From Natrinema halophilum (GTDB taxonomy: Archaea > Halobacteriota > Halobacteria > Halobacteriales > Natrialbaceae), in the NCBI RefSeq assembly GCF_013402815.2, contig NZ_CP058601.1, positions 4,092,001 to 4,156,000 on the forward strand: DNA of 64,000 nucleotides. Reading direction: 5' to 3'. Positions 1-64,000 of the stretch are shown one piece after another. How positions within the stretch are numbered: position 1 is the stretch's first letter; every line of letters starts with the position of its first letter. Below the pieces are notes generated by a model. That model made no database searches, had not been told where the DNA came from, and saw nothing but the letters and a program-made list of their open reading frames with translations. A program made the position numbers and the translations under genes.

Positions 1-5
1 GATTT

Positions 6-1190
6 ATGACGCGAACTGTTTGGGTGAAAGCCGACGACGCGGTCGGCGACTGGGACGTCCGCCGGGCGCGGATCACCGCCGCACTCGAGGCGGGTGTAGA
101 CTGGGTACTGGTCGACGAAGAAGACGTGGGACGCGTCCGCGAACTCGGCGACATCAACGTCGCCGCGTTTCGGACCGGCGGGGACGTGACCTTGGTCGAC
201 GACGCCGAAAGCGACGACACAGAGCCGGCCGCACGGGCGGACGCGGTCGTCGTCGGGAAAGGCGGCGAAGGCGACGCCACCATCGACCTCCCGGAGGACT
301 TCTCAGGATCGGCAGACCTCTCGACGCTGCGTCGTGACCGCGATTTCGATCGGGGTGCGTACGTCCGCATCCTCGGCAAAGAGTACGAACACTTCGCCGA
401 AACCGCCGCCGAAGAAGCCGACCACACGATCGTCATCGGTGAGGACTGGACGATTATTCCTCTCGAGAATCTGATCGCCCGCATCGGCGAGGAAACCGAC
501 CTCGTCGCTGGCGTGACCAACGCCGAAGAGGCGAAAACAGCCTTCGAAACGCTCGAAATCGGGGCTGACGCCGTCCTGTTGGATTCGGACGATCCGGACG
601 AAATCCGGAAAACCGTCGAAGTCCGCGACGAGGCCGAACGCGAACGCCTCGATCTCGAGTACGCCGAGGTACTCGACGTCGAACGTGCCGGTAGCGCCGA
701 CCGGGTCTGCGTCGACACCGGAAACCTCCTCGAACACGAGGAGGGTATGCTCGTCGGTTCGATGAGCCGCGGGCTGGTCTTCGTTCACGCAGAAACAGCC
801 GAATCGCCGTACGTTGCTTCTCGGCCGTTCCGGGTCAACGCGGGGGCAGTCCACGCCTACGTCCGCACTCCCGACGGTGGCACGAAGTACCTCGCGGAAC
901 TCCAGAGCGGCGACGAGGTCCAGGTCGTCGACCTCGAAGGGAACACCCGCGAGGCAATCGTCGGACGGGTCAAGATCGAAAAGCGGCCGATGTTCCGGGT
1001 CGCCCTCGAGACCGAAAGCGGTGACCGGGTCGAGACGCTACTGCAGAACGCGGAGACGATCAAAGTGGCTGCCACGGAGGGACGAAAGGCGGTGACCGAT
1101 CTCGAAACCGGCGACGAAATCCTGCTTTACTACGAGGACACGGCTCGACACTTCGGCGAGGCCGTCGAAGAGAGTATCATCGAGAAATAA
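6..1190 (+). CDS. 3-dehydroquinate synthase II (archaeal AroB')
   Basis: 394-residue archaeal-type DHQ synthase. It converts 2-amino-3,7-dideoxy-D-threo-hept-6-ulosonate to 3-dehydroquinate, replacing the bacterial DAHP/AroB entry to the shikimate pathway in the cytoplasm. The start MTRTVWVKADD and the internal stretches VDTGNLLEHEEGMLVGSMS and RPFRVNAGAVHAYV are characteristic of the family. The length is full and the acidic composition is typical of a halophile. The DHQ dehydratase that uses its product lies about 2.5 kb downstream on the opposite strand, so the two steps are near neighbours but not co-transcribed. The ATG is 5 bases from the window edge, so the promoter is not visible. Confidence 0.95.
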   Translation: MTRTVWVKADDAVGDWDVRRARITAALEAGVDWVLVDEEDVGRVRELGDINVAAFRTGGDVTLVDDAESDDTEPAARADAVVVGKGGEGDATIDLPEDFSGSADLSTLRRDRDFDRGAYVRILGKEYEHFAETAAEEADHTIVIGEDWTIIPLENLIARIGEETDLVAGVTNAEEAKTAFETLEIGADAVLLDSDDPDEIRKTVEVRDEAERERLDLEYAEVLDVERAGSADRVCVDTGNLLEHEEGMLVGSMSRGLVFVHAETAESPYVASRPFRVNAGAVHAYVRTPDGGTKYLAELQSGDEVQVVDLEGNTREAIVGRVKIEKRPMFRVALETESGDRVETLLQNAETIKVAATEGRKAVTDLETGDEILLYYEDTARHFGEAVEESIIEK

Positions 1191-1407
1191 CGGATTTCAT
1201 CTACCTCTCGCCCCGTTTACAGAGCTGGTTGGTAACGTATACCACGGCAGGCGCTGGGACCGAGTAGAAAACCACGGTCTTTCAACTCCTCAGTGGATTC
1301 TCTCTGACCGTTACACCTGGTCGGATGCTAACGTTCAATTTTTCTATTAATTTATGGAAACATTGTCCCCAACCTATGGTGGTCGCTGTCGTTTTTCCAG
1401 CCGGACC

Positions 1408-2664
1408 ATGAGCGTCACGCAAGACAAAGTCAGAGCGGTTGACACACCCGAGTACGCGGTGACGCTGCGCAATGCCGGCCTGGCAGGGGCAGGCGGTGCC
1501 GGCTTTCCGACGTACGCCAAGTGGGAACGACTCGAGGAAGTCGACTCGTTGCTCGTCAACCACCAGGAGAGCGAACCGAACTACTACATGGACAAGTGGC
1601 TGGGCCGTGAACGAGCCGACGAACTGGCGTCTCTGTTCGACGGGTTGCTCGGCCACGCCTTCGACCGAATCGTCATCAGTACAAAGCGGGCCGACCGAGA
1701 CGAGTGGCTTGGTGAACTCGAAACGGCGACCGACGCGAGGATCTACGAACCGGCTGACCTTCCGATCGATAGCGACGAAACGGGCATCGTAATCGCCTAC
1801 ACGGCGGACAAGTACGAGTTCGGAATGGAAAGCGTCCTCATGCGGATCGTCGCAGACGTCGTCATGCAAGGCGAGGAGTTGCCGATGGATCACGGTTGGA
1901 TCGTCCAGAATACGGAGACGCTTTTCAACGTGTACCGTGCGCTAGTCGACGGTGAGCCGACGACCGAGAAGTTCGTCCACGTCGACGGCCGGGTCCCGAC
2001 CCACCGGTTCCTCGAGGTACCGGTCGGCACGCCTGCAACGGCGCTCCTCGAGGCCGCGGGTCGATCGGCAAGTCTCGAAGCGAACGAGGTTATCCTCGAC
2101 GGCGGCCCGGGATGGTGTTTCGAAATCGAACAGCCCCCGGAGACGTTCGGTGTCCGCAAGCGAACGAACTGTCTGCTCGTAATCGAGGAATCGGTCGTCG
2201 CGGAGAACCGCCTCGGGAGCGGCGGGCGGGTCAACGTCCTCGCGCCGGCGGCCTGGAAGCAGTCGAGTCACGAGACGGAACTAACGGCGACGCTCGCTCC
2301 AGACCGGGTCGAGGTTCCGTTGATAACGAATCCCGACTTCGAAGGCGTGGTTACTCCGAGCGAACCGATCGTCCAGGCCGCAGACGAGGTACAGGCCGGG
2401 GAGATGATTGCGCAACCGGCTGACGGTATCAGCGTGGCCCAACACGCCACCATCGACGGGACGGTAACGGCTGTTGACGACGAATCCATCACGATCGAAC
2501 GGGCCGACGCTGAGGCCACAGGCGCGAGTACTACTCACGCCACAACCGAAGCCGACCCGCACTGGATCTACTGGACGTGGTGTTCCGCGTGTGGCCGGTA
2601 TCTCCCGGAACCACGGCTCGAGACCGGACGTGCCACCGAAATCGTCTGCCGCGGGTGTCGCTGA
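1408..2664 (+). CDS. RnfC/NuoF-like (51 kDa NADH dehydrogenase domain) protein with C-terminal zinc ribbon
   Basis: 418-residue soluble protein. Residues about 18-40 carry the glycine-rich GLAGAGGAGFPTYAKW motif, the FMN/NADH-binding signature shared by NuoF, RnfC and PduS. It is followed by NHQESEPNYYMDKW and a SLBB-like central part (PTHRFLEVPVGTPA). The C terminus has a CSAC...CRGC pair that could bind zinc; no four-cysteine 4Fe-4S signature is seen. I chose the ATG at 1408 (MSVTQDKV) over the upstream in-frame ATG at 1354 because the extra 18 residues are basic and atypical. No other Rnf, Nqr or Nuo subunit gene is next to it, so its electron partner is unknown. Confidence 0.75.
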   Translation: MSVTQDKVRAVDTPEYAVTLRNAGLAGAGGAGFPTYAKWERLEEVDSLLVNHQESEPNYYMDKWLGRERADELASLFDGLLGHAFDRIVISTKRADRDEWLGELETATDARIYEPADLPIDSDETGIVIAYTADKYEFGMESVLMRIVADVVMQGEELPMDHGWIVQNTETLFNVYRALVDGEPTTEKFVHVDGRVPTHRFLEVPVGTPATALLEAAGRSASLEANEVILDGGPGWCFEIEQPPETFGVRKRTNCLLVIEESVVAENRLGSGGRVNVLAPAAWKQSSHETELTATLAPDRVEVPLITNPDFEGVVTPSEPIVQAADEVQAGEMIAQPADGISVAQHATIDGTVTAVDDESITIERADAEATGASTTHATTEADPHWIYWTWCSACGRYLPEPRLETGRATEIVCRGCR

Positions 2665-2795
2665 CGGCCCCTCTCGAAGGTACGTTTCAGTCATCACGGG
2701 TGAGGACGGGCCCGACACAGGTCGGGACAGTATCCCGGTTTCGTCATTGGATCGAACTCGACTTCGAACTTGATCCGGGTCGGTGTCCTCGCAAC

Positions 2796-2957
2796 TTATC
2801 GGATACACGGCCGCACATCCGTTGACCGAATCCACGCGGATGGGTTCCGTCGGTCGGTAACGATCGTTCCATCGCCGTCCGCGTAGCTCACATACTGATC
2901 GATATCGAAGTCGGCCGTGACGACCTGCTCGTCGCGTTGTTTTCCGTTCGTTTGCAT
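2796..2957 (-). CDS. Small DUF7331-like haloarchaeal protein
   Basis: 53-residue ORF below common gene-caller cut-offs, read from ATG at 2957 to TAA at 2796. The core is acidic and aromatic (FDIDQYVSYADGDGTIVTD) and is followed by NPSAWIRST. This matches what I remember of the haloarchaeal DUF7331 pattern: a Tyr-rich strand, then D-x-x-NP-x-AW-I-x-S/T. The rest of the 2665-3136 gap shows no other coding signal. The function of the family is unknown. The call rests on the motif and on halophile-like composition; a database match would settle it. Confidence 0.6.
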   Translation of the reverse strand: MQTNGKQRDEQVVTADFDIDQYVSYADGDGTIVTDRRNPSAWIRSTDVRPCIR

Positions 2958-3136
2958 TCAGATCACTCCCGCCGGTTGCGTCGGCAGTCGACGAGGTGCG
3001 CCTCGGTATCCGACGCGGCGGCAAAAGAGCTCCGACGATATCCTACTAGGGTGATTATATCACGCGTGGTTCCCGCAGTAGGAGACGGATGGGGCCGACG
3101 ACGAGCTAGATCTGAACCGCGGCCGCTCCCGCGCGT

Positions 3137-3574
3137 TTACGCCTGCCTCGTCTCTTCGTCAGCCGACTCGGGATCGAGTCGCGTCGTACACCAGTGACAG
3201 AACTCGAGGTCCCCGTCGATTTCCTTTCCGCACTCGGGACACATCAGACCCTCTGTTTTAGTGTCACTGCCGGGCGGATAGCCGAGCGCGCGAACGGTCG
3301 CGTCGATCGCGGCGAACAGAGCGATAAACGAAAGGAGGAACTGAGCCATCGCGTCAGTTTCCTCGGCCATGATCGTCGCTTGCTCGAGTACCCCGTCGTA
3401 ACTGGTTATCGGACCGGCGGCCGCTATCTGATCGATCGGGAGAAAAAGAGCGCTCGCGATGAAAAAGAGACCAGCGAAGACGGCAGCACGGAGCCAGTCG
3501 CGGACGAGGACGTGGCCTGCGCCAGGCATAATCACCGAGAGGCCGGCAGCGAGAAGCGCGCGGAACCATGTCAT
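3137..3574 (-). CDS. Membrane protein with C-terminal zinc ribbon
   Basis: 145 residues. Two to three hydrophobic segments are visible: about residues 5-23 (ALLAAGLSVIMPGAGHVLV), 30-50, and about 82-95 (FLLSFIALFAAIDATV). They are followed by a cytoplasmic zinc ribbon with CPECGKE...CHWC. The architecture, a small TM region plus a zinc ribbon, is common among uncharacterised haloarchaeal proteins. It lies convergent with the small ORF region and upstream of aroD on the same strand, separated by 60 bases. No function can be assigned. Confidence 0.75.
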   Translation of the reverse strand: MTWFRALLAAGLSVIMPGAGHVLVRDWLRAAVFAGLFFIASALFLPIDQIAAAGPITSYDGVLEQATIMAEETDAMAQFLLSFIALFAAIDATVRALGYPPGSDTKTEGLMCPECGKEIDGDLEFCHWCTTRLDPESADEETRQA

Positions 3575-3634
3575 TGTTCGTGGGGAAGGTAGGGGACCCC
3601 CGCCCTTAACATTCCGATTTCGATTGTTTTCAAT

Positions 3635-4309
3635 TCAGACGAGTCGGGCCACCAGGTCAGCGAGCGTTTCGAGGTCGTACTGGCCCGGTGCGGTCGCTTC
3701 CCCGGGGTCGACGGGCGCATAACCGATTTTTGATCCGTAGACGGGCGCCACCGCACGGGTGTGACTTCCGAGTTGACCCATCGCCATCGTCGCGACGGTA
3801 GCGCCGTGGGCAGTTAGTTGCTCGGTCGCCGAAAGCAACGCGAGCGTATCCGTCCGGGATTCGGCCGTGACCGCCAGTTTCGCGACGTCTGCGTATTTGC
3901 CCGCTTCTGTCAAGGTTCGAACCATCTCGGGCCGGGGCGGGGTTGTCTCGAAATCGTGGGCGGATGCCACGAGTGACACGTTTCGCTTCCGGACCGCCTC
4001 GAGTACCTGCTCGGCCGCGCCGTCCAGAATCGACTCGAGTTCGACGTCGATTGCCTCGACGGGGCCGAACGTGGCCGCTTCGGTCAACGCTTCGAGTCGG
4101 CCCTGATCTTCAGCTCTGCCGCCTTCCCACTCGGCGCGGTTAGTCGCGAGGATCGGCAATTCGCCGTCGTAGGCCTGGAGCGCCGCCAGCGGGTCGTCGG
4201 CCAGATCCATCCGGAACTCGATCGCATCGGCGTGTTTGCGGGCCGCGGGTTCGTCCGTGAGATCCGCGGTCGACGCGGCGAGCACGAACGAGTCGAAGTC
4301 TACTCCCAT
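3635..4309 (-). CDS. aroD: 3-dehydroquinate dehydratase, type I
   Basis: 224 residues. It dehydrates 3-dehydroquinate to 3-dehydroshikimate through a Schiff-base lysine. Visible hallmarks are the EFRMDL start of the barrel, the catalytic histidine in SAHDFE, the Schiff-base lysine in YADVAKLAV, and the C-terminal SHTRAVAPVYGSKIGYAPV segment. The length fits the archaeal type I enzyme. It is transcribed toward the zinc-ribbon membrane protein and lies about 2.5 kb from the DHQ synthase II gene that supplies its substrate. Confidence 0.95.
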   Translation of the reverse strand: MGVDFDSFVLAASTADLTDEPAARKHADAIEFRMDLADDPLAALQAYDGELPILATNRAEWEGGRAEDQGRLEALTEAATFGPVEAIDVELESILDGAAEQVLEAVRKRNVSLVASAHDFETTPPRPEMVRTLTEAGKYADVAKLAVTAESRTDTLALLSATEQLTAHGATVATMAMGQLGSHTRAVAPVYGSKIGYAPVDPGEATAPGQYDLETLADLVARLV

Positions 4310-4375
4310 TACTACCCAGTGCGAACGAGCGCGGCAAAAACGATGTCGTTCCGGCGAGTGTTCGTGCGTCCGTCG

Positions 4376-5356
4376 TTAGGCCAGACCGACCGTCTCCTCG
4401 GCTTCGAGGAGTTCGTGGTACCGATTTCGAATCGTGACTTCGGAGATATCGGCGACATCGCTGACCGCGGCCTGGGTGGTCTTCTCGTTGGTCAACAAGG
4501 CGGCTGCGTAGACTGCTGCCGCAGCGAGGCCGACCGGCGACTTGCCGGAGTGGACGCCTTTCTCCTTGGCGTTCTGGAGCAGCGATCGTGCGCGGTGTTC
4601 GGCTTCGTCCGAGAGCTCGAGACCCGAAGCGAAACGAGGCACGTAGCTTTCTGGGTCTGCGGGTTGGACCTCGAGACCGAGTTCGCGGACGACGTACCGA
4701 TAGGTGCGGGCGATCTCGTTTTTCTCTACGCGGGAGACGTCGGCAATTTCGTCGAGACTTCGGGGAACGCCGGCCTGACGTGCGGCGGCGTAGACACAGG
4801 CCGTCGAGACGCCCTCGATAGACCGACCGGGAAGGAGGTCCTCGTCGAGCGCTCGCCGATAAATGACGCTGGCCGTTTCACGGACGTTCGTCGGCAGGCC
4901 GAGCGCGGAGGCCATCCGATCGATTTCTCCCAGCGCTTGCTTGAGGTTTCGCTCCTTCGAGTCGCGGGTGCGAAATCGCTCGTTCCATTTTCGCAGGCGC
5001 TGCATCTTCTCGCGCTGGCGCGAGCCGAGCGAATTGCCGTAGGCGTCTTTATTGCGCCAGTCGATGTTTGTCGAGAGTCCTTTGTCGTGCATCGTATTCG
5101 TCGTGGGCGCACCGACACGGGATTTCTCGTTCTTTTCTGCGGCGTCGAACGCACGCCACTCGGGGCCACGGTCGACCGAATCCTCCTCGACGACGAGTCC
5201 GCAGTCTTCACAGACAGTCTCTCCGTGCTCGTCGTCGACGATGAGTTGACCCGTACACTCGGGACAGACCAGGTCTGTCGATTCGCTTTCGGCTTCCTGT
5301 TCGTTTGTTTCGGGATCGCTACGTCGTACTCTCGTGTTCGATGGTGCGTTAGTCAT
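4376..5356 (-). CDS. tfb: Transcription initiation factor IIB (TFB)
   Basis: 326 residues from the ATG at 5356 (MTNAPSNTRVRR); a longer in-frame ATG at 5419 adds a poorly conserved basic leader. Order of parts: an acidic leader, a zinc ribbon (CPEC...CEDC, residues about 29-50), the B-reader/linker (RGPEWRAFD), and two cyclin folds. The first contains NLKQALGEIDRMASALGLP. The recognition helix of the second is SVDVADISEVTIRNRYHELL-like. TFB bridges TBP-bound promoters and RNA polymerase. Haloarchaea usually encode several TFBs, so this is one paralogue and its specific regulon is not evident. Confidence 0.97.
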   Translation of the reverse strand: MTNAPSNTRVRRSDPETNEQEAESESTDLVCPECTGQLIVDDEHGETVCEDCGLVVEEDSVDRGPEWRAFDAAEKNEKSRVGAPTTNTMHDKGLSTNIDWRNKDAYGNSLGSRQREKMQRLRKWNERFRTRDSKERNLKQALGEIDRMASALGLPTNVRETASVIYRRALDEDLLPGRSIEGVSTACVYAAARQAGVPRSLDEIADVSRVEKNEIARTYRYVVRELGLEVQPADPESYVPRFASGLELSDEAEHRARSLLQNAKEKGVHSGKSPVGLAAAAVYAAALLTNEKTTQAAVSDVADISEVTIRNRYHELLEAEETVGLA

Positions 5357-5513
5357 GCGATGGCGAATGCTCCCGGCCGAACCAATCGCAAAAGCCCGGA
5401 CGGATTCGTTACCTCTCACGTTCAGACACTCGAGGTTTAATGGTTTCGGAATCTTGTCCAGATCTCCATCGAAACTGGATAATTCTGGCTAAAGAGCATG
5501 ATAGATAGTAACA

Positions 5514-5523
5514 TTAACGTTAA
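5514..5523. promoter_or_regulatory. Short AT-rich palindrome upstream of the DUF84 NTPase gene
   Basis: TTAACGTTAA is a perfect 10-base palindrome about 50 bases before the ATG at 5575, in the AT-rich divergent gap between tfb and the NTPase gene. It could be part of a promoter or an operator; the site is too short to assign. Confidence 0.25.
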
Positions 5524-5574
5524 GAGGAAGATATGAAACGATGCTGCCAATTATCCCCTTCTCGAACGGAAGGT

Positions 5575-6099
5575 ATGGAAATCGCAGTTGGAAGTACGAA
5601 CCCGGTCAAGATCGACGCCGTCGAACGAACGCTCGAGCGGTACGATCCGACCGTCACCGCCATCGACGTCGATTCGGGGGTCGGCGAGCAACCACGGTCG
5701 GTCGACGAGACGGTGAGGGGAGCGGAGAACCGCGCTCGACGAGCGCTCGCTGCGACCCGTGCTGATTACGGCGTCGGCCTCGAGGGTGGTATCGCCCGAT
5801 TCGAGCCGGTGCCTGGGCTTTCTCTGATCATGTGGGGTGCCGTGACGGACGGGGCTCGGACGGAGCGAGGCGGAGGCCCGGTGCTTCGCCTTCCCGACCG
5901 CGTCGCAGAACGGGTTACGGAGGGAGCGGAGCTGGGACCGATACTAGACGAGATGCTCGGAACCGAAAACGTCGCCCAGGCTGAAGGAGCGGCGGGCGTC
6001 CTTACGGCAGGATTAACCGACCGAACGCAAGCGCTCGGTGAGGCAGTTTCGTGTTCGTTTGGCCCCTTCCTGACGGACTATTACGACGCCGACAGCTAA
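5575..6099 (+). CDS. Inosine/xanthosine triphosphatase-like protein (DUF84/YjjX)
   Basis: 174 residues from the ATG at 5575 (MEIAVGSTNPVKIDAV); the upstream in-frame ATG at 5533 adds a non-conserved leader. The opening GSTNPVK and later GLEGGIARFE are the signature nucleotide-binding segments of the DUF84 house-cleaning NTPase family, which hydrolyses non-canonical ITP/XTP to limit their incorporation into nucleic acids. The C-terminal FLTDYYD is also typical. It is divergent from tfb, with about 220 bases between start codons. Confidence 0.85.
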   Translation: MEIAVGSTNPVKIDAVERTLERYDPTVTAIDVDSGVGEQPRSVDETVRGAENRARRALAATRADYGVGLEGGIARFEPVPGLSLIMWGAVTDGARTERGGGPVLRLPDRVAERVTEGAELGPILDEMLGTENVAQAEGAAGVLTAGLTDRTQALGEAVSCSFGPFLTDYYDADS

Positions 6100-6333
6100 C
6101 TGGGACTCGAATCTGCTCACTCGACGCAGTCTCCGTCGTTGTAGCTGTAGCCAGCATATCGATGACCGACACGATCACGAACTACCGATAGTCTCATTCA
6201 GAGATGTTTTAACCGGTCGTACCAATGGAAGCTTTCCGGTCGATTATTCTCCGATTACTCACCAGAGAAATCGCAGGACGCAAGCGGGTTAACCGTGCGT
6301 ACCAAACCCCCTAAGGGCAGTCCTGACATTCGA

Positions 6334-6573
6334 ATGAGTATGAGCACTGCAATGGCCCCCGACCTCACGAGTAAACAACAACAGATTCTGGAGTACCTCC
6401 GGGAGAACGCGGCGACGAAGACGTACTTCAAATCTCGTCTTATCGGGAAGGAACTTGGAATGACGGCGAAAGAGGTCGGCTCGAACATCACCGCCCTCCA
6501 GAGCAGCGAGTACGACGTCGAGATCGAAAAATGGGGTTACTCCTCGAGCACGACCTGGAAAGTCGATATTTGA
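6334..6573 (+). CDS. Small winged-helix-like DUF7123 family protein
   Basis: 79 residues. The helical head (LTSKQQQILEYLRENA) and the segment FKSRLIGKELGMTAKEVGSN resemble a winged-helix DNA-binding domain, followed by a beta wing (EKWGYSSSTTWKV). The protein is highly conserved in haloarchaea under the DUF7123 name, to my recollection. ATGs at 6334 and 6340 are both possible. It is a stand-alone gene before the HAD hydrolase. A role as a small DNA-binding regulator is inferred from the fold only. Confidence 0.75.
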   Translation: MSMSTAMAPDLTSKQQQILEYLRENAATKTYFKSRLIGKELGMTAKEVGSNITALQSSEYDVEIEKWGYSSSTTWKVDI

Positions 6574-6690
6574 TCCGAGAACGAGCGAAACTGGTCTCTC
6601 TTCCGTAATCGTGTGGCACCGAAATTCGATGCAGCGATAGCCGCCGGCAACGCCGAACTCTCTTCTATCGCGAGGCACAAATCCGCGTAA

Positions 6691-7362
6691 ATGACGACGG
6701 CAGTACTATTCGACATGGATGGGGTGATCCTCGAGGGGCCCCGGACAGAACCGGACGTGTACGCCAACGCCGCCGACGCCGCCCTCGTCGAATTGGAAGC
6801 CGATCCGTCTCCGTCACAGCGACGCGATTTCAGACGCCACGATTACGACCGAATCCGAGATCACTGCGTCGATCTCGACGTCGATCCCGCGGAGTTCTGG
6901 CGTCTGAAAGAGACGTACGCCTCGAGTCGAACCCACGATCGACTTCGAGACGGCGAGCGAGGGACGTACGACGATATCGACGCAATCCGCGATCTCGCCG
7001 ATCGAACGACGGTCGGCCTCGTCACCAACAATCGCCACGAAACTGCCGAATTCGTCGCCGACTACCTCGGGTTCGATTTCGACGTCGTTCGCGGACGGGA
7101 CCCTACATTCGAGGGCTACGACAGACGCAAGCCCGACCCCTACTACATCGAGGAGGCACTGGACGCACTCGACATCACCGAGGGCGTCTACGTCGGTGAT
7201 TCTCCAAAGGACGTCGTGGCCGGCCGCGCAGCTGGCCTCGAGACGGCGTTCGTCCGGCGACCGCACAACCGCGCGCGCGAACGCCCGGCGAACGCGACGT
7301 ACGACCTCGAATCCCTTCAGGAGGTAGTAGACGTACTCGAATCGGCCGGCGGTAACGGATAA
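6691..7362 (+). CDS. HAD-superfamily hydrolase (phosphatase)
   Basis: 223 residues with all HAD motifs. Motif I is FDMDGVI at the N terminus (nucleophile and acid/base Asp). Motif II is the threonine in VGLVTNN. Motif III is the lysine in DRRKPDP. Motif IV is YVGDSPKDVVAG. The cap is an alpha-helical insertion (about residues 20-90), as in phosphoglycolate-phosphatase-like enzymes. The substrate cannot be read from sequence. Because haloarchaeal nucleoside catabolism needs a HAD-type sugar-bisphosphate phosphatase and part of that pathway lies at 33-38 kb, it is a weak candidate, but the distance gives no real support. Confidence 0.9.
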   Translation: MTTAVLFDMDGVILEGPRTEPDVYANAADAALVELEADPSPSQRRDFRRHDYDRIRDHCVDLDVDPAEFWRLKETYASSRTHDRLRDGERGTYDDIDAIRDLADRTTVGLVTNNRHETAEFVADYLGFDFDVVRGRDPTFEGYDRRKPDPYYIEEALDALDITEGVYVGDSPKDVVAGRAAGLETAFVRRPHNRARERPANATYDLESLQEVVDVLESAGGNG

Positions 7363-7393
7363 TCGTTCTTTCCGGAAACGTCCGTTACTTCCG

Positions 7394-8011
7394 TTAGACG
7401 TCGTACGTCAGAAACCGATCGGCATTCCGAGCTAGCGTTCGCGCACGAGCGCCGAACGAATCCGCGTGGCGAACGACGAGTACCAGCACCGTCTCCGGCC
7501 GTTCGACCGCGTAGCCGTCGTCTCTGGATAGTAATCCGGCTTCCTCGAGTTCGCCAGCGTATTTACTGACCGTCGGTGGAGAGACGTCCAGGGACGTTGC
7601 AAGATCGCCCGCCGTCGCGTCAGGGTTCAATAGGAGCTCGATCAACATCCCGCGAGGCGTTTCCCGCCGAAGATAGCCGAGTGCCCGTTTCTCGAACTCG
7701 TCGAACCTGCCGGCTGTGACGAACCGTTTGTAATCGCCGTCGCGATAGCGCTCGATGGCGTCGACCTCCTCGAGTCGGCGGAGGTGATGCTGGGTTTCGC
7801 CGGTCCCGAGCTGGAGATCGTCCCGAATCTTCGAGAAGTGCGCGCCCGGCGTCGTGGAGAGATACCCCGCGATCGCATCGCGGGCATCACTTTCACCCGT
7901 GTCAGCCGCGGCTGTGTCCGAGAGTCCGACTAGCGGAGAAGCGGCACCGAGGGCGGCGAATCGGCGCAGGGTCGCTCGTTTCTCGTCGTCGACCCCGTCG
8001 GGTGGTGTCAT
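7394..8011 (-). CDS. Two-domain winged-helix regulator with Tat-like N terminus
   Basis: 205 residues. Two winged helices are visible: residues about 43-95 (GAHFSKIRDDLQLGTGETQHHL) and about 115-170 (ATAGDLATSLDVSPPTVSKY). Similar tandem winged-helix proteins are common haloarchaeal regulators. What is odd is the N terminus: a twin arginine in TLRRFAALGAASPLVGL, a short hydrophobic run, and TAAAD resembling a Tat leader with a cleavage site. A DNA-binding protein should not be exported, so the leader may act as an anchor, or the annotation or signal reading may be wrong. It is encoded in the same direction as the SPFH/NfeD genes behind it. Confidence 0.8.
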   Translation of the reverse strand: MTPPDGVDDEKRATLRRFAALGAASPLVGLSDTAAADTGESDARDAIAGYLSTTPGAHFSKIRDDLQLGTGETQHHLRRLEEVDAIERYRDGDYKRFVTAGRFDEFEKRALGYLRRETPRGMLIELLLNPDATAGDLATSLDVSPPTVSKYAGELEEAGLLSRDDGYAVERPETVLVLVVRHADSFGARARTLARNADRFLTYDV

Positions 8012-8110
8012 AGCTGCCTACGGTCCCTTGGAGGCGACCCGTAAAACAGGTTTCGCTCCGCTTTGTTCACGGAAAACGACCAGTACCGTATCGGACTGTT
8101 ATGATCGGTG

Positions 8111-8172
8111 AACGGTAGTGGCTGCTTACTTGCCGTCTAGAACGGTGCTGCTGCTCCAGTAACACTACCGTT
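8111..8172. repeat. Long inverted repeat between the winged-helix gene and the SPFH gene
   Basis: AACGGTAGTG (8111-8120) and its exact complement CACTACCGTT (8163-8172) enclose 42 bases that contain a smaller CCGT/ACGG pair. A folded RNA hairpin or a looped operator could form. It lies after the SPFH stop codon (8251, minus strand) and before the winged-helix start (8011), so it may be a terminator or leader structure. There is no clear T-tract. Confidence 0.4.
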
Positions 8173-8250
8173 TGGTGATCTTCAACCGAGGAAAAATCGG
8201 AACCGGACGCGGTCGAACGGGTTGTCGTGGTCGATCGTGGCGTGGCTCAC

Positions 8251-9432
8251 TCAGTCGCTCGTAGACGAGCCATCCGAGTCTTCCGTTGGCATCTCGGTGC
8301 CTCCGTCGGCCTGACTCTGGAAGTCTTGATCCATCTCCTCGATGACCTCGTCGGGGTCGGATATCTCTGCGGGGTCCTTTCCTTCCTTGATAGCCTGTGC
8401 CTCCTGCTCCATCGCTTCGACGTCCATGTCTGCTTCCTGGTCTATCTCGCCGATGATCTCGGCGATATCGTCGAGACCGATCAGTTCGCGGGTTTCTTCG
8501 TCGAACTCGCGACTCTCGAGTTCCGCGCCGTTCTCTTTGACGTCGCTGCCCGAAAGGTGCTTGCCGTAGCGTCCGACGAGCGAGGAGAGTTCCTGTGGGA
8601 GGACGAACGTCGTCGATTCGCCCTGCCCGATATCGGCGAGGGTTTCCATTCCTTTGTCGATGACCGCGCGTTCGCCCATGGATTCGGCAGAGCGCGCGCG
8701 CAGCACGGTCGAGATCGCATCACCCTGCGCCTCGAGGATCTGGCTCTGCTTTTCACCCTGTGCCCGGATGATCTCGCTTTGCTTGTCACCTTCGGCTTTC
8801 TCGACGGCGCTGCGGCGTTCACCTTGCGCCTCGAGGATCATCGCGCGTCGTTTCCGTTCGGCGGAGGTCTGTTGTTCCATCGCGCGCTGGACGTCTTTCG
8901 AGGGGTTGACCTCTCGGACTTCGACCGATTCGACGCGGATCCCCCATTCGTCGGTGGGTTCGTCGAGTTCGGTACGGATGCGGGCATTGATTTCCTGGCG
9001 TTTGTTCAGCGTGTCGTCGAGTTCCATGTCACCCAGCACTGCACGAAGCGTGGTCTGTGCGAGATTCGAGACGGCGCGCTTGTAGTCGTCGACCTGAAGG
9101 AACGCCTTCTTGGCGTCCATTACCTTGATATAGACGACTGCGTCGGCCGTGACGGGCGAATTATCGCGGGTGATCGCCTCCTGTCGGGGAACGTCGAGCG
9201 TCTGGGTTCGCATATCGAATCGGTACGTGTTCGAGACGAACGGGGGGACGAAGTTGATCCCGGGCTGGAGCAACTTGCGGTACTCGCCGAAGACGGTCAG
9301 GGCACGTTTCTCGTAGGCGTCGACGATTTCGATTGCGCTGAGCAGTGCGGCGATCACGACGACGAGGACGAGCGCACCGACGGCCAGCAAAGCGGCGCCG
9401 GCGGTTTGCATGGGGAACAATTGTACGACCAT
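8251..9432 (-). CDS. SPFH/band 7 (stomatin-like) membrane protein
   Basis: 393 residues. An N-terminal transmembrane segment (about 10-33, ALLAVGALVLVVVIAALL) is followed by the SPFH domain (EKRALTVFGEYRKLLQPGIN, VPRQEAITRDNSPVTADAVVY). Next is a long coiled coil rich in EAQGE/KAEGDKQ repeats (about 205-260), then an acidic C-terminal tail. SPFH proteins form large membrane-attached oligomers linked to membrane microdomains and proteolysis. The gene directly upstream encodes NfeD, its usual partner, which strongly supports the call. The pair is separated by 71 bases and probably co-transcribed. Confidence 0.93.
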   Translation of the reverse strand: MVVQLFPMQTAGAALLAVGALVLVVVIAALLSAIEIVDAYEKRALTVFGEYRKLLQPGINFVPPFVSNTYRFDMRTQTLDVPRQEAITRDNSPVTADAVVYIKVMDAKKAFLQVDDYKRAVSNLAQTTLRAVLGDMELDDTLNKRQEINARIRTELDEPTDEWGIRVESVEVREVNPSKDVQRAMEQQTSAERKRRAMILEAQGERRSAVEKAEGDKQSEIIRAQGEKQSQILEAQGDAISTVLRARSAESMGERAVIDKGMETLADIGQGESTTFVLPQELSSLVGRYGKHLSGSDVKENGAELESREFDEETRELIGLDDIAEIIGEIDQEADMDVEAMEQEAQAIKEGKDPAEISDPDEVIEEMDQDFQSQADGGTEMPTEDSDGSSTSD

Positions 9433-9503
9433 ATTTCGAGGTTACGGCGGTGGGGAGAAAAGCGTTCCCTTATTTTAGCAACATATGGTACTGTAACACA
9501 CTG

Positions 9504-10127
9504 TCAGCTCGATTTCTCCGTTTCAGGCTCCGTACCGGATTCTGGTTCGGTTCCGGACCCCGGTTCGTCCCGTTCGTCGCCGCCATCGGCAGCCTCTCGC
9601 TCCTCGGTCCCGGACGTCGCTCGTTCACGTGCGAGTGCGCGGTCGATCTCGTCTTCGCCGATCGCGTCGATCGATTCGACGGTGAGGACGTTGCCGCCGC
9701 CCGGGTCGAGAACGATTATCTCCGCTCCTTCCTCGATCGTGCCGCCGGTCGTCCGCGCACTGTAGTAGGGAGCGAAGCCGCCTTCGTCGAGTTTGACCTC
9801 GCCACTTCGGTTCGTAACTGTCTCGGTGACGTAACCCGTCGTTCCCGCGAGCGAATCCGAGTCCGACGTCTGTGCCGTCCCCTTGCCGCCGTAGAAGTCG
9901 AACTCCCGGTAGACGTAGGCCGCGGCGAGCCCGATTACGAGCGTCAACCCTGCCAGCACCAGTACGTTCGCTGCGGGCGGAAAAAGCACGCCGATGAGCC
10001 CGGCACCGACCAGCGCGATCCCGATGACGATCAAATGGGCTCCCGGGGAGAGGGCCTCGAGGACCATCAATACGAGTCCCGCGATTAGAAGCAACAGCGG
10101 CACGTTCCCCATGAGGGATTCGACCAT
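9504..10127 (-). CDS. NfeD-family membrane protein
   Basis: 207 residues. Two to four transmembrane helices occupy residues about 8-68 (LLLLIAGLVLMVLEALSPG, LVLAGLTLVIGLAAAY). They are followed by an OB-fold NfeD domain (TTGYVTETVTNRSGEVKLDEG ending near LTVESID) and a low-complexity acidic tail with GTEPES-type repeats. NfeD proteins pair with SPFH/stomatin proteins, and here the partner gene follows directly. The pair probably maintains membrane organisation; the specific client is unknown. Confidence 0.9.
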   Translation of the reverse strand: MVESLMGNVPLLLLIAGLVLMVLEALSPGAHLIVIGIALVGAGLIGVLFPPAANVLVLAGLTLVIGLAAAYVYREFDFYGGKGTAQTSDSDSLAGTTGYVTETVTNRSGEVKLDEGGFAPYYSARTTGGTIEEGAEIIVLDPGGGNVLTVESIDAIGEDEIDRALARERATSGTEEREAADGGDERDEPGSGTEPESGTEPETEKSS

Positions 10128-10319
10128 AGTCGAGGTTAGGTCTCGCCCCGATTAAATGTTTACTGAGATCCAGGACTGATTTTATCGATCGGCGGCAGAC
10201 AGCGACGGTCAGGACGTCGAAGCGATCGGATCCGGGCTCGAAAACGGGTTCGAACGACGGGTGCGAGCCCGATCCGTATGAGAGGAGCCAGCACTGACGG
10301 CTGTACGCTGGGCCGTCGA

Positions 10320-10727
10320 TCAGCCCAACGGGATCGATACTAATCGGAGGAGAACGAGGAGCATCGCGATCGCTCCGAGGAGGACGAACACCGCGTTTTC
10401 GAGGTCTGGCTCTCCGGGTTCGACCGGCGTCGAGTTGGATTCCGGTGCGTACTCGTCTTCGGGTTGGGTTCCTCCGCCCGCGTCAGCGTCGCTCGAGTCG
10501 GAGAGATCGAGCGGAATCCCGTCCCACCCGCTGTCCTCGGTCTCTGCGTCCTCGCGGGGGCGTGTCTCCGTTCGTTCGACACGGTCGCTCGCGCCCCACT
10601 CGTCGCCGATCCCGCTCGAATCGGTCAGATCGGCGTTCGCCATCGGACCGTCGTCCGGTTCCGGCTCCGACGACTCGGACCGTTGGTCGTCGATATCGTC
10701 ACCGTGGCCGGACGGATCGTCTACCAT
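10320..10727 (-). CDS. Acidic protein with C-terminal membrane anchor
   Basis: 135 residues from the ATG at 10727 (MVDDPSGHGDD); an upstream in-frame ATG at 10772 is less likely. The first about 110 residues are highly acidic and low-complexity. One C-terminal hydrophobic helix (AVFVLLGAIAMLLVLLRLVSI) acts as a tail anchor. It resembles haloarchaeal DUF7312-type proteins as I recall them. It lies 64 bases after pyk on the same strand and before nfeD. Function unknown. Confidence 0.7.
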   Translation of the reverse strand: MVDDPSGHGDDIDDQRSESSEPEPDDGPMANADLTDSSGIGDEWGASDRVERTETRPREDAETEDSGWDGIPLDLSDSSDADAGGGTQPEDEYAPESNSTPVEPGEPDLENAVFVLLGAIAMLLVLLRLVSIPLG

Positions 10728-10791
10728 ATCCGTTCGTAGTTTCTCCGTCGTCAAAAAGCCGTGGTCCAGCATCGAGACGGGTTCACGTCAG

Positions 10792-12576
10792 TTAGGCCCG
10801 CTCGGTTCGGTCCCCGATATCGCCGCCGTAGACGACCCCTCGTTCAGCGTCGAGCGTAACGGTATCGCCGTCCGCATTCCCCTCGAAACCTGTGAGATCC
10901 GCGTCGCTGATCATGGGGAGACTCAGTTCGCGGGCGACAAGTGCCGGATACCCAGTCATTCCCCGCTCGGCGTCAACGATACCGACGATTCGGCTCGTAT
11001 CACCGGTAAACTCCTCGTCGAATTCGTCCGTAAGGGCGAGGATCGATCCGTCGGGAACGTCCGTCAGATCACCGTCCGAAATTCGGACGATGGGACCGGT
11101 CACTCGACCTTCGACGACGACTCGTCCGGTCGTCAGCGCGTCGGCAGCGACGTGGACCTTCAGCATATTCGTCGTGTTTGCCCCCTCGAGGTCGGTCATC
11201 ATGCCACAGAGGACGACGACGGTATCGCCGCTCGCGGCGACACCGGCGTCGAGCGCGGCCTGAACGGCTTTTTCGACGACGGCATCGGCACTCTGATCCG
11301 AAACGGGTGCGTACAACGGCGTTACCCCCCAGGTCAGTGCGAGCTGACGGCGCACCGCCTGACTCGGCGTCGAGGCGACGACCGGCACGCCGGGACGGTA
11401 CTTCGCCGTCTTCAGCGCCGTGTACCCGGATTCCGTCGCGGCGACGACCGCATCCGCACCGATATCCCTGGCCAGAAAACGCGCGGAGCGTGCCAGCGCG
11501 TCCGTTCGTGCCTCGCCGGAGGCGGGGACCCGTTGCTCGAGCAACTCGGCGTACTCACCCGAGTTTTCGACCTGAGAGATGATGCTATCCATCGCATCGA
11601 CGACGGCGACGGGGTGATCGCCGACCGCGGTTTCGGCCGACAGCATCACGGCATCGGTTCCGTCGAGGACCGCGTTCGCCACGTCCGAGGCCTCCGCACG
11701 CGTCGGCCGACGCGCGTGGACCATCGAATCGAGCATTTCCGTCGCTGTGATGACCGGTCGGCCTGCGTCACGGCAGTTGCGGATGATCCGCTTTTGGATC
11801 ATCGGTACGTCTTCCATCGGGCACTCCACGCCGAGATCGCCACGTGCGACCATCACGCCGTACGCGGCGTCGATGATCTCGTCCAGGTTCTCGACTGCAC
11901 CTGCGCGTTCGATTTTTGCGACGATCGGTATATCCGCACCGTCCTCCTCGAGTACCTCGTTGACCGCGTATACGTCGTCGGCGTCGCGGACGAAACTCGC
12001 CGCGACGAAGTCGACGCCCTTCTCGGCGGCCAACTCGAGGTCCTTGCGGTCCGACTCGGTGACGACGTCGAGATCCAGGTCGACGCCGGGAACGTTGACG
12101 CCCTTGCGGCCGCCCAGATCACCACCGGTATCGACCCGTGCGCGAATCGCACCGTCTTCGGCCGCTTCTCGTCTTTCGTCTGTGAGGACAGTCGTCTCGA
12201 TCAGTCCGTCGTCGAGCAGAATGCGATCTCCCGGCTCGACGGCGTCGATCGGCAGCGAGAGTCCGACTCTGTCCGGCGAGACCTCGTCTCCCTCGACGAA
12301 TCGAATCTCCGTGCCCGTTTTCAGCGTGACCGTCTCGCCCTCGGGCAGCGGTGCGGTCCGAATCTCCGGACCCTGCATGTCGAGCATGACTGCGACTGGC
12401 TTCGCTCGTTCCTCGTCGACCTCACGGATGCGATCGATCAGGGCTGCACGCGCGTCGCGGGTTCCGTGGCTCGCGTTGAGCCGCGCGACGGACATACCGG
12501 CAGCGGCAAGGTCCCGTATCGTCTCCCGATCGTTCGACGCCGGCCCCAGCGTACAGACGATCTTCGCGTTTCTCAT
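10792..12576 (-). CDS. pyk: Pyruvate kinase with C-terminal swivelling-domain extension
   Basis: 594 residues from the ATG at 12576 ([17 protein letters not shown]); the longer open frame upstream lacks family similarity. The TIM barrel carries [12 protein letters not shown], the catalytic-region motif [25 protein letters not shown], and [30 protein letters not shown]-type sequence. Residues about 470-594 form the extra C-terminal domain related to the PEP-utilising mobile domain, with [19 protein letters not shown]. The phosphohistidine of true PEP synthases is absent there, as usual for pyruvate kinases with this extension. It makes pyruvate and ATP from PEP and ADP, the last step of glycolysis. 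Promoter elements are visible (see 12586 and 12616). Confidence 0.96.
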
Positions 12577-12585
12577 ATCGGTAAA

Positions 12586-12602
12586 TAGGCGAGCATCGCC
12601 TA
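12586..12602. promoter_or_regulatory. 17-bp perfect palindrome in the pyk promoter
   Basis: TAGGCGA-GCA-TCGCCTA has 7-base arms and a 3-base centre, ending 9 bases before the pyk start codon. It sits between a TATA-like CTTTTAG (minus strand, about 12601-12608) and the expected leaderless start, where a bound repressor would block initiation. The regulator is not known. Confidence 0.5.
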
Positions 12603-12615
12603 AAAGATAGGGACT

Positions 12616-12631
12616 TACTCGAGTCCGAGTT
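12616..12631. promoter_or_regulatory. TrmB-like site upstream of pyk (one mismatch)
   Basis: TACT-N7-GAGTT matches the haloarchaeal TrmB consensus TACT-N7/8-GAGTA except for the last base. It lies directly upstream of the presumed TATA element of pyk, about 40 bases from the start codon. TrmB is known to control pyruvate kinase and other sugar-metabolism genes in Halobacterium. Assignment here is inferred from motif and position. Confidence 0.4.
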
Positions 12632-12714
12632 CTCATTTTTCCGTTTGAGACGGGACGTCGGACCCGTCGCTTGCAACGCGAGCCGTTTTTCGCGGTTCCG
12701 TTCTCCGATCGGAT

Positions 12715-13002
12715 ATGCCCACCTACGCCACGCTCGTCGACATCGACGACCGCGACGTTCAGAACGCGCAGGAACTGGCGTCGATCTGGGGCGAGATCAA
12801 AACGGAATTCGAAGAACACGACTCGCAACTCCGACACTCGTACGCCGTCCTCGGCGAATACGACTTCCTCATCATCTTCGACGCCGCCGACCGGGAAGCC
12901 GCGTTCAAGTCGGCCCTGACGCTCCATCGACACGGACTCGAGGGAAAGACGATGGCAATCGTAGACACCGATTCGTTCGCCAACCTGGTCGACGAGATCT
13001 GA
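12715..13002 (+). CDS. GYD-domain protein
   Basis: 95 residues. The pattern PTYATLVDIDD, then QLRHSYAVLGEYDFLIIFDA and a helix with AFKSALTLHRHG matches the GYD family: a small alpha/beta ferredoxin-like fold named for a Gly-Tyr-Asp motif, here GEYD. The biochemical role of the family is unknown. The gene is divergent from pyk across 138 bases and convergent with metG, so it is a single-gene unit. Confidence 0.8.
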   Translation: MPTYATLVDIDDRDVQNAQELASIWGEIKTEFEEHDSQLRHSYAVLGEYDFLIIFDAADREAAFKSALTLHRHGLEGKTMAIVDTDSFANLVDEI

Positions 13003-13123
13003 TGGCGACGGTACGTCGACCGACATTCTCGAGCGTGTCCCGATCCTCCATCGGCCGACACGGGCCGAGACAATCAACCCCGTAGCGATCCCGGCCGGTC
13101 CGAAACGGGAGTCGGAGGGTGAC

Positions 13124-15295
13124 CTATCGAATTTTCTCGCCGACGTCCGCGTCGCCGTGAGTCGTCAACAAGTCCGCCTCTTCGCCGGCAGCGAGTATCA
13201 TGCCGTTCGATTCGACGCCGAACAGTTCCGCTTTCTCCATGTTGGCGAGTAGAACGCATTTCTCGCCGGGTAGCTCGTCGAGATCGTGAAGCTGCTTGAT
13301 ACCCGCGACGACCTGCCGTGTCTCGACGCCGATGTCGACCTCGAGGCGCGCGAGGTCGTCCGCGCCTTCGATCCCCTCGGCCGTTTCGATCTTGCCGACA
13401 CGGATATCTAGCTCCTGGAAGTCGTCGAAACTGATTCGCTCCTCGGTTAGCGCCTCGAGATCAGCAGTATCTTCCATGTCCTCGGCTTCGCTCGCGTCCG
13501 TTTCGTCGCTTTCGGTTTCCGCATCGACGTCCGTAGACTCGCCGCCGTCGTCGCTCGAAGCCGCTTCGACTCGGTCTTCGAGTTTTTCGGTTAGTTCGGC
13601 GACGCGATCGTCCTCGATCGTTTCGAAGAGTTCGCCGGGTTCGTCGAAGGTCCGCGGTGGGGCTTCGAGTGCGTCCTCGAAGTGAGCGTCTGCGATATCG
13701 CCGTCTTCGCCGAGTTGGCCCCACAGCTGCTGGGCTTTGTCGGGGGTGATCGGCTCTACGAGGACGGCCACGGCCTTGGCGATCTGGACGCAGTCGCGGA
13801 TGACCTGTGCGGCCTCATCGGGTTCGTCGTCGGTGAGCTTCCAGGGTTCGTTTCGCTGGATGTACTCGTTCCCGAACTGCGCGAGCTGGGTCGCGGCCTG
13901 TCCAACCCCACGCATGGAGTAGTCGTTGACGCTTTCGCGTACGTCGCCGATCGCGCCCTCGATGCGTTCTCGAACGTCTGCGGAAACGTCCGCATCCGGC
14001 GTTCCCTCGTAGTTTCGATAGGCGAAGAGCAGCGACCGGTACCAGAAGTTGCCGACGGTGCCGACGAGTTCGCCGTTGACCTTCTCTTGAAAGGCGTCCC
14101 ACGAGAAGTCGACGTCCTGCTGGAGGCCACCGGTCGTCGTCAGGTAGTACCGCAGCAGGTCGGGGTGGAACCCCTCCTCGAGATATTCTTTCGCCCAGAT
14201 TGCCCGGTTCCGGCTCGTCGAGAGGCCCTTGCCGTTGATCGTGATGAAACCGGTCGCGGCGATCCCGCGGGGCGTATTGTAGCCCGCGCCCTCGAGCATC
14301 GCCGGCCAGAAGATCGTGTGGTGTTGAATGATGTCCCGACCGATGACGTGAACGATTTCGCCGCCGGAAGATCGGGGCTCTCCCGAGCCTCCGTTCGCTT
14401 CACTCGCGGAGACATCGTCCTTCCAGACTCGCTCCCAGTCGTATTCGTCTTTGCCGACCCGCTCGGAGTACTGCTTCGTCGAGGAGATGTACTCGATCGG
14501 CGCATCGACCCAGACGTAGAGGACGAGGTCGCTATCGCCGCCGTCGTCTCCGTTCGGATAGTCGATTCCCCAGTCCATATCCCGGGTGATACACCAGTCC
14601 TGCAGCCCGTCTTCGATCCACTGCCGGGGCTGGTTGCGCGCGTTCGAGGTCCCCTCGAGACCGTCCAAAAAGTCGGTGAGAAAGTCGGCAAACTCCGAGA
14701 CCTCGAAGAACTTGTGGGTTCGCTCGCGGTACTCCGCGGGATTGCCCGTGATCGTACTCGTCGGATTCTCGACTTCGCCCGGCTCGAGGTGGCGCTGGCA
14801 CCCCTCGTCGCACTCGTCGCCGCGGGCTTTCGCGCCGCAGTAGGGACAGGTCCCTTCGACGTACCGGTCGGGAAGGTACTGGTCCGCCTCGGGATCGTAG
14901 GCGACCTGAATCTCTTTTTCGTAGATGTAGCCCTTCTCGTCCAGTGTCTGGACGATTTCCTGGGTCTGTTCGGTGTTGGTCTCGTCGTGAGTGTGCCCGT
15001 AATTGTCGAAATCGACGTTGAACTGCGGGAACGTCTCCTCGTACTGGTGGTGCCATTCCAGCGCGAAGTCTTCCGGGTCGACCCCCTCCTGTTCGGCGTT
15101 GACCGCGACCGGCGTCCCGTGCATGTCCGATCCGCAGACGTAGATCGATTCCTGACCCAGCGCCTCGAGCGCGCGGTTGAACGCGTCTGCGCCGATGTAG
15201 CCCCGCAGGTGACCGATGTGTAGGTCGCCGTTCGCGTAGGGCAACCCGCAGGTCACGACGGCGGGCTGCTCCGTCGGAAACTCGTCGTGGCTCAT
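13124..15295 (-). CDS. metG: Methionyl-tRNA synthetase with C-terminal tRNA-binding domain
   Basis: 723 residues from the ATG at 15295 (MSHDEFPTEQPAVV). Class I signatures: DLHIGHLRGY (HIGH motif) and GKGLSTSRN, the archaeal form of KMSKS. A zinc knuckle is at about residues 145-170 (CPYCGAKARGDECDEGC). A strongly acidic linker (about 570-615) joins the anticodon region to a C-terminal EMAP-II/Trbp-like OB fold (about 618-723, FQELDIRVGKIETAEG). It charges tRNA-Met for initiation and elongation. There is no sign of an operon with either neighbour. Confidence 0.97.
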   Translation of the reverse strand: MSHDEFPTEQPAVVTCGLPYANGDLHIGHLRGYIGADAFNRALEALGQESIYVCGSDMHGTPVAVNAEQEGVDPEDFALEWHHQYEETFPQFNVDFDNYGHTHDETNTEQTQEIVQTLDEKGYIYEKEIQVAYDPEADQYLPDRYVEGTCPYCGAKARGDECDEGCQRHLEPGEVENPTSTITGNPAEYRERTHKFFEVSEFADFLTDFLDGLEGTSNARNQPRQWIEDGLQDWCITRDMDWGIDYPNGDDGGDSDLVLYVWVDAPIEYISSTKQYSERVGKDEYDWERVWKDDVSASEANGGSGEPRSSGGEIVHVIGRDIIQHHTIFWPAMLEGAGYNTPRGIAATGFITINGKGLSTSRNRAIWAKEYLEEGFHPDLLRYYLTTTGGLQQDVDFSWDAFQEKVNGELVGTVGNFWYRSLLFAYRNYEGTPDADVSADVRERIEGAIGDVRESVNDYSMRGVGQAATQLAQFGNEYIQRNEPWKLTDDEPDEAAQVIRDCVQIAKAVAVLVEPITPDKAQQLWGQLGEDGDIADAHFEDALEAPPRTFDEPGELFETIEDDRVAELTEKLEDRVEAASSDDGGESTDVDAETESDETDASEAEDMEDTADLEALTEERISFDDFQELDIRVGKIETAEGIEGADDLARLEVDIGVETRQVVAGIKQLHDLDELPGEKCVLLANMEKAELFGVESNGMILAAGEEADLLTTHGDADVGEKIR

Positions 15296-15498
15296 GGTCG
15301 CCACGAAGGGTCGGCGGGCGTAAAACCCGCCGGTTTCGATCGCCGGATCGACCGCGACGAAAGGTGAGGCAGGGTGCTCCTGTTAGACGTCGCCGTACCG
15401 ATCGCTGCAACGCTCTCGAGACGGAGGGACAGCGTCCGACACGCATCTTGCTACCCGACCCGTCACGGTGATGATCGGTGGGCTCACGTCTGATCGCT

Positions 15499-16740
15499 TC
15501 AGCTCCGCAGTATCGCGCTGTACCGATGGAGAGCGAACACGGCGATCAAGGCGAACAACGGGAGAACCGCGAACAGCTGGAACAGCGATTCGAACGACCC
15601 TTCCTCGAGGATGGTACCGGCGAGCGACGCCCCGAGTGAGCCGACGCCGAAGTTGATCGCGAACACGAGGCCGTAGCCGAGGCCCTGGCTCGCGTCCGGA
15701 ACGTACTTCGAGACGAGTGCGGACTGCAGCGGCGGTAACGTAAACAGCAACGTGCCGAAGAGAAACCCGGCGATCAATACGGTCGTTCCCCCGAGCGCGG
15801 AGAGTGCGAGCAACACGGCGCTGGTGCCGACGAACACCCCGAGAAGTACCGGCTCGGGTCCGTACCGCTCACCGAGGTTACCCCCTGCGATCTGACCGAC
15901 GGCACCGACCAGCAGGATCGCCGAGTAGACCCAGCGGCCGGGTTCGAAGGTGGCGCCGGCGATGTCCAGTGCCGGAAGGGTGCCGACGGTGTCGAGAAAC
16001 TGCGGCAGGAACGTCAAAACCCCGCGGTAGTACAGACCGGCTGCGACGTACATCACCACGAGCAGTCCGAAGGTCACGCGCAGGAACGAGCGTAACTGCT
16101 GCCAGATCCCCCCATCGACCGTGTACGCGGCGGCCTCGGGATAGTCGTCCGGGCCGCGCCACCAGAAGATGAACGCAAAGCCGATGAGCGGGATCGCAAG
16201 CAGCGGAAGGAGCGTCTGCCACCCGACGACGGTGAGTCCGATCGTCAACACCAGGGGTCCGAGGCCGATCCCGAGGTTTGCGCCGAGTCCGTGGTATGCA
16301 AAGCCCTTGCTTGGTTCGTCGCCTTCCCGACTGATGAGACTCAACGCGGGCGGGTGATAGAGACCCGCCGCCGCACCGACGAGTCCGAGCACGGCGGTGA
16401 GTCCGAGAAATCCGTCGACTAGCCGTATCAGCAAGAGCGCGACACCGGTCGCTCCGAGAAATATCGGAATGAGTACGTCTGCGCCCAGGTGATCGCTGAG
16501 AAGGCCTGACGGAATCGCGGTCACGCCGAATAGTGCAGCCATCACCGTGACGGCGAGGCCGATCTCGGTCTGTCCGACGTCGAACTGTCGGATCCAGATC
16601 GGAACGAACAGCGGAATCGACAACATCACGGCGTGGTCGAGCGCGTGGGCGACCGTCGTATAACCCAGCAGGTGTCGGTCGTGAGCCGAGAGGTGCCCAC
16701 GCAAGCCGGTCACGTCGGCGAATCGCGAGCGAGCACTCAT
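15499..16740 (-). CDS. MFS transporter
   Basis: 413 residues with about 12 hydrophobic helices. After a short basic leader, helix 1 contains HALDHAVMLSIPLFVPIW. The loop GLLSDHLGADVLIPIF corresponds to the MFS A-motif between helices 2 and 3. LGAAAGLYHPPALSLISRE is typical of MFS proteins related to sugar or small-molecule efflux. The substrate is not predictable. It lies upstream of metG on the same strand, about 200 bases away, and is preceded by an AT-rich 290-base gap toward mfnA. Confidence 0.88.
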   Translation of the reverse strand: MSARSRFADVTGLRGHLSAHDRHLLGYTTVAHALDHAVMLSIPLFVPIWIRQFDVGQTEIGLAVTVMAALFGVTAIPSGLLSDHLGADVLIPIFLGATGVALLLIRLVDGFLGLTAVLGLVGAAAGLYHPPALSLISREGDEPSKGFAYHGLGANLGIGLGPLVLTIGLTVVGWQTLLPLLAIPLIGFAFIFWWRGPDDYPEAAAYTVDGGIWQQLRSFLRVTFGLLVVMYVAAGLYYRGVLTFLPQFLDTVGTLPALDIAGATFEPGRWVYSAILLVGAVGQIAGGNLGERYGPEPVLLGVFVGTSAVLLALSALGGTTVLIAGFLFGTLLFTLPPLQSALVSKYVPDASQGLGYGLVFAINFGVGSLGASLAGTILEEGSFESLFQLFAVLPLFALIAVFALHRYSAILRS

Positions 16741-17032
16741 GGATGGTATTGTCCTTACTGATCCATATTGATAAGCCCAGTGTCTTCAAATACCTCTCAT
16801 TATGGCCCATAGATGGAACATACAAATTTTTCCTTAGCCGAATCTGTACAAACACTACTATATTATAGGTGCAGGGATAGCTCTCGAGTGTCAACCTGAC
16901 GCAGCTTTCACTCCGAGGTTCGACGGCTAACGAACACCAGATCCGCTTGCGGACGTACTCGCAGCGTCCGACGATCGATCGCCGAGCACCGTTAGCCGTT
17001 CTCGATTCGCTCAGTTCGGCCGGGCCATCCGG

Positions 17033-18118
17033 TCAATCGTCGCTCGCGACGGGCACGCTCGCGCGAACCTCGAGCCGATCCAGGTTCCCGATGAAGGAGG
17101 CTAGCATCTCGCGGGTGACGTGAGGCATGCAGACGACGCGCAGTTCGCCGGTCGCGGTTCTCGAAATGCGCCACCCTTTCGCCCGCAACGCGTCGAACGT
17201 CGATCGGGGGACGTCGGCTGCAACCAGCGGCAGCGTCGGATCGGCGACCCGATAACCCCGCTTTTCGAGGGCGTCGGCGAGCCACTCGGCGTTGTTCTGC
17301 GAACGGACGTACTGTCGCCGGTATCCGTCGGGCCACAGTTCCTCCATCGCGGCGACCGCGCTCGCGACGCCCGCACCCGAGCGGGTTCCGGTCAACGTCG
17401 CCTGGGACGTCGACTCGAGGTAGGGCGTTTCGACGGCGAGTTCGTCGAGCAAGTCCGGGGAACGAACGAGCAATCCGCCGGCGGGAACCGCTGCCTGCCC
17501 CATCTTGTGCGGATCGATCGCCATCGTATCGACGGCGGCGTGGTCGAAATGCCATTCGTAGTCGGTAAACGGAAGGACGTACCCGCCCCAGGCGGCGTCG
17601 ACGTGGAGCATGGACCCTGCGGCGTGGGCGATGTCGCCGAGTTCCGGAATCGGGTCGACGCGGCCGTACTCCGTCGTCCCGGCGACGCCGATCACCAGTA
17701 CGGTATCGTCGTCGACGCTTGCGCGCACGGCCTCGAGGTCGGCCCGATACCTGTCGTCGGTCGGGACGACTCGCAGTTCGACGCCGAGCAAGTCGGCGGC
17801 TTTCTGAAAACTGAAGTGTCCCGACTCGGGCATGACGACGTTCGGCGAGCGGGTGTCGGCCCGCTCACGGGCTATTCGAACGGCCTGAATGTTTGCCTCG
17901 GTTCCGCCGCTGGTAATGTAGCCCGACGGATCGTCCAGGCCTGCGATGTCGCCGAGGAGGGCGATGGCATCGTCTTCGAGTGCCGTCACGTTCGGATAGG
18001 TGCCGGGATCGCCGGGGTTCGTCGCGAGAAACCGCTCGGCCGCGTCGCGTGCGACCGGGTGGGGCTCCGTACACATCGACGAAAGAACCCGGTCGAACGC
18101 TTGCGGCTCGATTTGCAT
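17033..18118 (-). CDS. mfnA: L-aspartate (tyrosine) decarboxylase MfnA
   Basis: 361-residue PLP enzyme of the group II decarboxylase family. The PLP lysine is in [15 protein letters not shown]. The cofactor pocket is shown by [16 protein letters not shown] and [12 protein letters not shown]. In methanogens MfnA makes tyramine. In haloarchaea, which lack methanofuran, it is best assigned as aspartate 1-decarboxylase supplying beta-alanine for coenzyme A. The start [12 protein letters not shown] at 18118 is preceded by an AT-rich promoter region. Divergent from gatD. Confidence 0.92.
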
Positions 18119-18314
18119 ATCACGTATGTAATCGGTCGACGGTTTATTTGTTGCGTTTGACGACGTTTCTCTACCGCAGTCCGTCCAGGTATGATCCGAC
18201 TCGAGTGGCTATGAAAATACTGTCGTGCACCGAACCGACGGACGTCCCGAAACGACAACAGTTGCATTTCGCGGAAAGCGTGCCTTCAAGTCCGCCGGGG
18301 CGCAACGCTCCCTC

Positions 18315-19595
18315 ATGAATCCAGGCGACCGCGTTCGCGTCGACTGTGCGGATCGCACGTACGAGGGTGTGTTGCTCCCCTCGAGTACGGAGGAACACCT
18401 CGTGGTGAAACTCGAGGGCGGTTACAACGTCGGCGTCGGCCGTGACGAGGCCGACGTGGCGGTCCTCGCGGAGGACGTCTACGAGATCGACGGGACGGAC
18501 GCGACGGGTCCGGACGAGACCGAAGCCGAGACTGCAGGAGAAAACGCGGGCTCCGAGATCGAGTTCGACGACGACCTGCCGACGATATCGCTCCTTTCGA
18601 CTGGGGGGACGATCGCCTCGACGGTCGACTACCGTACCGGGGCGGTGACGGCCCAGTTCGACGCCGAAGACGTCCTGCGAGCAGTTCCCGATCTCGCGGG
18701 TCGGGCGAACTACCGGGGCCGCGTCGTCGCCAACATCCTGTCGGAGAACATGGAACCGCCCCTCTGGCAGGACCTCGCCGAGGCGGTGTCCGAGGAAATC
18801 GAAGCCGGCGCCGACGGCATCGTCGTCATGCACGGCACCGACACGATGCAGTTTTCGGCCGCGGCACTCGCGTTCATGCTCGAGACACCCGTCCCGATCG
18901 TCTTCACCGGGTCGCAGCGCTCGGCGGACAGACCCTCGTCGGACAACGTGATGAACGCCGTGTCGGCCGTCGAGGCGGCCAAAAGTGACTGTGCGGAGGT
19001 GCTGGTCTGCATGCACGCAACCGAGAGCGACGACGTCTGTGCGCTCCACCGCGGCACTCGCGTGCGGAAAAATCATACGTCCCGACGGGATGCCTTCAAG
19101 ACCGTCGGCGCGGAGCCGCTGGGCGAGGTCGATTACGAAAGCGAGGCGGTCACGTTCCACCGGGACTATCAGGAGCGCGGAGCGGTCGACCTCAGCATAA
19201 AGACCGGCCTCGAGGAGGACGTCGAACTGCTCAAGTTCACGCCCGGCATGAACCCCGCGTTCCTCGACGTCGTCGAGGGGAACGAGGGCCTGATCATCGA
19301 GGGGACCGGCCTCGGCCACGTCCACACCGATCTCATCCCCCGAATCGAGGAACTCGTCGACGACGGAACGACCGTCGTTATGACCAGTCAATGTCTCTCC
19401 GGCCGGGTCTGTGACCGGGTCTACGACACCGGTCGAGATCTGCTCGAGGCGGGCGTCCTCGAGGGCGGCGATACGCTACCGGGAACGGCGAAGGTCAAAT
19501 TGATGTGGGCGCTCGCGAACTCTGCGGACGTCGAAGAGGCGATGGGAACGTCGCTGGCCGGCGAAATTCAGGAACGGTCGGTTCCGTGGACGTAG
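18315..19595 (+). CDS. gatD: Glutamyl-tRNA(Gln) amidotransferase subunit D
   Basis: 426 residues from the ATG at 18315 (MNPGDRVRVDCADRTYEG). An N-terminal beta-barrel region is followed by an acidic linker and an L-asparaginase-like domain with STGGTIAS, MHGTDTM and the lysine in RKNHTSRRDAF. GatD releases ammonia from glutamine for GatE, which amidates Glu-tRNA(Gln). This is the archaeal indirect route, so a gatE gene is expected elsewhere. The longer in-frame start at 18225 is not supported by conservation. Confidence 0.95.
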   Translation: MNPGDRVRVDCADRTYEGVLLPSSTEEHLVVKLEGGYNVGVGRDEADVAVLAEDVYEIDGTDATGPDETEAETAGENAGSEIEFDDDLPTISLLSTGGTIASTVDYRTGAVTAQFDAEDVLRAVPDLAGRANYRGRVVANILSENMEPPLWQDLAEAVSEEIEAGADGIVVMHGTDTMQFSAAALAFMLETPVPIVFTGSQRSADRPSSDNVMNAVSAVEAAKSDCAEVLVCMHATESDDVCALHRGTRVRKNHTSRRDAFKTVGAEPLGEVDYESEAVTFHRDYQERGAVDLSIKTGLEEDVELLKFTPGMNPAFLDVVEGNEGLIIEGTGLGHVHTDLIPRIEELVDDGTTVVMTSQCLSGRVCDRVYDTGRDLLEAGVLEGGDTLPGTAKVKLMWALANSADVEEAMGTSLAGEIQERSVPWT

Positions 19596-19722
19596 GCTGT
19601 GTCGGCAGTCGAGTGATGGCCGTCTCGTTTCCCCTTTCCCTCTCGCACATCGATCGATTCCCAGTTGATCCGGCGAAGCTCTTTCCGGCGGGACTGCGTG
19701 AGAGTCGACCGATCGACGGACG

Positions 19723-20067
19723 ATGCAACCCGATTCCGACCCCGCTATCGCGATTCGCCGTGCCACGCACGACGATTACGAGGCCGTCGCCGCCTTCACC
19801 AGTGACCTCTGGCCCGAGCGCGGCGGCGACTACATTCCGCGGATCTACCACGACTGGCTTGAGGAGTCCGACGAGACCGGCAAGAAAACCGTCCTCGCAG
19901 AAGTCGACGGCGAGGTCGCTGGCATCGTACAGGGTGTGATGCTCTCGCCGGACGAGGCGTGGTTTCAGGGGATACGTGTTACTGCGGGATCGTCGCTGTG
20001 TCGTGAGTCGACGGCTGAACGACGCGACATTCGAGTAAGTCCGAGGATAGGGTATGCCCTGCACTGA
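19723..20067 (+). pseudogene. Truncated, frameshifted GNAT acetyltransferase copy
   Basis: The first about 80 codons match the intact GNAT gene at 21556: ATHDDYEAVAAFTSDLWPER and GEVAGIVQGVMLS occur in both. Bases 19771-19973 correspond to 21598-21800 with only three differences by eye. Beyond that the copies drop to partial similarity. A 1-base shift changes the frame, and the intact gene's reading frame meets a TAA in the segment aligned to FEWSRE. The acetyl-CoA-binding half is missing, so the product should be inactive. Its position right after gatD and in front of AT-rich DNA suggests it marks the left edge of an insertion or rearrangement. Confidence 0.85.
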
Positions 20068-20068
20068 G

Positions 20069-20719
20069 TTATTTTGTTATGAACGATTCTATCTTTTTAT
20101 GTCCGCACGACCATCCTGTAAAGTGCCAAGTACAACTTTTTACCTCGTATGTGAGTTCATTCACATCCCAATCATAACAAATATCATATTCGATGTATGC
20201 AACACCTCCATCAAGTCTATTCTTTTGGCAAGCATTAGAACACGTTAACGTGTGAGTTGTTGATTGGCCTAAGGCTCCGACCGTAAACTCGCCTTCACAA
20301 TCGCCGATCACAGCTTCAAGAGTGATACTAAGCCCTTTAACTCCAAGCTCACCACCAAAGGTCCGCTGACCCGGGTCTTGATTGTGACTCTGAAGAGAAA
20401 TTCCCTCAGTTGTGCCCGTTTCGAATTCGACCCACCCATCCTTATTCCTGTCCTCGGGGTCAACAAGGTACTCTTCATCAACCCACTTGTACCGGCGCTG
20501 TGGCGGTTTCTGAGAGGGGCCTCGTGATGTTGTCTCCATATTTTTGGAATTTGAATCTCTGTCTGCTGTTGCCAGTCCGGGCAGAGCGAGAGCGCTGGCT
20601 CCAGTTCCTGCGGCTAGTTTCATCATCGCTCGGCGGTTGTGCCCTATACCATCTTCTGTACGAATCGTTTCAGCGCTATCTGCCGAGGAGTGATTCGAGG
20701 CCCTCTTTTTTTCCGACAT
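20069..20719 (-). CDS. Tat-exported cysteine-containing protein, unknown function
   Basis: 216 residues. The N terminus has a twin-arginine leader (NRRAMMKLAAGTGASALALPG, then LATAD as a possible cleavage site). There is no lipobox, so it should be secreted or cell-wall associated. The mature part is aromatic and carries six cysteines, in GDCEGEF, TCSNAC, DICYDW, KSCTW and WSCGHKK, enough for three disulfides. Codon use and base composition are clearly AT-richer than the neighbours, a sign of transfer. No family is recognised. It is divergent from a small four-helix membrane protein. A halocin-like effector is one possibility, but nothing in the sequence proves activity. Confidence 0.7.
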   Translation of the reverse strand: MSEKKRASNHSSADSAETIRTEDGIGHNRRAMMKLAAGTGASALALPGLATADRDSNSKNMETTSRGPSQKPPQRRYKWVDEEYLVDPEDRNKDGWVEFETGTTEGISLQSHNQDPGQRTFGGELGVKGLSITLEAVIGDCEGEFTVGALGQSTTHTLTCSNACQKNRLDGGVAYIEYDICYDWDVNELTYEVKSCTWHFTGWSCGHKKIESFITK

Positions 20720-20926
20720 ATATGGAGCAATAGAAGTAGTTATATTTATTCGTTTCTATATAAAATTATTAGTATTAGAAATACATTTAAAATATATTCT
20801 ACTTTCAACTTCTATGCTAAAATAATTATTATTAATATGTTATGTTTGGGTCTGTGATGCAAAAATCCTTGGAAATCGCTTGCCCCAGGGTTTAAATACA
20901 CTCAAAGAAAAATAGAGAATAAGGCC
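20720..20926. promoter_or_regulatory. AT-rich divergent promoter region
   Basis: About 200 bases between two divergent starts, with long A/T runs such as TATATTTATTCG and AAAATTATTAG-like stretches. These are among the lowest-GC sequences in the window. They include many TATA-like elements, so both flanking genes can be driven from here, but individual start sites cannot be picked. Confidence 0.45.
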
Positions 20927-21394
20927 ATGACCCACCAGCATTCCTCACTTTGGGCCGACATTATCAACTCCATCAGCAGTGGTCACTTTTCTTCGGCCGT
21001 TCTCTGGGGGACGCTCGTCGGTTGTTTCGCTTCTATCGTTGAATACAATGTATCTGCCATGGGCACAGAACCGTACTCAGTTCGCTACGGAATACTCCTT
21101 GGAGGTATTGTCGCCGGATTTCTCTATGCAAGTTCCTGGCGGGACGCCGTGAAAGCCGGCGGATATGCGGGTGCAATCCCTGTTATCGTTCTGGCCCCGC
21201 TCGTCTATTTCTTCCTCATGGTGGAGCTTACACCAACGATCCAAGTCGATGGCGGTGTACTGCTTTGGACAATCGGTAGTTCAATTATTATTTATCCGGC
21301 TACAGTTTTTATCGGGATGATATTAGGCGCAATAGGTGGGTTTATCGGCTATTCACTGGCCTCAGCCGTCTCGTACACTCCGTGGTCAGTGTAA
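20927..21394 (+). CDS. Small polytopic membrane protein (DUF5518-like)
   Basis: 155 residues with four to five predicted helices, including AVLWGTLVGCFASIVEY, YGILLGGIVAGFLYASSW, PVIVLAPLVYFFLMV and FIGMILGAIGGFIGYSL. The glycine-rich LLGGIVAGFL segment, followed by a charged short loop and another helix, resembles haloarchaeal DUF5518 membrane proteins. The resemblance is from memory. It is divergent from the secreted cysteine-containing protein in the AT-rich patch. If that protein is an effector, this could be an immunity or transport partner; there is no direct evidence. Confidence 0.65.
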   Translation: MTHQHSSLWADIINSISSGHFSSAVLWGTLVGCFASIVEYNVSAMGTEPYSVRYGILLGGIVAGFLYASSWRDAVKAGGYAGAIPVIVLAPLVYFFLMVELTPTIQVDGGVLLWTIGSSIIIYPATVFIGMILGAIGGFIGYSLASAVSYTPWSV

Positions 21395-21555
21395 GTACAT
21401 GTGGACTGCCCATTCTTAGAGGGGCCCTCGGCTGTGAATATCTTGGTCTTTTCCGATAAGAAGCAGTGAAACTACGGTACAACAGTCGCTGCCGCTGTAT
21501 CGTTCGCGTAGCTTTTTCTCGTCTGGTCGTGTCCAATATTACTGATCAACGAGCG

Positions 21556-22509
21556 ATGTCCCTAGATCCCACTATCGAAATTCGGCGCGCCACACACGAC
21601 GATTACGAGGCCGTCGCTGCCTTCACCAGTGACCTCTGGCCCGAGCGCGGCGGCGACTACATTCCGCGGATCTACCACGACTGGCTCGAGGAGTCCGACG
21701 AGACCGGCAAGAAAACCGTCCTCGCAGAAGTCGACGGCGAGGTCGCTGGCATCGTACAGGGTGTGATGCTCTCGTCGGACGAGGCGTGGTTTCAGGGGAT
21801 GCGCGTCGCCCCGGACTTCCGTCGGCAGGGAGTGAGCAGTCGGCTGAACGACGCGACCTTCGAATGGAGTCGCGAGCAGGGCGCGACCGTCGGCCGTGTT
21901 ATGATTTTTTCGTGGAACACGGTTTCTCTCGGGGCGGCACGCGCGAATGGCTACGAACCGATCACCGAGTTCCGGTTCGCCCACCCAGACCCCGACTCGG
22001 ACGCGAACGGGCCGTGCAGGGTCTCGAGCGATCCGACGGCGGCCTGGCGCTACTGGACCCACAGCGACGCGCGCAAGCACCTGCAGGGACTCGGCCTCGA
22101 TCCCGACGAGTCGTGGGCCGTCCGGGAACTCACCCGGCAGGATTTCGACCGACTGAGCGATGAGACGGCCGTCTTTGCGGTCGAGGGTGACGACGGGCTC
22201 GCGGGTGTCGGCTACCGGTCGCGAACGGACGAACGCGAGGTCGGGTCCGACGACTCGAACGGGTCGGACGACGCGACCGAATCCCGGTCCGAGACGCTGG
22301 CCGAATACGGTCTCGCCGCGTGGGAGGACATCGACGCCGCCCGCTCGCTGTTCGCCGCGATCGCTCGAGACGCGGCCGACTGCGGCGCAGACGAGACGCG
22401 CGTCCTGATCCCCGAAACGGCGCGGTTCGTCACCGATGCCGCTGCGACGGGGACGACGATCTCCGAGGAACCGGATTTCGTACTCGGAATCGATCTCACG
22501 GGTCGCTGA
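21556..22509 (+). CDS. GNAT family N-acetyltransferase (tandem domains)
   Basis: 317 residues from the ATG at 21556 (MSLDPTIEIRRATHDDYEAV). The N-terminal GNAT domain (about 8-150) has VRRATHDD-type strand 1, the GEVAGIVQGVML core, and the acetyl-CoA loop VAPDFRRQGVSSRL, which follows the R-R-x-G-x-G/S pattern. The C-terminal half (about 170-317) looks like a degenerate second GNAT fold. The substrate is unknown. A decayed copy of its 5' third lies at 19723. The intact gene has returned to normal high GC, while its upstream region is AT-rich and belongs to the foreign-looking patch. Confidence 0.88.
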   Translation: MSLDPTIEIRRATHDDYEAVAAFTSDLWPERGGDYIPRIYHDWLEESDETGKKTVLAEVDGEVAGIVQGVMLSSDEAWFQGMRVAPDFRRQGVSSRLNDATFEWSREQGATVGRVMIFSWNTVSLGAARANGYEPITEFRFAHPDPDSDANGPCRVSSDPTAAWRYWTHSDARKHLQGLGLDPDESWAVRELTRQDFDRLSDETAVFAVEGDDGLAGVGYRSRTDEREVGSDDSNGSDDATESRSETLAEYGLAAWEDIDAARSLFAAIARDAADCGADETRVLIPETARFVTDAAATGTTISEEPDFVLGIDLTGR

Positions 22510-22533
22510 TCCCAAACGCGGTTCGTCGCGCCG

Positions 22534-23568
22534 TCAATCGACCAGTCGGCGGAGCCGCGCGATGCGTCGCTCCGTCGCAGGATGGGTCGCGAGCAGCCCG
22601 CCGCCGCCATCGCGCGCCGGGTCCAGCGTCGGCAGAATATTAAGCGCGTCTACGGAGCCCGGCATGTTTCCGCAGGTCGTCCGACGGCCGCGCCGCCGGC
22701 GAGTCGAGTCGTTCGAGAGCCGACGCGAGCGCGCTCGACTCGCCAGTCGCGGCGACGGCCGTCCGATCGGCCGCGAACTCCCGTCCGGTTCGCCAGTCGC
22801 GGCGACGGCCGCCCGATCGACCGCGAACTCCCGTCCGCGAGAAAACAACCCGACGCCGAGCCTCGAGCAGGTAGTCAGCAGACGGCCGGTCACCAGCCAG
22901 GGAAGGAGGCGCGGATCGAACTCGTCCTCGTCGTGCATCATCTCGTAGAACTCCTCAGATGCGATCAGCGGTACGAGCACCCACGTCATCAGCCGCTGGT
23001 CACCGTTCGCCACGTGTGCGAACTCGTGGGCGAATACCGCTTCGAGTTCCGCATCGGGTACTGCCTCGAGCAAGCCGACGGAAACGACGACGGCCGTCTT
23101 TCCGTCGCGAGCGGTGGTACACGCGATCGGCGTCGTCGCGGGGTGGGAACGGAGTTCCGGCATCGGCAGATCGAACTGGGCCGCGAGCCGCGACGCCGAT
23201 GATGCCACGCGTCCGGTTCCGTCGGGGTCTATCGGCTCCGTCTCGCGGAGCAGTCGGCGCCGACTGCGGCGGACCATACGTCGGACGGCGGCCCACGTTA
23301 CGAACGTGAGGCTGGCGCCAAGGAGCAAGGCGACGACGAGGGCCCGTTCCCGGATCGATCGCGAGGCCGGCCGCGGCGACGACGATGTCGCCGATCGCGG
23401 CGCCGCCGAGCACTGCGAGGACCAGCCGAGGCTAACGAGCGTTCCGAGGCCGATGGCGCAGGCGGCGATCGCCCGGCCAGCGAGGGCGAGTGTCGTTCGG
23501 ACTCGCACGGCCGGGCGTTTCGAGCGACTATAGTTACCCAATTCGACGGATACCGTTTCGTTCGTCAC
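22534..23568 (-). CDS. M48 family metallopeptidase (HtpX-like), scarred by indels
   Basis: 344 codons in one open frame. The zinc motif HEFAH is intact in EAVFAHEFAHVANGDQRL, the third ligand in SRGREFAVDR is present, and the C terminus ATHPATERRIARLRRL is typical. Two stretches are out of frame relative to family sequence. (a) About 23345-23430 reads as a Ser/Pro/Arg-rich run, while the neighbouring frame gives a hydrophobic helix (VLAVLGGAAIGDIVVAAAGL). (b) About 22660-22790 follows a 50-bp tandem duplication, and the other frame gives the expected ATGESSALASALERLD. Each shift is compensated, so the ORF stays open. Membrane proteolysis would be the family role; this copy may be impaired, or the sequence may contain errors. 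Confidence 0.75.
   Translation of the reverse strand: MTNETVSVELGNYSRSKRPAVRVRTTLALAGRAIAACAIGLGTLVSLGWSSQCSAAPRSATSSSPRPASRSIRERALVVALLLGASLTFVTWAAVRRMVRRSRRRLLRETEPIDPDGTGRVASSASRLAAQFDLPMPELRSHPATTPIACTTARDGKTAVVVSVGLLEAVPDAELEAVFAHEFAHVANGDQRLMTWVLVPLIASEEFYEMMHDEDEFDPRLLPWLVTGRLLTTCSRLGVGLFSRGREFAVDRAAVAATGEPDGSSRPIGRPSPRLASRARSRRLSNDSTRRRRGRRTTCGNMPGSVDALNILPTLDPARDGGGGLLATHPATERRIARLRRLVD
22741..22840. repeat. 50-bp tandem duplication inside the M48 peptidase gene
   Basis: Two adjacent 50-base units (22741-22790, 22791-22840) starting CGCCAGTCGCGGCGACGG match at about 45 of 50 positions by eye. Fifty is not a multiple of three, so the duplication shifts the frame. An apparent extra base near 22656-22662 restores it. 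Confidence 0.85.
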
Positions 23569-23623
23569 AGTCCGTCTCAGCCATCTCAGTGTCGTCGCCG
23601 CTGGCTTCCGGTACCGGTCGAAG

Positions 23624-23908
23624 TTATCCGCCGCTGACGGGCGGAAACAGCGCTAGCTCGTCGTCTTCGTCGAGTTCCGTCTCGAGCCCTTCCTCCTCGA
23701 CCAGAACGTTCGTTCCGTTGCGAAGCACGTTGATCTGTGACCGTAGTTCGCCATCGCCGTCGAGAACGCGATCCTCGAGATCGGGCGATTCGTCGAGCAG
23801 GGCCTCGAGGGCGTCTCCGACCGTGTCTCCGGCCGCCGCGTCGACGGCCACGTGTTTGTCACCGGCGCGTTCGGCGAGATCGGCGAATAGTTTCCACTCC
23901 GTGGACAT
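23624..23908 (-). CDS. Small archaeal ubiquitin-like modifier (MoaD/SAMP-like)
   Basis: 94 residues from the ATG at 23908 (MSTEWKLFADLAERAG). The beta-grasp pattern is clear and the protein ends in FPPVSGG. That C-terminal diglycine, after the L-x-x-FPPVSGG motif, is adenylated by an E1-like enzyme (UbaA in Haloferax) for protein conjugation or sulfur transfer. The length and C terminus are close to SAMP1. A MoaD role in molybdopterin synthesis is the alternative or additional function. It follows the M48 gene start region by 55 bases but is probably a separate unit. Confidence 0.9.
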   Translation of the reverse strand: MSTEWKLFADLAERAGDKHVAVDAAAGDTVGDALEALLDESPDLEDRVLDGDGELRSQINVLRNGTNVLVEEEGLETELDEDDELALFPPVSGG

Positions 23909-23939
23909 ACGTGGCGCTTTCGCTGCCGACGGCAAGTAG

Positions 23940-25232
23940 CTACCGCTCCGGTGGCTGCGTTCTGCCCGACTCGCCCTCCCCCGTTCGATCCTCGCGGTCG
24001 AAATCCGAGTTTCGGTTCCGGTCGTCGGCTCGGTTCACGTCTGGTTCGTGCTCACCGTCCGCAGGCAAATTGAGCGTCCGTTCGGAAACACGACGCAGTG
24101 CATCCGGTCGACCGAGGACGTACGCGACATCGCCGGTCGCGAACCGAACGTCGTCGTCCGGCAGTACGAGGTGCTCGTCGCCGTCACCGTCGCCGTCGCC
24201 GTCGCGCTCGAGTGCGAGTACCAGGACCGGCAGTGAGTCGATCGCCACCCCCGCGAGCGGGTCGTCCGGCTCGATGGCGATCGTCGTCACCGTTTCGTCA
24301 GCCGCACGGAGCAACGAGACGAGGTCCCGTTCGGCGTCTGGACTGCCCGGCAGTGTCACGAGCCGGTACTCGCGGTCGGGGTCGAAATCGCGGGCGGCTT
24401 CGGCATCCAGCGCGATGGTCGCGACGTCGCCAGCGAACGCGCGCAGTTCGCCGCTGGCGACGCGCCGTGCGGACCCCTCCTCGCGCGTCCAGATGCGGAC
24501 CGCGTCACCCGGACTGGCGTCGGCCGCTGGATCGCCCTCGAGCGCGACGGCGACGGTCCCCGGTGCGAGCGTCGGCCCGATCCCCGCCGGGCGACTCCCC
24601 ACCGCGAGATAGTCGACCGTCCCGTCGGCGTCGAGATCGACGTCGACGTGGCCGATTCCGAAGTCGCGCTCGAGACGAGTGGTCAGCCGGTCTCGCAACT
24701 GGTCGACGGTCAGTCGGCGGGGAAAGAGGAACGTCTGGCCCGCGAGATCTGCTTTCACGGACTCGTCGACCGGATCGTAGCCGTCGATGTCGTCGATATC
24801 GGCGGGGAGATCGACTGCGACGACGCGGCCGGCCGCACGAACGAGCTGTGTAACCTCGGTGATCGTCCGCGGTGAGGCGACCGAAAACACGTCACGGGCC
24901 AGAAAATCGCCCAGCCGACGCCCGGTGTCGGCGGCGATCGCGCTCACGACGAACGCAGCGACGGTGTAGACTGCAGTGCCGGGTTCGAGCAATCCTGTGT
25001 CGCCGATAATCGCGCGCTGCAGCGCGCTTTGAGTGTTCAACCAGAGCGCGACGACCGTGGCCCCGGTCAGGACCGCGACGCCCTCTGGGATTTCGTTGGC
25101 GCTGTACCAGCGGTAGGCAAACGCCACTGCGGCGGCCGTTCCGCTCGCAAGCAGGGCGAATCCGGCGATTCGAACGGTCGCCTGGAGCAGCGTCTCGGTC
25201 GAGACCGGCTGGGAGACGAGGGGAGCTATCAC
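23940..25232 (-). CDS. TrkA-C (RCK-C) domain membrane protein
   Basis: 430 residues. The N-terminal half has about three transmembrane helices (IAGFALLASGTAAAVAFAY, VAVLTGATVVALWL, AVYTVAAFVVSAIAAD). It is followed by a soluble region with TrkA-C-like folds (VDQLRDRLTTRLERDFGIGH and, near the C terminus, LPDDDVRFATGDVAYVLGRP). The tail is low-complexity and acidic. RCK-C domains sense ligands in potassium transporters and related exchangers. The next gene in the same direction encodes a second protein of similar design. The pair is separated by 109 bases and likely co-transcribed. Confidence 0.75.
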   Translation of the reverse strand: MIAPLVSQPVSTETLLQATVRIAGFALLASGTAAAVAFAYRWYSANEIPEGVAVLTGATVVALWLNTQSALQRAIIGDTGLLEPGTAVYTVAAFVVSAIAADTGRRLGDFLARDVFSVASPRTITEVTQLVRAAGRVVAVDLPADIDDIDGYDPVDESVKADLAGQTFLFPRRLTVDQLRDRLTTRLERDFGIGHVDVDLDADGTVDYLAVGSRPAGIGPTLAPGTVAVALEGDPAADASPGDAVRIWTREEGSARRVASGELRAFAGDVATIALDAEAARDFDPDREYRLVTLPGSPDAERDLVSLLRAADETVTTIAIEPDDPLAGVAIDSLPVLVLALERDGDGDGDGDEHLVLPDDDVRFATGDVAYVLGRPDALRRVSERTLNLPADGEHEPDVNRADDRNRNSDFDREDRTGEGESGRTQPPER

Positions 25233-25341
25233 GGACAGTCACCACCGCTATCCGGACGAGCCAGAGCGCTCGTGGGTGATCGGATCGTCCAGAGAGAGGC
25301 GACACTAGGTTGGACTGTCCGACGGTCGTGCACGGATCGGA

Positions 25342-26610
25342 TCATGGTGTAAGCGCCTCCACGAACGCCTCGGTTGCGTCCGCCGGTCCCGCAATGAATG
25401 CCTCGTCGCCGGTCTCGAGCGGGCGCTCGATGCCGGGACCGAAAACCCACCCGTGGCGCCGACCGCCGGTTTCGCTTCCGTGTCGTCGCACCGCGAGGAC
25501 CGTCACGTCGGTTGTCGACGCGTTCGCGGCCGGTTTGTCGGCGGCGGTATCCGTTCCGGCCGCGCCAACGGTGAGCCGTCGGATCGCGTACCCTTCGCGT
25601 TTGACCAATGCGAACGCCTCGAACTCGCGGCTGGTCCCGCGAGAGCGGACGATAAGCTGCGGCGATTCGACTTCGAGGACTGGTTTTACGTCCCGGCGAG
25701 CGACCGCGAGGGTGACGCGACCAGGCCCGCCGGCTGTCGAAGCAGATGGGGTCGCTTCGGGAACGGCTGATTCTACGTCTTCGCCGCCGTCGGTCGCCAG
25801 TTCGTCGGTCGCAGGATCTTGCGAGACGGAAGCCGCGTCCTGTTCGTCGTCGATCTCGGTCCGAGCGCTGAGGACCGTCCCGGTGATCGAGCGCTCGGCT
25901 GCTCGGACGATTACCTCGTCACCGCGGGCAAGCCCCGTCGGAAGTAACGTGGCAAGCGAGACGGCGCGCTTGCCCGCCGGTACGCGTCGCGAGAGGTTTC
26001 CGGAGGGCGGAGCCGCGGTGATCGTCGCCCGCGCCCGCTCGTTGATGGCGATGTCGACGTCAGCAAGATCGTGATCGGTTCGCAGTCGTTCCTCGAGGCG
26101 GGACTCGAGTTCCGAGAGGGGAAGATCGGCGGGAAGTCGCCACGATCCAGCCTTGAGGGTTTGGCGGAGGTCGGGCGAGAGCGGCGGGTAGCCCTCCATG
26201 TCAAAGATCTCGCCGGCTGGTCGAACCGTCACCTGGCCGACGGAGCCGACGAGTTCCACTACGTCGGCCGAGAGGGTTCGCTGTCGAAGGGAGGTAAGCG
26301 AAAGGCGCCGGGGGAGTTCGGCTCCGAGTTTGTCACCCTGGTTGTGAGCGTAGAGCGCGAGCATAAGGACGACCAGTACGGCGACCAGCAGCCGCGGCGA
26401 CTGGGCGATGGTCGGTTCGACGAGTCCGAGTAGGCCGCCCTGGACGCTGGCGATCGACAGCGCGAGGACGACGACACCGAATCCCGGCAACGTGACGCCG
26501 GAGAAGTATCGCACGAGAAAGCCCAGCGCGCCGGCGACGAACGCGGGGACGATACCGGTCAGGAGTCCGAGATAGATGCCGAGCAACACTTCGACCGGAA
26601 GCGATTGCAT
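25342..26610 (-). CDS. TrkA-C domain membrane protein, paralogue-like partner
   Basis: 422 residues from the ATG at 26610 (MQSLPVEVLLGIYLGLLTG); the longer open frame to 27174 runs antisense over a broken usp gene and is not real. Three N-terminal helices (GIYLGLLTGIVPAFVAGALG, VVLALSIASVQGGLLGLV, LLVAVLVVLMLALYAHNQGD) precede a long soluble region. That region has LPLSELESRLEERLRTDHDL, several beta segments, and a C-terminal RCK-C-like part (GPGIERPLETGDEAFIAGP). It resembles the downstream gene in layout, so the two may form a hetero-oligomer. A potassium or osmotic role is inferred from the channel gene at 27398. Confidence 0.75.
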   Translation of the reverse strand: MQSLPVEVLLGIYLGLLTGIVPAFVAGALGFLVRYFSGVTLPGFGVVVLALSIASVQGGLLGLVEPTIAQSPRLLVAVLVVLMLALYAHNQGDKLGAELPRRLSLTSLRQRTLSADVVELVGSVGQVTVRPAGEIFDMEGYPPLSPDLRQTLKAGSWRLPADLPLSELESRLEERLRTDHDLADVDIAINERARATITAAPPSGNLSRRVPAGKRAVSLATLLPTGLARGDEVIVRAAERSITGTVLSARTEIDDEQDAASVSQDPATDELATDGGEDVESAVPEATPSASTAGGPGRVTLAVARRDVKPVLEVESPQLIVRSRGTSREFEAFALVKREGYAIRRLTVGAAGTDTAADKPAANASTTDVTVLAVRRHGSETGGRRHGWVFGPGIERPLETGDEAFIAGPADATEAFVEALTP

Positions 26611-26872
26611 GGTAGGGCGGTGGCGCGGAATCGTTAAAGTTGCACCGCACGGGTCGTTGTCGGTCCGAACGGCAGTCGCCGGGCGCTTGACACGGACCGG
26701 TGAGTAAATTATCGCGGATCGTCGAGTAATATCACAGGTCGCGGACGTGCGCTCGTTCGAGGCGTTGCCGTCGGTTACGTGCGGAGTCACAGACTGCGGC
26801 CGCCGGCTCGTCCACTGCGGCCGAATCGATCGGCAGAGTGAGATTTGCCCGGGCATTCGTCGAAGCGTCAGT

Positions 26873-27290
26873 ATGCTCTCTCGCGTTCTCGTTCCGATGG
26901 ACGACTCAGCGATGTCTGAACGCGCTCTCGATACGCACTCGAGAACCACCCCGACGCGTCGGTTTCCGTCATCACCGTGATCGGGGAGCCGTCCGTGATG
27001 ATGGGCGAAGCGATGAGTATCGCCTTCGAGGAAGACGTCGAAACAGCAGCAAAAGAGCGCACCAAGTCGGTCTTCGATCGCGCACGCGGGCTGGTCGCCG
27101 CCCGCGATGCCGAGATAGACACCGTGGTCGCGATCGGCCGCCCGGCGCAGGACATCGTCCGTCGCGCGAACCACTACGACGCGGTCCTGCTGGGGAGCAA
27201 CGGGGCGATAAGATCGATCGGCTGTTCGTCGGCACCGTCGCTGATAGGGTGGTCGAACACTCGCCTGTGCTGGTGACCGTCGGTCGCTGA
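26873..27290 (+). pseudogene. Universal stress protein gene with two frameshifts
   Basis: Reading across three frames gives a complete USP. Frame 1 gives MLSRVLVPMDDSAMSERAL. After a missing base near 26931 comes YALENHPDASVSVITVIGEP...AVLLGSNG. After a second shift near 27202-27212 comes DKIDRLFVGTVADRVVEHSP and VLVTVGR, ending at the TGA at 27290. All USP landmarks are present: the N-terminal VPMDDS, the nucleotide-binding GxxG region and the C-terminal SPVLVTV. It is therefore a recently broken gene or one affected by sequencing errors. It sits beside potassium-channel and HPP-USP genes. Confidence 0.85.
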
Positions 27291-27397
27291 ACTGTCAGGC
27301 CTTTGTCTACGGATCGTACTCGTCCGATTTCGATCTCGGGCGGCTGTCCGCGGATGAAGACGAAGACGTTTAACTAATACCGACCACTGCGGTGTGT

Positions 27398-28582
27398 ATG
27401 GTCGGCGACCGGTCGCTTCGGGAACGATTGCCTGAAAACTGGCGGCGAGTCCTCACGACGCAAATGGCCGTCGGCCTCGTTCTACTGGTCGCGCTACTCT
27501 CGGTCGCCACCGCGGTTCTCAACATCTGGAACCCGAACCCGGGTCCCCTCCACCGATACGTTCCCGAAGCGATTCAAAGCGCCGCGGCCTTCACCGGGGC
27601 ACTCACCGGATTTACGATGGTCGGCAGCGCGCTCGCACTCCGGCGCGGCCTCAGGGTTGGGTGGTGGGCGACGCTGCTTTTGCTCCCGTTGACTGCGGCA
27701 CAGGGACTCCTCCAGTCGAGTCAATACTCGCTCCCGCTGGTCGCCCTCTCGGTCGTCTCGATCCCGTTCTTGTTGCTGACCTACGACCGGTTCGACAAAT
27801 CGCTCTCGCTCACCACGACGCAGATAGCGGCCGGTGCCGCACTCGTCGGCGTCCAGCTGTACGGCACCATCGGCGGCTACGCACTCCGGGATCACTTCGA
27901 CGGCATCAACGACATCCTCGACGCGTTCTACTTTACGCTGATCACCTCGAGTACGGTCGGCTACGGCGACGTCACGCCGAACCCGGAGTCGGTTCAGGGA
28001 CTGCTGTTTACGATGTCCGTTCTCGTCCTGGGCGTCGCCAGCTTCGGTATCGCCATCGGGGCGCTCGTCGGCCCGTTGATCCAGGATCGAATCTCGAAAA
28101 CACTCGGAAAGATGACCGAATCACAGCTCCAATTACTCGACGAGCACATCCTCGTGCTCGGCTACGGCGAACTGACGGAACCGATCGTCGACGAACTCGC
28201 GGATAGCGGCCGGAAGTTCGTCGTCGTCACCACCGACCGCGAAGCCGCGACCGCACTCTCCGAACGGGGCATCGCTGTCGTCATCGGCGATCCCAGCGAC
28301 GAGGAACCGCTCCGTCGCGCGAAGATCGATCGTGCGGCCGCGATCCTCGTCGCGACGAACCACGACGCCGAGGACGCACTGACGGTCCTGACCGCACGTC
28401 AACTGGCGGCTGATACGCGGATCGTCGCCGCCGCGACCGACCGCGAGAACGTCAAGAAACTCGAGCGGGCTGGCGCGGACACGGTCATCAGCCCCGCCCA
28501 GCTCGGCGGGCATCTGCTGGTTCAATCGGCGCTGGGCCGCGACGAGACCGGGGTAGTCGATCGGATCCTCGAGAGCGAATGA
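27398..28582 (+). CDS. Potassium channel with TrkA-N (RCK) domain
   Basis: 394 residues from the ATG at 27398; a GTG at 27392 is 6 bases upstream in frame. It has about six hydrophobic segments, then a pore loop with the potassium selectivity filter SSTVGYGDVTP (about residues 184-194), an inner helix (VLVLGVASFGIAIGALVGPL), and a cytosolic RCK/TrkA-N domain opening ILVLGYGELTEPIVDEL (dinucleotide-binding GxGxx). The RCK domain would gate flux in response to NAD(H), nucleotides or ions. It is the best-defined member of the local potassium/stress block. Confidence 0.93.
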   Translation: MVGDRSLRERLPENWRRVLTTQMAVGLVLLVALLSVATAVLNIWNPNPGPLHRYVPEAIQSAAAFTGALTGFTMVGSALALRRGLRVGWWATLLLLPLTAAQGLLQSSQYSLPLVALSVVSIPFLLLTYDRFDKSLSLTTTQIAAGAALVGVQLYGTIGGYALRDHFDGINDILDAFYFTLITSSTVGYGDVTPNPESVQGLLFTMSVLVLGVASFGIAIGALVGPLIQDRISKTLGKMTESQLQLLDEHILVLGYGELTEPIVDELADSGRKFVVVTTDREAATALSERGIAVVIGDPSDEEPLRRAKIDRAAAILVATNHDAEDALTVLTARQLAADTRIVAAATDRENVKKLERAGADTVISPAQLGGHLLVQSALGRDETGVVDRILESE

Positions 28583-28611
28583 TAGCCGCCACCGTCGAAG
28601 GCGACCGCGGC

Positions 28612-30090
28612 CTATCGATGACGACCTCGGTGGACGATCGCAATGTCCGCCTCGAGGTCACGAAGTTTTCTGAACGTCGGCGGCGAGACGAATCGCGAGG
28701 CGGCCGATCGGTCCGTACTCGATCCGACGAAGACCACGTCGTACCGGGGTGCGACACGCGACAGATAGGCCTGGACCGATGCGTTAGCGACGTGCGTCTC
28801 GAAGGGGCCCGAAAACGCGTCGACGAGGTTCGCCAACGTGTTTTCGGCCGTGCGCCGTCTCGACTCGGTATCGATACAGGTACAGACGCTGACCGTCCGG
28901 CCGGTCTCGGTTACCCTGATCGCAAAGTCGAGCATCGCCCGGGCGGTGTCGCCGGCGCCTCGGGCGGCCACGAGACTGTGGCGCCACCGCCGTTGCTCTC
29001 CGCTCGAGCGGAACGCGATGACGTCGATCTCGCTGTCGAATAGTCCCCTGATGAACGACGAGAGGGCACCGCGGTCGTCCTCGGCGTAGGGCGTGACGAT
29101 GAGATCACAGTTCTGGCGCCGTGCAGTTTCGAGGACGATCTGCGCGGAAAGCCCGCCATCGGCCGCAACGACGACCTCGCACGGGACGCCGTACGCGGCC
29201 TCGAGATCCGTCGCGAGCGACTCGAGGCGGTGCCCGACGTCGCTGGCGACGCGTTCCGTTGCGGTCGTCTCGGTTTCGCCGTCGCGGTCGACGCTCGTCT
29301 GGGATTCGTGACCGGCGACGGATCGATCGCTTTCACGATCCGCCGACGGGGAATCGTCATCTCGCTCCGCCGTGGCTTCGTCGATGACGTCGAAGAGGAC
29401 GACTTTCCCGGCGTCGTGTGCGCTGGCGATAGACGCGGCGAAGCGGGCAACCGTCTCGTCGCCATCGGCCATCGGTACGAGAACGTGATCGTCTCCGCCG
29501 GTCGTCCCGTAGAGATATCGGGCGCGCTGCTCGTAGAACCGGGATCGCCAGACGACGAACGCGACGGCGACGAACGAACTCGAGACGACGATCCCGAGGA
29601 CGTACGCGAACTGTGCGTTCCCGGTGACGAGGACGAGCAGGGACGTCGAAAAGGCCGTCGGCTCCTCGAGGTCGAGTACCCAGGTGCAGATGCCGGTAAA
29701 GAGCACGCTGAAAGCAGCACCAGACGTGCTAATCCCGCCGGCGTTCAGGCCGAGAGTGGCCGTGAGTGCGAGTGCGAACCACCCACAGCAGGCGCCGACG
29801 GTCATGCCGCCGACGAACTTCCACGGTGTCGCGTACTTCCCCTCCGGGTCGGCAAAGAGGGTGTACGTTCCCGAGGCAAGCGGTGGAAACAGGAGAAACG
29901 AGACAGCCGCGGTTACGTTCGACAGCCACGTCACTACGGCAATCAAAAGCGGGACGAACACCAGCACTGAGACATGCAGGAGGTTCCCCGTCTGCTCGAT
30001 CCACCGGAAGAGAGCGTCCAGTTCTCGCCGTTCGAGCCGCCGAAGTCGCCTCGCGAGCGCGTATAACTGCGCCCGCACTCCCTCGAGCAT
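28612..30090 (-). CDS. HPP-family membrane protein fused to USP-like domains
   Basis: 492 residues. An N-terminal helical bundle (about 36-190) carries the HPP hallmark region (SFLLFPPLASGTYTLFADPEG, KYATPWKFVGGMTVGACCGW). The C-terminal about 300 residues hold two USP-like alpha/beta domains (VLVPMADGDETVARFAASIA and HSLVAARGAGDTARAMLDFA). A variable acidic insertion lies inside the first. HPP proteins are integral membrane proteins, some linked to nitrite transport; fusion to USP domains is common in haloarchaea. It is convergent with the channel gene, with stop codons 30 bases apart. Confidence 0.85.
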   Translation of the reverse strand: MLEGVRAQLYALARRLRRLERRELDALFRWIEQTGNLLHVSVLVFVPLLIAVVTWLSNVTAAVSFLLFPPLASGTYTLFADPEGKYATPWKFVGGMTVGACCGWFALALTATLGLNAGGISTSGAAFSVLFTGICTWVLDLEEPTAFSTSLLVLVTGNAQFAYVLGIVVSSSFVAVAFVVWRSRFYEQRARYLYGTTGGDDHVLVPMADGDETVARFAASIASAHDAGKVVLFDVIDEATAERDDDSPSADRESDRSVAGHESQTSVDRDGETETTATERVASDVGHRLESLATDLEAAYGVPCEVVVAADGGLSAQIVLETARRQNCDLIVTPYAEDDRGALSSFIRGLFDSEIDVIAFRSSGEQRRWRHSLVAARGAGDTARAMLDFAIRVTETGRTVSVCTCIDTESRRRTAENTLANLVDAFSGPFETHVANASVQAYLSRVAPRYDVVFVGSSTDRSAASRFVSPPTFRKLRDLEADIAIVHRGRHR

Positions 30091-30143
30091 TCTCTCCGTT
30101 GAATGTGGCTCCGATCGACCTAAACTATTCGGCTTCGAGCGGC

Positions 30144-30809
30144 TTACTCTGGCGCTCCCTCGAGGATCGCCACGCCGCTCGAGGCACCGATCCGGTCGGC
30201 ACCGGCCTCGAGCATGGCCATCGCGTCGTCGTAGCTGCTGATCCCGCCGCTTGCCTTGACGGGAAGATACTCGCTCATAAGGTCGACGTCGTCGACGGTT
30301 GCGCCACCGTTCCCACGGCGTTTCTGCGGCGCACCGCTCCCTGCGAATCCGGTCGACGTCTTCACCATCGCCGCGTCAGCCGCCACCGCGGCTTCACAGG
30401 CCCGGCGCTTTTCTGCGTCGGTCAGCAGTGCGGTCTCGATGATCACCTTCACCGGGATCGGAACCGCTGCAACCAGTTCCGCGATTTCGGCCCTGACGGT
30501 GTCGTCCTCGCCCGCGTGCAGGCGGCCGACATTGATTACCACGTCGAGTTCGTCAGCGCCGGCCTGCCAGGCCGTGACTCCCTCGCGGCGCTTTATTTCG
30601 TGGCTATGTTGGCCGTGTGGAAAGCCGACGACAGTCGCGAGAGTAACGTCGGGCGCGTACTCTGCCGCCTCCTCGACGGCGTACGGCGGAATGCAGGCGT
30701 TCATTCCGTGTTCCGTTGCCGCCTCGAGGACGTTCCTGACGTCGGCGGGAGTCGTCTCGGGGCCAAGGGCGGTATGGTCGATCAGGGGAGCGAGTTCGCT
30801 GCGGTTCAT
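30144..30809 (-). CDS. deoC: Deoxyribose-phosphate aldolase
   Basis: 221 residues. It cleaves 2-deoxyribose-5-phosphate to acetaldehyde and glyceraldehyde-3-phosphate in deoxynucleoside breakdown. Family marks: [12 protein letters not shown], the [14 protein letters not shown] stretch, [10 protein letters not shown], the Schiff-base lysine in [10 protein letters not shown], and the late lysine in [12 protein letters not shown]. The length is standard. A 14-bp palindrome and a five-copy 29-bp repeat lie directly upstream. Other nucleoside-sugar genes follow at 33-38 kb, so the region has a catabolic theme. Confidence 0.95.
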
Positions 30810-30811
30810 AC

Positions 30812-30825
30812 GCGAGTCGACTCGC
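30812..30825. promoter_or_regulatory. 14-bp palindrome next to the deoC start
   Basis: GCGAGTCGACTCGC is a perfect palindrome 2 bases upstream of the deoC start codon (30809, minus strand). A repressor bound here would cover the start of a leaderless transcript. The regulator is unknown. Confidence 0.35.
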
Positions 30826-30834
30826 CGAGCGGGG

Positions 30835-30985
30835 AAAAAGCCGCCCGATCATCGCGTCGACCGGAGAAGCCGCCCGTTCGTCGCGTCGACCGGAGAAGCC
30901 GCCCGTTCGTCGCATCGACCGGAGAAGCCGCCCGTTCGTCGCGTCGACCGGAGAAGCCGCCCGATCGTCGCGTCGGCTGGCATCG
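30835..30985. repeat. 29-bp tandem repeat, about five copies, upstream of deoC
   Basis: CCGCCCG occurs at 30841, 30870, 30899, 30928 and 30957, exactly 29 bases apart, in a unit of the form CCGCCCGTTCGTCGCGTCGA plus CCGGAGAAG. Copies differ at one to three bases. The unit length is not a multiple of three and there is no convincing ORF, so it is non-coding. The remainder of the gap (30986-31266) shows no gene. Confidence 0.85.
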
Positions 30986-31266
30986 TGTGGAACTGGGAAT
31001 CCAGTCCGCGCTGGCCCACGCTACACTGCGGTGAGCGGTACGAGGCATCACTTCGCTCGGCCTCGAAAGCGAACGGTAACCAACGGGAACCGTGAGCCGA
31101 GCGAACCGCAGTTCGATTTCGTGCATTCGAGTCGGCTGGGATCGGCGTGGCGTTCTCGTGGTACCACGACAGCAGTACGTGTTTACCTGCCTACGAGGGC
31201 GGATTCTCGAGCGGCCGTTTCGTCTCCACCGGCTCCTCGTGACGGCATCGACACAACTGAACTGCG

Positions 31267-31932
31267 TTATCGGTCCCCGTCGACACCGATTTCGCTCTCG
31301 AACCGTGTGAAAAACTCGTCCATGAAACGCCATCGCGACTTACCGAGACGACGTCCAGGTGACGTATACAAGTGATCCAGACGTTCCCGTGCCCACTCTC
31401 GGAGGAGAGTGATATCCGGACGATCCATTGACGACGTTTCAGACGCCGACGAGTCGTCGATTATTGCGAACTTTTCGCCCGCTTTTCCCGATCTCTCGCC
31501 GACGATACAGGCAAGACGGACGATACCGCGTGCCCCAGTAGCGTCCAGTTTGTCGGCGTCGAACAGTAATTTCGCCTCGAGCGACTCCGGCTCCGGGGAA
31601 CTAGATCGAATACTGTGCGTTCGGATACAGTGGGTGATGGCGCTGATCCGCTCGGACGACACCGCTTCGGCCTCGAGAAGCGCCGCCGCTTCCGCCGTGG
31701 CCCATTCGTCGTGATTGTCGATCTCTCCAGTTCGTTCTCGCGGACGACCGATGTCGTGTAACCACGCTGCAGCAGCGAGTACGTCCTTCTGAACGGGTCG
31801 TTCGCACTCGTTTGCCAGCCGAACCGATAAATCGCGAACCCGAGTGGCGTGGAACCGATCGTGCGCGGGCAGAGCGTCTTCGTAATACGGCAGCGACAAC
31901 GTTCGAGCAAGAGGACCTACTTCCTGGGTCAT
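31267..31932 (-). CDS. HD-domain phosphohydrolase
   Basis: 221 residues. The metal-binding HD pattern is visible: the histidine in HDRFHATRV, then AAAWLHDIGRPRE (HD pair), and later the Asp in LLFDADKLDATGARGI. This matches the small archaeal HD family that acts on nucleotides or other phosphate esters. The substrate is not predictable. The gene is flanked by repeat-bearing non-coding DNA on both sides, so it is transcribed alone. Confidence 0.88.
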   Translation of the reverse strand: MTQEVGPLARTLSLPYYEDALPAHDRFHATRVRDLSVRLANECERPVQKDVLAAAAWLHDIGRPRERTGEIDNHDEWATAEAAALLEAEAVSSERISAITHCIRTHSIRSSSPEPESLEAKLLFDADKLDATGARGIVRLACIVGERSGKAGEKFAIIDDSSASETSSMDRPDITLLREWARERLDHLYTSPGRRLGKSRWRFMDEFFTRFESEIGVDGDR

Positions 31933-32191
31933 AGGACGCGTGAGAGGTCAAACCGAAGCCGGTATAGTGGTTGTGAAACTCCCGTTATGCAGGACGAAAC
32001 GAACGTACTCTTCGGTCGGCGAGCTCGTTAGAGGGGCGGTACTCGCGGCGGGGTCGCGTGGCCGGCGGAATCAGAGAGCCGTTCCCAGCGATGTCGCTGC
32101 CTTCGAGAGAGATCTGTTGACCCGGTTGCGCAGGTCGTACGATATGGCACCCTCCGTCACCAACACGGCCCCTGTCGCTGTCAGGTCACGA

Positions 32192-32317
32192 GGGATCGTT
32201 TCGAAGGGACCTGGGATCGTTTCGAAGGGACCTGGGATCGTTTCGAAGGGACCTGGGATCGTTTCGAAGGGGCCTGGGATCGTTGCGAAGGGGCCTGGGA
32301 TCGGACCGAGTAGGGGA
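32192..32317. repeat. 21-bp tandem repeat, six copies
   Basis: GGGATCGTTTCGAAGGGACCT and variants start at 32192, 32213, 32234, 32255, 32276 and 32297, exactly 21 bases apart. Early copies are nearly identical and the last two drift. Because 21 is a multiple of three, it creates an artificial 7-residue repeat in open frames on both strands, but the surrounding frames lack coding character. The 31933-32519 gap contains no gene I can support. Confidence 0.88.
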
Positions 32318-32519
32318 CTGAGGGTGTTCGCCGGACATCCGTTTTCCGACGCTGCCGAAGTTGCGGTGGGACTCTGCTCCGCGGACCACGTGTTGGGGCG
32401 AACCAGCCCTCGCTACAGAGTCGTCGCTGTCGGTTCTATCCGTCGACGCGAGTCGGCTGACAGGTTAAACTCACTATAATTTTCGTAACACTTATTATTA
32501 TTCTGATGGGTTATATGAT

Positions 32520-32909
32520 GTGGTTTCTCAAGAGACGGTCGTGCATTTCGGTGCGGTGTACCTCGCAGTAGTCGTCTTGCTCGTCGCCGGCGCTCTCGAT
32601 ATCGGGGATGGAACGGGACCTGCTGCGACCGCGGTCCTCGTACTCTTTTATGCAATTTTCTTCGGTGGTGGACATCTCTATCTCGCGATCCGCGGAGATG
32701 ACGGGATGGTTCCATCCGACGCACGGTGGCGGTACCTTGCGATGCTCGGCGCAGTACTCAGTGGCGGAGTACTCGTTCTCTACGCCGGTGACCGAACGAT
32801 CGGAACTATCACACTCGAGGCAGTCTCGGCAGCGTTTTTCGTTCTCATCGTCGGTGGGTATCTGCTTACGGAAACGATTGTCGCGTATCGAGAGCATCGC
32901 CCGGAGTGA
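32520..32909 (+). CDS. Small four-helix membrane protein
   Basis: 129 residues from the GTG at 32520. Four hydrophobic helices: FGAVYLAVVVLLVAGALD, AVLVLFYAIFFGGGHLYLA, LAMLGAVLSGGVLVLYAG and AVSAAFFVLIVGGYLLTE. The upstream 50 bases are AT-rich (CTATAATTTTCG near 32473), consistent with a TATA element and a short leader. No family is recognised. An ATG at 32518 exists, but in another frame. Confidence 0.7.
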   Translation: MVSQETVVHFGAVYLAVVVLLVAGALDIGDGTGPAATAVLVLFYAIFFGGGHLYLAIRGDDGMVPSDARWRYLAMLGAVLSGGVLVLYAGDRTIGTITLEAVSAAFFVLIVGGYLLTETIVAYREHRPE

Positions 32910-33186
32910 GAGAGCCCGACCGCCGAGAGTACCGCCCCATCGTTCGACTGGGGTCGTGACGGTGACTACTGGCACCCGGCCGCCGTGGCGATTCGCCGGA
33001 CGCGTCAGGCAGCCACGGTGGATTCTACAGAGATACAGCGAGAGTGCCTCGGGGCCGTCCGAAACGGCGTCGCCGTTTCGTGATGACGAGAGACCGTCGG
33101 TCTCTCGAACCCCTTGACACCGAGGTACTTCACTCCCGGTCTCAGCGGACAGCACCCTTTTCAGCCGCGCCATGTAACTCGATCCC

Positions 33187-34272
33187 ATGGCCGATGCCGA
33201 ACCCAGCGTCGTCCCGGCCGTCGAATCCACCGCCGACGACATCGCGGCGATGCGGATTCGCGGGGCGGCGACGATCGCCGACGCTGCGGCGGCGGCACTG
33301 GCGACCCAGGCCGATCAGTCCGAGGCTGAGAACGCACCAGCATTCCGGCGCCAACTTCGTGCCGCCGCCAGAACGCTTTACGAGACCCGGCCAACTGCGG
33401 TCAGCCTCCCGAACGCTCTTCGGTACGTCCTGCGGGGAATGGACGGCGATACGGTCGCCGACCTCCGGTCGACGACGATCGCCAGCGCGGAGTCGTTCCA
33501 GCGCAATCTCGCACAGGCTCAGGACAAACTCGGCGACGTCGGCGCAAACCGCCTGCGAGACGGCGACACCGTCATGACTCACTGCCATTCGACGGACGCC
33601 CTCGCGTGCGTCGAAGCGGCGCTCGAAAGCGGCAAGCATCTCGAGGCGATCGTCAAGGAGACCCGCCCCCGGAAGCAAGGCCATATCACGGCGCGGCAGT
33701 TGCGCCAGTGGGGAGTACCGGTGACGCTAATCGTGGACAACGCGGCGCGGCGATATCTGGACGACGCCGATCACGTCCTGGTCGGGGCCGACAGCATCGC
33801 GGCGGACGGCAGCGTGATCAACAAAATCGGGACGAGTGGATTGGCAGTCAACGCCCGCGAGCGGGGCGTTCCCGTGATGGTCGCGGCTCAAACGATCAAA
33901 CTCCATCCGGATACGTTGACGGGCCACAGCGTCGAGATCGAGATGCGCGACGAAACGGAGATACTCACGGACGTCGAGCGCGGCGCGATCACCGGCAACG
34001 ACCACGACCGAGCGGAAGAGAGACGTGAAGATGAGAGGCCACCGGAGACGATTACAGCCGAGGACGGCGAAACCGACGTGCGATCCCCCGAGACAGACGC
34101 TGCCTTCGAGACCGGCACCGAGCTAGCCGTCGAAAATCCCGCCTTCGACGTCACGCCGCCGCGGTACGTCGACGCGATCGTGACCGAACACGGACAGTTT
34201 CCGCCCGAAAGCATCGTGACACTCATGCGGGAATTGTTTGGCGAGATGATCGACGAACCATGGGAGGCCTGA
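33187..34272 (+). CDS. Ribose-1,5-bisphosphate isomerase (eIF2B-alpha-like)
   Basis: 361 residues. The family shares the eIF2B/MtnA fold. Visible marks: AAMRIRGAATIADAAAAAL, the catalytic cysteine in THCHSTDA, ETRPRKQGHITARQL, the catalytic aspartate in GADSIAADG, and NKIGTSGLAVNARE. In Thermococcus kodakarensis the corresponding Cys and Asp are the catalytic pair. It converts ribose-1,5-bisphosphate to ribulose-1,5-bisphosphate. An acidic insertion (about 276-320) is a halophile feature. A PfkB kinase and a nucleoside phosphorylase gene lie within 4 kb on the same strand and would supply its substrate. A generic translation-factor label would be misleading. Confidence 0.88.
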   Translation: MADAEPSVVPAVESTADDIAAMRIRGAATIADAAAAALATQADQSEAENAPAFRRQLRAAARTLYETRPTAVSLPNALRYVLRGMDGDTVADLRSTTIASAESFQRNLAQAQDKLGDVGANRLRDGDTVMTHCHSTDALACVEAALESGKHLEAIVKETRPRKQGHITARQLRQWGVPVTLIVDNAARRYLDDADHVLVGADSIAADGSVINKIGTSGLAVNARERGVPVMVAAQTIKLHPDTLTGHSVEIEMRDETEILTDVERGAITGNDHDRAEERREDERPPETITAEDGETDVRSPETDAAFETGTELAVENPAFDVTPPRYVDAIVTEHGQFPPESIVTLMRELFGEMIDEPWEA

Positions 34273-34422
34273 CAGAACCGAAAGTGGAGAACGGCCAAAA
34301 CCTGCCAGAAATTTGACTGGCGGTCCGTACCGTCTCCGCTAACACACGACGAGAAAATAGATGAAAATTTGATTATTTCACCAACCGGAAAGTGTTAGTC
34401 ACTGGTGTGTGGTAGTACCCCT

Positions 34423-35244
34423 ATGGTATTACCCGAGGGGTTCGTCGTCCCGCCATGGTACCTGCTGGTTCCGGTCGTGGTGATTCTCGGGAGCGTCATT
34501 GCACTGTTGTGGGCGATCGAGCCGCCGGTGACGGATTTTACGGTTCTGGCGTTTGCACCGTGGATGATGTTCGGCTCGAGCCTCCATGTTCTGTACAAAT
34601 TGGACGCGTTTCCGGAGAGTATCGCTCCTCTGTTTAGCGCCCCGATGGTATACGCAGTGACGGCGATCGTGGCGGGAATCGTCTGGGTCATCGCGGTCTT
34701 TCTCCACGTCGGGGGACTCCAGCCCACGGTTCACCGATTCGTCGGGATCACGGGGACGGCATTTTTCAGCGTCTTCTCGATGTTCGCCATCTTTCGCAGT
34801 GTCGAGATGGGGACCTTCGAGCCGTTCTGGCCAGTCATCAGCGTCGTCGTCGCCGGTATCGTCACTGCCATCGCCTGGGTCGCCCTGAGTCTCTGGTTTA
34901 CTGACGTCGCCACGACGACGAGCGCAACCGGCGCACTCGTCGTCTTCGGACACGCATTGGACGGGGTCACGACCGCAATCGGCTACGACATCATCGGAGT
35001 CGGCGAGGACGTTCCACTCTCGCTGCTGATCCTCCAGACCAGCGAATCGCTGCCCTCCGCCGAGTACATCGGCGCCGGCTGGCTGTTCGTCCTCGTGAAG
35101 GTCGTTCTCGCGATGGTCATCCTCGGACTGTTCCGGGAGTACGTCGATGAACGACCACAGCAGGCACGGACGATCCTCGCGCTGGTCGCCGCGGTCGGCC
35201 TCGGGCCGGCCGTTCACAATACCTTGTTGTTCGCCGTCGCCTGA
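34423..35244 (+). CDS. DUF63 family membrane protein
   Basis: 273 residues from the ATG at 34423 (MVLPEGFVVPPWYLLVP). Eight or so hydrophobic helices are visible. The pattern TDFTVLAFAPWMMFGSSLHV near the start and a late FGHALDGVTTAIGYD match archaeal DUF63 integral membrane proteins. The role is unknown. The AT-rich sequence at 34365-34385 supplies a likely promoter. It separates the isomerase and kinase genes of the nucleoside pathway. Confidence 0.82.
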   Translation: MVLPEGFVVPPWYLLVPVVVILGSVIALLWAIEPPVTDFTVLAFAPWMMFGSSLHVLYKLDAFPESIAPLFSAPMVYAVTAIVAGIVWVIAVFLHVGGLQPTVHRFVGITGTAFFSVFSMFAIFRSVEMGTFEPFWPVISVVVAGIVTAIAWVALSLWFTDVATTTSATGALVVFGHALDGVTTAIGYDIIGVGEDVPLSLLILQTSESLPSAEYIGAGWLFVLVKVVLAMVILGLFREYVDERPQQARTILALVAAVGLGPAVHNTLLFAVA

Positions 35245-35328
35245 AGGTCGGCGAAGACGAACAATCGGCGCTGTAGCAGTTTTCGATTACGTATTGGCGA
35301 CAGAGACACTGCCCCACCAGAGCTGACA

Positions 35329-35358
35329 AAAATATATAATATGGCAGTTTATAATATA
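35329..35358 (+). promoter_or_regulatory. TATA-rich promoter
   Basis: AAAATATATAATATGG and TTTATAATATATAC form a strong AT-rich block directly before the ATG at 35365. The first element is near the distance expected for a TATA box of a leaderless transcript. Confidence 0.55.
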
Positions 35359-35364
35359 TACTAA

Positions 35365-35574
35365 ATGGCTGATTTTATACATTTGATACTGCTGATACTG
35401 GTCACAATCGGAATGGTCGGGATTCCGACGGTCGGAATGTACCGCGAAGCGAGCGAGCACAGTACTCGTCCGGACGAGTGGACGAGTGTGATGTTCGTTC
35501 TCTCGATCGCGTTTCCCGCAATCGGGCCGATTCTGCTCTGGATACTGTACACCGCCGTCCACACTCGCGGGTAG
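35365..35574 (+). CDS. Small two-helix membrane protein
   Basis: 69 residues with two hydrophobic helices (LILLILVTIGMVGIPTVGM and VMFVLSIAFPAIGPILLWIL) joined by a charged loop. It is preceded by a very strong TATA-like block, which supports a real, possibly well-expressed gene. No family is recognised. Confidence 0.65.
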   Translation: MADFIHLILLILVTIGMVGIPTVGMYREASEHSTRPDEWTSVMFVLSIAFPAIGPILLWILYTAVHTRG

Positions 35575-35759
35575 TTTTGTAGACGGCACCGATCAGTCGG
35601 CATCTCGGCGTCCCTGGTCGCTCAGCCGTCTCCGATGGGAGCAGCTCCTGCAGGAGTCGTTCGTCGGCTCCCCCGTACGTACCGGAACCGTCACGAGTCG
35701 ATCACCGTCGCTCGTCACTAGATTTTTGCCGGCCGACACCGTCCTCCCGGTATCGTCGA

Positions 35760-36638
35760 ATGGATTCGGTAACGGTACTCACCGCCGGCCACGTAAACTG
35801 GGACGTGACCCTTCGCGTCGACAGGCTCCCCGAAGCCGACGGTGAGGCGTCGATCCGCTCGCAGCGCCAGTCCGGTGGGGGCAGCGCAGCCAACGTTGCC
35901 TCTGCACTCGCTGGCCTCGGCGTCGAGACCGAACTGATCGGCAGCGTCGGCGATGACGACAACGGCCTGCTCGCACGCCGCGAACTCGAGGCGGCGGGCG
36001 TCTCCCTGGATGGCGTACGCGTCGTCGAGGGGGCCGACACGGCCGTCAAGTACCTGCTCGTCGACGAGAGGGGGGAAGTCGCGATACTCGGTAACGACGG
36101 CGTCAACGAGGCCATCACGCCGGATGACCTCGAGCCCGAACGTATCCGCGGGGCCGACCACGTCCACCTCACAGGACAGCGCCCAGACACCGCGGCTGCG
36201 ATTGCGCGAATCGCCACGGAGGACGGATTGTCGATCAGCTTCGATCCGGGTCGTCGACTCGCCGATCGGGATTTCGGCGGGGCTCTCGGACTCGCCGACG
36301 TCATTTTCGTCACCGATCGGGAAGCCACGGCGCTGCTCGGGGACGGCCGAGCCGACGAGACGGCCGAGGGTCAAATCGTGGTCGTCACCTGCGGGGCCGA
36401 CGGCGCGGAAGCGTACACGCCTGACGGTGCCGTCGTTCACCCGGGATTCGATATTAACCCGGTCGATACGGCCGGTGCGGGCGACGCGTTCGCCGCTGGA
36501 TTTCTCTCGACGTGGCTCGACAGTGGCGATATCGCCCATTCACTGGCGTACGGAAATGCCTGCGGTGCGCTCACAGCGAGCAGGAACGGCGCGCGGAGCG
36601 CACCGACGTTCGACGCGGTCGAGGACCTGCTCAGGTAG
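35760..36638 (+). CDS. PfkB-family sugar kinase, candidate ribose-1-phosphate kinase
   Basis: 292 residues. The N-terminal PfkB signature GGGSAANVASALAGLGVETE and the C-terminal DTAGAGDAFAAGFLS, with the catalytic aspartate, are both present. The early segment NWDVTLRVDRLPEADGE forms the sugar-binding lid region. The general family includes ribokinase, adenosine kinase and fructokinase. Its place between the ribose-1,5-bisphosphate isomerase and a nucleoside phosphorylase gene points to ATP-dependent phosphorylation of ribose-1-phosphate, the step known to link those two enzymes in haloarchaea. That substrate is inferred from context. Confidence 0.85.
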   Translation: MDSVTVLTAGHVNWDVTLRVDRLPEADGEASIRSQRQSGGGSAANVASALAGLGVETELIGSVGDDDNGLLARRELEAAGVSLDGVRVVEGADTAVKYLLVDERGEVAILGNDGVNEAITPDDLEPERIRGADHVHLTGQRPDTAAAIARIATEDGLSISFDPGRRLADRDFGGALGLADVIFVTDREATALLGDGRADETAEGQIVVVTCGADGAEAYTPDGAVVHPGFDINPVDTAGAGDAFAAGFLSTWLDSGDIAHSLAYGNACGALTASRNGARSAPTFDAVEDLLR

Positions 36639-36787
36639 CGATCGTGACCAGAACCTATTTATCGGTTAGTCAACGCCGATAGCGTATCGCAGTCGTGCGG
36701 TTCTCACCCCTTGCTGTCTGACGGTAGTTATATGGGATGGGCCGTTGCTCACTCAGATAGACAGTCACAGTATCGTGGCTGAGAGAC

Positions 36788-37090
36788 ATGACGGAAGGAA
36801 GGGTAAACCAGTCCAATGGATGTGGCTTCAGACGTCGCATCCAGTACGAACGACGTGCGGACGAACCGCCGAGTATCGCCGCTGCGATGGCGCTGGCTCA
36901 GTATTTCGGTGACGACGTTACCGCGGCCAGCACGCAGCTATACGACTACATCGATCCGGAGGCGCTCGACAGCCTCTTCGCGGAGACGAACCGCGGCGGG
37001 TCCCGAGCGAAAGGAACCGTCGAATTCGAAATAGAGAACGCGGTGGTCACGGTCCGACCCGGCCGCGTTGAAGTGCGTCCGAACGGATAG
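36788..37090 (+). CDS. HalOD1 output-domain protein
   Basis: 100 residues. The core EPPSIAAAMALAQYFGDDVT, then LYDYIDPEALDSLFAE and a beta-rich end (GTVEFEIENAVVTVRPGRVEV) match the HalOD1 domain, a small haloarchaeal output domain found alone or in signalling proteins. It lies just upstream of the nucleoside phosphorylase gene (99 bases), so it could modulate expression of that gene; this is inference. Confidence 0.85.
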   Translation: MTEGRVNQSNGCGFRRRIQYERRADEPPSIAAAMALAQYFGDDVTAASTQLYDYIDPEALDSLFAETNRGGSRAKGTVEFEIENAVVTVRPGRVEVRPNG

Positions 37091-37189
37091 TCGACGGTTG
37101 AACGCGGGGAACGGGGTGGCGTCGATATCGGCGATGCGCCTCGACCCTTCCTCGAACCTTTTTTCTCACCGCCCGCGGAACGCGACGGT

Positions 37190-37918
37190 ATGGCGACGCA
37201 GCCACACCTACTGGTAGACGACGGCGATCTGACGGATATCGCACTCATTCCGGGCGATCCGGGGCGGGTCGATCGCATCGCCGATCACTGTGACGAGTCG
37301 GAAACGATAGCGCGTAACCGCGAGTACAAGGTCGTCAACGCCACGTATGAGGGACGAGAATTGACGATTTGCTCGACCGGAATCGGCTGTCCATCGGCCG
37401 CCATCGCGATCGAAGAGATGGCAAACGTCGGCGTCGAGACGTTCGTCCGCGTCGGGACGACCGGCGCGCTCCAGTCGGAGATAGAAATCGGTGACATGAT
37501 CGTCGCGACCGGGGCCGCAAAGAACGAGGGGACGAGCAAACGGTACGAGGCCGTCGAGTATCCCGCCGTGCCGAACTACGACGTGCTGTCTGCGCTGGTC
37601 GACTCCGCACACGCAAACGACGAGGATGTCCACGTGGGGCCGATCGCCTCCGACGACGCCTATTACGCCGAGACCGACGCGGCCGTCGACGACTGGGAAG
37701 CCGCCGGTTTGCTGGCGGTCGAGATGGAGGCCGCCGCGGTCTTTACGCTCGCTCGCCGCAGAGGATTGCGTGCCGGTGCGATCTGTACCGTCGACGGAAA
37801 CCTCGTCGAAGGGACCCAGAAAGGGACCGACACCGAGGACGAGGAACTCCCGGACAAAGCCAAAAACAACGTCGGCCGAGCCATCGATATCGCTCTCGAG
37901 GCCGCGACGGGCTTGTAG
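37190..37918 (+). CDS. Nucleoside phosphorylase (uridine/purine phosphorylase family)
   Basis: 242 residues of the PNP/UDP family. Marks: ALIPGDPGRVDRIA (phosphate site), CSTGIGCPSAAIAIEE, FVRVGTTGALQ, and the ribose-binding VEMEAAAVFTLARR. The enzyme splits nucleosides with phosphate to base and ribose-1-phosphate. Automated tools would call it uridine phosphorylase. In the published haloarchaeal route the corresponding enzyme is a guanosine phosphorylase, so base specificity should be left open. It completes a phosphorylase-kinase-isomerase set with the genes at 35760 and 33187. Confidence 0.9.
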   Translation: MATQPHLLVDDGDLTDIALIPGDPGRVDRIADHCDESETIARNREYKVVNATYEGRELTICSTGIGCPSAAIAIEEMANVGVETFVRVGTTGALQSEIEIGDMIVATGAAKNEGTSKRYEAVEYPAVPNYDVLSALVDSAHANDEDVHVGPIASDDAYYAETDAAVDDWEAAGLLAVEMEAAAVFTLARRRGLRAGAICTVDGNLVEGTQKGTDTEDEELPDKAKNNVGRAIDIALEAATGL

Positions 37919-38204
37919 GCGACAGCGATCGTTCACGAGCAGTTGGCACCACCCACTGCCATCATCTGTTTGCTCTCGAAAATAGTACGAAATCGACTAC
38001 GAATGACGATCGGTACACCCTTCTCAGCTGTCTCTTCGAGAACGTGATACTGTCACCGCATTCGCGCCTGTGGGTGTCGCCATCACGTCTGCGGTAGGAG
38101 GGACCGCCGCATATGCAGTTCGTTGGATGGGGTGGCTGCTTCAGTATGCTCGGCCGTGCGCCCGTCGTCTTCGGCTCCCTGTCGGTAAACCAGACCGGAC
38201 GAAA

Positions 38205-39038
38205 TCATTCTTCGACCAACTGCTCGGCGAGTACCATCGTCCGGTCGGTCAGCGTCTCGGTCGTCTGGGAGGCCCCCCGAAGGGTCTCGTTGATCGTCTC
38301 GAATAGTCGGTCGAACGCCAGGGTCCCGTCGTCTTGCTCCCAATCGACTGTCTGATGGGCGACGAGCCCGCAGGTCGAGCACGTTTCGTCTTCGGCCTCC
38401 TCGAGGGAGGCAAAACAGCCGTGACAGCGACCGTGGCCGGTAGCGACCGTTTCGCTCGCCGCGACGACCTCGCGAAGGGTCCGTTGTAACTGAGTCGACG
38501 TTTCCGAAAACGCAGCGAGCGCGGACCGAACGGTGGGATCCACGGCTGACTCGAGGGTGGCGAGACGGTCGAGACGAGCGTCGACGATGTCGAGCGCAAG
38601 CAGGACGTCGCGTCGAGCGCGTTGGTACTCGGCGACTGGGGTCTCGAGGTCGGCGGGCGTCTCGTCGTCGACGGCGGCCTCGAGCGTATCTGGAAGTGAC
38701 GTCGCGACCGACGCGAAGTCCGCGACGTCGGAGATCGTCGCACCCTGGACCTGCGTGGTCTCACGGACGAGATGAAACAGGTCGTCAGTGGCGTCAGGCT
38801 CCGTCGAAGGCGAGTTCTCAAGCGGGGCTAAACACTCCGTACAGACGGTTACGACCCCGCTTTCGTGTACATCGCCCTCGAGAGGGATATTGCCGACAGG
38901 ATAGGTCCGGAGGCTCGTCAGATCGTCGTCGACGACGCCGCAGTGTCGACAGGAAAACGCATCGCGCTCGAAGATGAACTCCCGGTCACCATACCGATCG
39001 GGTGAAGTCACGAGCGAGCGAAGGCAGCGCGCCGACAA
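38205..39038 (-). CDS. HNH-like zinc-binding protein with second zinc ribbon
   Basis: 277 residues. The N terminus (REFIFERDAFSCRHCGVV, later VVTVCTECLAPL) looks like the zinc-binding frame of haloarchaeal HNH-type proteins. The helical middle (about 90-205) is followed by CHGCFASLEEAEDETCSTCG, a second C2-C2 site. The catalytic histidines of an HNH nuclease are not obvious, so nuclease activity is doubtful. The gene is single, and its 5' end faces the amphi-Trp gene. Confidence 0.65.
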   Translation of the reverse strand: MSARCLRSLVTSPDRYGDREFIFERDAFSCRHCGVVDDDLTSLRTYPVGNIPLEGDVHESGVVTVCTECLAPLENSPSTEPDATDDLFHLVRETTQVQGATISDVADFASVATSLPDTLEAAVDDETPADLETPVAEYQRARRDVLLALDIVDARLDRLATLESAVDPTVRSALAAFSETSTQLQRTLREVVAASETVATGHGRCHGCFASLEEAEDETCSTCGLVAHQTVDWEQDDGTLAFDRLFETINETLRGASQTTETLTDRTMVLAEQLVEE

Positions 39039-39150
39039 AAACGCACCGGCTATTCAGACGGTCTGCTTCCGCCGATCGATCGAGCGACGGTGGCCGTCGG
39101 TCTCCAGGAGCTGGCACGAAATACTAATTCGCGGCCGTCGTACCGACGAT

Positions 39151-39846
39151 ATGGTCGACGCACCTGACGATGCTGACAGAGGATCGGAGTCGAGCGCGAA
39201 CGAGTTCGACCTCGAGCGCGCCTACGACCGCGAGGAACTCGCCGCCGTCCTCGGGGAGTTCGCGACCGCGTTCGAGACCGGGCGACCCATTCGCCTGCGC
39301 GGTGACGGGCGAACGGTCAGAATCGACCTCCCGCAGCGTCTCACCGCCGCGTTCGAGGCGGAGCGTGATCCGACGCTGGAGCCGCCAGTCGCCGAACTGG
39401 AACTGGAATTCGCCTGGGACGAGGCCGGGGACTCGAGCGTCCGGACCACGGACGATTCTGCCGGCGAAAGCGCCGAGCGAACGGAAACGCGAGACACTAC
39501 GGACGAAACGGACGACGCGGATGCGGCACCCGCGGCGGCGGTGATGCCGCTCGAGGGAGTCACGGAACGGAGCGAATCGCCGGCCGACGACGAGACGGCC
39601 GAAACGACAGTGACGGTCCAAGAAACGGATTCCGGAGTTGCCGACCGGACGAGCGAATCCGATCGAACCAGCCGCTTCGAGGTGTATGAAGACAACGCAG
39701 ACGAGTGGCGCTGGCGACTCGTTCACTGGAACGGCAATATACTCGCCGACAGCGGGGAAGGGTACGTTTCGCGGTCGAACGCCGAGCGGGCCGTACGCGG
39801 CGTGATGCGAAGCGCCTCGACGGCGACGATAGTGCGGCGCAACTGA
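39151..39846 (+). CDS. Amphi-Trp domain plus HVO_2922/DUF1508-type domain protein
   Basis: 231 residues from the ATG at 39151 (MVDAPDDADRGSESS). The N-terminal amphi-Trp-like unit (about 25-95, AYDREELAAVLGEFATAFETG, ELEFAW) is followed by a long acidic linker. A C-terminal compact beta domain (RFEVYEDNADEWRWRLVHWN, GEGYVSRSNAERAV) resembles the DUF1508/YegP family. Such proteins are frequent in haloarchaea but uncharacterised. It is divergent from the HNH-like gene. Confidence 0.75.
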   Translation: MVDAPDDADRGSESSANEFDLERAYDREELAAVLGEFATAFETGRPIRLRGDGRTVRIDLPQRLTAAFEAERDPTLEPPVAELELEFAWDEAGDSSVRTTDDSAGESAERTETRDTTDETDDADAAPAAAVMPLEGVTERSESPADDETAETTVTVQETDSGVADRTSESDRTSRFEVYEDNADEWRWRLVHWNGNILADSGEGYVSRSNAERAVRGVMRSASTATIVRRN

Positions 39847-39880
39847 GAGCCCAGACGGTTGTTCACTGTGGAAACGAAAC

Positions 39881-40636
39881 TCACGGTCGAATATCGCCCC
39901 CGTCCAGCGTCTCGTCGCCGTCCATGTCGACGTCGAGGTCCGCTGAACGGTCGACCGGTTCGTACTCGAGGGAGGGCGTGGCATCGGTCGATATGGCGTT
40001 GTACTCTCGAAGAAACGAGACGATACCCCTGGTCCCTCCAAAGTCACCGCGGTACTGCCGGAAGCGCCGCGGGACCGTTGCGACATTTTCGTCGGCATCG
40101 TAGGTGACGTTTTCCTCCAAGAACCACTCGATGGCGATATCGAGTTCTTCGTCGACATCTCGCGGCGAGTAGACCGCGATCGGCGGGCAGTGTTCGGCCC
40201 CGTGACTCAGCGCAAAGTGAACCCTGGGATCGCACTCCTCGAGGCGGAACTGGCGTTCGAACGCGGTGGGGAACAGTCGCGGAAGGTAGCCGAGCCCCCA
40301 CGGGTGTTTCGAGCTTCGGAGCAGGCCATGTTCGATGTCGTTGAGACTGAGCCAGACCCCACTGATAGGAACCTGATCGCGACCGAAAAACTTCCAGCGA
40401 TCGAGTAATCCGCCCTCGTGAAGCTCGGCCACCTCGTCTTCCAGAAGAAGCTGGGCGTAGGCGTTGTAACAGTTGAGCCAGAACGCGAGTTTTCCCTCGC
40501 GGTTTGCAAGCGCTCGTTCAAGCTGTGACCGCTCGAGGGCAGCGAGGTGCTCTCGCAGCGGATCGGCATCGCCCTCGGTCTTGACTGTATAGAGAAGATC
40601 GGCCGAGAGCGAAAGGGGATCGAGCTGAGTCGACAT
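39881..40636 (-). CDS. DUF547 domain protein
   Basis: 251 residues. The family marks KLAFWLNCYNAYAQLLL and DPRVHFALSHGAEHCPPI are both clear. DUF547 is related in fold to papain/transglutaminase-like proteins, and the Cys and His in these segments are candidate catalytic residues. No signal peptide is seen, so it appears cytosolic. The function is unknown. It is convergent with the amphi-Trp gene and divergent from the AI-2E transporter. Confidence 0.85.
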   Translation of the reverse strand: MSTQLDPLSLSADLLYTVKTEGDADPLREHLAALERSQLERALANREGKLAFWLNCYNAYAQLLLEDEVAELHEGGLLDRWKFFGRDQVPISGVWLSLNDIEHGLLRSSKHPWGLGYLPRLFPTAFERQFRLEECDPRVHFALSHGAEHCPPIAVYSPRDVDEELDIAIEWFLEENVTYDADENVATVPRRFRQYRGDFGGTRGIVSFLREYNAISTDATPSLEYEPVDRSADLDVDMDGDETLDGGDIRP

Positions 40637-40753
40637 TCGGGTATGAGTTCACTAACCAGCCCCTTGAAGGCGTGTGACGGCTTCTGACGACAATCCAACT
40701 GACAGATAGGTTCAAGGAGTGGTTTTATTCCGTCGACTCTCAAAATAATAGGT

Positions 40754-41773
40754 GTGAACCTCAGCAAGGGATTTCTCCTCGTTCTCGTCGGACTCTTCGC
40801 CTATCTCTCGCTGTTGCTCGTCCTTCCCTTTGCACAGTACGTTCTCGGTGCCGTTCTCGTGGCGTACGTCCTCTATCCGGTCCAGACGCGACTCGAGCGG
40901 CGAGTTCCGCCGCCGGTCGCCGCGCTCGGGCTAGTCGTCCTCGCAGTCGCCGGCGTCGTCGTCCCGTTGATCGTGATTATTGCGGCGGTCGCAAGCGACG
41001 CACGCCGGCTCATCGAAAACGCCGACGCGGATGCGCTCCAGACCGCCGAGATCGAACGCTTCATCGAAGCAAGAACGGGCGTGAGTGTCGATCTGACAGC
41101 CGTGCTAGCCGATTCCGCACAGGGCGTCGGCGGGATGGTTCTCGAGCAGTCGACTGCATGGTTCAGCGCGCTCACCCACACCGTCATCGGGCTGGGGGTT
41201 GCGATATTTTTGCTCTACTACCTCCTCAAGGACGGGAGCGCGCTATTGGCCTGGATTCGTGACCTGACGCCGTTGCCCGACGAGGCCCAGGACGATTTCT
41301 ATCGAGAACTGGATGCGGTCATGTGGGCCGTTCTTGCAGGTCACGTCCTGATCGCGATCATTCAGGGGTCGATCGCCGGTCTGGGACTGCTCGCGACCGG
41401 CGTGCCGAATGCCGCGTTCTGGACGGTCGTCATGATTATTCTCTCACTGGTCCCGCTGGTCGGTTCGTTCCTGGTGTGGGGGCCCGCCGTGATCTTCCTC
41501 TTCCTGACCGGCGAGCCGTTCCTGGCCGTCGCGCTGTTCGCCTATAGCACGGTCGTCGTCGGGCTCTCGGACGACTACCTCCGACCGATCCTCGTCGATC
41601 GGTACGCCGACCTCAATCCAGCCGTGATCATCCTCGGCGTCCTCGGTGGCGTGTACGCGTTCGGTATCATGGGTCTGTTCTACGGTCCCGTCGTCCTCGG
41701 TGCGCTGATCGCCACGCTAAACGTAATGAACAACCACTACAACCGACTCGAGGACGTACCCGGGATGCAATAA
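40754..41773 (+). CDS. AI-2E family transporter
   Basis: 339 residues from the GTG at 40754. About eight helices are arranged as in the AI-2E/TqsA family. A short pair occurs at the N terminus (YLSLLLVLPFAQYVLGAVLVAYVLYPVQ), then a coiled cytosolic segment (about 85-135). The conserved C-terminal part includes ALFAYSTVVVGLSDDYLRPILVD and PAVIILGVLGGVYAFGIMGL. Some members act as sodium/proton antiporters rather than signal exporters, a plausible role in a halophile. Confidence 0.9.
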   Translation: MNLSKGFLLVLVGLFAYLSLLLVLPFAQYVLGAVLVAYVLYPVQTRLERRVPPPVAALGLVVLAVAGVVVPLIVIIAAVASDARRLIENADADALQTAEIERFIEARTGVSVDLTAVLADSAQGVGGMVLEQSTAWFSALTHTVIGLGVAIFLLYYLLKDGSALLAWIRDLTPLPDEAQDDFYRELDAVMWAVLAGHVLIAIIQGSIAGLGLLATGVPNAAFWTVVMIILSLVPLVGSFLVWGPAVIFLFLTGEPFLAVALFAYSTVVVGLSDDYLRPILVDRYADLNPAVIILGVLGGVYAFGIMGLFYGPVVLGALIATLNVMNNHYNRLEDVPGMQ

Positions 41774-41834
41774 TGGACGCTTGAGTCGACCGGCTCGAGG
41801 ACGGCCCGGGGCAACGGTATTGCCTGGACCGCGG

Positions 41835-42359
41835 TTACGACTCGGCCGTACCCGCGAGTAACTCATCGACGAGTCGGGAAAACCGATCGACGAGCCGGTC
41901 GGGAACCGTCGGGGTCACCGTCGTCAAGAGTCGTCCCGTCGCTTCAGGGGTGGCGAGTGCGAGGCGGACGCGGTTTCGTTCGTCGTATTGCTTCTCGACA
42001 ATGTCGTGGTCGACCAGTCGATCGAGGTGGTATTCGAGCGAACTGCGAGCGATCCCGAGTGCGTCAGCGACGTCTGCGGGTGCAGCCTGCTCGTGTTCGA
42101 TCAGGTAGACGACGATCTCGCGGGCGGTTTCCCGGCGGAACAGCGCCAGCGCGGCTCGTTCCCACTCGTCGTACTCCGGCGGGTAGTAGTGGGTCCGGCC
42201 GTAGAACTCCTCGCGGATGAGGTGGTCCTCATCCAGCAGTCGTCGGATGTGGTACTGAACCTGTCCGGGTGCGAAGTCAGATTCCCTGACGAGTTCGTTG
42301 AAATGGACGCCGGCGTTCGAGCCGACGTGTGCTCGGATCTCTTGGCGCGTCTCAGTCAT
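41835..42359 (-). CDS. Tandem winged-helix transcriptional regulator
   Basis: 174 residues from the ATG at 42359 (MTETRQEIRAHVGS); an in-frame ATG at 42416 adds 19 residues. Two winged helices: VHFNELVRESDFAPGQVQYH (first) and PADVADALGIARSSLEYHLD (second). The layout is the same as in the regulator at 7394, without the Tat-like leader. DNA target unknown. Four 28-bp tandem units lie upstream, between this gene and cysK. Confidence 0.85.
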   Translation of the reverse strand: MTETRQEIRAHVGSNAGVHFNELVRESDFAPGQVQYHIRRLLDEDHLIREEFYGRTHYYPPEYDEWERAALALFRRETAREIVVYLIEHEQAAPADVADALGIARSSLEYHLDRLVDHDIVEKQYDERNRVRLALATPEATGRLLTTVTPTVPDRLVDRFSRLVDELLAGTAES

Positions 42360-42464
42360 CGGTGGCTCGTGGTCGTCCTGCGGTAGACCTACTCTGTTAC
42401 TAGCCACAGCGGTCACAAAACAGGTATCCCACGTTCCCAGCTACCGAGAACCGTCCTCACGTCC

Positions 42465-42576
42465 GAAGTTCTTCAGTGACGTCGGTGCATGCGAAGTACT
42501 CCAGTGGAGCCAGCGCGCCGGAAGTACTCCGGTGGAGGCGGTGCGTCCGAAGTACTCGATCGGCAGCCGTCTATTC
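42465..42576. repeat. 28-bp tandem repeat, about four copies
   Basis: GAAGTTCTT (42465), GAAGTACTCC (42493), GAAGTACTCC (42521) and GAAGTACTCG (42549) recur at exact 28-base steps; copies share GTGGAG and GCG/GTC positions but diverge between. The array lies between the cysK stop and the winged-helix gene and could hold binding sites for that regulator. The right boundary is approximate because the last copy runs into the cysK stop. Confidence 0.65.
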
Positions 42577-43524
42577 GGCTTCGAAGAGGCCGGTCGAGAG
42601 GTAGCGCTCGCCGGTGTCCGGCAAAACGGCGACGGTCAGCTCGTCGGGGTTTTCGGTCGCGTACTCGGCGGCGGCCGCGAGCGCCGCGCCCGAGGAAATC
42701 CCGACTAACAGCCCTTCGCTTTGACCGAGCTTTCGGGCCGCTGCCTTGGCCGCCGCCCCCTCGACGGCGCGGACCTCGTCGACGAGGTCGGTCCGGAGGA
42801 CGTCGGGGACGAAGCCGGGGCCGATTCCCTGAATGTCGTGGCCCTCGGCGCTTTGTTCCGAAAGGGTCGGCGACTCTGCGGGTTCGACCGCGACCGACGT
42901 GAAGTCACTCTTTTTCCGTTCTTCTTTCACGTACTCTGACACCCCGGTGATAGTCCCGCCAGTGCCGACGCCCGCGACGATCGCATCGACCGCGCCGTCG
43001 GTGGCTGCCCATATCTCCGGGCCCGTCGTCTCCCGATGGGCCGACGGATTGGCCTCGTTTTCGAACTGGCGTGCCAGAATCGCATCATCGCTATCGGCGA
43101 CGATCTCCGCTGCACGCTCGTTGGCGCCGCTCATCCCGTTCTCGGCGAGGGTGAGTTCCAGTTCCGCACCCAGGGCGCGCAACAGCTGGCGGCGCTCGGT
43201 CGACATCGAGGCTGGCATCGTCAACACGCAGTCGTATCCCCGCGCCGCGCAAACGGCCGCCAGCCCGATTCCAGTGTTTCCGCTCGTCGATTCGACGACT
43301 GTGTCACCGGGCTCGAGCGAGCCTGCCTGCTCGGCGGCGTCGACGATCGCTCGTGCGATCCGATCTTTGACCGAATACGGATTCCCCGCCTCGATCTTTC
43401 CGAAACAGTTGTCGGCGAAGGCGTCAAGTCGTAACAGGGGCGTTTCCCCGATCAATTCGTCGACGCTCGCTGCGGCGTCGATGTCAGCTGGGGATTCGAG
43501 GCCTCGATCCATTACTTCACGCAT
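42571..43524 (-). CDS. cysK: Cysteine synthase / O-acetylserine sulfhydrylase-like PLP enzyme
   Basis: 317 residues. The PLP lysine is in NPYSVKDRIA, the substrate loop is ESTSGNTGIGLA, and the phosphate-binding stretch is VGTGGTITGVSEYV; SSGAALAAAAEYA closes the fold. The family makes cysteine from O-acetylserine (or O-phosphoserine) and sulfide. Starts at 43524 (MREVMDRGL) and 43512 (MDRGL) are equally good. No serine acetyltransferase gene is adjacent. Confidence 0.92.
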   Translation of the reverse strand: MREVMDRGLESPADIDAAASVDELIGETPLLRLDAFADNCFGKIEAGNPYSVKDRIARAIVDAAEQAGSLEPGDTVVESTSGNTGIGLAAVCAARGYDCVLTMPASMSTERRQLLRALGAELELTLAENGMSGANERAAEIVADSDDAILARQFENEANPSAHRETTGPEIWAATDGAVDAIVAGVGTGGTITGVSEYVKEERKKSDFTSVAVEPAESPTLSEQSAEGHDIQGIGPGFVPDVLRTDLVDEVRAVEGAAAKAAARKLGQSEGLLVGISSGAALAAAAEYATENPDELTVAVLPDTGERYLSTGLFEAE

Positions 43525-43644
43525 CGAGTGGGGCTGGTAAACAGTTTATCCCGAACCAGTTCGGGGAGCAACAAACTCGCGTGGGGTGAAAATTGCCTTT
43601 GAGCTTGGGACGTCCTTTTTCCCGTTGCCCCTGATCGATTCGCT

Positions 43645-44391
43645 ATGGATCGACGACAGTTCCTCGCAGCATCGACCGTCGGACTCACAGCGGCAGTGGC
43701 GGGCTGTGTGGGAAGCTCGCTCAGCAACGGCGACCCTGGCTCAGGCTCGGCGACGAACGAGAGCGCTGGACGCGGAGAGATTACCGTCAGCGCCAACGGC
43801 GAGGTCCAGACGGAGCCGGACCAGGCAATCGTTACTATCGGCGTCGAGGCGAGCGGTGAAAGCGCCGATGCCGTCACCGACGAATTGGCGGCCGGAGCTA
43901 AACAGCTCCGTACGACGTTTGAACGGCTTGGCATCGCCGAAGAGAACGTCGAGGAAGGTCAGTTCAGTATTTCCCCTATCCGCAAGCGCAGTGCCGAGGG
44001 GTTCAGGGGAACGCACACGTTCGAGGTGACCCTCACCGACGTCGACCGCGTCGGTGACGTCATCGACGCGGCGATCGAATCTGGCGCCGACGATGTCGGG
44101 TACGTGAACTTCACGCTTCGGGAGGAGACGCAATCCGAACTGCGAAAGGAGGCGCTCGACGCGGCGCTGGCCAATGCCGACGAAGAGGCGGCGTACATCG
44201 CCGACAATCGTGAGATCGAGCTTCAGGGGACGACAGCCGTCACGACCGGCGACGTGTCGGTGAATCCGGTTCGTCGCGAAACAACGGCGGGCGCCGACGC
44301 TGCAGGTGAGGAGGCACCGCCGACGGAAATCGATGCAGAACCCGTCAGCGTAACCGCCAGCGTGACGGTCACGTACTCGTTCGCCGCATGA
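43645..44391 (+). CDS. SIMPL-domain (DUF541) Tat lipoprotein
   Basis: 248 residues. The N terminus MDRRQFLAASTVGLTAAVAGC combines a twin arginine, a hydrophobic core and a lipobox ending in AGC, so the protein should be Tat-exported and lipid-anchored outside the cell. The mature part (about 50-248) has the SIMPL pattern: GEITVSANGEVQTEPDQAIV, FERLGIAEENVEEGQFSISP and the ending ITASVTVTYSF-like strand. The family forms large periplasmic or extracellular oligomers of unclear role. It is divergent from cysK. Confidence 0.88.
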   Translation: MDRRQFLAASTVGLTAAVAGCVGSSLSNGDPGSGSATNESAGRGEITVSANGEVQTEPDQAIVTIGVEASGESADAVTDELAAGAKQLRTTFERLGIAEENVEEGQFSISPIRKRSAEGFRGTHTFEVTLTDVDRVGDVIDAAIESGADDVGYVNFTLREETQSELRKEALDAALANADEEAAYIADNREIELQGTTAVTTGDVSVNPVRRETTAGADAAGEEAPPTEIDAEPVSVTASVTVTYSFAA

Positions 44392-44757
44392 CCACTCGAT
44401 ACTCGCGACCAGTACAGTGCCGTTCGTGGTCGTGATGGTGGCCCGGTAGGTATTCGGCTTGCCAGCGATCGATCGACTGTAGATTTTGGTCGCTCCCGTC
44501 TATAATCGGACAACCATCGGTCGGTGCGTGGCCCGGCGACGGGCCTGGCGACCCGTGTCGGCTGAGTCAGGTCGCCAGACCGCTGTTCGATCGCGACCGT
44601 TGTCTTCGTCGTGGTGGGCGGTGGTCCCGCGGCTGTGTCGTCGCCGTCTCCACCACGCGTACAGGTCTACACGGAAACGAAGATGGTAGACTCGGATGCA
44701 GGTGTCGGATGTAGAAGCCGCCCCTCAGATCGCGACCGTCACACGCGAGTGCGACTC
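44392..44757. other. 366-base gap with no supported gene
   Basis: Convergent 3' ends of the SIMPL lipoprotein and carA genes. Short open frames on both strands are arginine-rich shadows. I see no RNA gene or repeat here. Confidence 0.5.
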
Positions 44758-45837
44758 TCAGTCGTCGGCGGGAACCGCCCGCTCGTTCTCTCGCCTGGAA
44801 GCCATGGCGAGAACGTCGTCAAAGAAGTCGAGAGTGTCTTCGGGACCGGGATTCGCTTCGGGGTGATACTGGCGAGTGATGACGTCGTACTCGATGCCGT
44901 CGATCCCTTCCGGCGTGTCGTCGTTGACGTTGATCTGGGTGACCTCGAGGTGGTCGCCGGGGTCGGCGACGGTGTAACCGTGATTCTGGGTGGTCATCAC
45001 GACCTGTCCGGATTCGAGATCGAGAACGGGCTGGTTGACGCCGCGGTGGCCGAACGTCATCTTCTCGGTGGAACCGCCAAGCGCCTCGGCGACGATCTGC
45101 TGGCCGAGACAGATGCCGGCGACGGGCGTGTCCTCGACGAACGCCTCGACGAGTCCGATTGCATCCTCGAAGTTGACCGGGTCGCCGGGACCGTTCGAAA
45201 TGAACAGCACGTCCGGGTCGATGGCCTCGACGTTGGCAACGGGCGCGTCGTGAGGAAAGACGTGAACCTTCGCATCTCGCTCGAGCAGCGAGTCGATGAT
45301 CGATCCCTTCGCGCCGCAGTCGATCAGGGCGACCGTCTCGCCGTCGTTGTCCGCGCCGTAGACGGTCGGTTCGTCGACGCTGACCTGCGCCCCGATGTCG
45401 GTGTGGTCGCTCATCGCCTTGCACTGCCCGAGCTCTGCCAGTGCATCCTCCTCGGTGACGTCTTCGCCGACGGCGATTCCACACTTCATCGCGCCGCCGT
45501 CGCGGATGTCCGTGACGACTTCGCGGGTGTCGAGGTGGTCGACGGCCGGAACGCCCTCGTTCTCGAGCCATTCCGCGACGTCTTCGGTGAGTTCCTTCGC
45601 GAGGACGGCACGCGGGTGGACGCGGTCGTCCTCGAACCGCTCTTCTCGGACGCCGTAGTTTCCGATCAGCGGGTACGAAAAGGTCAGGACCTGCTCCTCG
45701 TAGGACGGATCGGTCAGACTTTCCTCGTAACCCGTATACGCTGTTGTGAAAACGAGTTCACCGCGAGCCGTTCCCGACGCACGACCACGACCCTCGAGTA
45801 CGTGGCCGCCTTCGAGTGCGACGTAGGCTTCCGTCAT
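44758..45837 (-). CDS. carA: Carbamoyl-phosphate synthase small (glutaminase) subunit
   Basis: 359 residues. The N-terminal CPSase-small domain (LEGGHVLEGRGRASGTARGE, TGYEESLTDPSYEEQVLTF) is followed by a class I glutamine amidotransferase domain with the nucleophile cysteine in GICLGQQIVAEALG and the triad HPEANPGPED. It supplies ammonia to CarB for arginine and pyrimidine synthesis. carB is not adjacent in this window. The divergent gene encodes an Lrp-family regulator, and two palindromes lie between them. Confidence 0.96.
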   Translation of the reverse strand: MTEAYVALEGGHVLEGRGRASGTARGELVFTTAYTGYEESLTDPSYEEQVLTFSYPLIGNYGVREERFEDDRVHPRAVLAKELTEDVAEWLENEGVPAVDHLDTREVVTDIRDGGAMKCGIAVGEDVTEEDALAELGQCKAMSDHTDIGAQVSVDEPTVYGADNDGETVALIDCGAKGSIIDSLLERDAKVHVFPHDAPVANVEAIDPDVLFISNGPGDPVNFEDAIGLVEAFVEDTPVAGICLGQQIVAEALGGSTEKMTFGHRGVNQPVLDLESGQVVMTTQNHGYTVADPGDHLEVTQINVNDDTPEGIDGIEYDVITRQYHPEANPGPEDTLDFFDDVLAMASRRENERAVPADD

Positions 45838-45838
45838 T

Positions 45839-45854
45839 ACGATCTACGTATCGT
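45839..45854. promoter_or_regulatory. Inverted repeat beside the carA start codon
   Basis: ACGAT-N6-ATCGT, 2 bases upstream of the carA ATG (45837, minus strand). It is the second inverted repeat in the carA/lrp gap and may be a lower-affinity site for the same regulator. Confidence 0.35.
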
Positions 45855-45888
45855 TTGTACCATCATAAGTGTTGTCTTCGAAGCTCAG

Positions 45889-45903
45889 TTACGATTTTCG
45901 TAA
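45889..45903. promoter_or_regulatory. Lrp-type palindromic operator candidate
   Basis: TTACGA-TTT-TCGTAA is a perfect 15-base palindrome in the middle of the 102-base divergent gap, 36 bases from the lrp start and 51 from the carA start. AT-centred palindromes of this size are typical of Lrp/AsnC operators. Autoregulation of lrp and control of carA would both be possible from this site. Confidence 0.55.
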
Positions 45904-45939
45904 TCGGTAAGTGCGAGTCGTGCGTAGGTACGCATCTCC

Positions 45940-46353
45940 ATGGACGACCTGGACCGACAAATCCTCGATATCCTCCGTCGAGACGCCCGAACGCCGTACA
46001 CCGAGATCGCAAGCGAGGTCGGGACGAGCGAGGGAACCGTTCGCAATCGCGTCGAGCGCATGATGGATGACGACGTCATCGAACGCTTTACCATCTCGAC
46101 CCGGACGGGGAACGTTCAGGCGATGCTCGAGATCGGCGTCGCAGTCGACGTCGACACAAAGGCGGTCTCCGAGCGGATGGCGGAGTGGGCGGAAGTCGAC
46201 TTCGTCTGGATGGTCTCGGGCGAACAAGACATCGTCCTCGTCGTCGACGCGGCGGACACGCGCGGGGTCAACGACCTCATCACGAAGGCCCGCGATCAGG
46301 AGGAGGTCGTGAGTACGAAGACGCGGCTGATTCTAGACGAGGAACTCGGGTAA
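45940..46353 (+). CDS. Lrp/AsnC family transcriptional regulator
   Basis: 137 residues with the standard layout: an N-terminal helix-turn-helix (LDRQILDILRRDARTPYTEI, GTSEGTVRNRVERM) and a C-terminal RAM/ligand-binding alpha-beta domain (AMLEIGVAVDVDTKAV, VWMVSGEQDIVLVVDA). Such proteins form dimers to octamers and respond to amino acids. The divergent carA gene and the palindrome at 45889 suggest that it senses an amino acid linked to arginine, glutamine or pyrimidine supply; the ligand is not determinable. Confidence 0.93.
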   Translation: MDDLDRQILDILRRDARTPYTEIASEVGTSEGTVRNRVERMMDDDVIERFTISTRTGNVQAMLEIGVAVDVDTKAVSERMAEWAEVDFVWMVSGEQDIVLVVDAADTRGVNDLITKARDQEEVVSTKTRLILDEELG

Positions 46354-46468
46354 AGGTGGCCCCAACGTCGGTACGGGTTGTGACTACGGTGACTCGAGTC
46401 GCCGCAGTGTTCCCACGCGATTAGAAGTGCTTCGAGGCTTTTTGAACGAAGGGACGTATCTCCAGGCG

Positions 46469-48340
46469 ATGACCTTCGAGGAAAGTTACGATAATCGAAA
46501 CGTGCCACCGACGGGCGCCGATAATCCGGTAGATTCGGACCCGAGTTCGATGCCAGCCGACGGGTACGAAACGGTATTTCATGCCGTCCAAGAGGCCGTC
46601 TTTCTAGTCGAGGTCGAACGAACAGGGGGTGACCTCGCGTTTAGATACGGACGCATCAACCCGGCCTACGAAGCGATCATTGGTCTGACCGAGGCGGAGG
46701 TTCGCGGAAAAACGCTGCGGGAGGTGTTCGAGGGAGATATTGAGAACAACGGTTTCGATAGCTATCGAGCGTGCGTCGAAGAAGGGGAACCGACCGAATT
46801 CACCGCGAGGCTGCCGTTTCCCGCTGGCAACCGAACGGTCGAGACGAAGCTCACGCCGACCGAGTCGAACGGGCCGGTGAGACGGATCGTCGGCATCGCT
46901 CGTGACGTCACCGAACAGGAAGCAGCGAAACGAGAGCTGGGCCGGGAACGTGACCTCCTCGCAAAAGCCGAGGATCTCGCCGCTGTCGGTGTGTGGGAAC
47001 TCGACCTCCGAACGGACGAATTTCAGTGGACCGAGGGAACGAGGGCGATTTTTGGCGTCGATGATGGATACGATCCGACCCTTTTGGAGGTGATCGAATT
47101 CTTTCATCCTGCCGATCAAAACACGATTCGATCGTTCGTCGACTCGTGCAAGACGGACGGAGACCCGTTCGACGAAGTGTTGCGCCTCACCACGGCTGAC
47201 GGGACTGACCGATGGGTCCGGACGGTCGGGGAATCGGTTACGAAAGACGGAGCAATCGTCGCGTTACGTGGCGCGATCCAGGATATCACGGATCAAAAGG
47301 AACGCGAGCGAGAGCTGCAACTCTTTCGAAAAGCAGTTGAACAGGCCGGCCACGGGATCGTCATCACGGATCGCAGCGGAACGATCGAATACGTCAATCC
47401 GGCGTACGAACGAGACACTGGATACGATCGGACCGAGGCCGTCGAACGGAACCCGAGCATCGTCAAATCGGGAAAGCACGGCGATGCGTTCTACGAAGAG
47501 CTGTGGGGGACGATCCTCTCAGGAGACGTCTGGGAAAGCGAACTTATCAACCGGCGCAAATCCGGAGAGCTGTACCACGTCGACCAGACGATCGCGCCGA
47601 TCACGGATGCTGCCGGTGAGATTACGCACTTCGTGGCAATCGAGTCCGATATAACGGAGCAGCGACTGCGCGAACAGCGACTGAGCGTCCACAATCGGAT
47701 CCTTCGACACAACATCCGAAACGGGATGAACGTCATCAAAGGGAATGCGTCGCGCCTGCGGACGGCGTCCACCGACGACAACCCCCACGAAGCCGTGACG
47801 GCGATCGAAGAACAAGCGGTGGATCTGCTCAAAATCAGCGAAAACGCCGCCGCCGTGCGGGACCTGTTCCAGCGTGGGGGAGACGGCGACGCCTCCTGTG
47901 ACGTCGGAGCGATGGTATCGAAACTCGCGTCTGACTTCGAAGCGCAGTACCCGGATGCCGCGATCACGGTGGATGCTCCAGACTCCGTCCTCGTACAGGC
48001 CGACAACCGAGTAGAGATGGCAATCCGAGAAGCGGTACACAATGCCGTCAGCCACAACGACCAACCCGTCCCCGAAGTGACCGTCAGGGTCACCCCGCCC
48101 GAAGCGAACGACACCGATCACTGGATCGATATCGCCATCGCCGATAACGGCCCCGGAATCCCGGAGGAAGAACAACCGATGCTCGAGCTGGGTCACGAGA
48201 CACCGCTCGTCCATGGGTCGGGTCTCGAGTTGTGGCTCATGTACTGGGTAGCGAAAAACGCTGGGGGCGAAATGCGAATCAGCGAGAACGAGCCACGGGG
48301 CAGCATCGTCACGCTTCGCATCCCGACGGCAGCGACGTAG
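46469..48340 (+). CDS. Sensor histidine kinase with three PAS domains
   Basis: 623 residues from the ATG at 46469; a GTG at 46427 adds 14. There are no transmembrane helices, so it is a cytosolic sensor. PAS domains cover about 30-150 (VFHAVQEAVFLVEVER), 165-285 (LAKAEDLAAVGVWELDL) and 290-410 (FRKAVEQAGHGIVITDRSG). The phospho-acceptor histidine is in ILRHNIRNGMNVIKGNAS. ATP-binding boxes are AIREAVHNAVSHN (N) and IAIADNGPGIPEEE (G1). The G2 box reads GSGLELWLMYW, where family members usually have GLGLW, so a glycine is replaced by glutamate. No response regulator gene is adjacent. Confidence 0.92.
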   Translation: MTFEESYDNRNVPPTGADNPVDSDPSSMPADGYETVFHAVQEAVFLVEVERTGGDLAFRYGRINPAYEAIIGLTEAEVRGKTLREVFEGDIENNGFDSYRACVEEGEPTEFTARLPFPAGNRTVETKLTPTESNGPVRRIVGIARDVTEQEAAKRELGRERDLLAKAEDLAAVGVWELDLRTDEFQWTEGTRAIFGVDDGYDPTLLEVIEFFHPADQNTIRSFVDSCKTDGDPFDEVLRLTTADGTDRWVRTVGESVTKDGAIVALRGAIQDITDQKERERELQLFRKAVEQAGHGIVITDRSGTIEYVNPAYERDTGYDRTEAVERNPSIVKSGKHGDAFYEELWGTILSGDVWESELINRRKSGELYHVDQTIAPITDAAGEITHFVAIESDITEQRLREQRLSVHNRILRHNIRNGMNVIKGNASRLRTASTDDNPHEAVTAIEEQAVDLLKISENAAAVRDLFQRGGDGDASCDVGAMVSKLASDFEAQYPDAAITVDAPDSVLVQADNRVEMAIREAVHNAVSHNDQPVPEVTVRVTPPEANDTDHWIDIAIADNGPGIPEEEQPMLELGHETPLVHGSGLELWLMYWVAKNAGGEMRISENEPRGSIVTLRIPTAAT

Positions 48341-48640
48341 CCAATCGGTCCGCGTTCAGGCGGCGTCCCGCGGGTGTCGCTGTCCCAGTCGATGCTGGAA
48401 CTCCAGCCGAACTCGACTCCTGCTCGCAACTGCGGTCGAACGGGCCCGACGGCACGGAACAGTCGAAGCGTTCGACGGTGGCGGTGTTCGAACCCGTGAC
48501 GAACACGAACGGAATCGGTTCGCGACAGCTCGGACACGAGAAACGCACCGTCGTCGATTCGTCGCCCAGTTTGCGGTCACTCGCCGCGTGATCGCCGTGC
48601 TCGGCACAGAACGTACGGACAGCTTGCTCTTCGCCAGAAC
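48309..48640 (-). pseudogene. Possible zinc-ribbon coding remnant without a start codon
   Basis: An open frame directly after the MFS gene (same strand) encodes VRTFCAEHGDHAASDRKLGD, FSCPSCREPIPFVFVTG and VERFDCSVP, with paired cysteines and good codon use. No ATG or GTG is found in a sensible place and the frame overlaps the 3' end of the histidine kinase gene by 32 bases. It may be a gene fragment, a gene using an unusual start, or chance. Confidence 0.3.
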
Positions 48641-48646
48641 ACCCGA

Positions 48647-49924
48647 TCAGTCTCCAGCCACTGACGTTCCCCCCGGAGCGTCGGCGAATTCGGCGACGAC
48701 GAACAGCGTGACGACAGATGCCGCGAGGGCGACACCGGCGACGGCGAAGAACGCCGCTTTGACGCCGACCCACTGGATGATGTAGCCGAAGGCTGGTGGC
48801 GCAATCGAACTCCCGAGCATCATGCCGATAGTGACGATGGCAAAGCTCTTCGCGACGGTGCCCCGATCGGCGAGCCGTTCGGTCAGTTCGTCTCGAGCAG
48901 GCCCAGCCATGCTTCGTACGGCACCTAACACGAGGAACAACCCGATTGCGACCGTTACGGGGACGAGGCGTGCTGCGATGAGTCCGACCAGAGCCGTGAA
49001 ACCGAGGAAGCTGACGACGAGGACCCGGCCGCCGCCGAACCGGTCGGTGAGGTAGCCGCCGAGGAGGATGGCACCCGCCCCGACGACGAACAGCCCCGTC
49101 AGCGTCAGGTTTGCGAGACCGAGAGATAGTCCGTAGACGTCCGTCAGAAACACGACGGCGTAGGAGGTCACCCCCCAGTTGGCGGTCGACGCGAACAGCG
49201 CGAGGACCGCCAGCGCGAGGATTCCCGGTTCGGAGACGAGCGCCCGGAGCTCCGAACGGATGCGGACGGGCAGTGGATCGTCTGTCGCCGACGGTTCGAC
49301 GTTCGGCGCAGAGATCTCGTCGTCGACACACCGGGCGAAGACGGCCGTAATGAGTATCGCGTACGCGAGACCGATCAGACCCAACGTGGCGATGGCGTGA
49401 CGCCACGTCAATCCCGGAATAGAGATGATCGCCGTGATGAAGACCGGCGGCGTCGCGAACCCGAGGCTGCCGCCGAAGTTGTACACGGCAAACGCGCGAC
49501 CGCGCGTGTCTTCTGTCGTCGCGTCGGACAGCAACGGATAGTGGGCGGGGTGATGGCCGGCGACGCCGATACCGAGGACGATCTGACCGACGAGGAGTAC
49601 GGGAAAACTGGTTGCGAGCGCCGTGACGATAGCGCCAACGGCTCCCAACACCGACGAGAGTCCGAGTGCGATCGTCCGATCGTAGTGGTCTCCCAGATAT
49701 CCGAACGGAAGTTGGAACGCGGTGTTTACCAGCGCTTGCGCGCCAAGAGCCACCCCCAGTATCGCGATGGAAACGTCGAGGTCCGAAGAGAGGAGCGGGA
49801 GGATGGGCGGGAGGAGGACGAGAAACGCGTGATTGGCGAACTGCGAGCCGCTGATCAGCCCGACGACCAGCGCCGTCTGCCTCGGGACGGACGCGACCGC
49901 GTCACGAACTCGGCGAAACGGCAT
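48647..49924 (-). CDS. MFS transporter
   Basis: 425 residues with twelve hydrophobic helices. Marks: VVGLISGSQFANHAFLVLLP, the A-motif-like FGYLGDHYDRTIALG, GIGVAGHHPAHYPLLSDA and YLTDRFGGGRVLVVSF. The short HHPAHYPLLSDAT segment is typical of fosmidomycin-resistance-like and related haloarchaeal MFS proteins. The substrate is unknown. It lies in a single-gene unit facing the SulP transporter across 666 bases. Confidence 0.88.
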   Translation of the reverse strand: MPFRRVRDAVASVPRQTALVVGLISGSQFANHAFLVLLPPILPLLSSDLDVSIAILGVALGAQALVNTAFQLPFGYLGDHYDRTIALGLSSVLGAVGAIVTALATSFPVLLVGQIVLGIGVAGHHPAHYPLLSDATTEDTRGRAFAVYNFGGSLGFATPPVFITAIISIPGLTWRHAIATLGLIGLAYAILITAVFARCVDDEISAPNVEPSATDDPLPVRIRSELRALVSEPGILALAVLALFASTANWGVTSYAVVFLTDVYGLSLGLANLTLTGLFVVGAGAILLGGYLTDRFGGGRVLVVSFLGFTALVGLIAARLVPVTVAIGLFLVLGAVRSMAGPARDELTERLADRGTVAKSFAIVTIGMMLGSSIAPPAFGYIIQWVGVKAAFFAVAGVALAASVVTLFVVAEFADAPGGTSVAGD

Positions 49925-50590
49925 AGCCGGTATCGCCGGACGAACGGCTTAAACGCTGCCCCTCCCGTACTCCCTGGCGGCTTCTGCCTCCGGGATCGGG
50001 TGACAGGGCCCGCTTTCGCTGTCAGCTCCTGTCTCTGAGACCGAGGGAGCTCCTGCCGAAGACGGCTCGATACCGGAGCAGTCTGCTGTAATCGCCGAAC
50101 TCCGTGCCGACGACGCGGGCCGATACGGAACTGGCCACCGTTTCGTGTCCCGATCGGATGGGGATTGCACGCTCGAGGTATGTGACGGATTTTCGAGAGA
50201 CTGTGCAGCAGCTGTTGAGCGACTGCTGTGGCTGGTACGGGTGGCGATGGTCGGTAGCGGGACGAGCGTTCACTCGCCACGGGGACGGACATAGCACGGG
50301 ATAGAATTCGCGTTTGTCGTCCAGTCGGTACGATCTCCCGTGCAACAATGTGAACGTGGATATCACCCATATCACCCCTATATTATATGGAAGGCCGCCG
50401 TGGGTTGCACGAGTCGGGCTCGATAGCTGCTGTGGGCAATCCAGAGTAGCACAAACGACACGGTCTCATGCACATGGGCTCGTATCGCAGGGACCTTCGG
50501 CCTGCCAGGGCCGATCACGATATATACCTGACGCCGGTGACCGAACCCAGTCGATACACAGCAGTGATCATGACCAGGAGGTGAGTTTCG
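49925..50590. other. 666-base gap with no supported gene
   Basis: Several short open frames exist on both strands, but none has a start, composition and family pattern together. One plus-strand frame (about 50010-50290) has halophile-like composition without a start codon. Near 50380 and 50520 there are AT-rich TATA-like elements (TATATTATATGG, GATATATACC) that could drive the SulP gene. Confidence 0.5.
50577..50584 (+). promoter_or_regulatory. Shine-Dalgarno site for the SulP gene
   Basis: GGAGGTGA lies 6 bases before the GTG at 50591. It is a strong match to the archaeal anti-SD and decides for this GTG start, in a genome where many genes show no SD. Confidence 0.7.
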
Positions 50591-52324
50591 GTGGCAACAA
50601 AACGCCTCAAAGAACGAATCGGCAGACGGTTTTCGTCGATTCTTCCGGTGGTAGAATGGCTTCCGCGATACGACACGTCGTGGCTCCGACTGGACGTCGT
50701 CGCGGGAATCACCGTCGCGGCGTCGGTCATTCCCGAAGGGTTAGCGTACGCGTCGCTGGCGAACCTGCCACCTGAGACCGGCTTGTACGCCGGTTTGATG
50801 GCCGTCATCGCCTACTTTTTCCTGGGCACTTCTCGGCAAGTCATCATGGGACCGACCTCAGCACTGGCAATCTTGCTCGCCAGTAGCGTCGGGGCTGTCG
50901 CGGGCGGAACAACCGCCTCCTACGCGTCGCTCGTTATTGTGACGACGATCCTCGTGGGCGTCTTCGCAGTTATCGCGTGGGCATTTCGGTTGGGGTTTCT
51001 CGTCCATTTCATCTCAGGATCAGTGCTCACGGGGTTTTCCGCCGGAGCGGCGCTGTACATCATGTCCACCCAATTCAACAAGCTGTTCGGTATCGAGAGC
51101 AACACGTCGGGTACCTTCTTCGGACAGACGTTCTTTGGGCGAATCTGGGACACCGGAACCCACCTCGCTCAGACGAACCCCGAGACCCTGGCCGTCGGCG
51201 GTGTCGGCATCGTGTTGCTCGTCCTCGGAGAACGGTACGTGCCGCGTGCACCGAACGCGCTCGTCGTCGTCGTCCTCTCTATCGTGCTCGTATCGGTCAC
51301 GAATCTACAGGCCCGCGGTGTCGACATCGTCGGGTCGATTCCGAGCGGTCTCCCCTCGCTGACAGTGCCGACGATCCCCGGCATTTCGACGGTGAGTTCC
51401 CTCGTCCCCGTTGCTGGCGCGTTGTTCCTTCTTTCGTACGTCGAAGGTATCAGTGCAATCGAGACGTTTGCCAGACGTCACGACTACCGGACCGATGCCA
51501 ATCAGGAGTTGCTAGCCGATGGCGTCGCCAACCTCGCTGCCGGCTTCGGTGGCGGATTCGTCGTCGGTGGAAGTATGTCTCGGTCGGCGCTCAACGACGC
51601 CGTCGGCGCCAAGACACAACTCACGAACGCCGTCGTCGCTCTCGTTCTCGTCGTCGTCTTGCTCTTTCTCACCGACGTGTTCACGCTCCTCCCGGAAACG
51701 ATTCTCGCAGCGATCGTTATCGTTGCTGTTACAGGCCTTATCGACACGAGCGCGATCCGCCAACTGTACCGCGTGAGTACGGGCGAGTTTTCCATCGCAA
51801 TGTCAGCCTTGCTCGGGGTGCTCACAGTGGGATTGCTCTGGGGCGTCTTCGTCGGCGTCGTCCTCTCGTTGCTGGTCTCGATTTCTCGCGTTAGTCGCCC
51901 GTCGACACACGAACTCGGTCGGATCGCCGGGACGGATCATTTCGTCTCTCTGGATTCGTATCCGGCAGCGACGACCATCACGGACGTGTTCGTCTACCGC
52001 GTCGACGCCGAACTGTTCTACGCGAACGCGGATCGGGTTCGGGCTGACATCCTCGACCGACTCGCGAAACGCGATTCTGACGTCGAACTGGTCGTCTTCG
52101 ACCTCGCCTCGTCGCCGACGGTCGACTTCGGAGCCGCACAAATGCTGGCGGAATTGCAACAGAAACTCGAGTCACGGGGGGTCGATCTCCGTTTTGCGGG
52201 GGCGGACGCCGAAGTCGTACAGATGTTCGAAACGACGGGACTCGCGGCGAAGGTTGGCGACACGAAACCCGAGAAACCGGTCGAGGACGTCATCGACCGC
52301 TGGAGAGCGGAACGATCGTCCTAG
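50591..52324 (+). CDS. SulP family anion transporter with STAS domain
   Basis: 577 residues from the GTG at 50591. Residues about 30-420 form the transporter: AGITVAASVIPEGLAYASLA (sulfate-transporter signature region), TSALAILLASSVGAVAGG, and GGGFVVGGSMSRSALND. A C-terminal STAS domain (about 450-565) includes VFVYRVDAELFYANADRVRA and VVFDLASSPTVDFGAAQML. SulP proteins move sulfate, bicarbonate or related anions; the substrate is not resolved here. Confidence 0.93.
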   Translation: MATKRLKERIGRRFSSILPVVEWLPRYDTSWLRLDVVAGITVAASVIPEGLAYASLANLPPETGLYAGLMAVIAYFFLGTSRQVIMGPTSALAILLASSVGAVAGGTTASYASLVIVTTILVGVFAVIAWAFRLGFLVHFISGSVLTGFSAGAALYIMSTQFNKLFGIESNTSGTFFGQTFFGRIWDTGTHLAQTNPETLAVGGVGIVLLVLGERYVPRAPNALVVVVLSIVLVSVTNLQARGVDIVGSIPSGLPSLTVPTIPGISTVSSLVPVAGALFLLSYVEGISAIETFARRHDYRTDANQELLADGVANLAAGFGGGFVVGGSMSRSALNDAVGAKTQLTNAVVALVLVVVLLFLTDVFTLLPETILAAIVIVAVTGLIDTSAIRQLYRVSTGEFSIAMSALLGVLTVGLLWGVFVGVVLSLLVSISRVSRPSTHELGRIAGTDHFVSLDSYPAATTITDVFVYRVDAELFYANADRVRADILDRLAKRDSDVELVVFDLASSPTVDFGAAQMLAELQQKLESRGVDLRFAGADAEVVQMFETTGLAAKVGDTKPEKPVEDVIDRWRAERSS

Positions 52325-52694
52325 GTGGTTGGATTCGGTTTTTCATCGGAACTGCAGTGTGCTGGCACGAATCATCTGCGTCTGAAACTGTGTCCCTTCT
52401 GGTGGTCCCATCAGTGCGACGGCAAAATCACAGACGTACTGACCGTCGACGGTCGATCGGCGCCTACGACGGCGACCGGGCCTTGAGAAAGACGAGCACG
52501 ATCCGAGCCACATGCGGCGAGTTCTCACCTGTCGGCGGACTGCAAACTCGGATCGCTCGTTCCGTCGGTGGTGACCGTGCCGAAAACGGGGATCGAACGC
52601 CCAATCGAAAACGCCTCGACAGTACCAGCCCGCAAAGAGGTGTCAACATGGACCAACCTATATGGTGCTTTGGAAGCGAACCGTCCAATCGAGA

Positions 52695-53456
52695 ATGTCG
52701 GGCTACAACTGCGTCCACGTCAACGACATCGATCTGTACTATCAGGATGTCGGTACCGGAACGCCGGTCGCTTTTCTTCACGGCTTCGGGACAATCACCT
52801 GTCCTGGTTCCAGCAAATGCCGTATTACGCCGACCGCTACCGGTGTCTCGCACCAGATCAACGACTGTTTGGCCGCTCCACCGACACGTCCGACGGTCCC
52901 GGAGTGGACTCGTACGGAGCCGACCTCACCGCGCTCCTCGATCACCTCGAGATAGCCATCGTAGCGGTGGTCGGACACTCGATGGAGGTGGCCCGCTGTT
53001 TCGTTCGCCTCTCAGCACCCAGACCGCACCGCCGCACTGGTTCTGTCCGGAACCCCTGGTGACCTCCTTCCACCCGATGAGCATCTCAGCCTGATCGAGG
53101 AAGCGGAGGGCTCTCTCCCCGAAATCGATCCGCTCACCGCTGAGTTGTCGTTCCTGTCGGACGCGATCGCGGATCTGAATACGGATCGCCCGCCGGAGTT
53201 CACTGACGGACGGCCGACGCTCGAGGGACTGCCGATCGATCCGAGCAGTCTCGTCGCGGCGGCGGTTCCCGCGTACCTCATCGCGGGCGAAGCCGATCGG
53301 TTCATGCCTCGAGCGGCTATCGAGGCGGTGGCCGAGCGCCTCGAAGGACCTGATTACGCCATCGTGAGCGGCGCTGGCCACTCGCCGAACTTCGAACGAC
53401 CGGAGAGGTTCAATCGACTTGTCGGTGACTTTCTCGACGAAAATAGCTCGTTCTGA
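52695..53456 (+). pseudogene. Alpha/beta hydrolase gene broken by frameshifts
   Basis: A complete hydrolase can be read by changing frame at about 52790 and again between about 52983 and 53010: MSGYNCVHVNDIDLYYQDVG then GTPVAFLHGFG; NHLSWFQQMPYYADRYRCLA then DHLEIAIVAVVGHSM; FASQHPDRTAALVLSGTPGD then the open 3' part ending in SGAGHSPNFERPERFNRLV. Nucleophile Ser (GHSM), Asp (GEADRF) and His (GAGHS) are all retained, so the gene was recently functional or the shifts are sequence errors. The gap before it (52325-52694) holds no supported gene. Confidence 0.85.
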
Positions 53457-53780
53457 TACGTCACCGGCAGCGCGGCGAATTTCGATCGAACCGTCTGGCT
53501 CTGTCGACCCTCCCAATCGATGATCGACTTTCGAAACCGTGTCGAATACGAGGCGCAACCGTCGTACCCAGCAGTGGTCGGTATCGAGGACAGCTATTCG
53601 TCGGGGATAGAAAAACAGCGCGCGTCTCGATGACGGAACGTTCATCTGGCGGTCGGGGCTGTCGTTCCATCGATACCTCCTAAGTCATCGTCGCTCCGTA
53701 CGACTGGGCACCGGTGCGAGTGTGGTGGAGGAAGTCGAGTTCACGAATCGAGTCACCCGCTGTCGCGTGCGGACGAACGC

Positions 53781-53840
53781 GCCGTCTGCACACTCGAGAC
53801 GCCGTCTGCACACTCGAGACGCCGTCTGCACACTCGAGAC
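53781..53840. repeat. Three exact 20-bp tandem repeats
   Basis: GCCGTCTGCACACTCGAGAC occurs three times in a row (53781, 53801, 53821) without a mismatch. It lies in the 438-base gap after the broken hydrolase and downstream of the PHP gene. No gene is supported in that gap (53457-53894). Confidence 0.9.
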
Positions 53841-53894
53841 GAGAAGAACGCCGCTCCCTGAGAAGCGACTGCGATCGCAATCGATCACCGGCCG

Positions 53895-54602
53895 TCAGTC
53901 CTCCCCCGGCGGCCGTCCGACGCCGGGTGTCGGCTTTTCGAGCGCGTCGATCACGTGCTTGCGGTCGTGGATCGCTCTGTACCCACGTCGCAGTAACCGG
54001 TCGTGCCACGACCGGTAGACGCGTGCATTCACCCGACCGTCGCGGATCGCGTCGACGACCGCCCCGGGCGTGAGCTGATCGGCCTCGATCACCGTGTACG
54101 CTCGTCCAACCTCGAACGGGTAGTGAGCGTCGCTGCCGCCGACCAGTGGAAGGTCGCGCTCCGCGGCCAGTTCCTCGACGAGCGGCCGCGATCGGGGGTG
54201 TTTCCCGTTCACCTCGATCGCGTCGAAGGGAACGTCGTCGAGTTCCCTGACCGAACTGTTTCGAAACGGGTGTGCGACGATCGCGGCGCAGTCACGGTCG
54301 TGTGCCAGTGCGACTGCCTCGTTCGGAGAGAGCGCCCCGGGCTTCGTCGCTTCGGGCGGGTTGGGCCCGACGACGAGGACGTGACCGCGGTCAGTCGTAA
54401 TTTCGATACCAGGTAGCGGTTCGACGCCCGAGGATGAATCGAACGCCGTGTAGTAATCGTGATTGGTCGTCGCGACTCCGTCGAGACCGCGCCTGGCGGC
54501 CATCGCCGTGAGCAGGCGGACGCCAAGCGGGTCGAACCGATCACCGAGTGCTCGGTGTCCGTGGAAGAAACGCGTGTGTGCGTGTAAATCGACGGTGTAC
54601 AC
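53895..54602 (-). CDS. PHP-domain phosphoesterase
   Basis: 235 residues if the GTG at 54602 is used; this start puts the PHP motif VDLHAHTRFFHG at the very N terminus, as usual, and leaves 54 bases before the divergent kinase start. Further metal-binding sites: ATTNHDYY, GIEITTDRGHVLV, VAHPFRNSS and GGSDAHYPFEVG. PHP proteins hydrolyse phosphate esters, nucleotides or histidinol-phosphate-like substrates; this one belongs to the small stand-alone archaeal group. A longer open frame to 54770 overlaps the neighbouring gene and is unlikely. Confidence 0.85.
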   Translation of the reverse strand: MYTVDLHAHTRFFHGHRALGDRFDPLGVRLLTAMAARRGLDGVATTNHDYYTAFDSSSGVEPLPGIEITTDRGHVLVVGPNPPEATKPGALSPNEAVALAHDRDCAAIVAHPFRNSSVRELDDVPFDAIEVNGKHPRSRPLVEELAAERDLPLVGGSDAHYPFEVGRAYTVIEADQLTPGAVVDAIRDGRVNARVYRSWHDRLLRRGYRAIHDRKHVIDALEKPTPGVGRPPGED

Positions 54603-54656
54603 GGAAACGCATACGCCGGCCAGGCCCTTTTGTCCTCGGCTGGCGTTATCCAGAGC

Positions 54657-55607
54657 ATGCAATCGGAGGGGTCGACCGACGGTCGGGTCGGCGACCGCGT
54701 TCTCGTCCTCAATCCCGTCAGCGGCAGCGGGGACCACGTCAAGGAGGTAGTCGAGCGGGGAACCGAACACGGTTTCGAGATTCGAAAAACGGAGGAAGAC
54801 GGCGATGCGAGCCGGCTAGCCCGCGAGGCCGCTCCCGACGCGGACCTCATCGCCGCAGCCGGCGGGGACGGGACGCTCAACGGAGTCGTCAACGGACTCG
54901 CCGCCGCTGGCGAACTCGAGACGACGACCCTCGCCGTGATCCCGGCGGGAACTGGAAACAACTTCGCGACGAACATCGGTATCCAGGGAATCGGACACGC
55001 ATTTACCGTCATCGAAGCGGGAAGGCGGCGGTCGATCGACGTCGGGATCGCGAACGATCGCATCTTCCTCAATTCCTGCATCGGCGGCATTACCGCCGAA
55101 GCAAGCAGCAAGACGACGCCGGAGAGCAAGGCGAATCTCGGCGTTCTCGCGTACGTCAAGAACACCTTCGAGACGATGGGGTCGTTCGATTCGCTCCCGC
55201 TCCGAGTGGAAACGGCTCGAGGACCGAACGGGGAACGAACCCGGGCCTGGGAAGGGAGAGCCATGTTCGTCCTGATCGGGAACTGTCGACGGTTTACCGG
55301 CGCGCGAACGGCGCAGGCCAACGTCGAAGACGGCTTGCTCGAGGTGACCATCGTCGAAGATGCCGCGGCCACGGACCTCCTCGGCGATGCGGCCATGCAG
55401 ACGTTGTTCGGACGCGATAGCAATTACATCGTTCGCCGACGAGCGCCGTCGCTTGCGATCGAGAGCAGACGGGATTCCGTCGAGTACAGCCTCGACGGCG
55501 AGATGCTCAAAACCGAAACACTGCGCATCGAGACGATCTCACGATCGCTCAGGATCGCCGTCGGCGACGATTACCAGCCCGATCCGGACGACGGATTGCT
55601 TCCGTAA
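54657..55607 (+). CDS. Diacylglycerol/lipid kinase-like protein (YegS family)
   Basis: 316 residues from the ATG at 54657. The DAGK catalytic domain shows VLVLNPVSGSGDH, AAGGDGTLNGVVNGL and VIPAGTGNNFATNIG. The C-terminal beta-rich part has GLLEVTIVEDA and VEYSLDGEML. It phosphorylates a lipid or related substrate with ATP; in archaea the acceptor would be an ether-lipid precursor or another alcohol, not ester diacylglycerol. An idi gene follows 230 bases downstream, so a lipid theme is plausible. Confidence 0.9.
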   Translation: MQSEGSTDGRVGDRVLVLNPVSGSGDHVKEVVERGTEHGFEIRKTEEDGDASRLAREAAPDADLIAAAGGDGTLNGVVNGLAAAGELETTTLAVIPAGTGNNFATNIGIQGIGHAFTVIEAGRRRSIDVGIANDRIFLNSCIGGITAEASSKTTPESKANLGVLAYVKNTFETMGSFDSLPLRVETARGPNGERTRAWEGRAMFVLIGNCRRFTGARTAQANVEDGLLEVTIVEDAAATDLLGDAAMQTLFGRDSNYIVRRRAPSLAIESRRDSVEYSLDGEMLKTETLRIETISRSLRIAVGDDYQPDPDDGLLP

Positions 55608-55839
55608 CCGCAATACGTCGTTCGCATCCGATTTGCCACGACCGTACGATCCGGCTCACTGAAGGCGATCGACAGCCGCCGATGCGGGTCTCTCGCGCTT
55701 GCACGTGCCGAGCTAGCGATCGATTTCGACTGGTCGTTCGATGCGGCAGTTCGATCGAACCCGGAAATTTCCGGGTATCGATTCGAAACGGTCGAGACGA
55801 GACGATACTGGTTTCAAGAGTCGTTGTGATTGTTCGGGT

Positions 55840-56400
55840 ATGAGCACTCCCCAGGAGGACCTACAACACGAAAATGCGGGACAGGACGTGATCGCCGTCG
55901 ACGCTGACGACACCGAACTCGAGTTGGTCAACCGACTCGAGGCCCACACCGGCGACGGCATCCGCCACCGCGCGTTTACTTCGCTCGTCTTCGACGGTGA
56001 GGGGAACATTTTGCTCGCCCAGCGCGCGCCGGACAAGCGCCTCTGGGGGACTTACTGGGACGGCACCGTTGCCTCCCATCCGGTCGAGGGCCAGACTCAG
56101 GAGGAGGCGACTCGAGAGCGCCTCGAGGAGGAACTGGGAATTACGCCCGCCCAGTACGACGACCTGCAGTTGACCGATCGATTCGAGTACAAGCGCTACT
56201 TCGAAAACGAAGGCGTCGAACACGAGGTCTGTGCCGTCCTCAAACTGACGCTGTCCGACCGAAGTCTCGAGCCAAACGAGGAGGAAGTCGCCGGATGGAT
56301 GTGGGTTCCCTACGAGCGACTTCACGCGCACCCGGAGTGGTACCGCCAACTTCGACTCTGCCCGTGGTTCGAGATCGCCATGCGCCGAGACACCCAGTAA
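55840..56400 (+). CDS. idi: Isopentenyl-diphosphate isomerase, type I
   Basis: 186 residues from the ATG at 55840. The nudix-fold type I enzyme is shown by HRAFTSLVFDGEGNILLAQR, WDGTVASHPVEGQTQEEATR and RLEEELGI. Catalytic glutamates are in the last segment, and a cysteine is retained in VEHEVCAVLKLTL. The common CxxE-type catalytic Cys of bacterial enzymes is replaced near SHPVEG, as in other haloarchaeal Idi proteins I recall. It balances IPP and DMAPP for isoprenoid lipids and carotenoids. Confidence 0.9.
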   Translation: MSTPQEDLQHENAGQDVIAVDADDTELELVNRLEAHTGDGIRHRAFTSLVFDGEGNILLAQRAPDKRLWGTYWDGTVASHPVEGQTQEEATRERLEEELGITPAQYDDLQLTDRFEYKRYFENEGVEHEVCAVLKLTLSDRSLEPNEEEVAGWMWVPYERLHAHPEWYRQLRLCPWFEIAMRRDTQ

Positions 56401-56638
56401 CGACCAACACCAGAGGTGTCGACCAGCGAACGGCTCGATAGACCACTCGGGACGGAACGCCTTTGTAGCTGGATATCGCCAGTATGGTTCATTCAGGTCC
56501 CTCGCGGGCACGAACAGAGAGTTTCGACCTGGCGTTCGTCCCACGAGAGATCCGCGTTTCGAGACTGAACACTGTCAAGAAACAGTACACGAACGAGAGG
56601 TTTATGAGGGAGTGTCCACACATGCAGAATAGACTGCG

Positions 56639-58000
56639 ATGGTCACTGGTACGTTCAGGCGTCTTCTTCGGGGGAGCAGTATCACCTCGTCTGTGGGGTC
56701 GACCGCCGCAGGAACGGTGGCGGGGTCGGAGCCATCGCTCGAGACGATAGACGCTACTGACGAGTCGCTCGACGTCTGTCTGTTGAGCTATCGGTCGAAC
56801 CCGTACTCGGGGGGGCAGGGAGTCTACGTAAAATATCTGAGCAGGGCGTTGACCGATCTCGGCCACTCCGTCGACGTGATATCGGGAAAGCCCTATCCGA
56901 ACCTCGACGACGACGTTAGTCTGGTAAAACTGCCAGGCGAGAACGTCGTCGACGAACTCGATCGAATCGGACAGTTCGAACTGTCGTACCTTCGTGACCC
57001 ACTTGCCCTCTACGAGTGGCTGAGTGCCCTCACCGGCGGCTTCCCGGACCCGTATACGTTCGGCCGCCGCGTCGTCGATTACTTCGAGGAACACCAGCCG
57101 GAGTACGACGTCGTTCACGACAATCAGTCGCTCTGTCACGGGCTCCGTACGCTTCACGAGCGCGGTCACCCGGTCGTGGCGACCGTCCACCATCCGATCA
57201 CGGTCGACCGGAAGGCCGCACTCGCCGCAGCCGACAACTGGAAAGAGCGCCTGCTAATCCGCCGGTGGTACCGGTTTCTCGAGATGCAACGAGACGTCGT
57301 CAGGGATCTGCCACACGTCCTGACCGTCTCTCAATCGGCCAGGCGCCACACCATCTCGGACTTCGATGCGGACCCGGACGCGATCAGCGTCGTTCACAAC
57401 GGCATCGATACGGAACTGTTCGAACCCCGTGAGCGCCCTCGTGACCGTCCGCGCATCATGACCACCGTCAGTGCCGACGTCCCTTTGAAGGGAGGTCGCT
57501 ACCTGCTCGAAGCGTTCGCGACCGTTCGCGAGGATATCGACGCCGAACTCGTCGTCGTTGGCGAATTCGACGACGGTGGCGACTGTGACCGATTGATTTC
57601 TGAGCTTGGAGTCGAAGACGCGATCGAAACCCACAGCGAAATCAGCTACGATCGGATGGTCGACCTCTACGGGACCGCTGACGTCGCCGTCGTTCCCTCG
57701 CTGTACGAGGGCTTTGGCCTTCCCGCAGGCGAGGCGCTGGCCTGTGGTGTTCCGGTCGTCGCTACCACCGGCGGCGGGCTCCCTGAAGTGGTCGGCGACG
57801 CCGGCGTCCTCGTCGAGCCGGGAGATTCGGGGGCGCTTGCCACCGCCATCCGAGACCTGCTCGCGGACGACGAGCGCCGCCGTCGGCTCGGCGAACGCGG
57901 ACGACAGCGCATCATCGACGAGTTCGACTGGGAGCGGGCCGCCCGCGAGACCGTCCGGACGTATCAGACGGCCATCGAAACGCAGGAACAGGGGGTCTGA
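56639..58000 (+). CDS. GT4-family glycosyltransferase
   Basis: 453 residues. The first about 44 residues are non-conserved. Two Rossmann domains follow: DVCLLSYRSNPYSGGQGVYV (acceptor side) and a donor side with PLKGGRYLLEAFATVRED and YEGFGLPAGEALACGVPVVA, the E-x7-E motif of GT4 enzymes. It transfers a nucleotide-activated sugar to an unknown acceptor. It is the first gene of a tight operon: the methyltransferase starts 1 base after its stop. Joint action on one glycolipid or glycan is likely. Confidence 0.92.
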   Translation: MVTGTFRRLLRGSSITSSVGSTAAGTVAGSEPSLETIDATDESLDVCLLSYRSNPYSGGQGVYVKYLSRALTDLGHSVDVISGKPYPNLDDDVSLVKLPGENVVDELDRIGQFELSYLRDPLALYEWLSALTGGFPDPYTFGRRVVDYFEEHQPEYDVVHDNQSLCHGLRTLHERGHPVVATVHHPITVDRKAALAAADNWKERLLIRRWYRFLEMQRDVVRDLPHVLTVSQSARRHTISDFDADPDAISVVHNGIDTELFEPRERPRDRPRIMTTVSADVPLKGGRYLLEAFATVREDIDAELVVVGEFDDGGDCDRLISELGVEDAIETHSEISYDRMVDLYGTADVAVVPSLYEGFGLPAGEALACGVPVVATTGGGLPEVVGDAGVLVEPGDSGALATAIRDLLADDERRRRLGERGRQRIIDEFDWERAARETVRTYQTAIETQEQGV

Positions 58001-58001
58001 G

Positions 58002-58724
58002 ATGGAGACGATCGATTTCGACCGCCTCACGCTTACCCCGGGGATGCGCGTCCTCGACGTCGGATGCGGCGAGGGGCGACACGTCCACGCCGCCGCCCTC
58101 GAGAACGTCGCCGAAGTCGTCGGACTGGATCTCGGACTGGACAACCTCGCGGCTGCCCGTGACGATTACGACGAGTACGTCGCCGGGGCGACCGACGTTC
58201 CGGTCACGTTCTGTGCCGGAGACGCGCTGCGGCTCCCGTTCGAAGACGGAACATTCGACGTCGTTCTCTGTACCGAGGTTCTCGAGCACCTCCCCGACTA
58301 CGAGGGGGCGATCGACGAACTTCGACGGGTCTGTACCTCGGGTGGCACGTTGGCGGTGAGCGTGCCACGAGCCGTCCCCGAGCGGATCTGCTGGGCGCTG
58401 TCGGACGAGTATCATCAGGTAGAGGGCGGCCACGTCCGCATCTTCGACCGCGAAGAGTTGCGGGCTGCGATCGAAGGTCGCGGATTCCGACGGGTCGACG
58501 GCCACTTTGCTCACGCGTTGCATGCCCCCTACTGGTGGCTGAAGTGCCTCTGGTGGGACCGCGACGACCGCGGCGACCCGCCATTCCTGCTTCGGGCCTA
58601 CGATCGCTTTCTCGAGTGGGACGTCCTGGAGTCGCCGCGTCCGGTTCGATTGCTCGAGCGGGCGCTCGATCCCCTGGTCGGCAAGAGCGTCGTCTACTAC
58701 TTCCGACTGGAGGGACCACCGTGA
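58002..58724 (+). CDS. SAM-dependent methyltransferase
   Basis: 240 residues. The class I methyltransferase fold shows motif I VLDVGCGEGRHVHAAA, an acidic motif II (VVGLDLGLDN), GDALRLPFEDGTFD and EVLEHLPDYEGAIDE. The C-terminal region is rich in aromatic residues (YWWLKCLWWDRD) and may contact the membrane or a glycan. It starts 1 base after the glycosyltransferase stop and overlaps the next gene by 4 bases, so the three are translationally coupled. Substrate unknown. Confidence 0.9.
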   Translation: METIDFDRLTLTPGMRVLDVGCGEGRHVHAAALENVAEVVGLDLGLDNLAAARDDYDEYVAGATDVPVTFCAGDALRLPFEDGTFDVVLCTEVLEHLPDYEGAIDELRRVCTSGGTLAVSVPRAVPERICWALSDEYHQVEGGHVRIFDREELRAAIEGRGFRRVDGHFAHALHAPYWWLKCLWWDRDDRGDPPFLLRAYDRFLEWDVLESPRPVRLLERALDPLVGKSVVYYFRLEGPP

Positions 58725-59776
58725 GCGACGCATCCGGTCGACAGTCGCTCACCGCCTGGGAACTCGAGCCCGCGGTAGACTACATCGAACGCGTTCAGCG
58801 ATCGGACGGGCTCGTCCTCTGGTATCCCGATGGTCCCGCCGACCCTTGGGACCACGTCGAGAGCGCGATGGGGCTGTCGGTTGCCGGCCGGCACGAGGCT
58901 GCCCGTCGTGCGTACCGCTGGGTGGCGGAGGCACAGCACGACGACGGGGCGATGTGGGCAACGTACGGCGACTCGGAGGACGGCGACGGGTCTCACGCCG
59001 GCGACGAACCGCGCAAGGAGACCCATCGCAGCGCCTACGTCGCCGTCGGCGTCTGGCACCACTACCGCTGTACCGGCGACCGGTCGTTTCTCGAGGTGCT
59101 GTGGCCGACAGTTCGCGACGCTCTCGGGTTCGCGTGTCGCCAGCAGGCACCAACTGGCGAAATTTACTGGACGGTCGGGGCCGACGGCGAGGTGTACGAA
59201 GACGCGCTCGTTTCCGGGTGCGCTTCGATCTACAAGAGTCTTGCCTGCGGCGCGGCGGTTGCCGACGAACTCGGCCATTCCGATGACCGGGACCGATGGC
59301 TCGAGGCCCGTACCCGCCTCGGCGAGGCGATTCGCTCGCGCCCGGACCGATTCGACCGTACGTGGGAGAGCAAGTCGCGGTACGCGATGGACTGGTTCTA
59401 TCCCGTTCTCTGTGGCGTACTGACCGACGATCCGGCCCGTCGGCGACTCGAGGCCGGGATGGATCGGTTTCTCGAAGCGGGACTGGGGTGTCGCTGCGTC
59501 GACGACGAGCCCTGGGTTACCGTGGCCGAGTCCTGCGAACTCGTCGTTTCGCTGGCCGCAGTCGGCCGGGCGGAGCGGGCTCGGGAGATCTACGAGTGGC
59601 TCTTTCGGTGGACCGACGACGGCGGCATCTTCTGGACCGGGTATCAGTTCGAAGACGAGGAGTTCTGGCCGGGCGAGCGCCCGACGTGGACGAGTGGGGC
59701 GGCGCTGCTGGCCGCGGACGCGTTGTCGGGACTCTCGCCGGCCTGGGATCTATTCCTCGAATCACTTTTCGAATGA
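58721..59776 (+). CDS. Six-hairpin (alpha/alpha)6-barrel protein, glycosidase- or prenyltransferase-like
   Basis: 351 residues from the GTG at 58721, overlapping the upstream stop (GTGA). Repeating helical hairpins with aromatic/glycine turns are visible: PDGPADPWDHVESAMGLSVA, AQHDDGAMWATYGD, APTGEIYWTVGADGEVYED and DDGGIFWTGYQFEDEEFW. This pattern fits (alpha/alpha)6 barrels such as GH15-like hydrolases and is often mislabelled prenyltransferase. There is no signal peptide, so it works in the cytoplasm beside its operon partners, perhaps trimming or binding the glycan they build. The active site cannot be assigned. Confidence 0.75.
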   Translation: MSDASGRQSLTAWELEPAVDYIERVQRSDGLVLWYPDGPADPWDHVESAMGLSVAGRHEAARRAYRWVAEAQHDDGAMWATYGDSEDGDGSHAGDEPRKETHRSAYVAVGVWHHYRCTGDRSFLEVLWPTVRDALGFACRQQAPTGEIYWTVGADGEVYEDALVSGCASIYKSLACGAAVADELGHSDDRDRWLEARTRLGEAIRSRPDRFDRTWESKSRYAMDWFYPVLCGVLTDDPARRRLEAGMDRFLEAGLGCRCVDDEPWVTVAESCELVVSLAAVGRAERAREIYEWLFRWTDDGGIFWTGYQFEDEEFWPGERPTWTSGAALLAADALSGLSPAWDLFLESLFE

Positions 59777-60075
59777 CCGCCTCTCAGCGGATACACAGAG
59801 AGGCTCTTCGGACGTGTCAGGGTCAGTGATCCGGAAGGTATCCACCGTTGCCGGTTCACAATAGGCAATCGCTGCTATCATCGACTCGCGTCGTTCCAGC
59901 CGGTTTCGACCCCGTTGTAAGCAACCCACACAGGATGAGTAGCACTCGAGAGCATTCGGGAGGAAAACATCCCGCCGAAAGCAAAGAACGGCAATACTCG
60001 AAACACGCGCAATGGCGGATTCGACTTTTGATTCTTCGCCGCGACGACCTCCAAGACCTGCCGACGTAGCAATCG

Positions 60076-60684
60076 TTAGCCGGTCGTGTTTCCGCCGGTC
60101 TGGTTGCCGGTCGTGTTTCCGCCGGTCTGGTTGCCGGTCATGTTCCCGCCGGTTTCGTTGCCGGTCTCATTTCCGGTTTCGTTGCCAGTCTCGTTCCCGC
60201 CGCCCCCTCCGCCACCTTCGACTTGAATGTCGCCGATCATCGTACTCGGATGGATCTGGCAGATGTACGTGACCATCTCACTGGTGGGCTCGAACTCGAG
60301 CCACTGATCTTCGGGTTCGGTGACGACTTCCGTCTGCAGGTCGTCGATGACCTCGTCATTTTCGTCGCGGATTTCGATGTTGTGCTGGGCGCCGTCGCCT
60401 GTCGTCCAGCCCATCTCGTACGTTTCTCCCGCCTGAAGGATGAGCGTCGGATTCTCCATCTCCGCGATCGAATCGGGTGCGATGCCGAGCCAACCGGACG
60501 TCTGGCCGTCAAACTCGATCTGTGTACCGGGATCGATCTCCACGCCGCCGTTACCGCCGGTACCGCCGTTACCGCCGTTGCCACCGTTTCCGCCGCCACC
60601 GCATCCGGCGACGACCGCTGTCGACGTCGCTATACCTGTCAACTTGAGCATCCGCCGTCGGGAGACACGCTCGTTTTGTGCCAT
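60076..60684 (-). CDS. Cupredoxin (halocyanin-like) Tat lipoprotein with sequon tail
   Basis: 202 residues. The leader VSRRRMLKLTGIATSTAVVAGC has a Tat motif and a lipobox, so it is exported and lipid-anchored. A glycine/asparagine spacer precedes a blue-copper domain (about 50-150) whose ligands are visible: His in GAQHNIEI, and Cys, His and Met in YICQIHPSTMIG. The C-terminal about 45 residues consist of NET, NMT, NQT and NTT units separated by glycines, nine potential N-glycosylation sites in a row. Cupredoxins carry electrons at the outer membrane face. The upstream gap 59777-60075 shows no gene. Confidence 0.9.
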   Translation of the reverse strand: MAQNERVSRRRMLKLTGIATSTAVVAGCGGGGNGGNGGNGGTGGNGGVEIDPGTQIEFDGQTSGWLGIAPDSIAEMENPTLILQAGETYEMGWTTGDGAQHNIEIRDENDEVIDDLQTEVVTEPEDQWLEFEPTSEMVTYICQIHPSTMIGDIQVEGGGGGGGNETGNETGNETGNETGGNMTGNQTGGNTTGNQTGGNTTG

Positions 60685-61448
60685 TGCTCACATTTAGCTG
60701 CCGCCACGAATAGTCGAACACCCGTCTAATGCATGGGAATCAAACCAGATCAGATGATCAATATGCATATATGAACGCTGTTCGATAGCGGTCACAGAGT
60801 CGATGACCAGTACGGATGGAGGCTCATCACGGTAGCCACCTCCTTTCGGCCGAAATAGATGGCTGTAAATTCGACGGACGTCACCCGGGAAGGGGACATC
60901 CCACCAATGGGGGTTTCCCAACTGGACAAATCCATATGGGAAGAAACCGCACGGGTTCCGGAGACGGAAGCAGGGTGAAGGCGTTTGCACGTAATGCCGG
61001 GGCGACTATCACAACGGTATCATCGGATTCATCGAGTACCGACCGGAGGTGATCCCGTCCGTATAAGCGGTTGTCTTCCCGCGATACTCGATCAGGGTCT
61101 GAACGGACATGATGACAGAGAAGGTCACCTCGAGCGACGCTCCAGTCGCGTTCACTCGCGTTTTTGGATCTTCCAATTCAACCGTCAGACTAGGACCGTC
61201 GAATCGGAGATCGGAGCGGGGATACGATCGTCTTTGAGACCGCTTTCGATGACGTCGTTCAGGTAGGTTTCCAGCCGACCCGTGCACTAGCTCATCGACT
61301 GATGGATTGACCACGGAAATGTCAGCAAAAGCGTGCGACTATACCCAGACGATCGACGGTCGTCGGCCGTGAATTGGATTACCAGGGCTCGATTCCCGGC
61401 GCAGTCCGGCCACTGCTTCGGACGCGGGGTTTTGTCGAGCGTGGCCTC
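60685..61448. other. 764-base gap, possibly holding decayed coding DNA
   Basis: No intact gene can be supported. On the minus strand near 61030-61300, neighbouring frames give LETYLNDVIESGLKDDRIPA and then LTVELEDPKTRVNATG followed by TFSVIMSVQTLIEYRGKTT, as if one ORF were split by a shift. No family is recognised. Two weaker readings exist around 60800-60980. Confidence 0.35.
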
Positions 61449-61937
61449 TCACTTTTGCACCCCGAACAATCGCTCACGGAGGGACCGCCGAGAGGGTCGT
61501 TCGGCCATTATGACAGAACAGTCGACCTGGTCGACGACATCGACCACGGACGAGCCTCGTAGCATTCGCGAAAGGAGACCGCGTCCAGTCGCTCCGAGGA
61601 TGACCATCGAGCAATCCTCGGCCGCTTCGGCGATAGCGGTGTTCACGCTACCGGTCTCGACGCGCAGCGTCGCATCGTCGAGCCCGTTCTCTGTGGCCCA
61701 CTCCTCGAGGAATTCCGTCCCCGCTGCTTCATCGTCGCTGACGTTCAGCAGTGTAATTTCGGACCCGAAGACGTTTTGGAAGTCCCTCGCTAACTCCGCC
61801 GAAAGATCCGAGGATGGACCGCCTGCGGTCGGAACGAGGATGTGCTCGGCGTCGAACCCGCGGTTTCTGAGCGCGACGAAATCCCCGACGACTCGAGAGA
61901 TTCGGGAATCCGGTCGCCGATCGGCAACTGCATCCAA
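61449..61937 (-). CDS. Orphan universal stress (USP) domain
   Basis: 162 residues. After a poorly ordered leader, the USP fold runs from AEHILVPTAGGPSSDLSAEL through ITLLNVSDDEAAG to MVILGATGRGLLSRMLRGSS and CSVIMAERP. The LVPTAGGP opening is typical of the last USP domain attached to haloarchaeal APC-type transporters rather than of free USP proteins. The piece may therefore be a detached C-terminal fragment that is still open. It follows the HTH gene by 19 bases and is probably co-transcribed. Confidence 0.75.
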   Translation of the reverse strand: MDAVADRRPDSRISRVVGDFVALRNRGFDAEHILVPTAGGPSSDLSAELARDFQNVFGSEITLLNVSDDEAAGTEFLEEWATENGLDDATLRVETGSVNTAIAEAAEDCSMVILGATGRGLLSRMLRGSSVVDVVDQVDCSVIMAERPSRRSLRERLFGVQK

Positions 61938-61956
61938 CGTCCTGGCCGACGTGCTG

Positions 61957-62232
61957 TCATTCCTCGTTCAGTTCCAGCTCCTCCGCGTCGAGTTCGCCCT
62001 CGAGATAGTCACGGCCTCGGTCCGTGATCTGGTATCGTCCATCCGCTATTTTTTCCACAAGACCATGCTCTGTGAACTCGGAAAGACGATTTGAGACGTG
62101 CGGGCGAGTCATATCTAGATTGTAAGCGATTATCGCAGGGGATTGTACTGCAAGAATCTCGGGGTCACCTACGGCTTCGAGGATACGGAAATCTTCACGC
62201 GACATCCAACTTGGTCGTTCTCGAATCGACAC
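61957..62232 (-). CDS. Small winged-helix regulator
   Basis: 91 residues. A single winged helix is clear: FRILEAVGDPEILAVQSPAI, then DMTRPHVSNRLSEFTEHGLV (recognition helix) and the wing ADGRYQITDRGRDYLEGEL. This matches MarR/PadR-like archaeal regulators. It sits beside an orphan USP domain and faces a divergent gene; a perfect palindrome at 62300 is a candidate operator. Confidence 0.82.
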   Translation of the reverse strand: MSIRERPSWMSREDFRILEAVGDPEILAVQSPAIIAYNLDMTRPHVSNRLSEFTEHGLVEKIADGRYQITDRGRDYLEGELDAEELELNEE

Positions 62233-62299
62233 GATTAGGCGCGAATACTCGTGCTGGGATCATTATTGTCATTAACCAAATACTATACCGTAATTCTTG

Positions 62300-62317
62300 A
62301 TTACGATTCCGTAATCA
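62300..62317. promoter_or_regulatory. 18-bp perfect inverted repeat upstream of the winged-helix gene
   Basis: GATTACG-ATTC-CGTAATC with 7-base arms, preceded by a partial half site CCGTAAT at 62289. It lies 68 bases upstream of the regulator start (62232, minus strand) in an AT-rich divergent gap. Its half sites resemble those of the carA/lrp operator (TTACGA/TCGTAA). Confidence 0.5.
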
Positions 62318-62450
62318 GATTTAAGTACTATCCGGACCTGAGAGCCTATAACGGAGGCCAGATGAATCCACGACTACCCAAATCAGTCCTGAAAAGCGGA
62401 CCCGGTGCCTGAACACCGGCCCGCGTGGCTTCTGTTACCCACTGAAAGCC

Positions 62451-62939
62451 ATGCCAGACGACGAGACGCGGGGTCTTGAAATCCTCGCTCGAGCAGACGC
62501 ATCGCCCGCGAACCACCGACCGAGAGACGGCTGCCGCGCCTGGATCGAACTCACCGGTTTTCAGCGCGACTGTCTCGAGGCCCTCGCTCGGCGCGAGCGC
62601 GACGGCCGCCCGTGTTATCCGTCGGGAATCGCGTGGACTCTCGTGCGCCGGTATCCCCGCGTCAGCCGCGCTCGGCTCGAACCGGCCTTGCGGGCGCTCT
62701 GCAGGCGCGGCCTCGTCGCCGCAGGCGAGGAATCACCCGAGTACGACGGCCCGGACCGCCCCGCGACTGCCTACCGACTCACGGGTGCCGGGAACGCGCT
62801 TCTCATCCAGCGCGCCGAACGGCTCGCCGCCCTCTGCGAACTCCGGGGTGTCGTGGTGGGCGGTGGAGCGAAACCGACCGATTGCGGCGACGCTGGGGGA
62901 GAACCGGCCGCTCGAGGAGCGGACGATCGAACCGACTGA
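62451..62939 (+). CDS. PadR-like winged-helix protein
   Basis: 162 residues. After an acidic/basic leader the core is ELTGFQRDCLEALARRERDG, VSRARLEPALRALCRRGLVA and RPATAYRLTGAGNALLIQRA, the helix-helix-wing order of PadR-type regulators. The unusually high arginine and cysteine content stands out. It is divergent from the small regulator at 61957, and both could share the palindrome at 62300. Confidence 0.75.
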   Translation: MPDDETRGLEILARADASPANHRPRDGCRAWIELTGFQRDCLEALARRERDGRPCYPSGIAWTLVRRYPRVSRARLEPALRALCRRGLVAAGEESPEYDGPDRPATAYRLTGAGNALLIQRAERLAALCELRGVVVGGGAKPTDCGDAGGEPAARGADDRTD

Positions 62940-62958
62940 TCGGAACTCGAGGCGACTT

Positions 62959-63147
62959 TCACTCCCAGAATGCGGCGTTTCCCAGACAGTAGAAAAAACC
63001 GACCCACCCGATGAAGAGGCCGCCGATTATCACCAGGAAATCCGCCAGTTGGGTGCCGACGATGAAGTCGTACCCGATACCGATCGTCAACAAAACGAGT
63101 GAAACGCCGATCAGGATATGACAGCGTCGTTCGGCTTTCGGATCCAT
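62959..63147 (-). CDS. Small two-helix membrane protein
   Basis: 62 residues with two hydrophobic helices (HILIGVSLVLLTIGIGYDFIV and FLVIIGGLFIGWVGFFYC) separated by a short loop. The compact size and ending GNAAFWE occur in uncharacterised haloarchaeal proteins as far as I recall. It is convergent with the PadR-like gene. Confidence 0.7.
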   Translation of the reverse strand: MDPKAERRCHILIGVSLVLLTIGIGYDFIVGTQLADFLVIIGGLFIGWVGFFYCLGNAAFWE

Positions 63148-63262
63148 ACGCGTTTGTATCTCGATCTACGGTAAATAGCCTATCTCACGAGCTGATGAGT
63201 TCGATGGCCGATGACGTATCCATCCCCCAGCACCCGGCTGCAACCGTTCCACGGCATCCGGC

Positions 63263-63991
63263 TCACGACCGCGCAATCCCCGTATCACAGACCACACACG
63301 ACTGAAGCCCGTTCGTGTCCGAGAAGCGATCGAACAGCGCAGAGAGCCGGACGTCGTGGCTCGCGAGCACGCCGCCCGCCTCGAGATGGGCCAGCGCGGT
63401 CTCGTACTCGAAGCGCATGTGGGGCAGCCGATGGTCCGAATCGTGGAGGAACAGGTCGACGGGGCCGATGCGCTCGAGCAGGTCGGGTAACACCTCCCGC
63501 GCATCGCCCCGGTGGAAATGCCAGCGGTCGCGACACCGGTCGGGGATCAGGTGGCCGTACTCGAACGGGCCGGGCGGACCGCCAGGAAGGTCCACCGAGT
63601 GAAGCGTTCCGCCGCCGTTTTCGACCATCGCGGCGAGGATGTGCGCGTCGAACGAGCCGTAGAGGACGCCGGTTTCCACGGCGGTCTCGATCCCCAGCGC
63701 GCGACAGACGACGTAGAGGGTGACGCCGTCGCGCCAGTGGGTGGTGCCGGTGGCGACTCCCGCGTCGTGGACGTCGGCGACGCGGTCGGCGTAGGTATCG
63801 TGAAACCACTCGAGGGACTCGTACTCGCGTTCGTACCCTCGCAGTTCGGCGACCGACGCCGGCAGGATCTCGGCCAGTCTGTCGGCCCGGTCGCGGGTCT
63901 CGCGGCCGTAGTCGAGTCGGCGGCGTTCGAGTCCCAGCCGGGCCTTCCGAAACGCGTAGATCGCGTCTCGGACGGCGTTCGTATCCGTCAT
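63263..63991 (-). CDS. Class I SAM-dependent methyltransferase (Methyltransf_24-like)
   Basis: 242 residues. Helical N terminus, then a Rossmann fold with AVETGVLYGSFDAHILAAMV (motif I region), GGGTLHSVDLPGGPPGPFEY, and GPVDLFLHDSDHRLPHMRFE, the H-D-S-D-H pattern typical of the Methyltransf_24/cephalosporin-hydroxylase-like group that often modifies surface sugars. It lies about 3.5 kb after the glycosyltransferase operon on the other strand, so a link is only suggestive. The ATG at 63991 is followed by 9 bases of window, so its promoter is outside. Confidence 0.85.
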   Translation of the reverse strand: MTDTNAVRDAIYAFRKARLGLERRRLDYGRETRDRADRLAEILPASVAELRGYEREYESLEWFHDTYADRVADVHDAGVATGTTHWRDGVTLYVVCRALGIETAVETGVLYGSFDAHILAAMVENGGGTLHSVDLPGGPPGPFEYGHLIPDRCRDRWHFHRGDAREVLPDLLERIGPVDLFLHDSDHRLPHMRFEYETALAHLEAGGVLASHDVRLSALFDRFSDTNGLQSCVVCDTGIARS

Positions 63992-64000
63992 CGGTACCCA

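Follow-up and report, generated by a model that had tools for sequence, protein, structure and literature searches.

Analysis of a window of 64,000 nucleotides from Natrinema halophilum (contig NZ_CP058601.1, positions 4,092,001 to 4,156,000) revealed a gene cluster that very probably encodes the upper half of a pentose bisphosphate pathway feeding Rubisco, which is variant (ii) of the haloarchaeal pathways, within a family that uses two alternative lower halves and a genus in which a HAD–fucA gene pair has probably entered one slot more than once while Rubisco decayed. Taken by itself, the cluster adds one more case of a pathway that was already described in 2022 (PMC9700705). The new part is the split of Natrinema into 14 and 11 genomes by lower half, together with the remnants and repeated switches that accompany it. 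What is useful here is therefore a correction, as this organism was found to have the Rubisco branch, and the pattern surrounding it. If this reading is true, carboxylating ribose catabolism has recently given way to the non-carboxylating form several times in Natrinema, and the genus offers natural replicates of that switch. As close strains differ in their lower half and the remnants are still readable, sister strains can be used to test why an archaeon abandons Rubisco, the candidate reasons being oxygen, CO2 supply, redox balance and ethylene glycol output.

Gene content and order of the cluster

An earlier note on this DNA had described a ribose-1,5-bisphosphate (R15P) isomerase, a PfkB kinase and a PNP/UDP-family phosphorylase on one strand, interleaved with a membrane protein gene and a HalOD1 gene, and all five were found in place (Table 1). 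The five genes are no chance grouping, because the order isomerase–DUF63–kinase–HalOD1–phosphorylase and the common strand were conserved in nearly all Natrialbaceae loci examined, in a sample of 80 loci from other species plus those of 25 Natrinema genomes. The arrangement differs in Halorubrum (HAD–fucA–isomerase–kinase), and in Halorientalis an isomerase–kinase pair adjoins Rubisco. The gap between the DUF63 and kinase genes (35245–35759) spans 515 bp, is lower in G+C (0.55) and exceeds that of most relatives; two loci, L161 (genome G055) and L004, hold several kilobases at this position.

Table 1. Genes of the cluster and the neighbouring deoC gene, in window coordinates
Feature	Position	Strand	Length	Family model
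deoC, deoxyribose-phosphate aldolase	30144–30809	-		TIGR00126 (189 bits > 117)
R15P isomerase	33187–34272	+	361 aa	TIGR00511
DUF63 polytopic membrane protein	34405–35244	+	279 aa	PF01889
PfkB kinase (ATP-dependent R1P kinase)	35760–36638	+		NF053626, PF00294
HalOD1-domain protein	36788–37090	+	100 aa	PF18545
Nucleoside phosphorylase, Urdpase1 (guanosine phosphorylase) type	37190–37918	+	242 aa	PF01048

The isomerase scored 444 bits against TIGR00511 (cut-off 314) and under the cut-offs of the MtnA equivalog models, and its best PDB matches were the Thermococcus R15P isomerase structures 5yfj and 3a11. The catalytic residues that had been picked out by motif, the Cys of THCHS (Cys133) and the Asp of GADSI (Asp202), both align with these structures. 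The possibility raised in the earlier note, that the protein is instead a true eIF2B or MtnA, is ruled out by the model scores, as the R15P isomerase equivalog model ranked above both. Conversion of R15P to ribulose-1,5-bisphosphate (RuBP) has been demonstrated for Htur_0571 (PMC9700705). Residues 265–313 (window 33979–34125) form an acidic low-complexity insert of ~49 residues, which is lineage-specific, being missing or shorter in most relatives and missing in the Thermococcus enzyme.

The PfkB kinase, which also matched PF00294, reached 459.5 bits against an equivalog cut-off of 330 for ATP-dependent ribose-1-phosphate (R1P) kinase. The phosphorylase shared 69% identity with the cluster phosphorylase of Halobacterium salinarum, compared to 44–46% with the second copy in its own genome, and on pairwise identity alone it appears to be the operon-type copy and not the second haloarchaeal copy. 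Guanosine preference has been demonstrated for Hlac_2318 only (PMC9700705). In the predicted upper half, a nucleoside, probably guanosine first, would be phosphorolysed to R1P, which the PfkB kinase would convert with ATP to R15P and the isomerase in turn to RuBP. This series of reactions, proposed in the earlier note, agrees with the work of Sato et al. 2022, who characterized orthologs of the phosphorylase, kinase and isomerase (PMC9700705). Both the isomerase and the kinase pass curated cut-offs, and the activities are assigned by orthology to the tested enzymes.

The interleaved genes had been suggested to include a nucleoside importer or a regulator. DUF63 was rejected as a pathway-specific gene: 283 of the phylum's 295 genomes have the family, which is therefore not specific to ribose catabolism. 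Most haloarchaea carry two copies, one of them often inside the isomerase cluster. The AF2 model of the protein was confident (pLDDT 89.8), and a Foldseek fold search with it gave no informative match (E >= 0.2); the best VIA match was a designed helical repeat (Z 6.9, 106 residues, rmsd 4.8). DUF63 may or may not be a nucleoside importer, as no fold match or other evidence points to that role. The open-access literature returned only unrelated DUF63x-type matches. The HalOD1 protein, which is kept in Natrialbaceae clusters, is a candidate regulator, although this is a guess.

The earlier note was silent on deoC, the usual neighbour of the isomerase gene. It is the divergent direct neighbour in most Natrialbaceae and in several other haloarchaea, and this conservation suggests that a deoxyribose arm is probably shared. 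No mention of deoC appears in the main text of Sato et al. 2022 (PMC9700705). Here the two genes are ~2.3 kb apart, with an HD-domain gene, a small membrane ORF and repeats between them. The repeats include two tandem arrays, one with a 29-bp unit in 4.8 copies (30838–30975) and one with a 21-bp unit in 5.3 copies (32192–32303), both with 95–97% matches.

The lower half of the pathway in this genome

Three haloarchaeal variants have been described (PMC9700705). The first combines Rubisco with an NMP phosphorylase, the second has Rubisco only, and the third lacks Rubisco and has a HAD RuBP phosphatase and a FucA ribulose-1-phosphate (Ru1P) aldolase instead. The earlier note had assigned the cluster to a Rubisco-free haloarchaeal pathway, which is the third of these variants. 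This assignment fails. The genome search that it proposed for lower-half genes recovered Rubisco, no Ru1P aldolase gene and no clear RuBP phosphatase ortholog. A single Rubisco large-subunit gene, encoding 416 aa, lies on the same 4.36-Mb contig as the cluster; its product scored 601 bits against the type III model TIGR03326 (cut-off 497) and has 16 of 16 checked active-site residues. Class II aldolase (PF00596) had zero matches in this 99.98% complete genome, while 12 of 14 control genomes were positive, and Halorubrum FucA as a query found no match in the genome; the Rubisco-free route would therefore lack its Ru1P aldolase step here. No clear ortholog of the HAD RuBP phosphatase was found in the genome, the best match having 40% identity over residues 69–204 (59 bits), and the slot that holds HAD–fucA in other Natrinema is empty.

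The best genome match to NMP phosphorylase (TIGR03327) scored just 35 bits, where the model's cut-off is 535. This candidate (C1:1313602-1314006) was rejected, as its score over 133 positions is far under the cut-off, and it is probably another glycosyltransferase of the same superfamily. The presence of Rubisco without NMP phosphorylase therefore places the system in variant (ii), and gene content rules out a Rubisco-free pathway in this genome. A non-carboxylating route could still be imagined to run here, with Rubisco used for something else, since the upper half would be identical. However, the lack of a class II aldolase and of a HAD ortholog, the empty slot and the intact Rubisco all argue against this, and we find it scarcely credible. 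In the Rubisco-fed pathway that we favour, the chromosomal type III enzyme would carboxylate RuBP to two 3-phosphoglycerates, with no dephosphorylation and splitting.

Gene content showed no difference from that of variant (ii) (PMC9700705, Fig. 5b), with a Urdpase1-type phosphorylase, an ATP-dependent R1P kinase, an R15P isomerase and a type III Rubisco, and with NMP phosphorylase absent; the lineage-specific acidic insert of the isomerase and the ~2.3 kb between deoC and the isomerase gene set the window apart. The non-carboxylating pentose bisphosphate pathway (Sato et al. 2022) shares the three upper enzymes and the operon type, but differs in its lower half, as the genome analysed here has Rubisco and lacks the genes for RuBP phosphatase and Ru1P aldolase. 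The Thermococcus pathway uses the same isomerase family (TK0185) and a type III Rubisco (TK2290). However, its R1P kinase is ADP-dependent (TK2029), whereas the kinase of the window belongs to the ATP-dependent haloarchaeal family, and NMP phosphorylase is missing here.

Two lower branches across the Natrialbaceae

The isomerase was present in 103 of 125 genomes of the family. Among these 103, 36 had Rubisco only, 59 had FucA only, seven had both and one, a 55% complete assembly, had neither; for Rubisco genomes outside Natrinema whose protein was not fetched, the ortholog call was by score alone. No genome in the family survey had a Rubisco ortholog or FucA without the isomerase, and HAD adjoined fucA in 20 of the 20 loci examined. 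A common upper half would thus lead either to Rubisco or to a HAD RuBP phosphatase and FucA Ru1P aldolase. The two branches are not incompatible, as six genomes of one genus (G001–G006) and G013 hold HAD–fucA beside an intact Rubisco (16/16 residues).

Another reading is that RuBP is consumed mainly by neither Rubisco nor the aldolase, with R15P or RuBP put to some other use or with an unrelated aldolase and phosphatase forming a cryptic branch. Sato et al. (PMC9700705) note that some haloarchaea carry the phosphorylase and the kinase in the absence of the isomerase, which implies other uses of R15P. However, 102 of the 103 isomerase genomes hold a known RuBP-consuming branch and the exception is the incomplete assembly, which makes this reading improbable compared to consumption by the two known branches.

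Several Natrialbaceae also encode divergent Rubisco-like proteins (L120, L143, L145, L146, L154 and L155), in most cases on a secondary contig; they share 28–37% identity with the chromosomal Rubisco, and the equivalents of Lys177 and Lys334 are replaced. On the basis of such identities and of replacement at Lys334 (and Lys177), the tally leaves out the Rubisco-like proteins of G007, G025, G027, G072 (second replicon), G094 and G114. FucA-like proteins of 41–50% identity (G007, G008, G018, G042, G048 and G068) were likewise not counted as Ru1P aldolase.

Slots, remnants and probable repeated switches in Natrinema

The dataset comprised 29 Natrinema genomes, of which 14 had an intact Rubisco without FucA, 11 had FucA without an intact Rubisco and four had neither. 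No genome combined the two branches among the 25 with the isomerase, and the HAD–fucA pair was confirmed in 10 of the 11 fucA genomes. Each branch has its own place within the genus. Rubisco lies between sucCD and bioB. In the 10 FucA genomes examined for the other slot (all but G065), HAD–fucA is flanked by thrS and a phosphoribosyltransferase gene, with only one of the two flanks inside the stretch in G061. At sucCD/bioB, a protein search found Rubisco fragments in six of the 11 genomes with FucA; the portions of the gene that are preserved differ between genomes and overlap in part. A DNA search added shorter traces in G066 and G078, both with FucA, and in G077, which has neither branch. 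No assembly is broken within the sucCD/bioB intervals, and they contain hardly any N (2 in one locus). We found no description of these Rubisco remnants in the open-access papers covered.

Two independent locus trees, of sucCD-bioB-bioU and of the isomerase cluster, each require five state changes, three of which are forced by strongly supported (starred) branches. The sister pairs G052/G072 and G068/G069 showed opposite states in both. As only three independent pairs sit on such branches, a sign test alone cannot reach significance (p 0.25), and shuffle tests correct for relatedness incompletely. The HAD–fucA tree separates G069 from G072. A grouping of these two, as expected from one gain in the clade that they share, is worse by 131 log units and is rejected. 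Forcing G066, G069 and G072 together costs 153 log units.

The main rival to HAD–fucA transfer, for the Natrinema pattern only, is random reciprocal loss from one ancient genome with both branches. It would account for each branch having one constant slot within the genus, and genus g2 shows that both branches can be held together. However, the thrS/phosphoribosyltransferase interval is empty in the 18 genomes without FucA and none has a clear HAD–fucA remnant, whereas Rubisco remnants are common, and the HAD–fucA tree conflicts strongly with the flank (host) tree. Reciprocal loss is consequently judged unlikely. The slots, the Rubisco remnants, the five switches and the conflict of the HAD–fucA tree indicate, at the level of sequence, that Rubisco has been repeatedly and recently replaced by the non-carboxylating branch in Natrinema. 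We infer the direction of this switch as HAD–fucA moving between lineages into the thrS/phosphoribosyltransferase slot, which would be followed by decay of Rubisco at sucCD/bioB. It is likely, then, that within this one genus a mobile RuBP phosphatase–aldolase module repeatedly replaces Rubisco at one fixed slot, with the upper pathway kept and Rubisco decaying in place to leave remnants.

The four genomes with neither branch (G059, G060, G076 and G077) also lack the isomerase. In G077 a faint trace of Rubisco persists, and Rubisco at least has therefore been lost in that genome.
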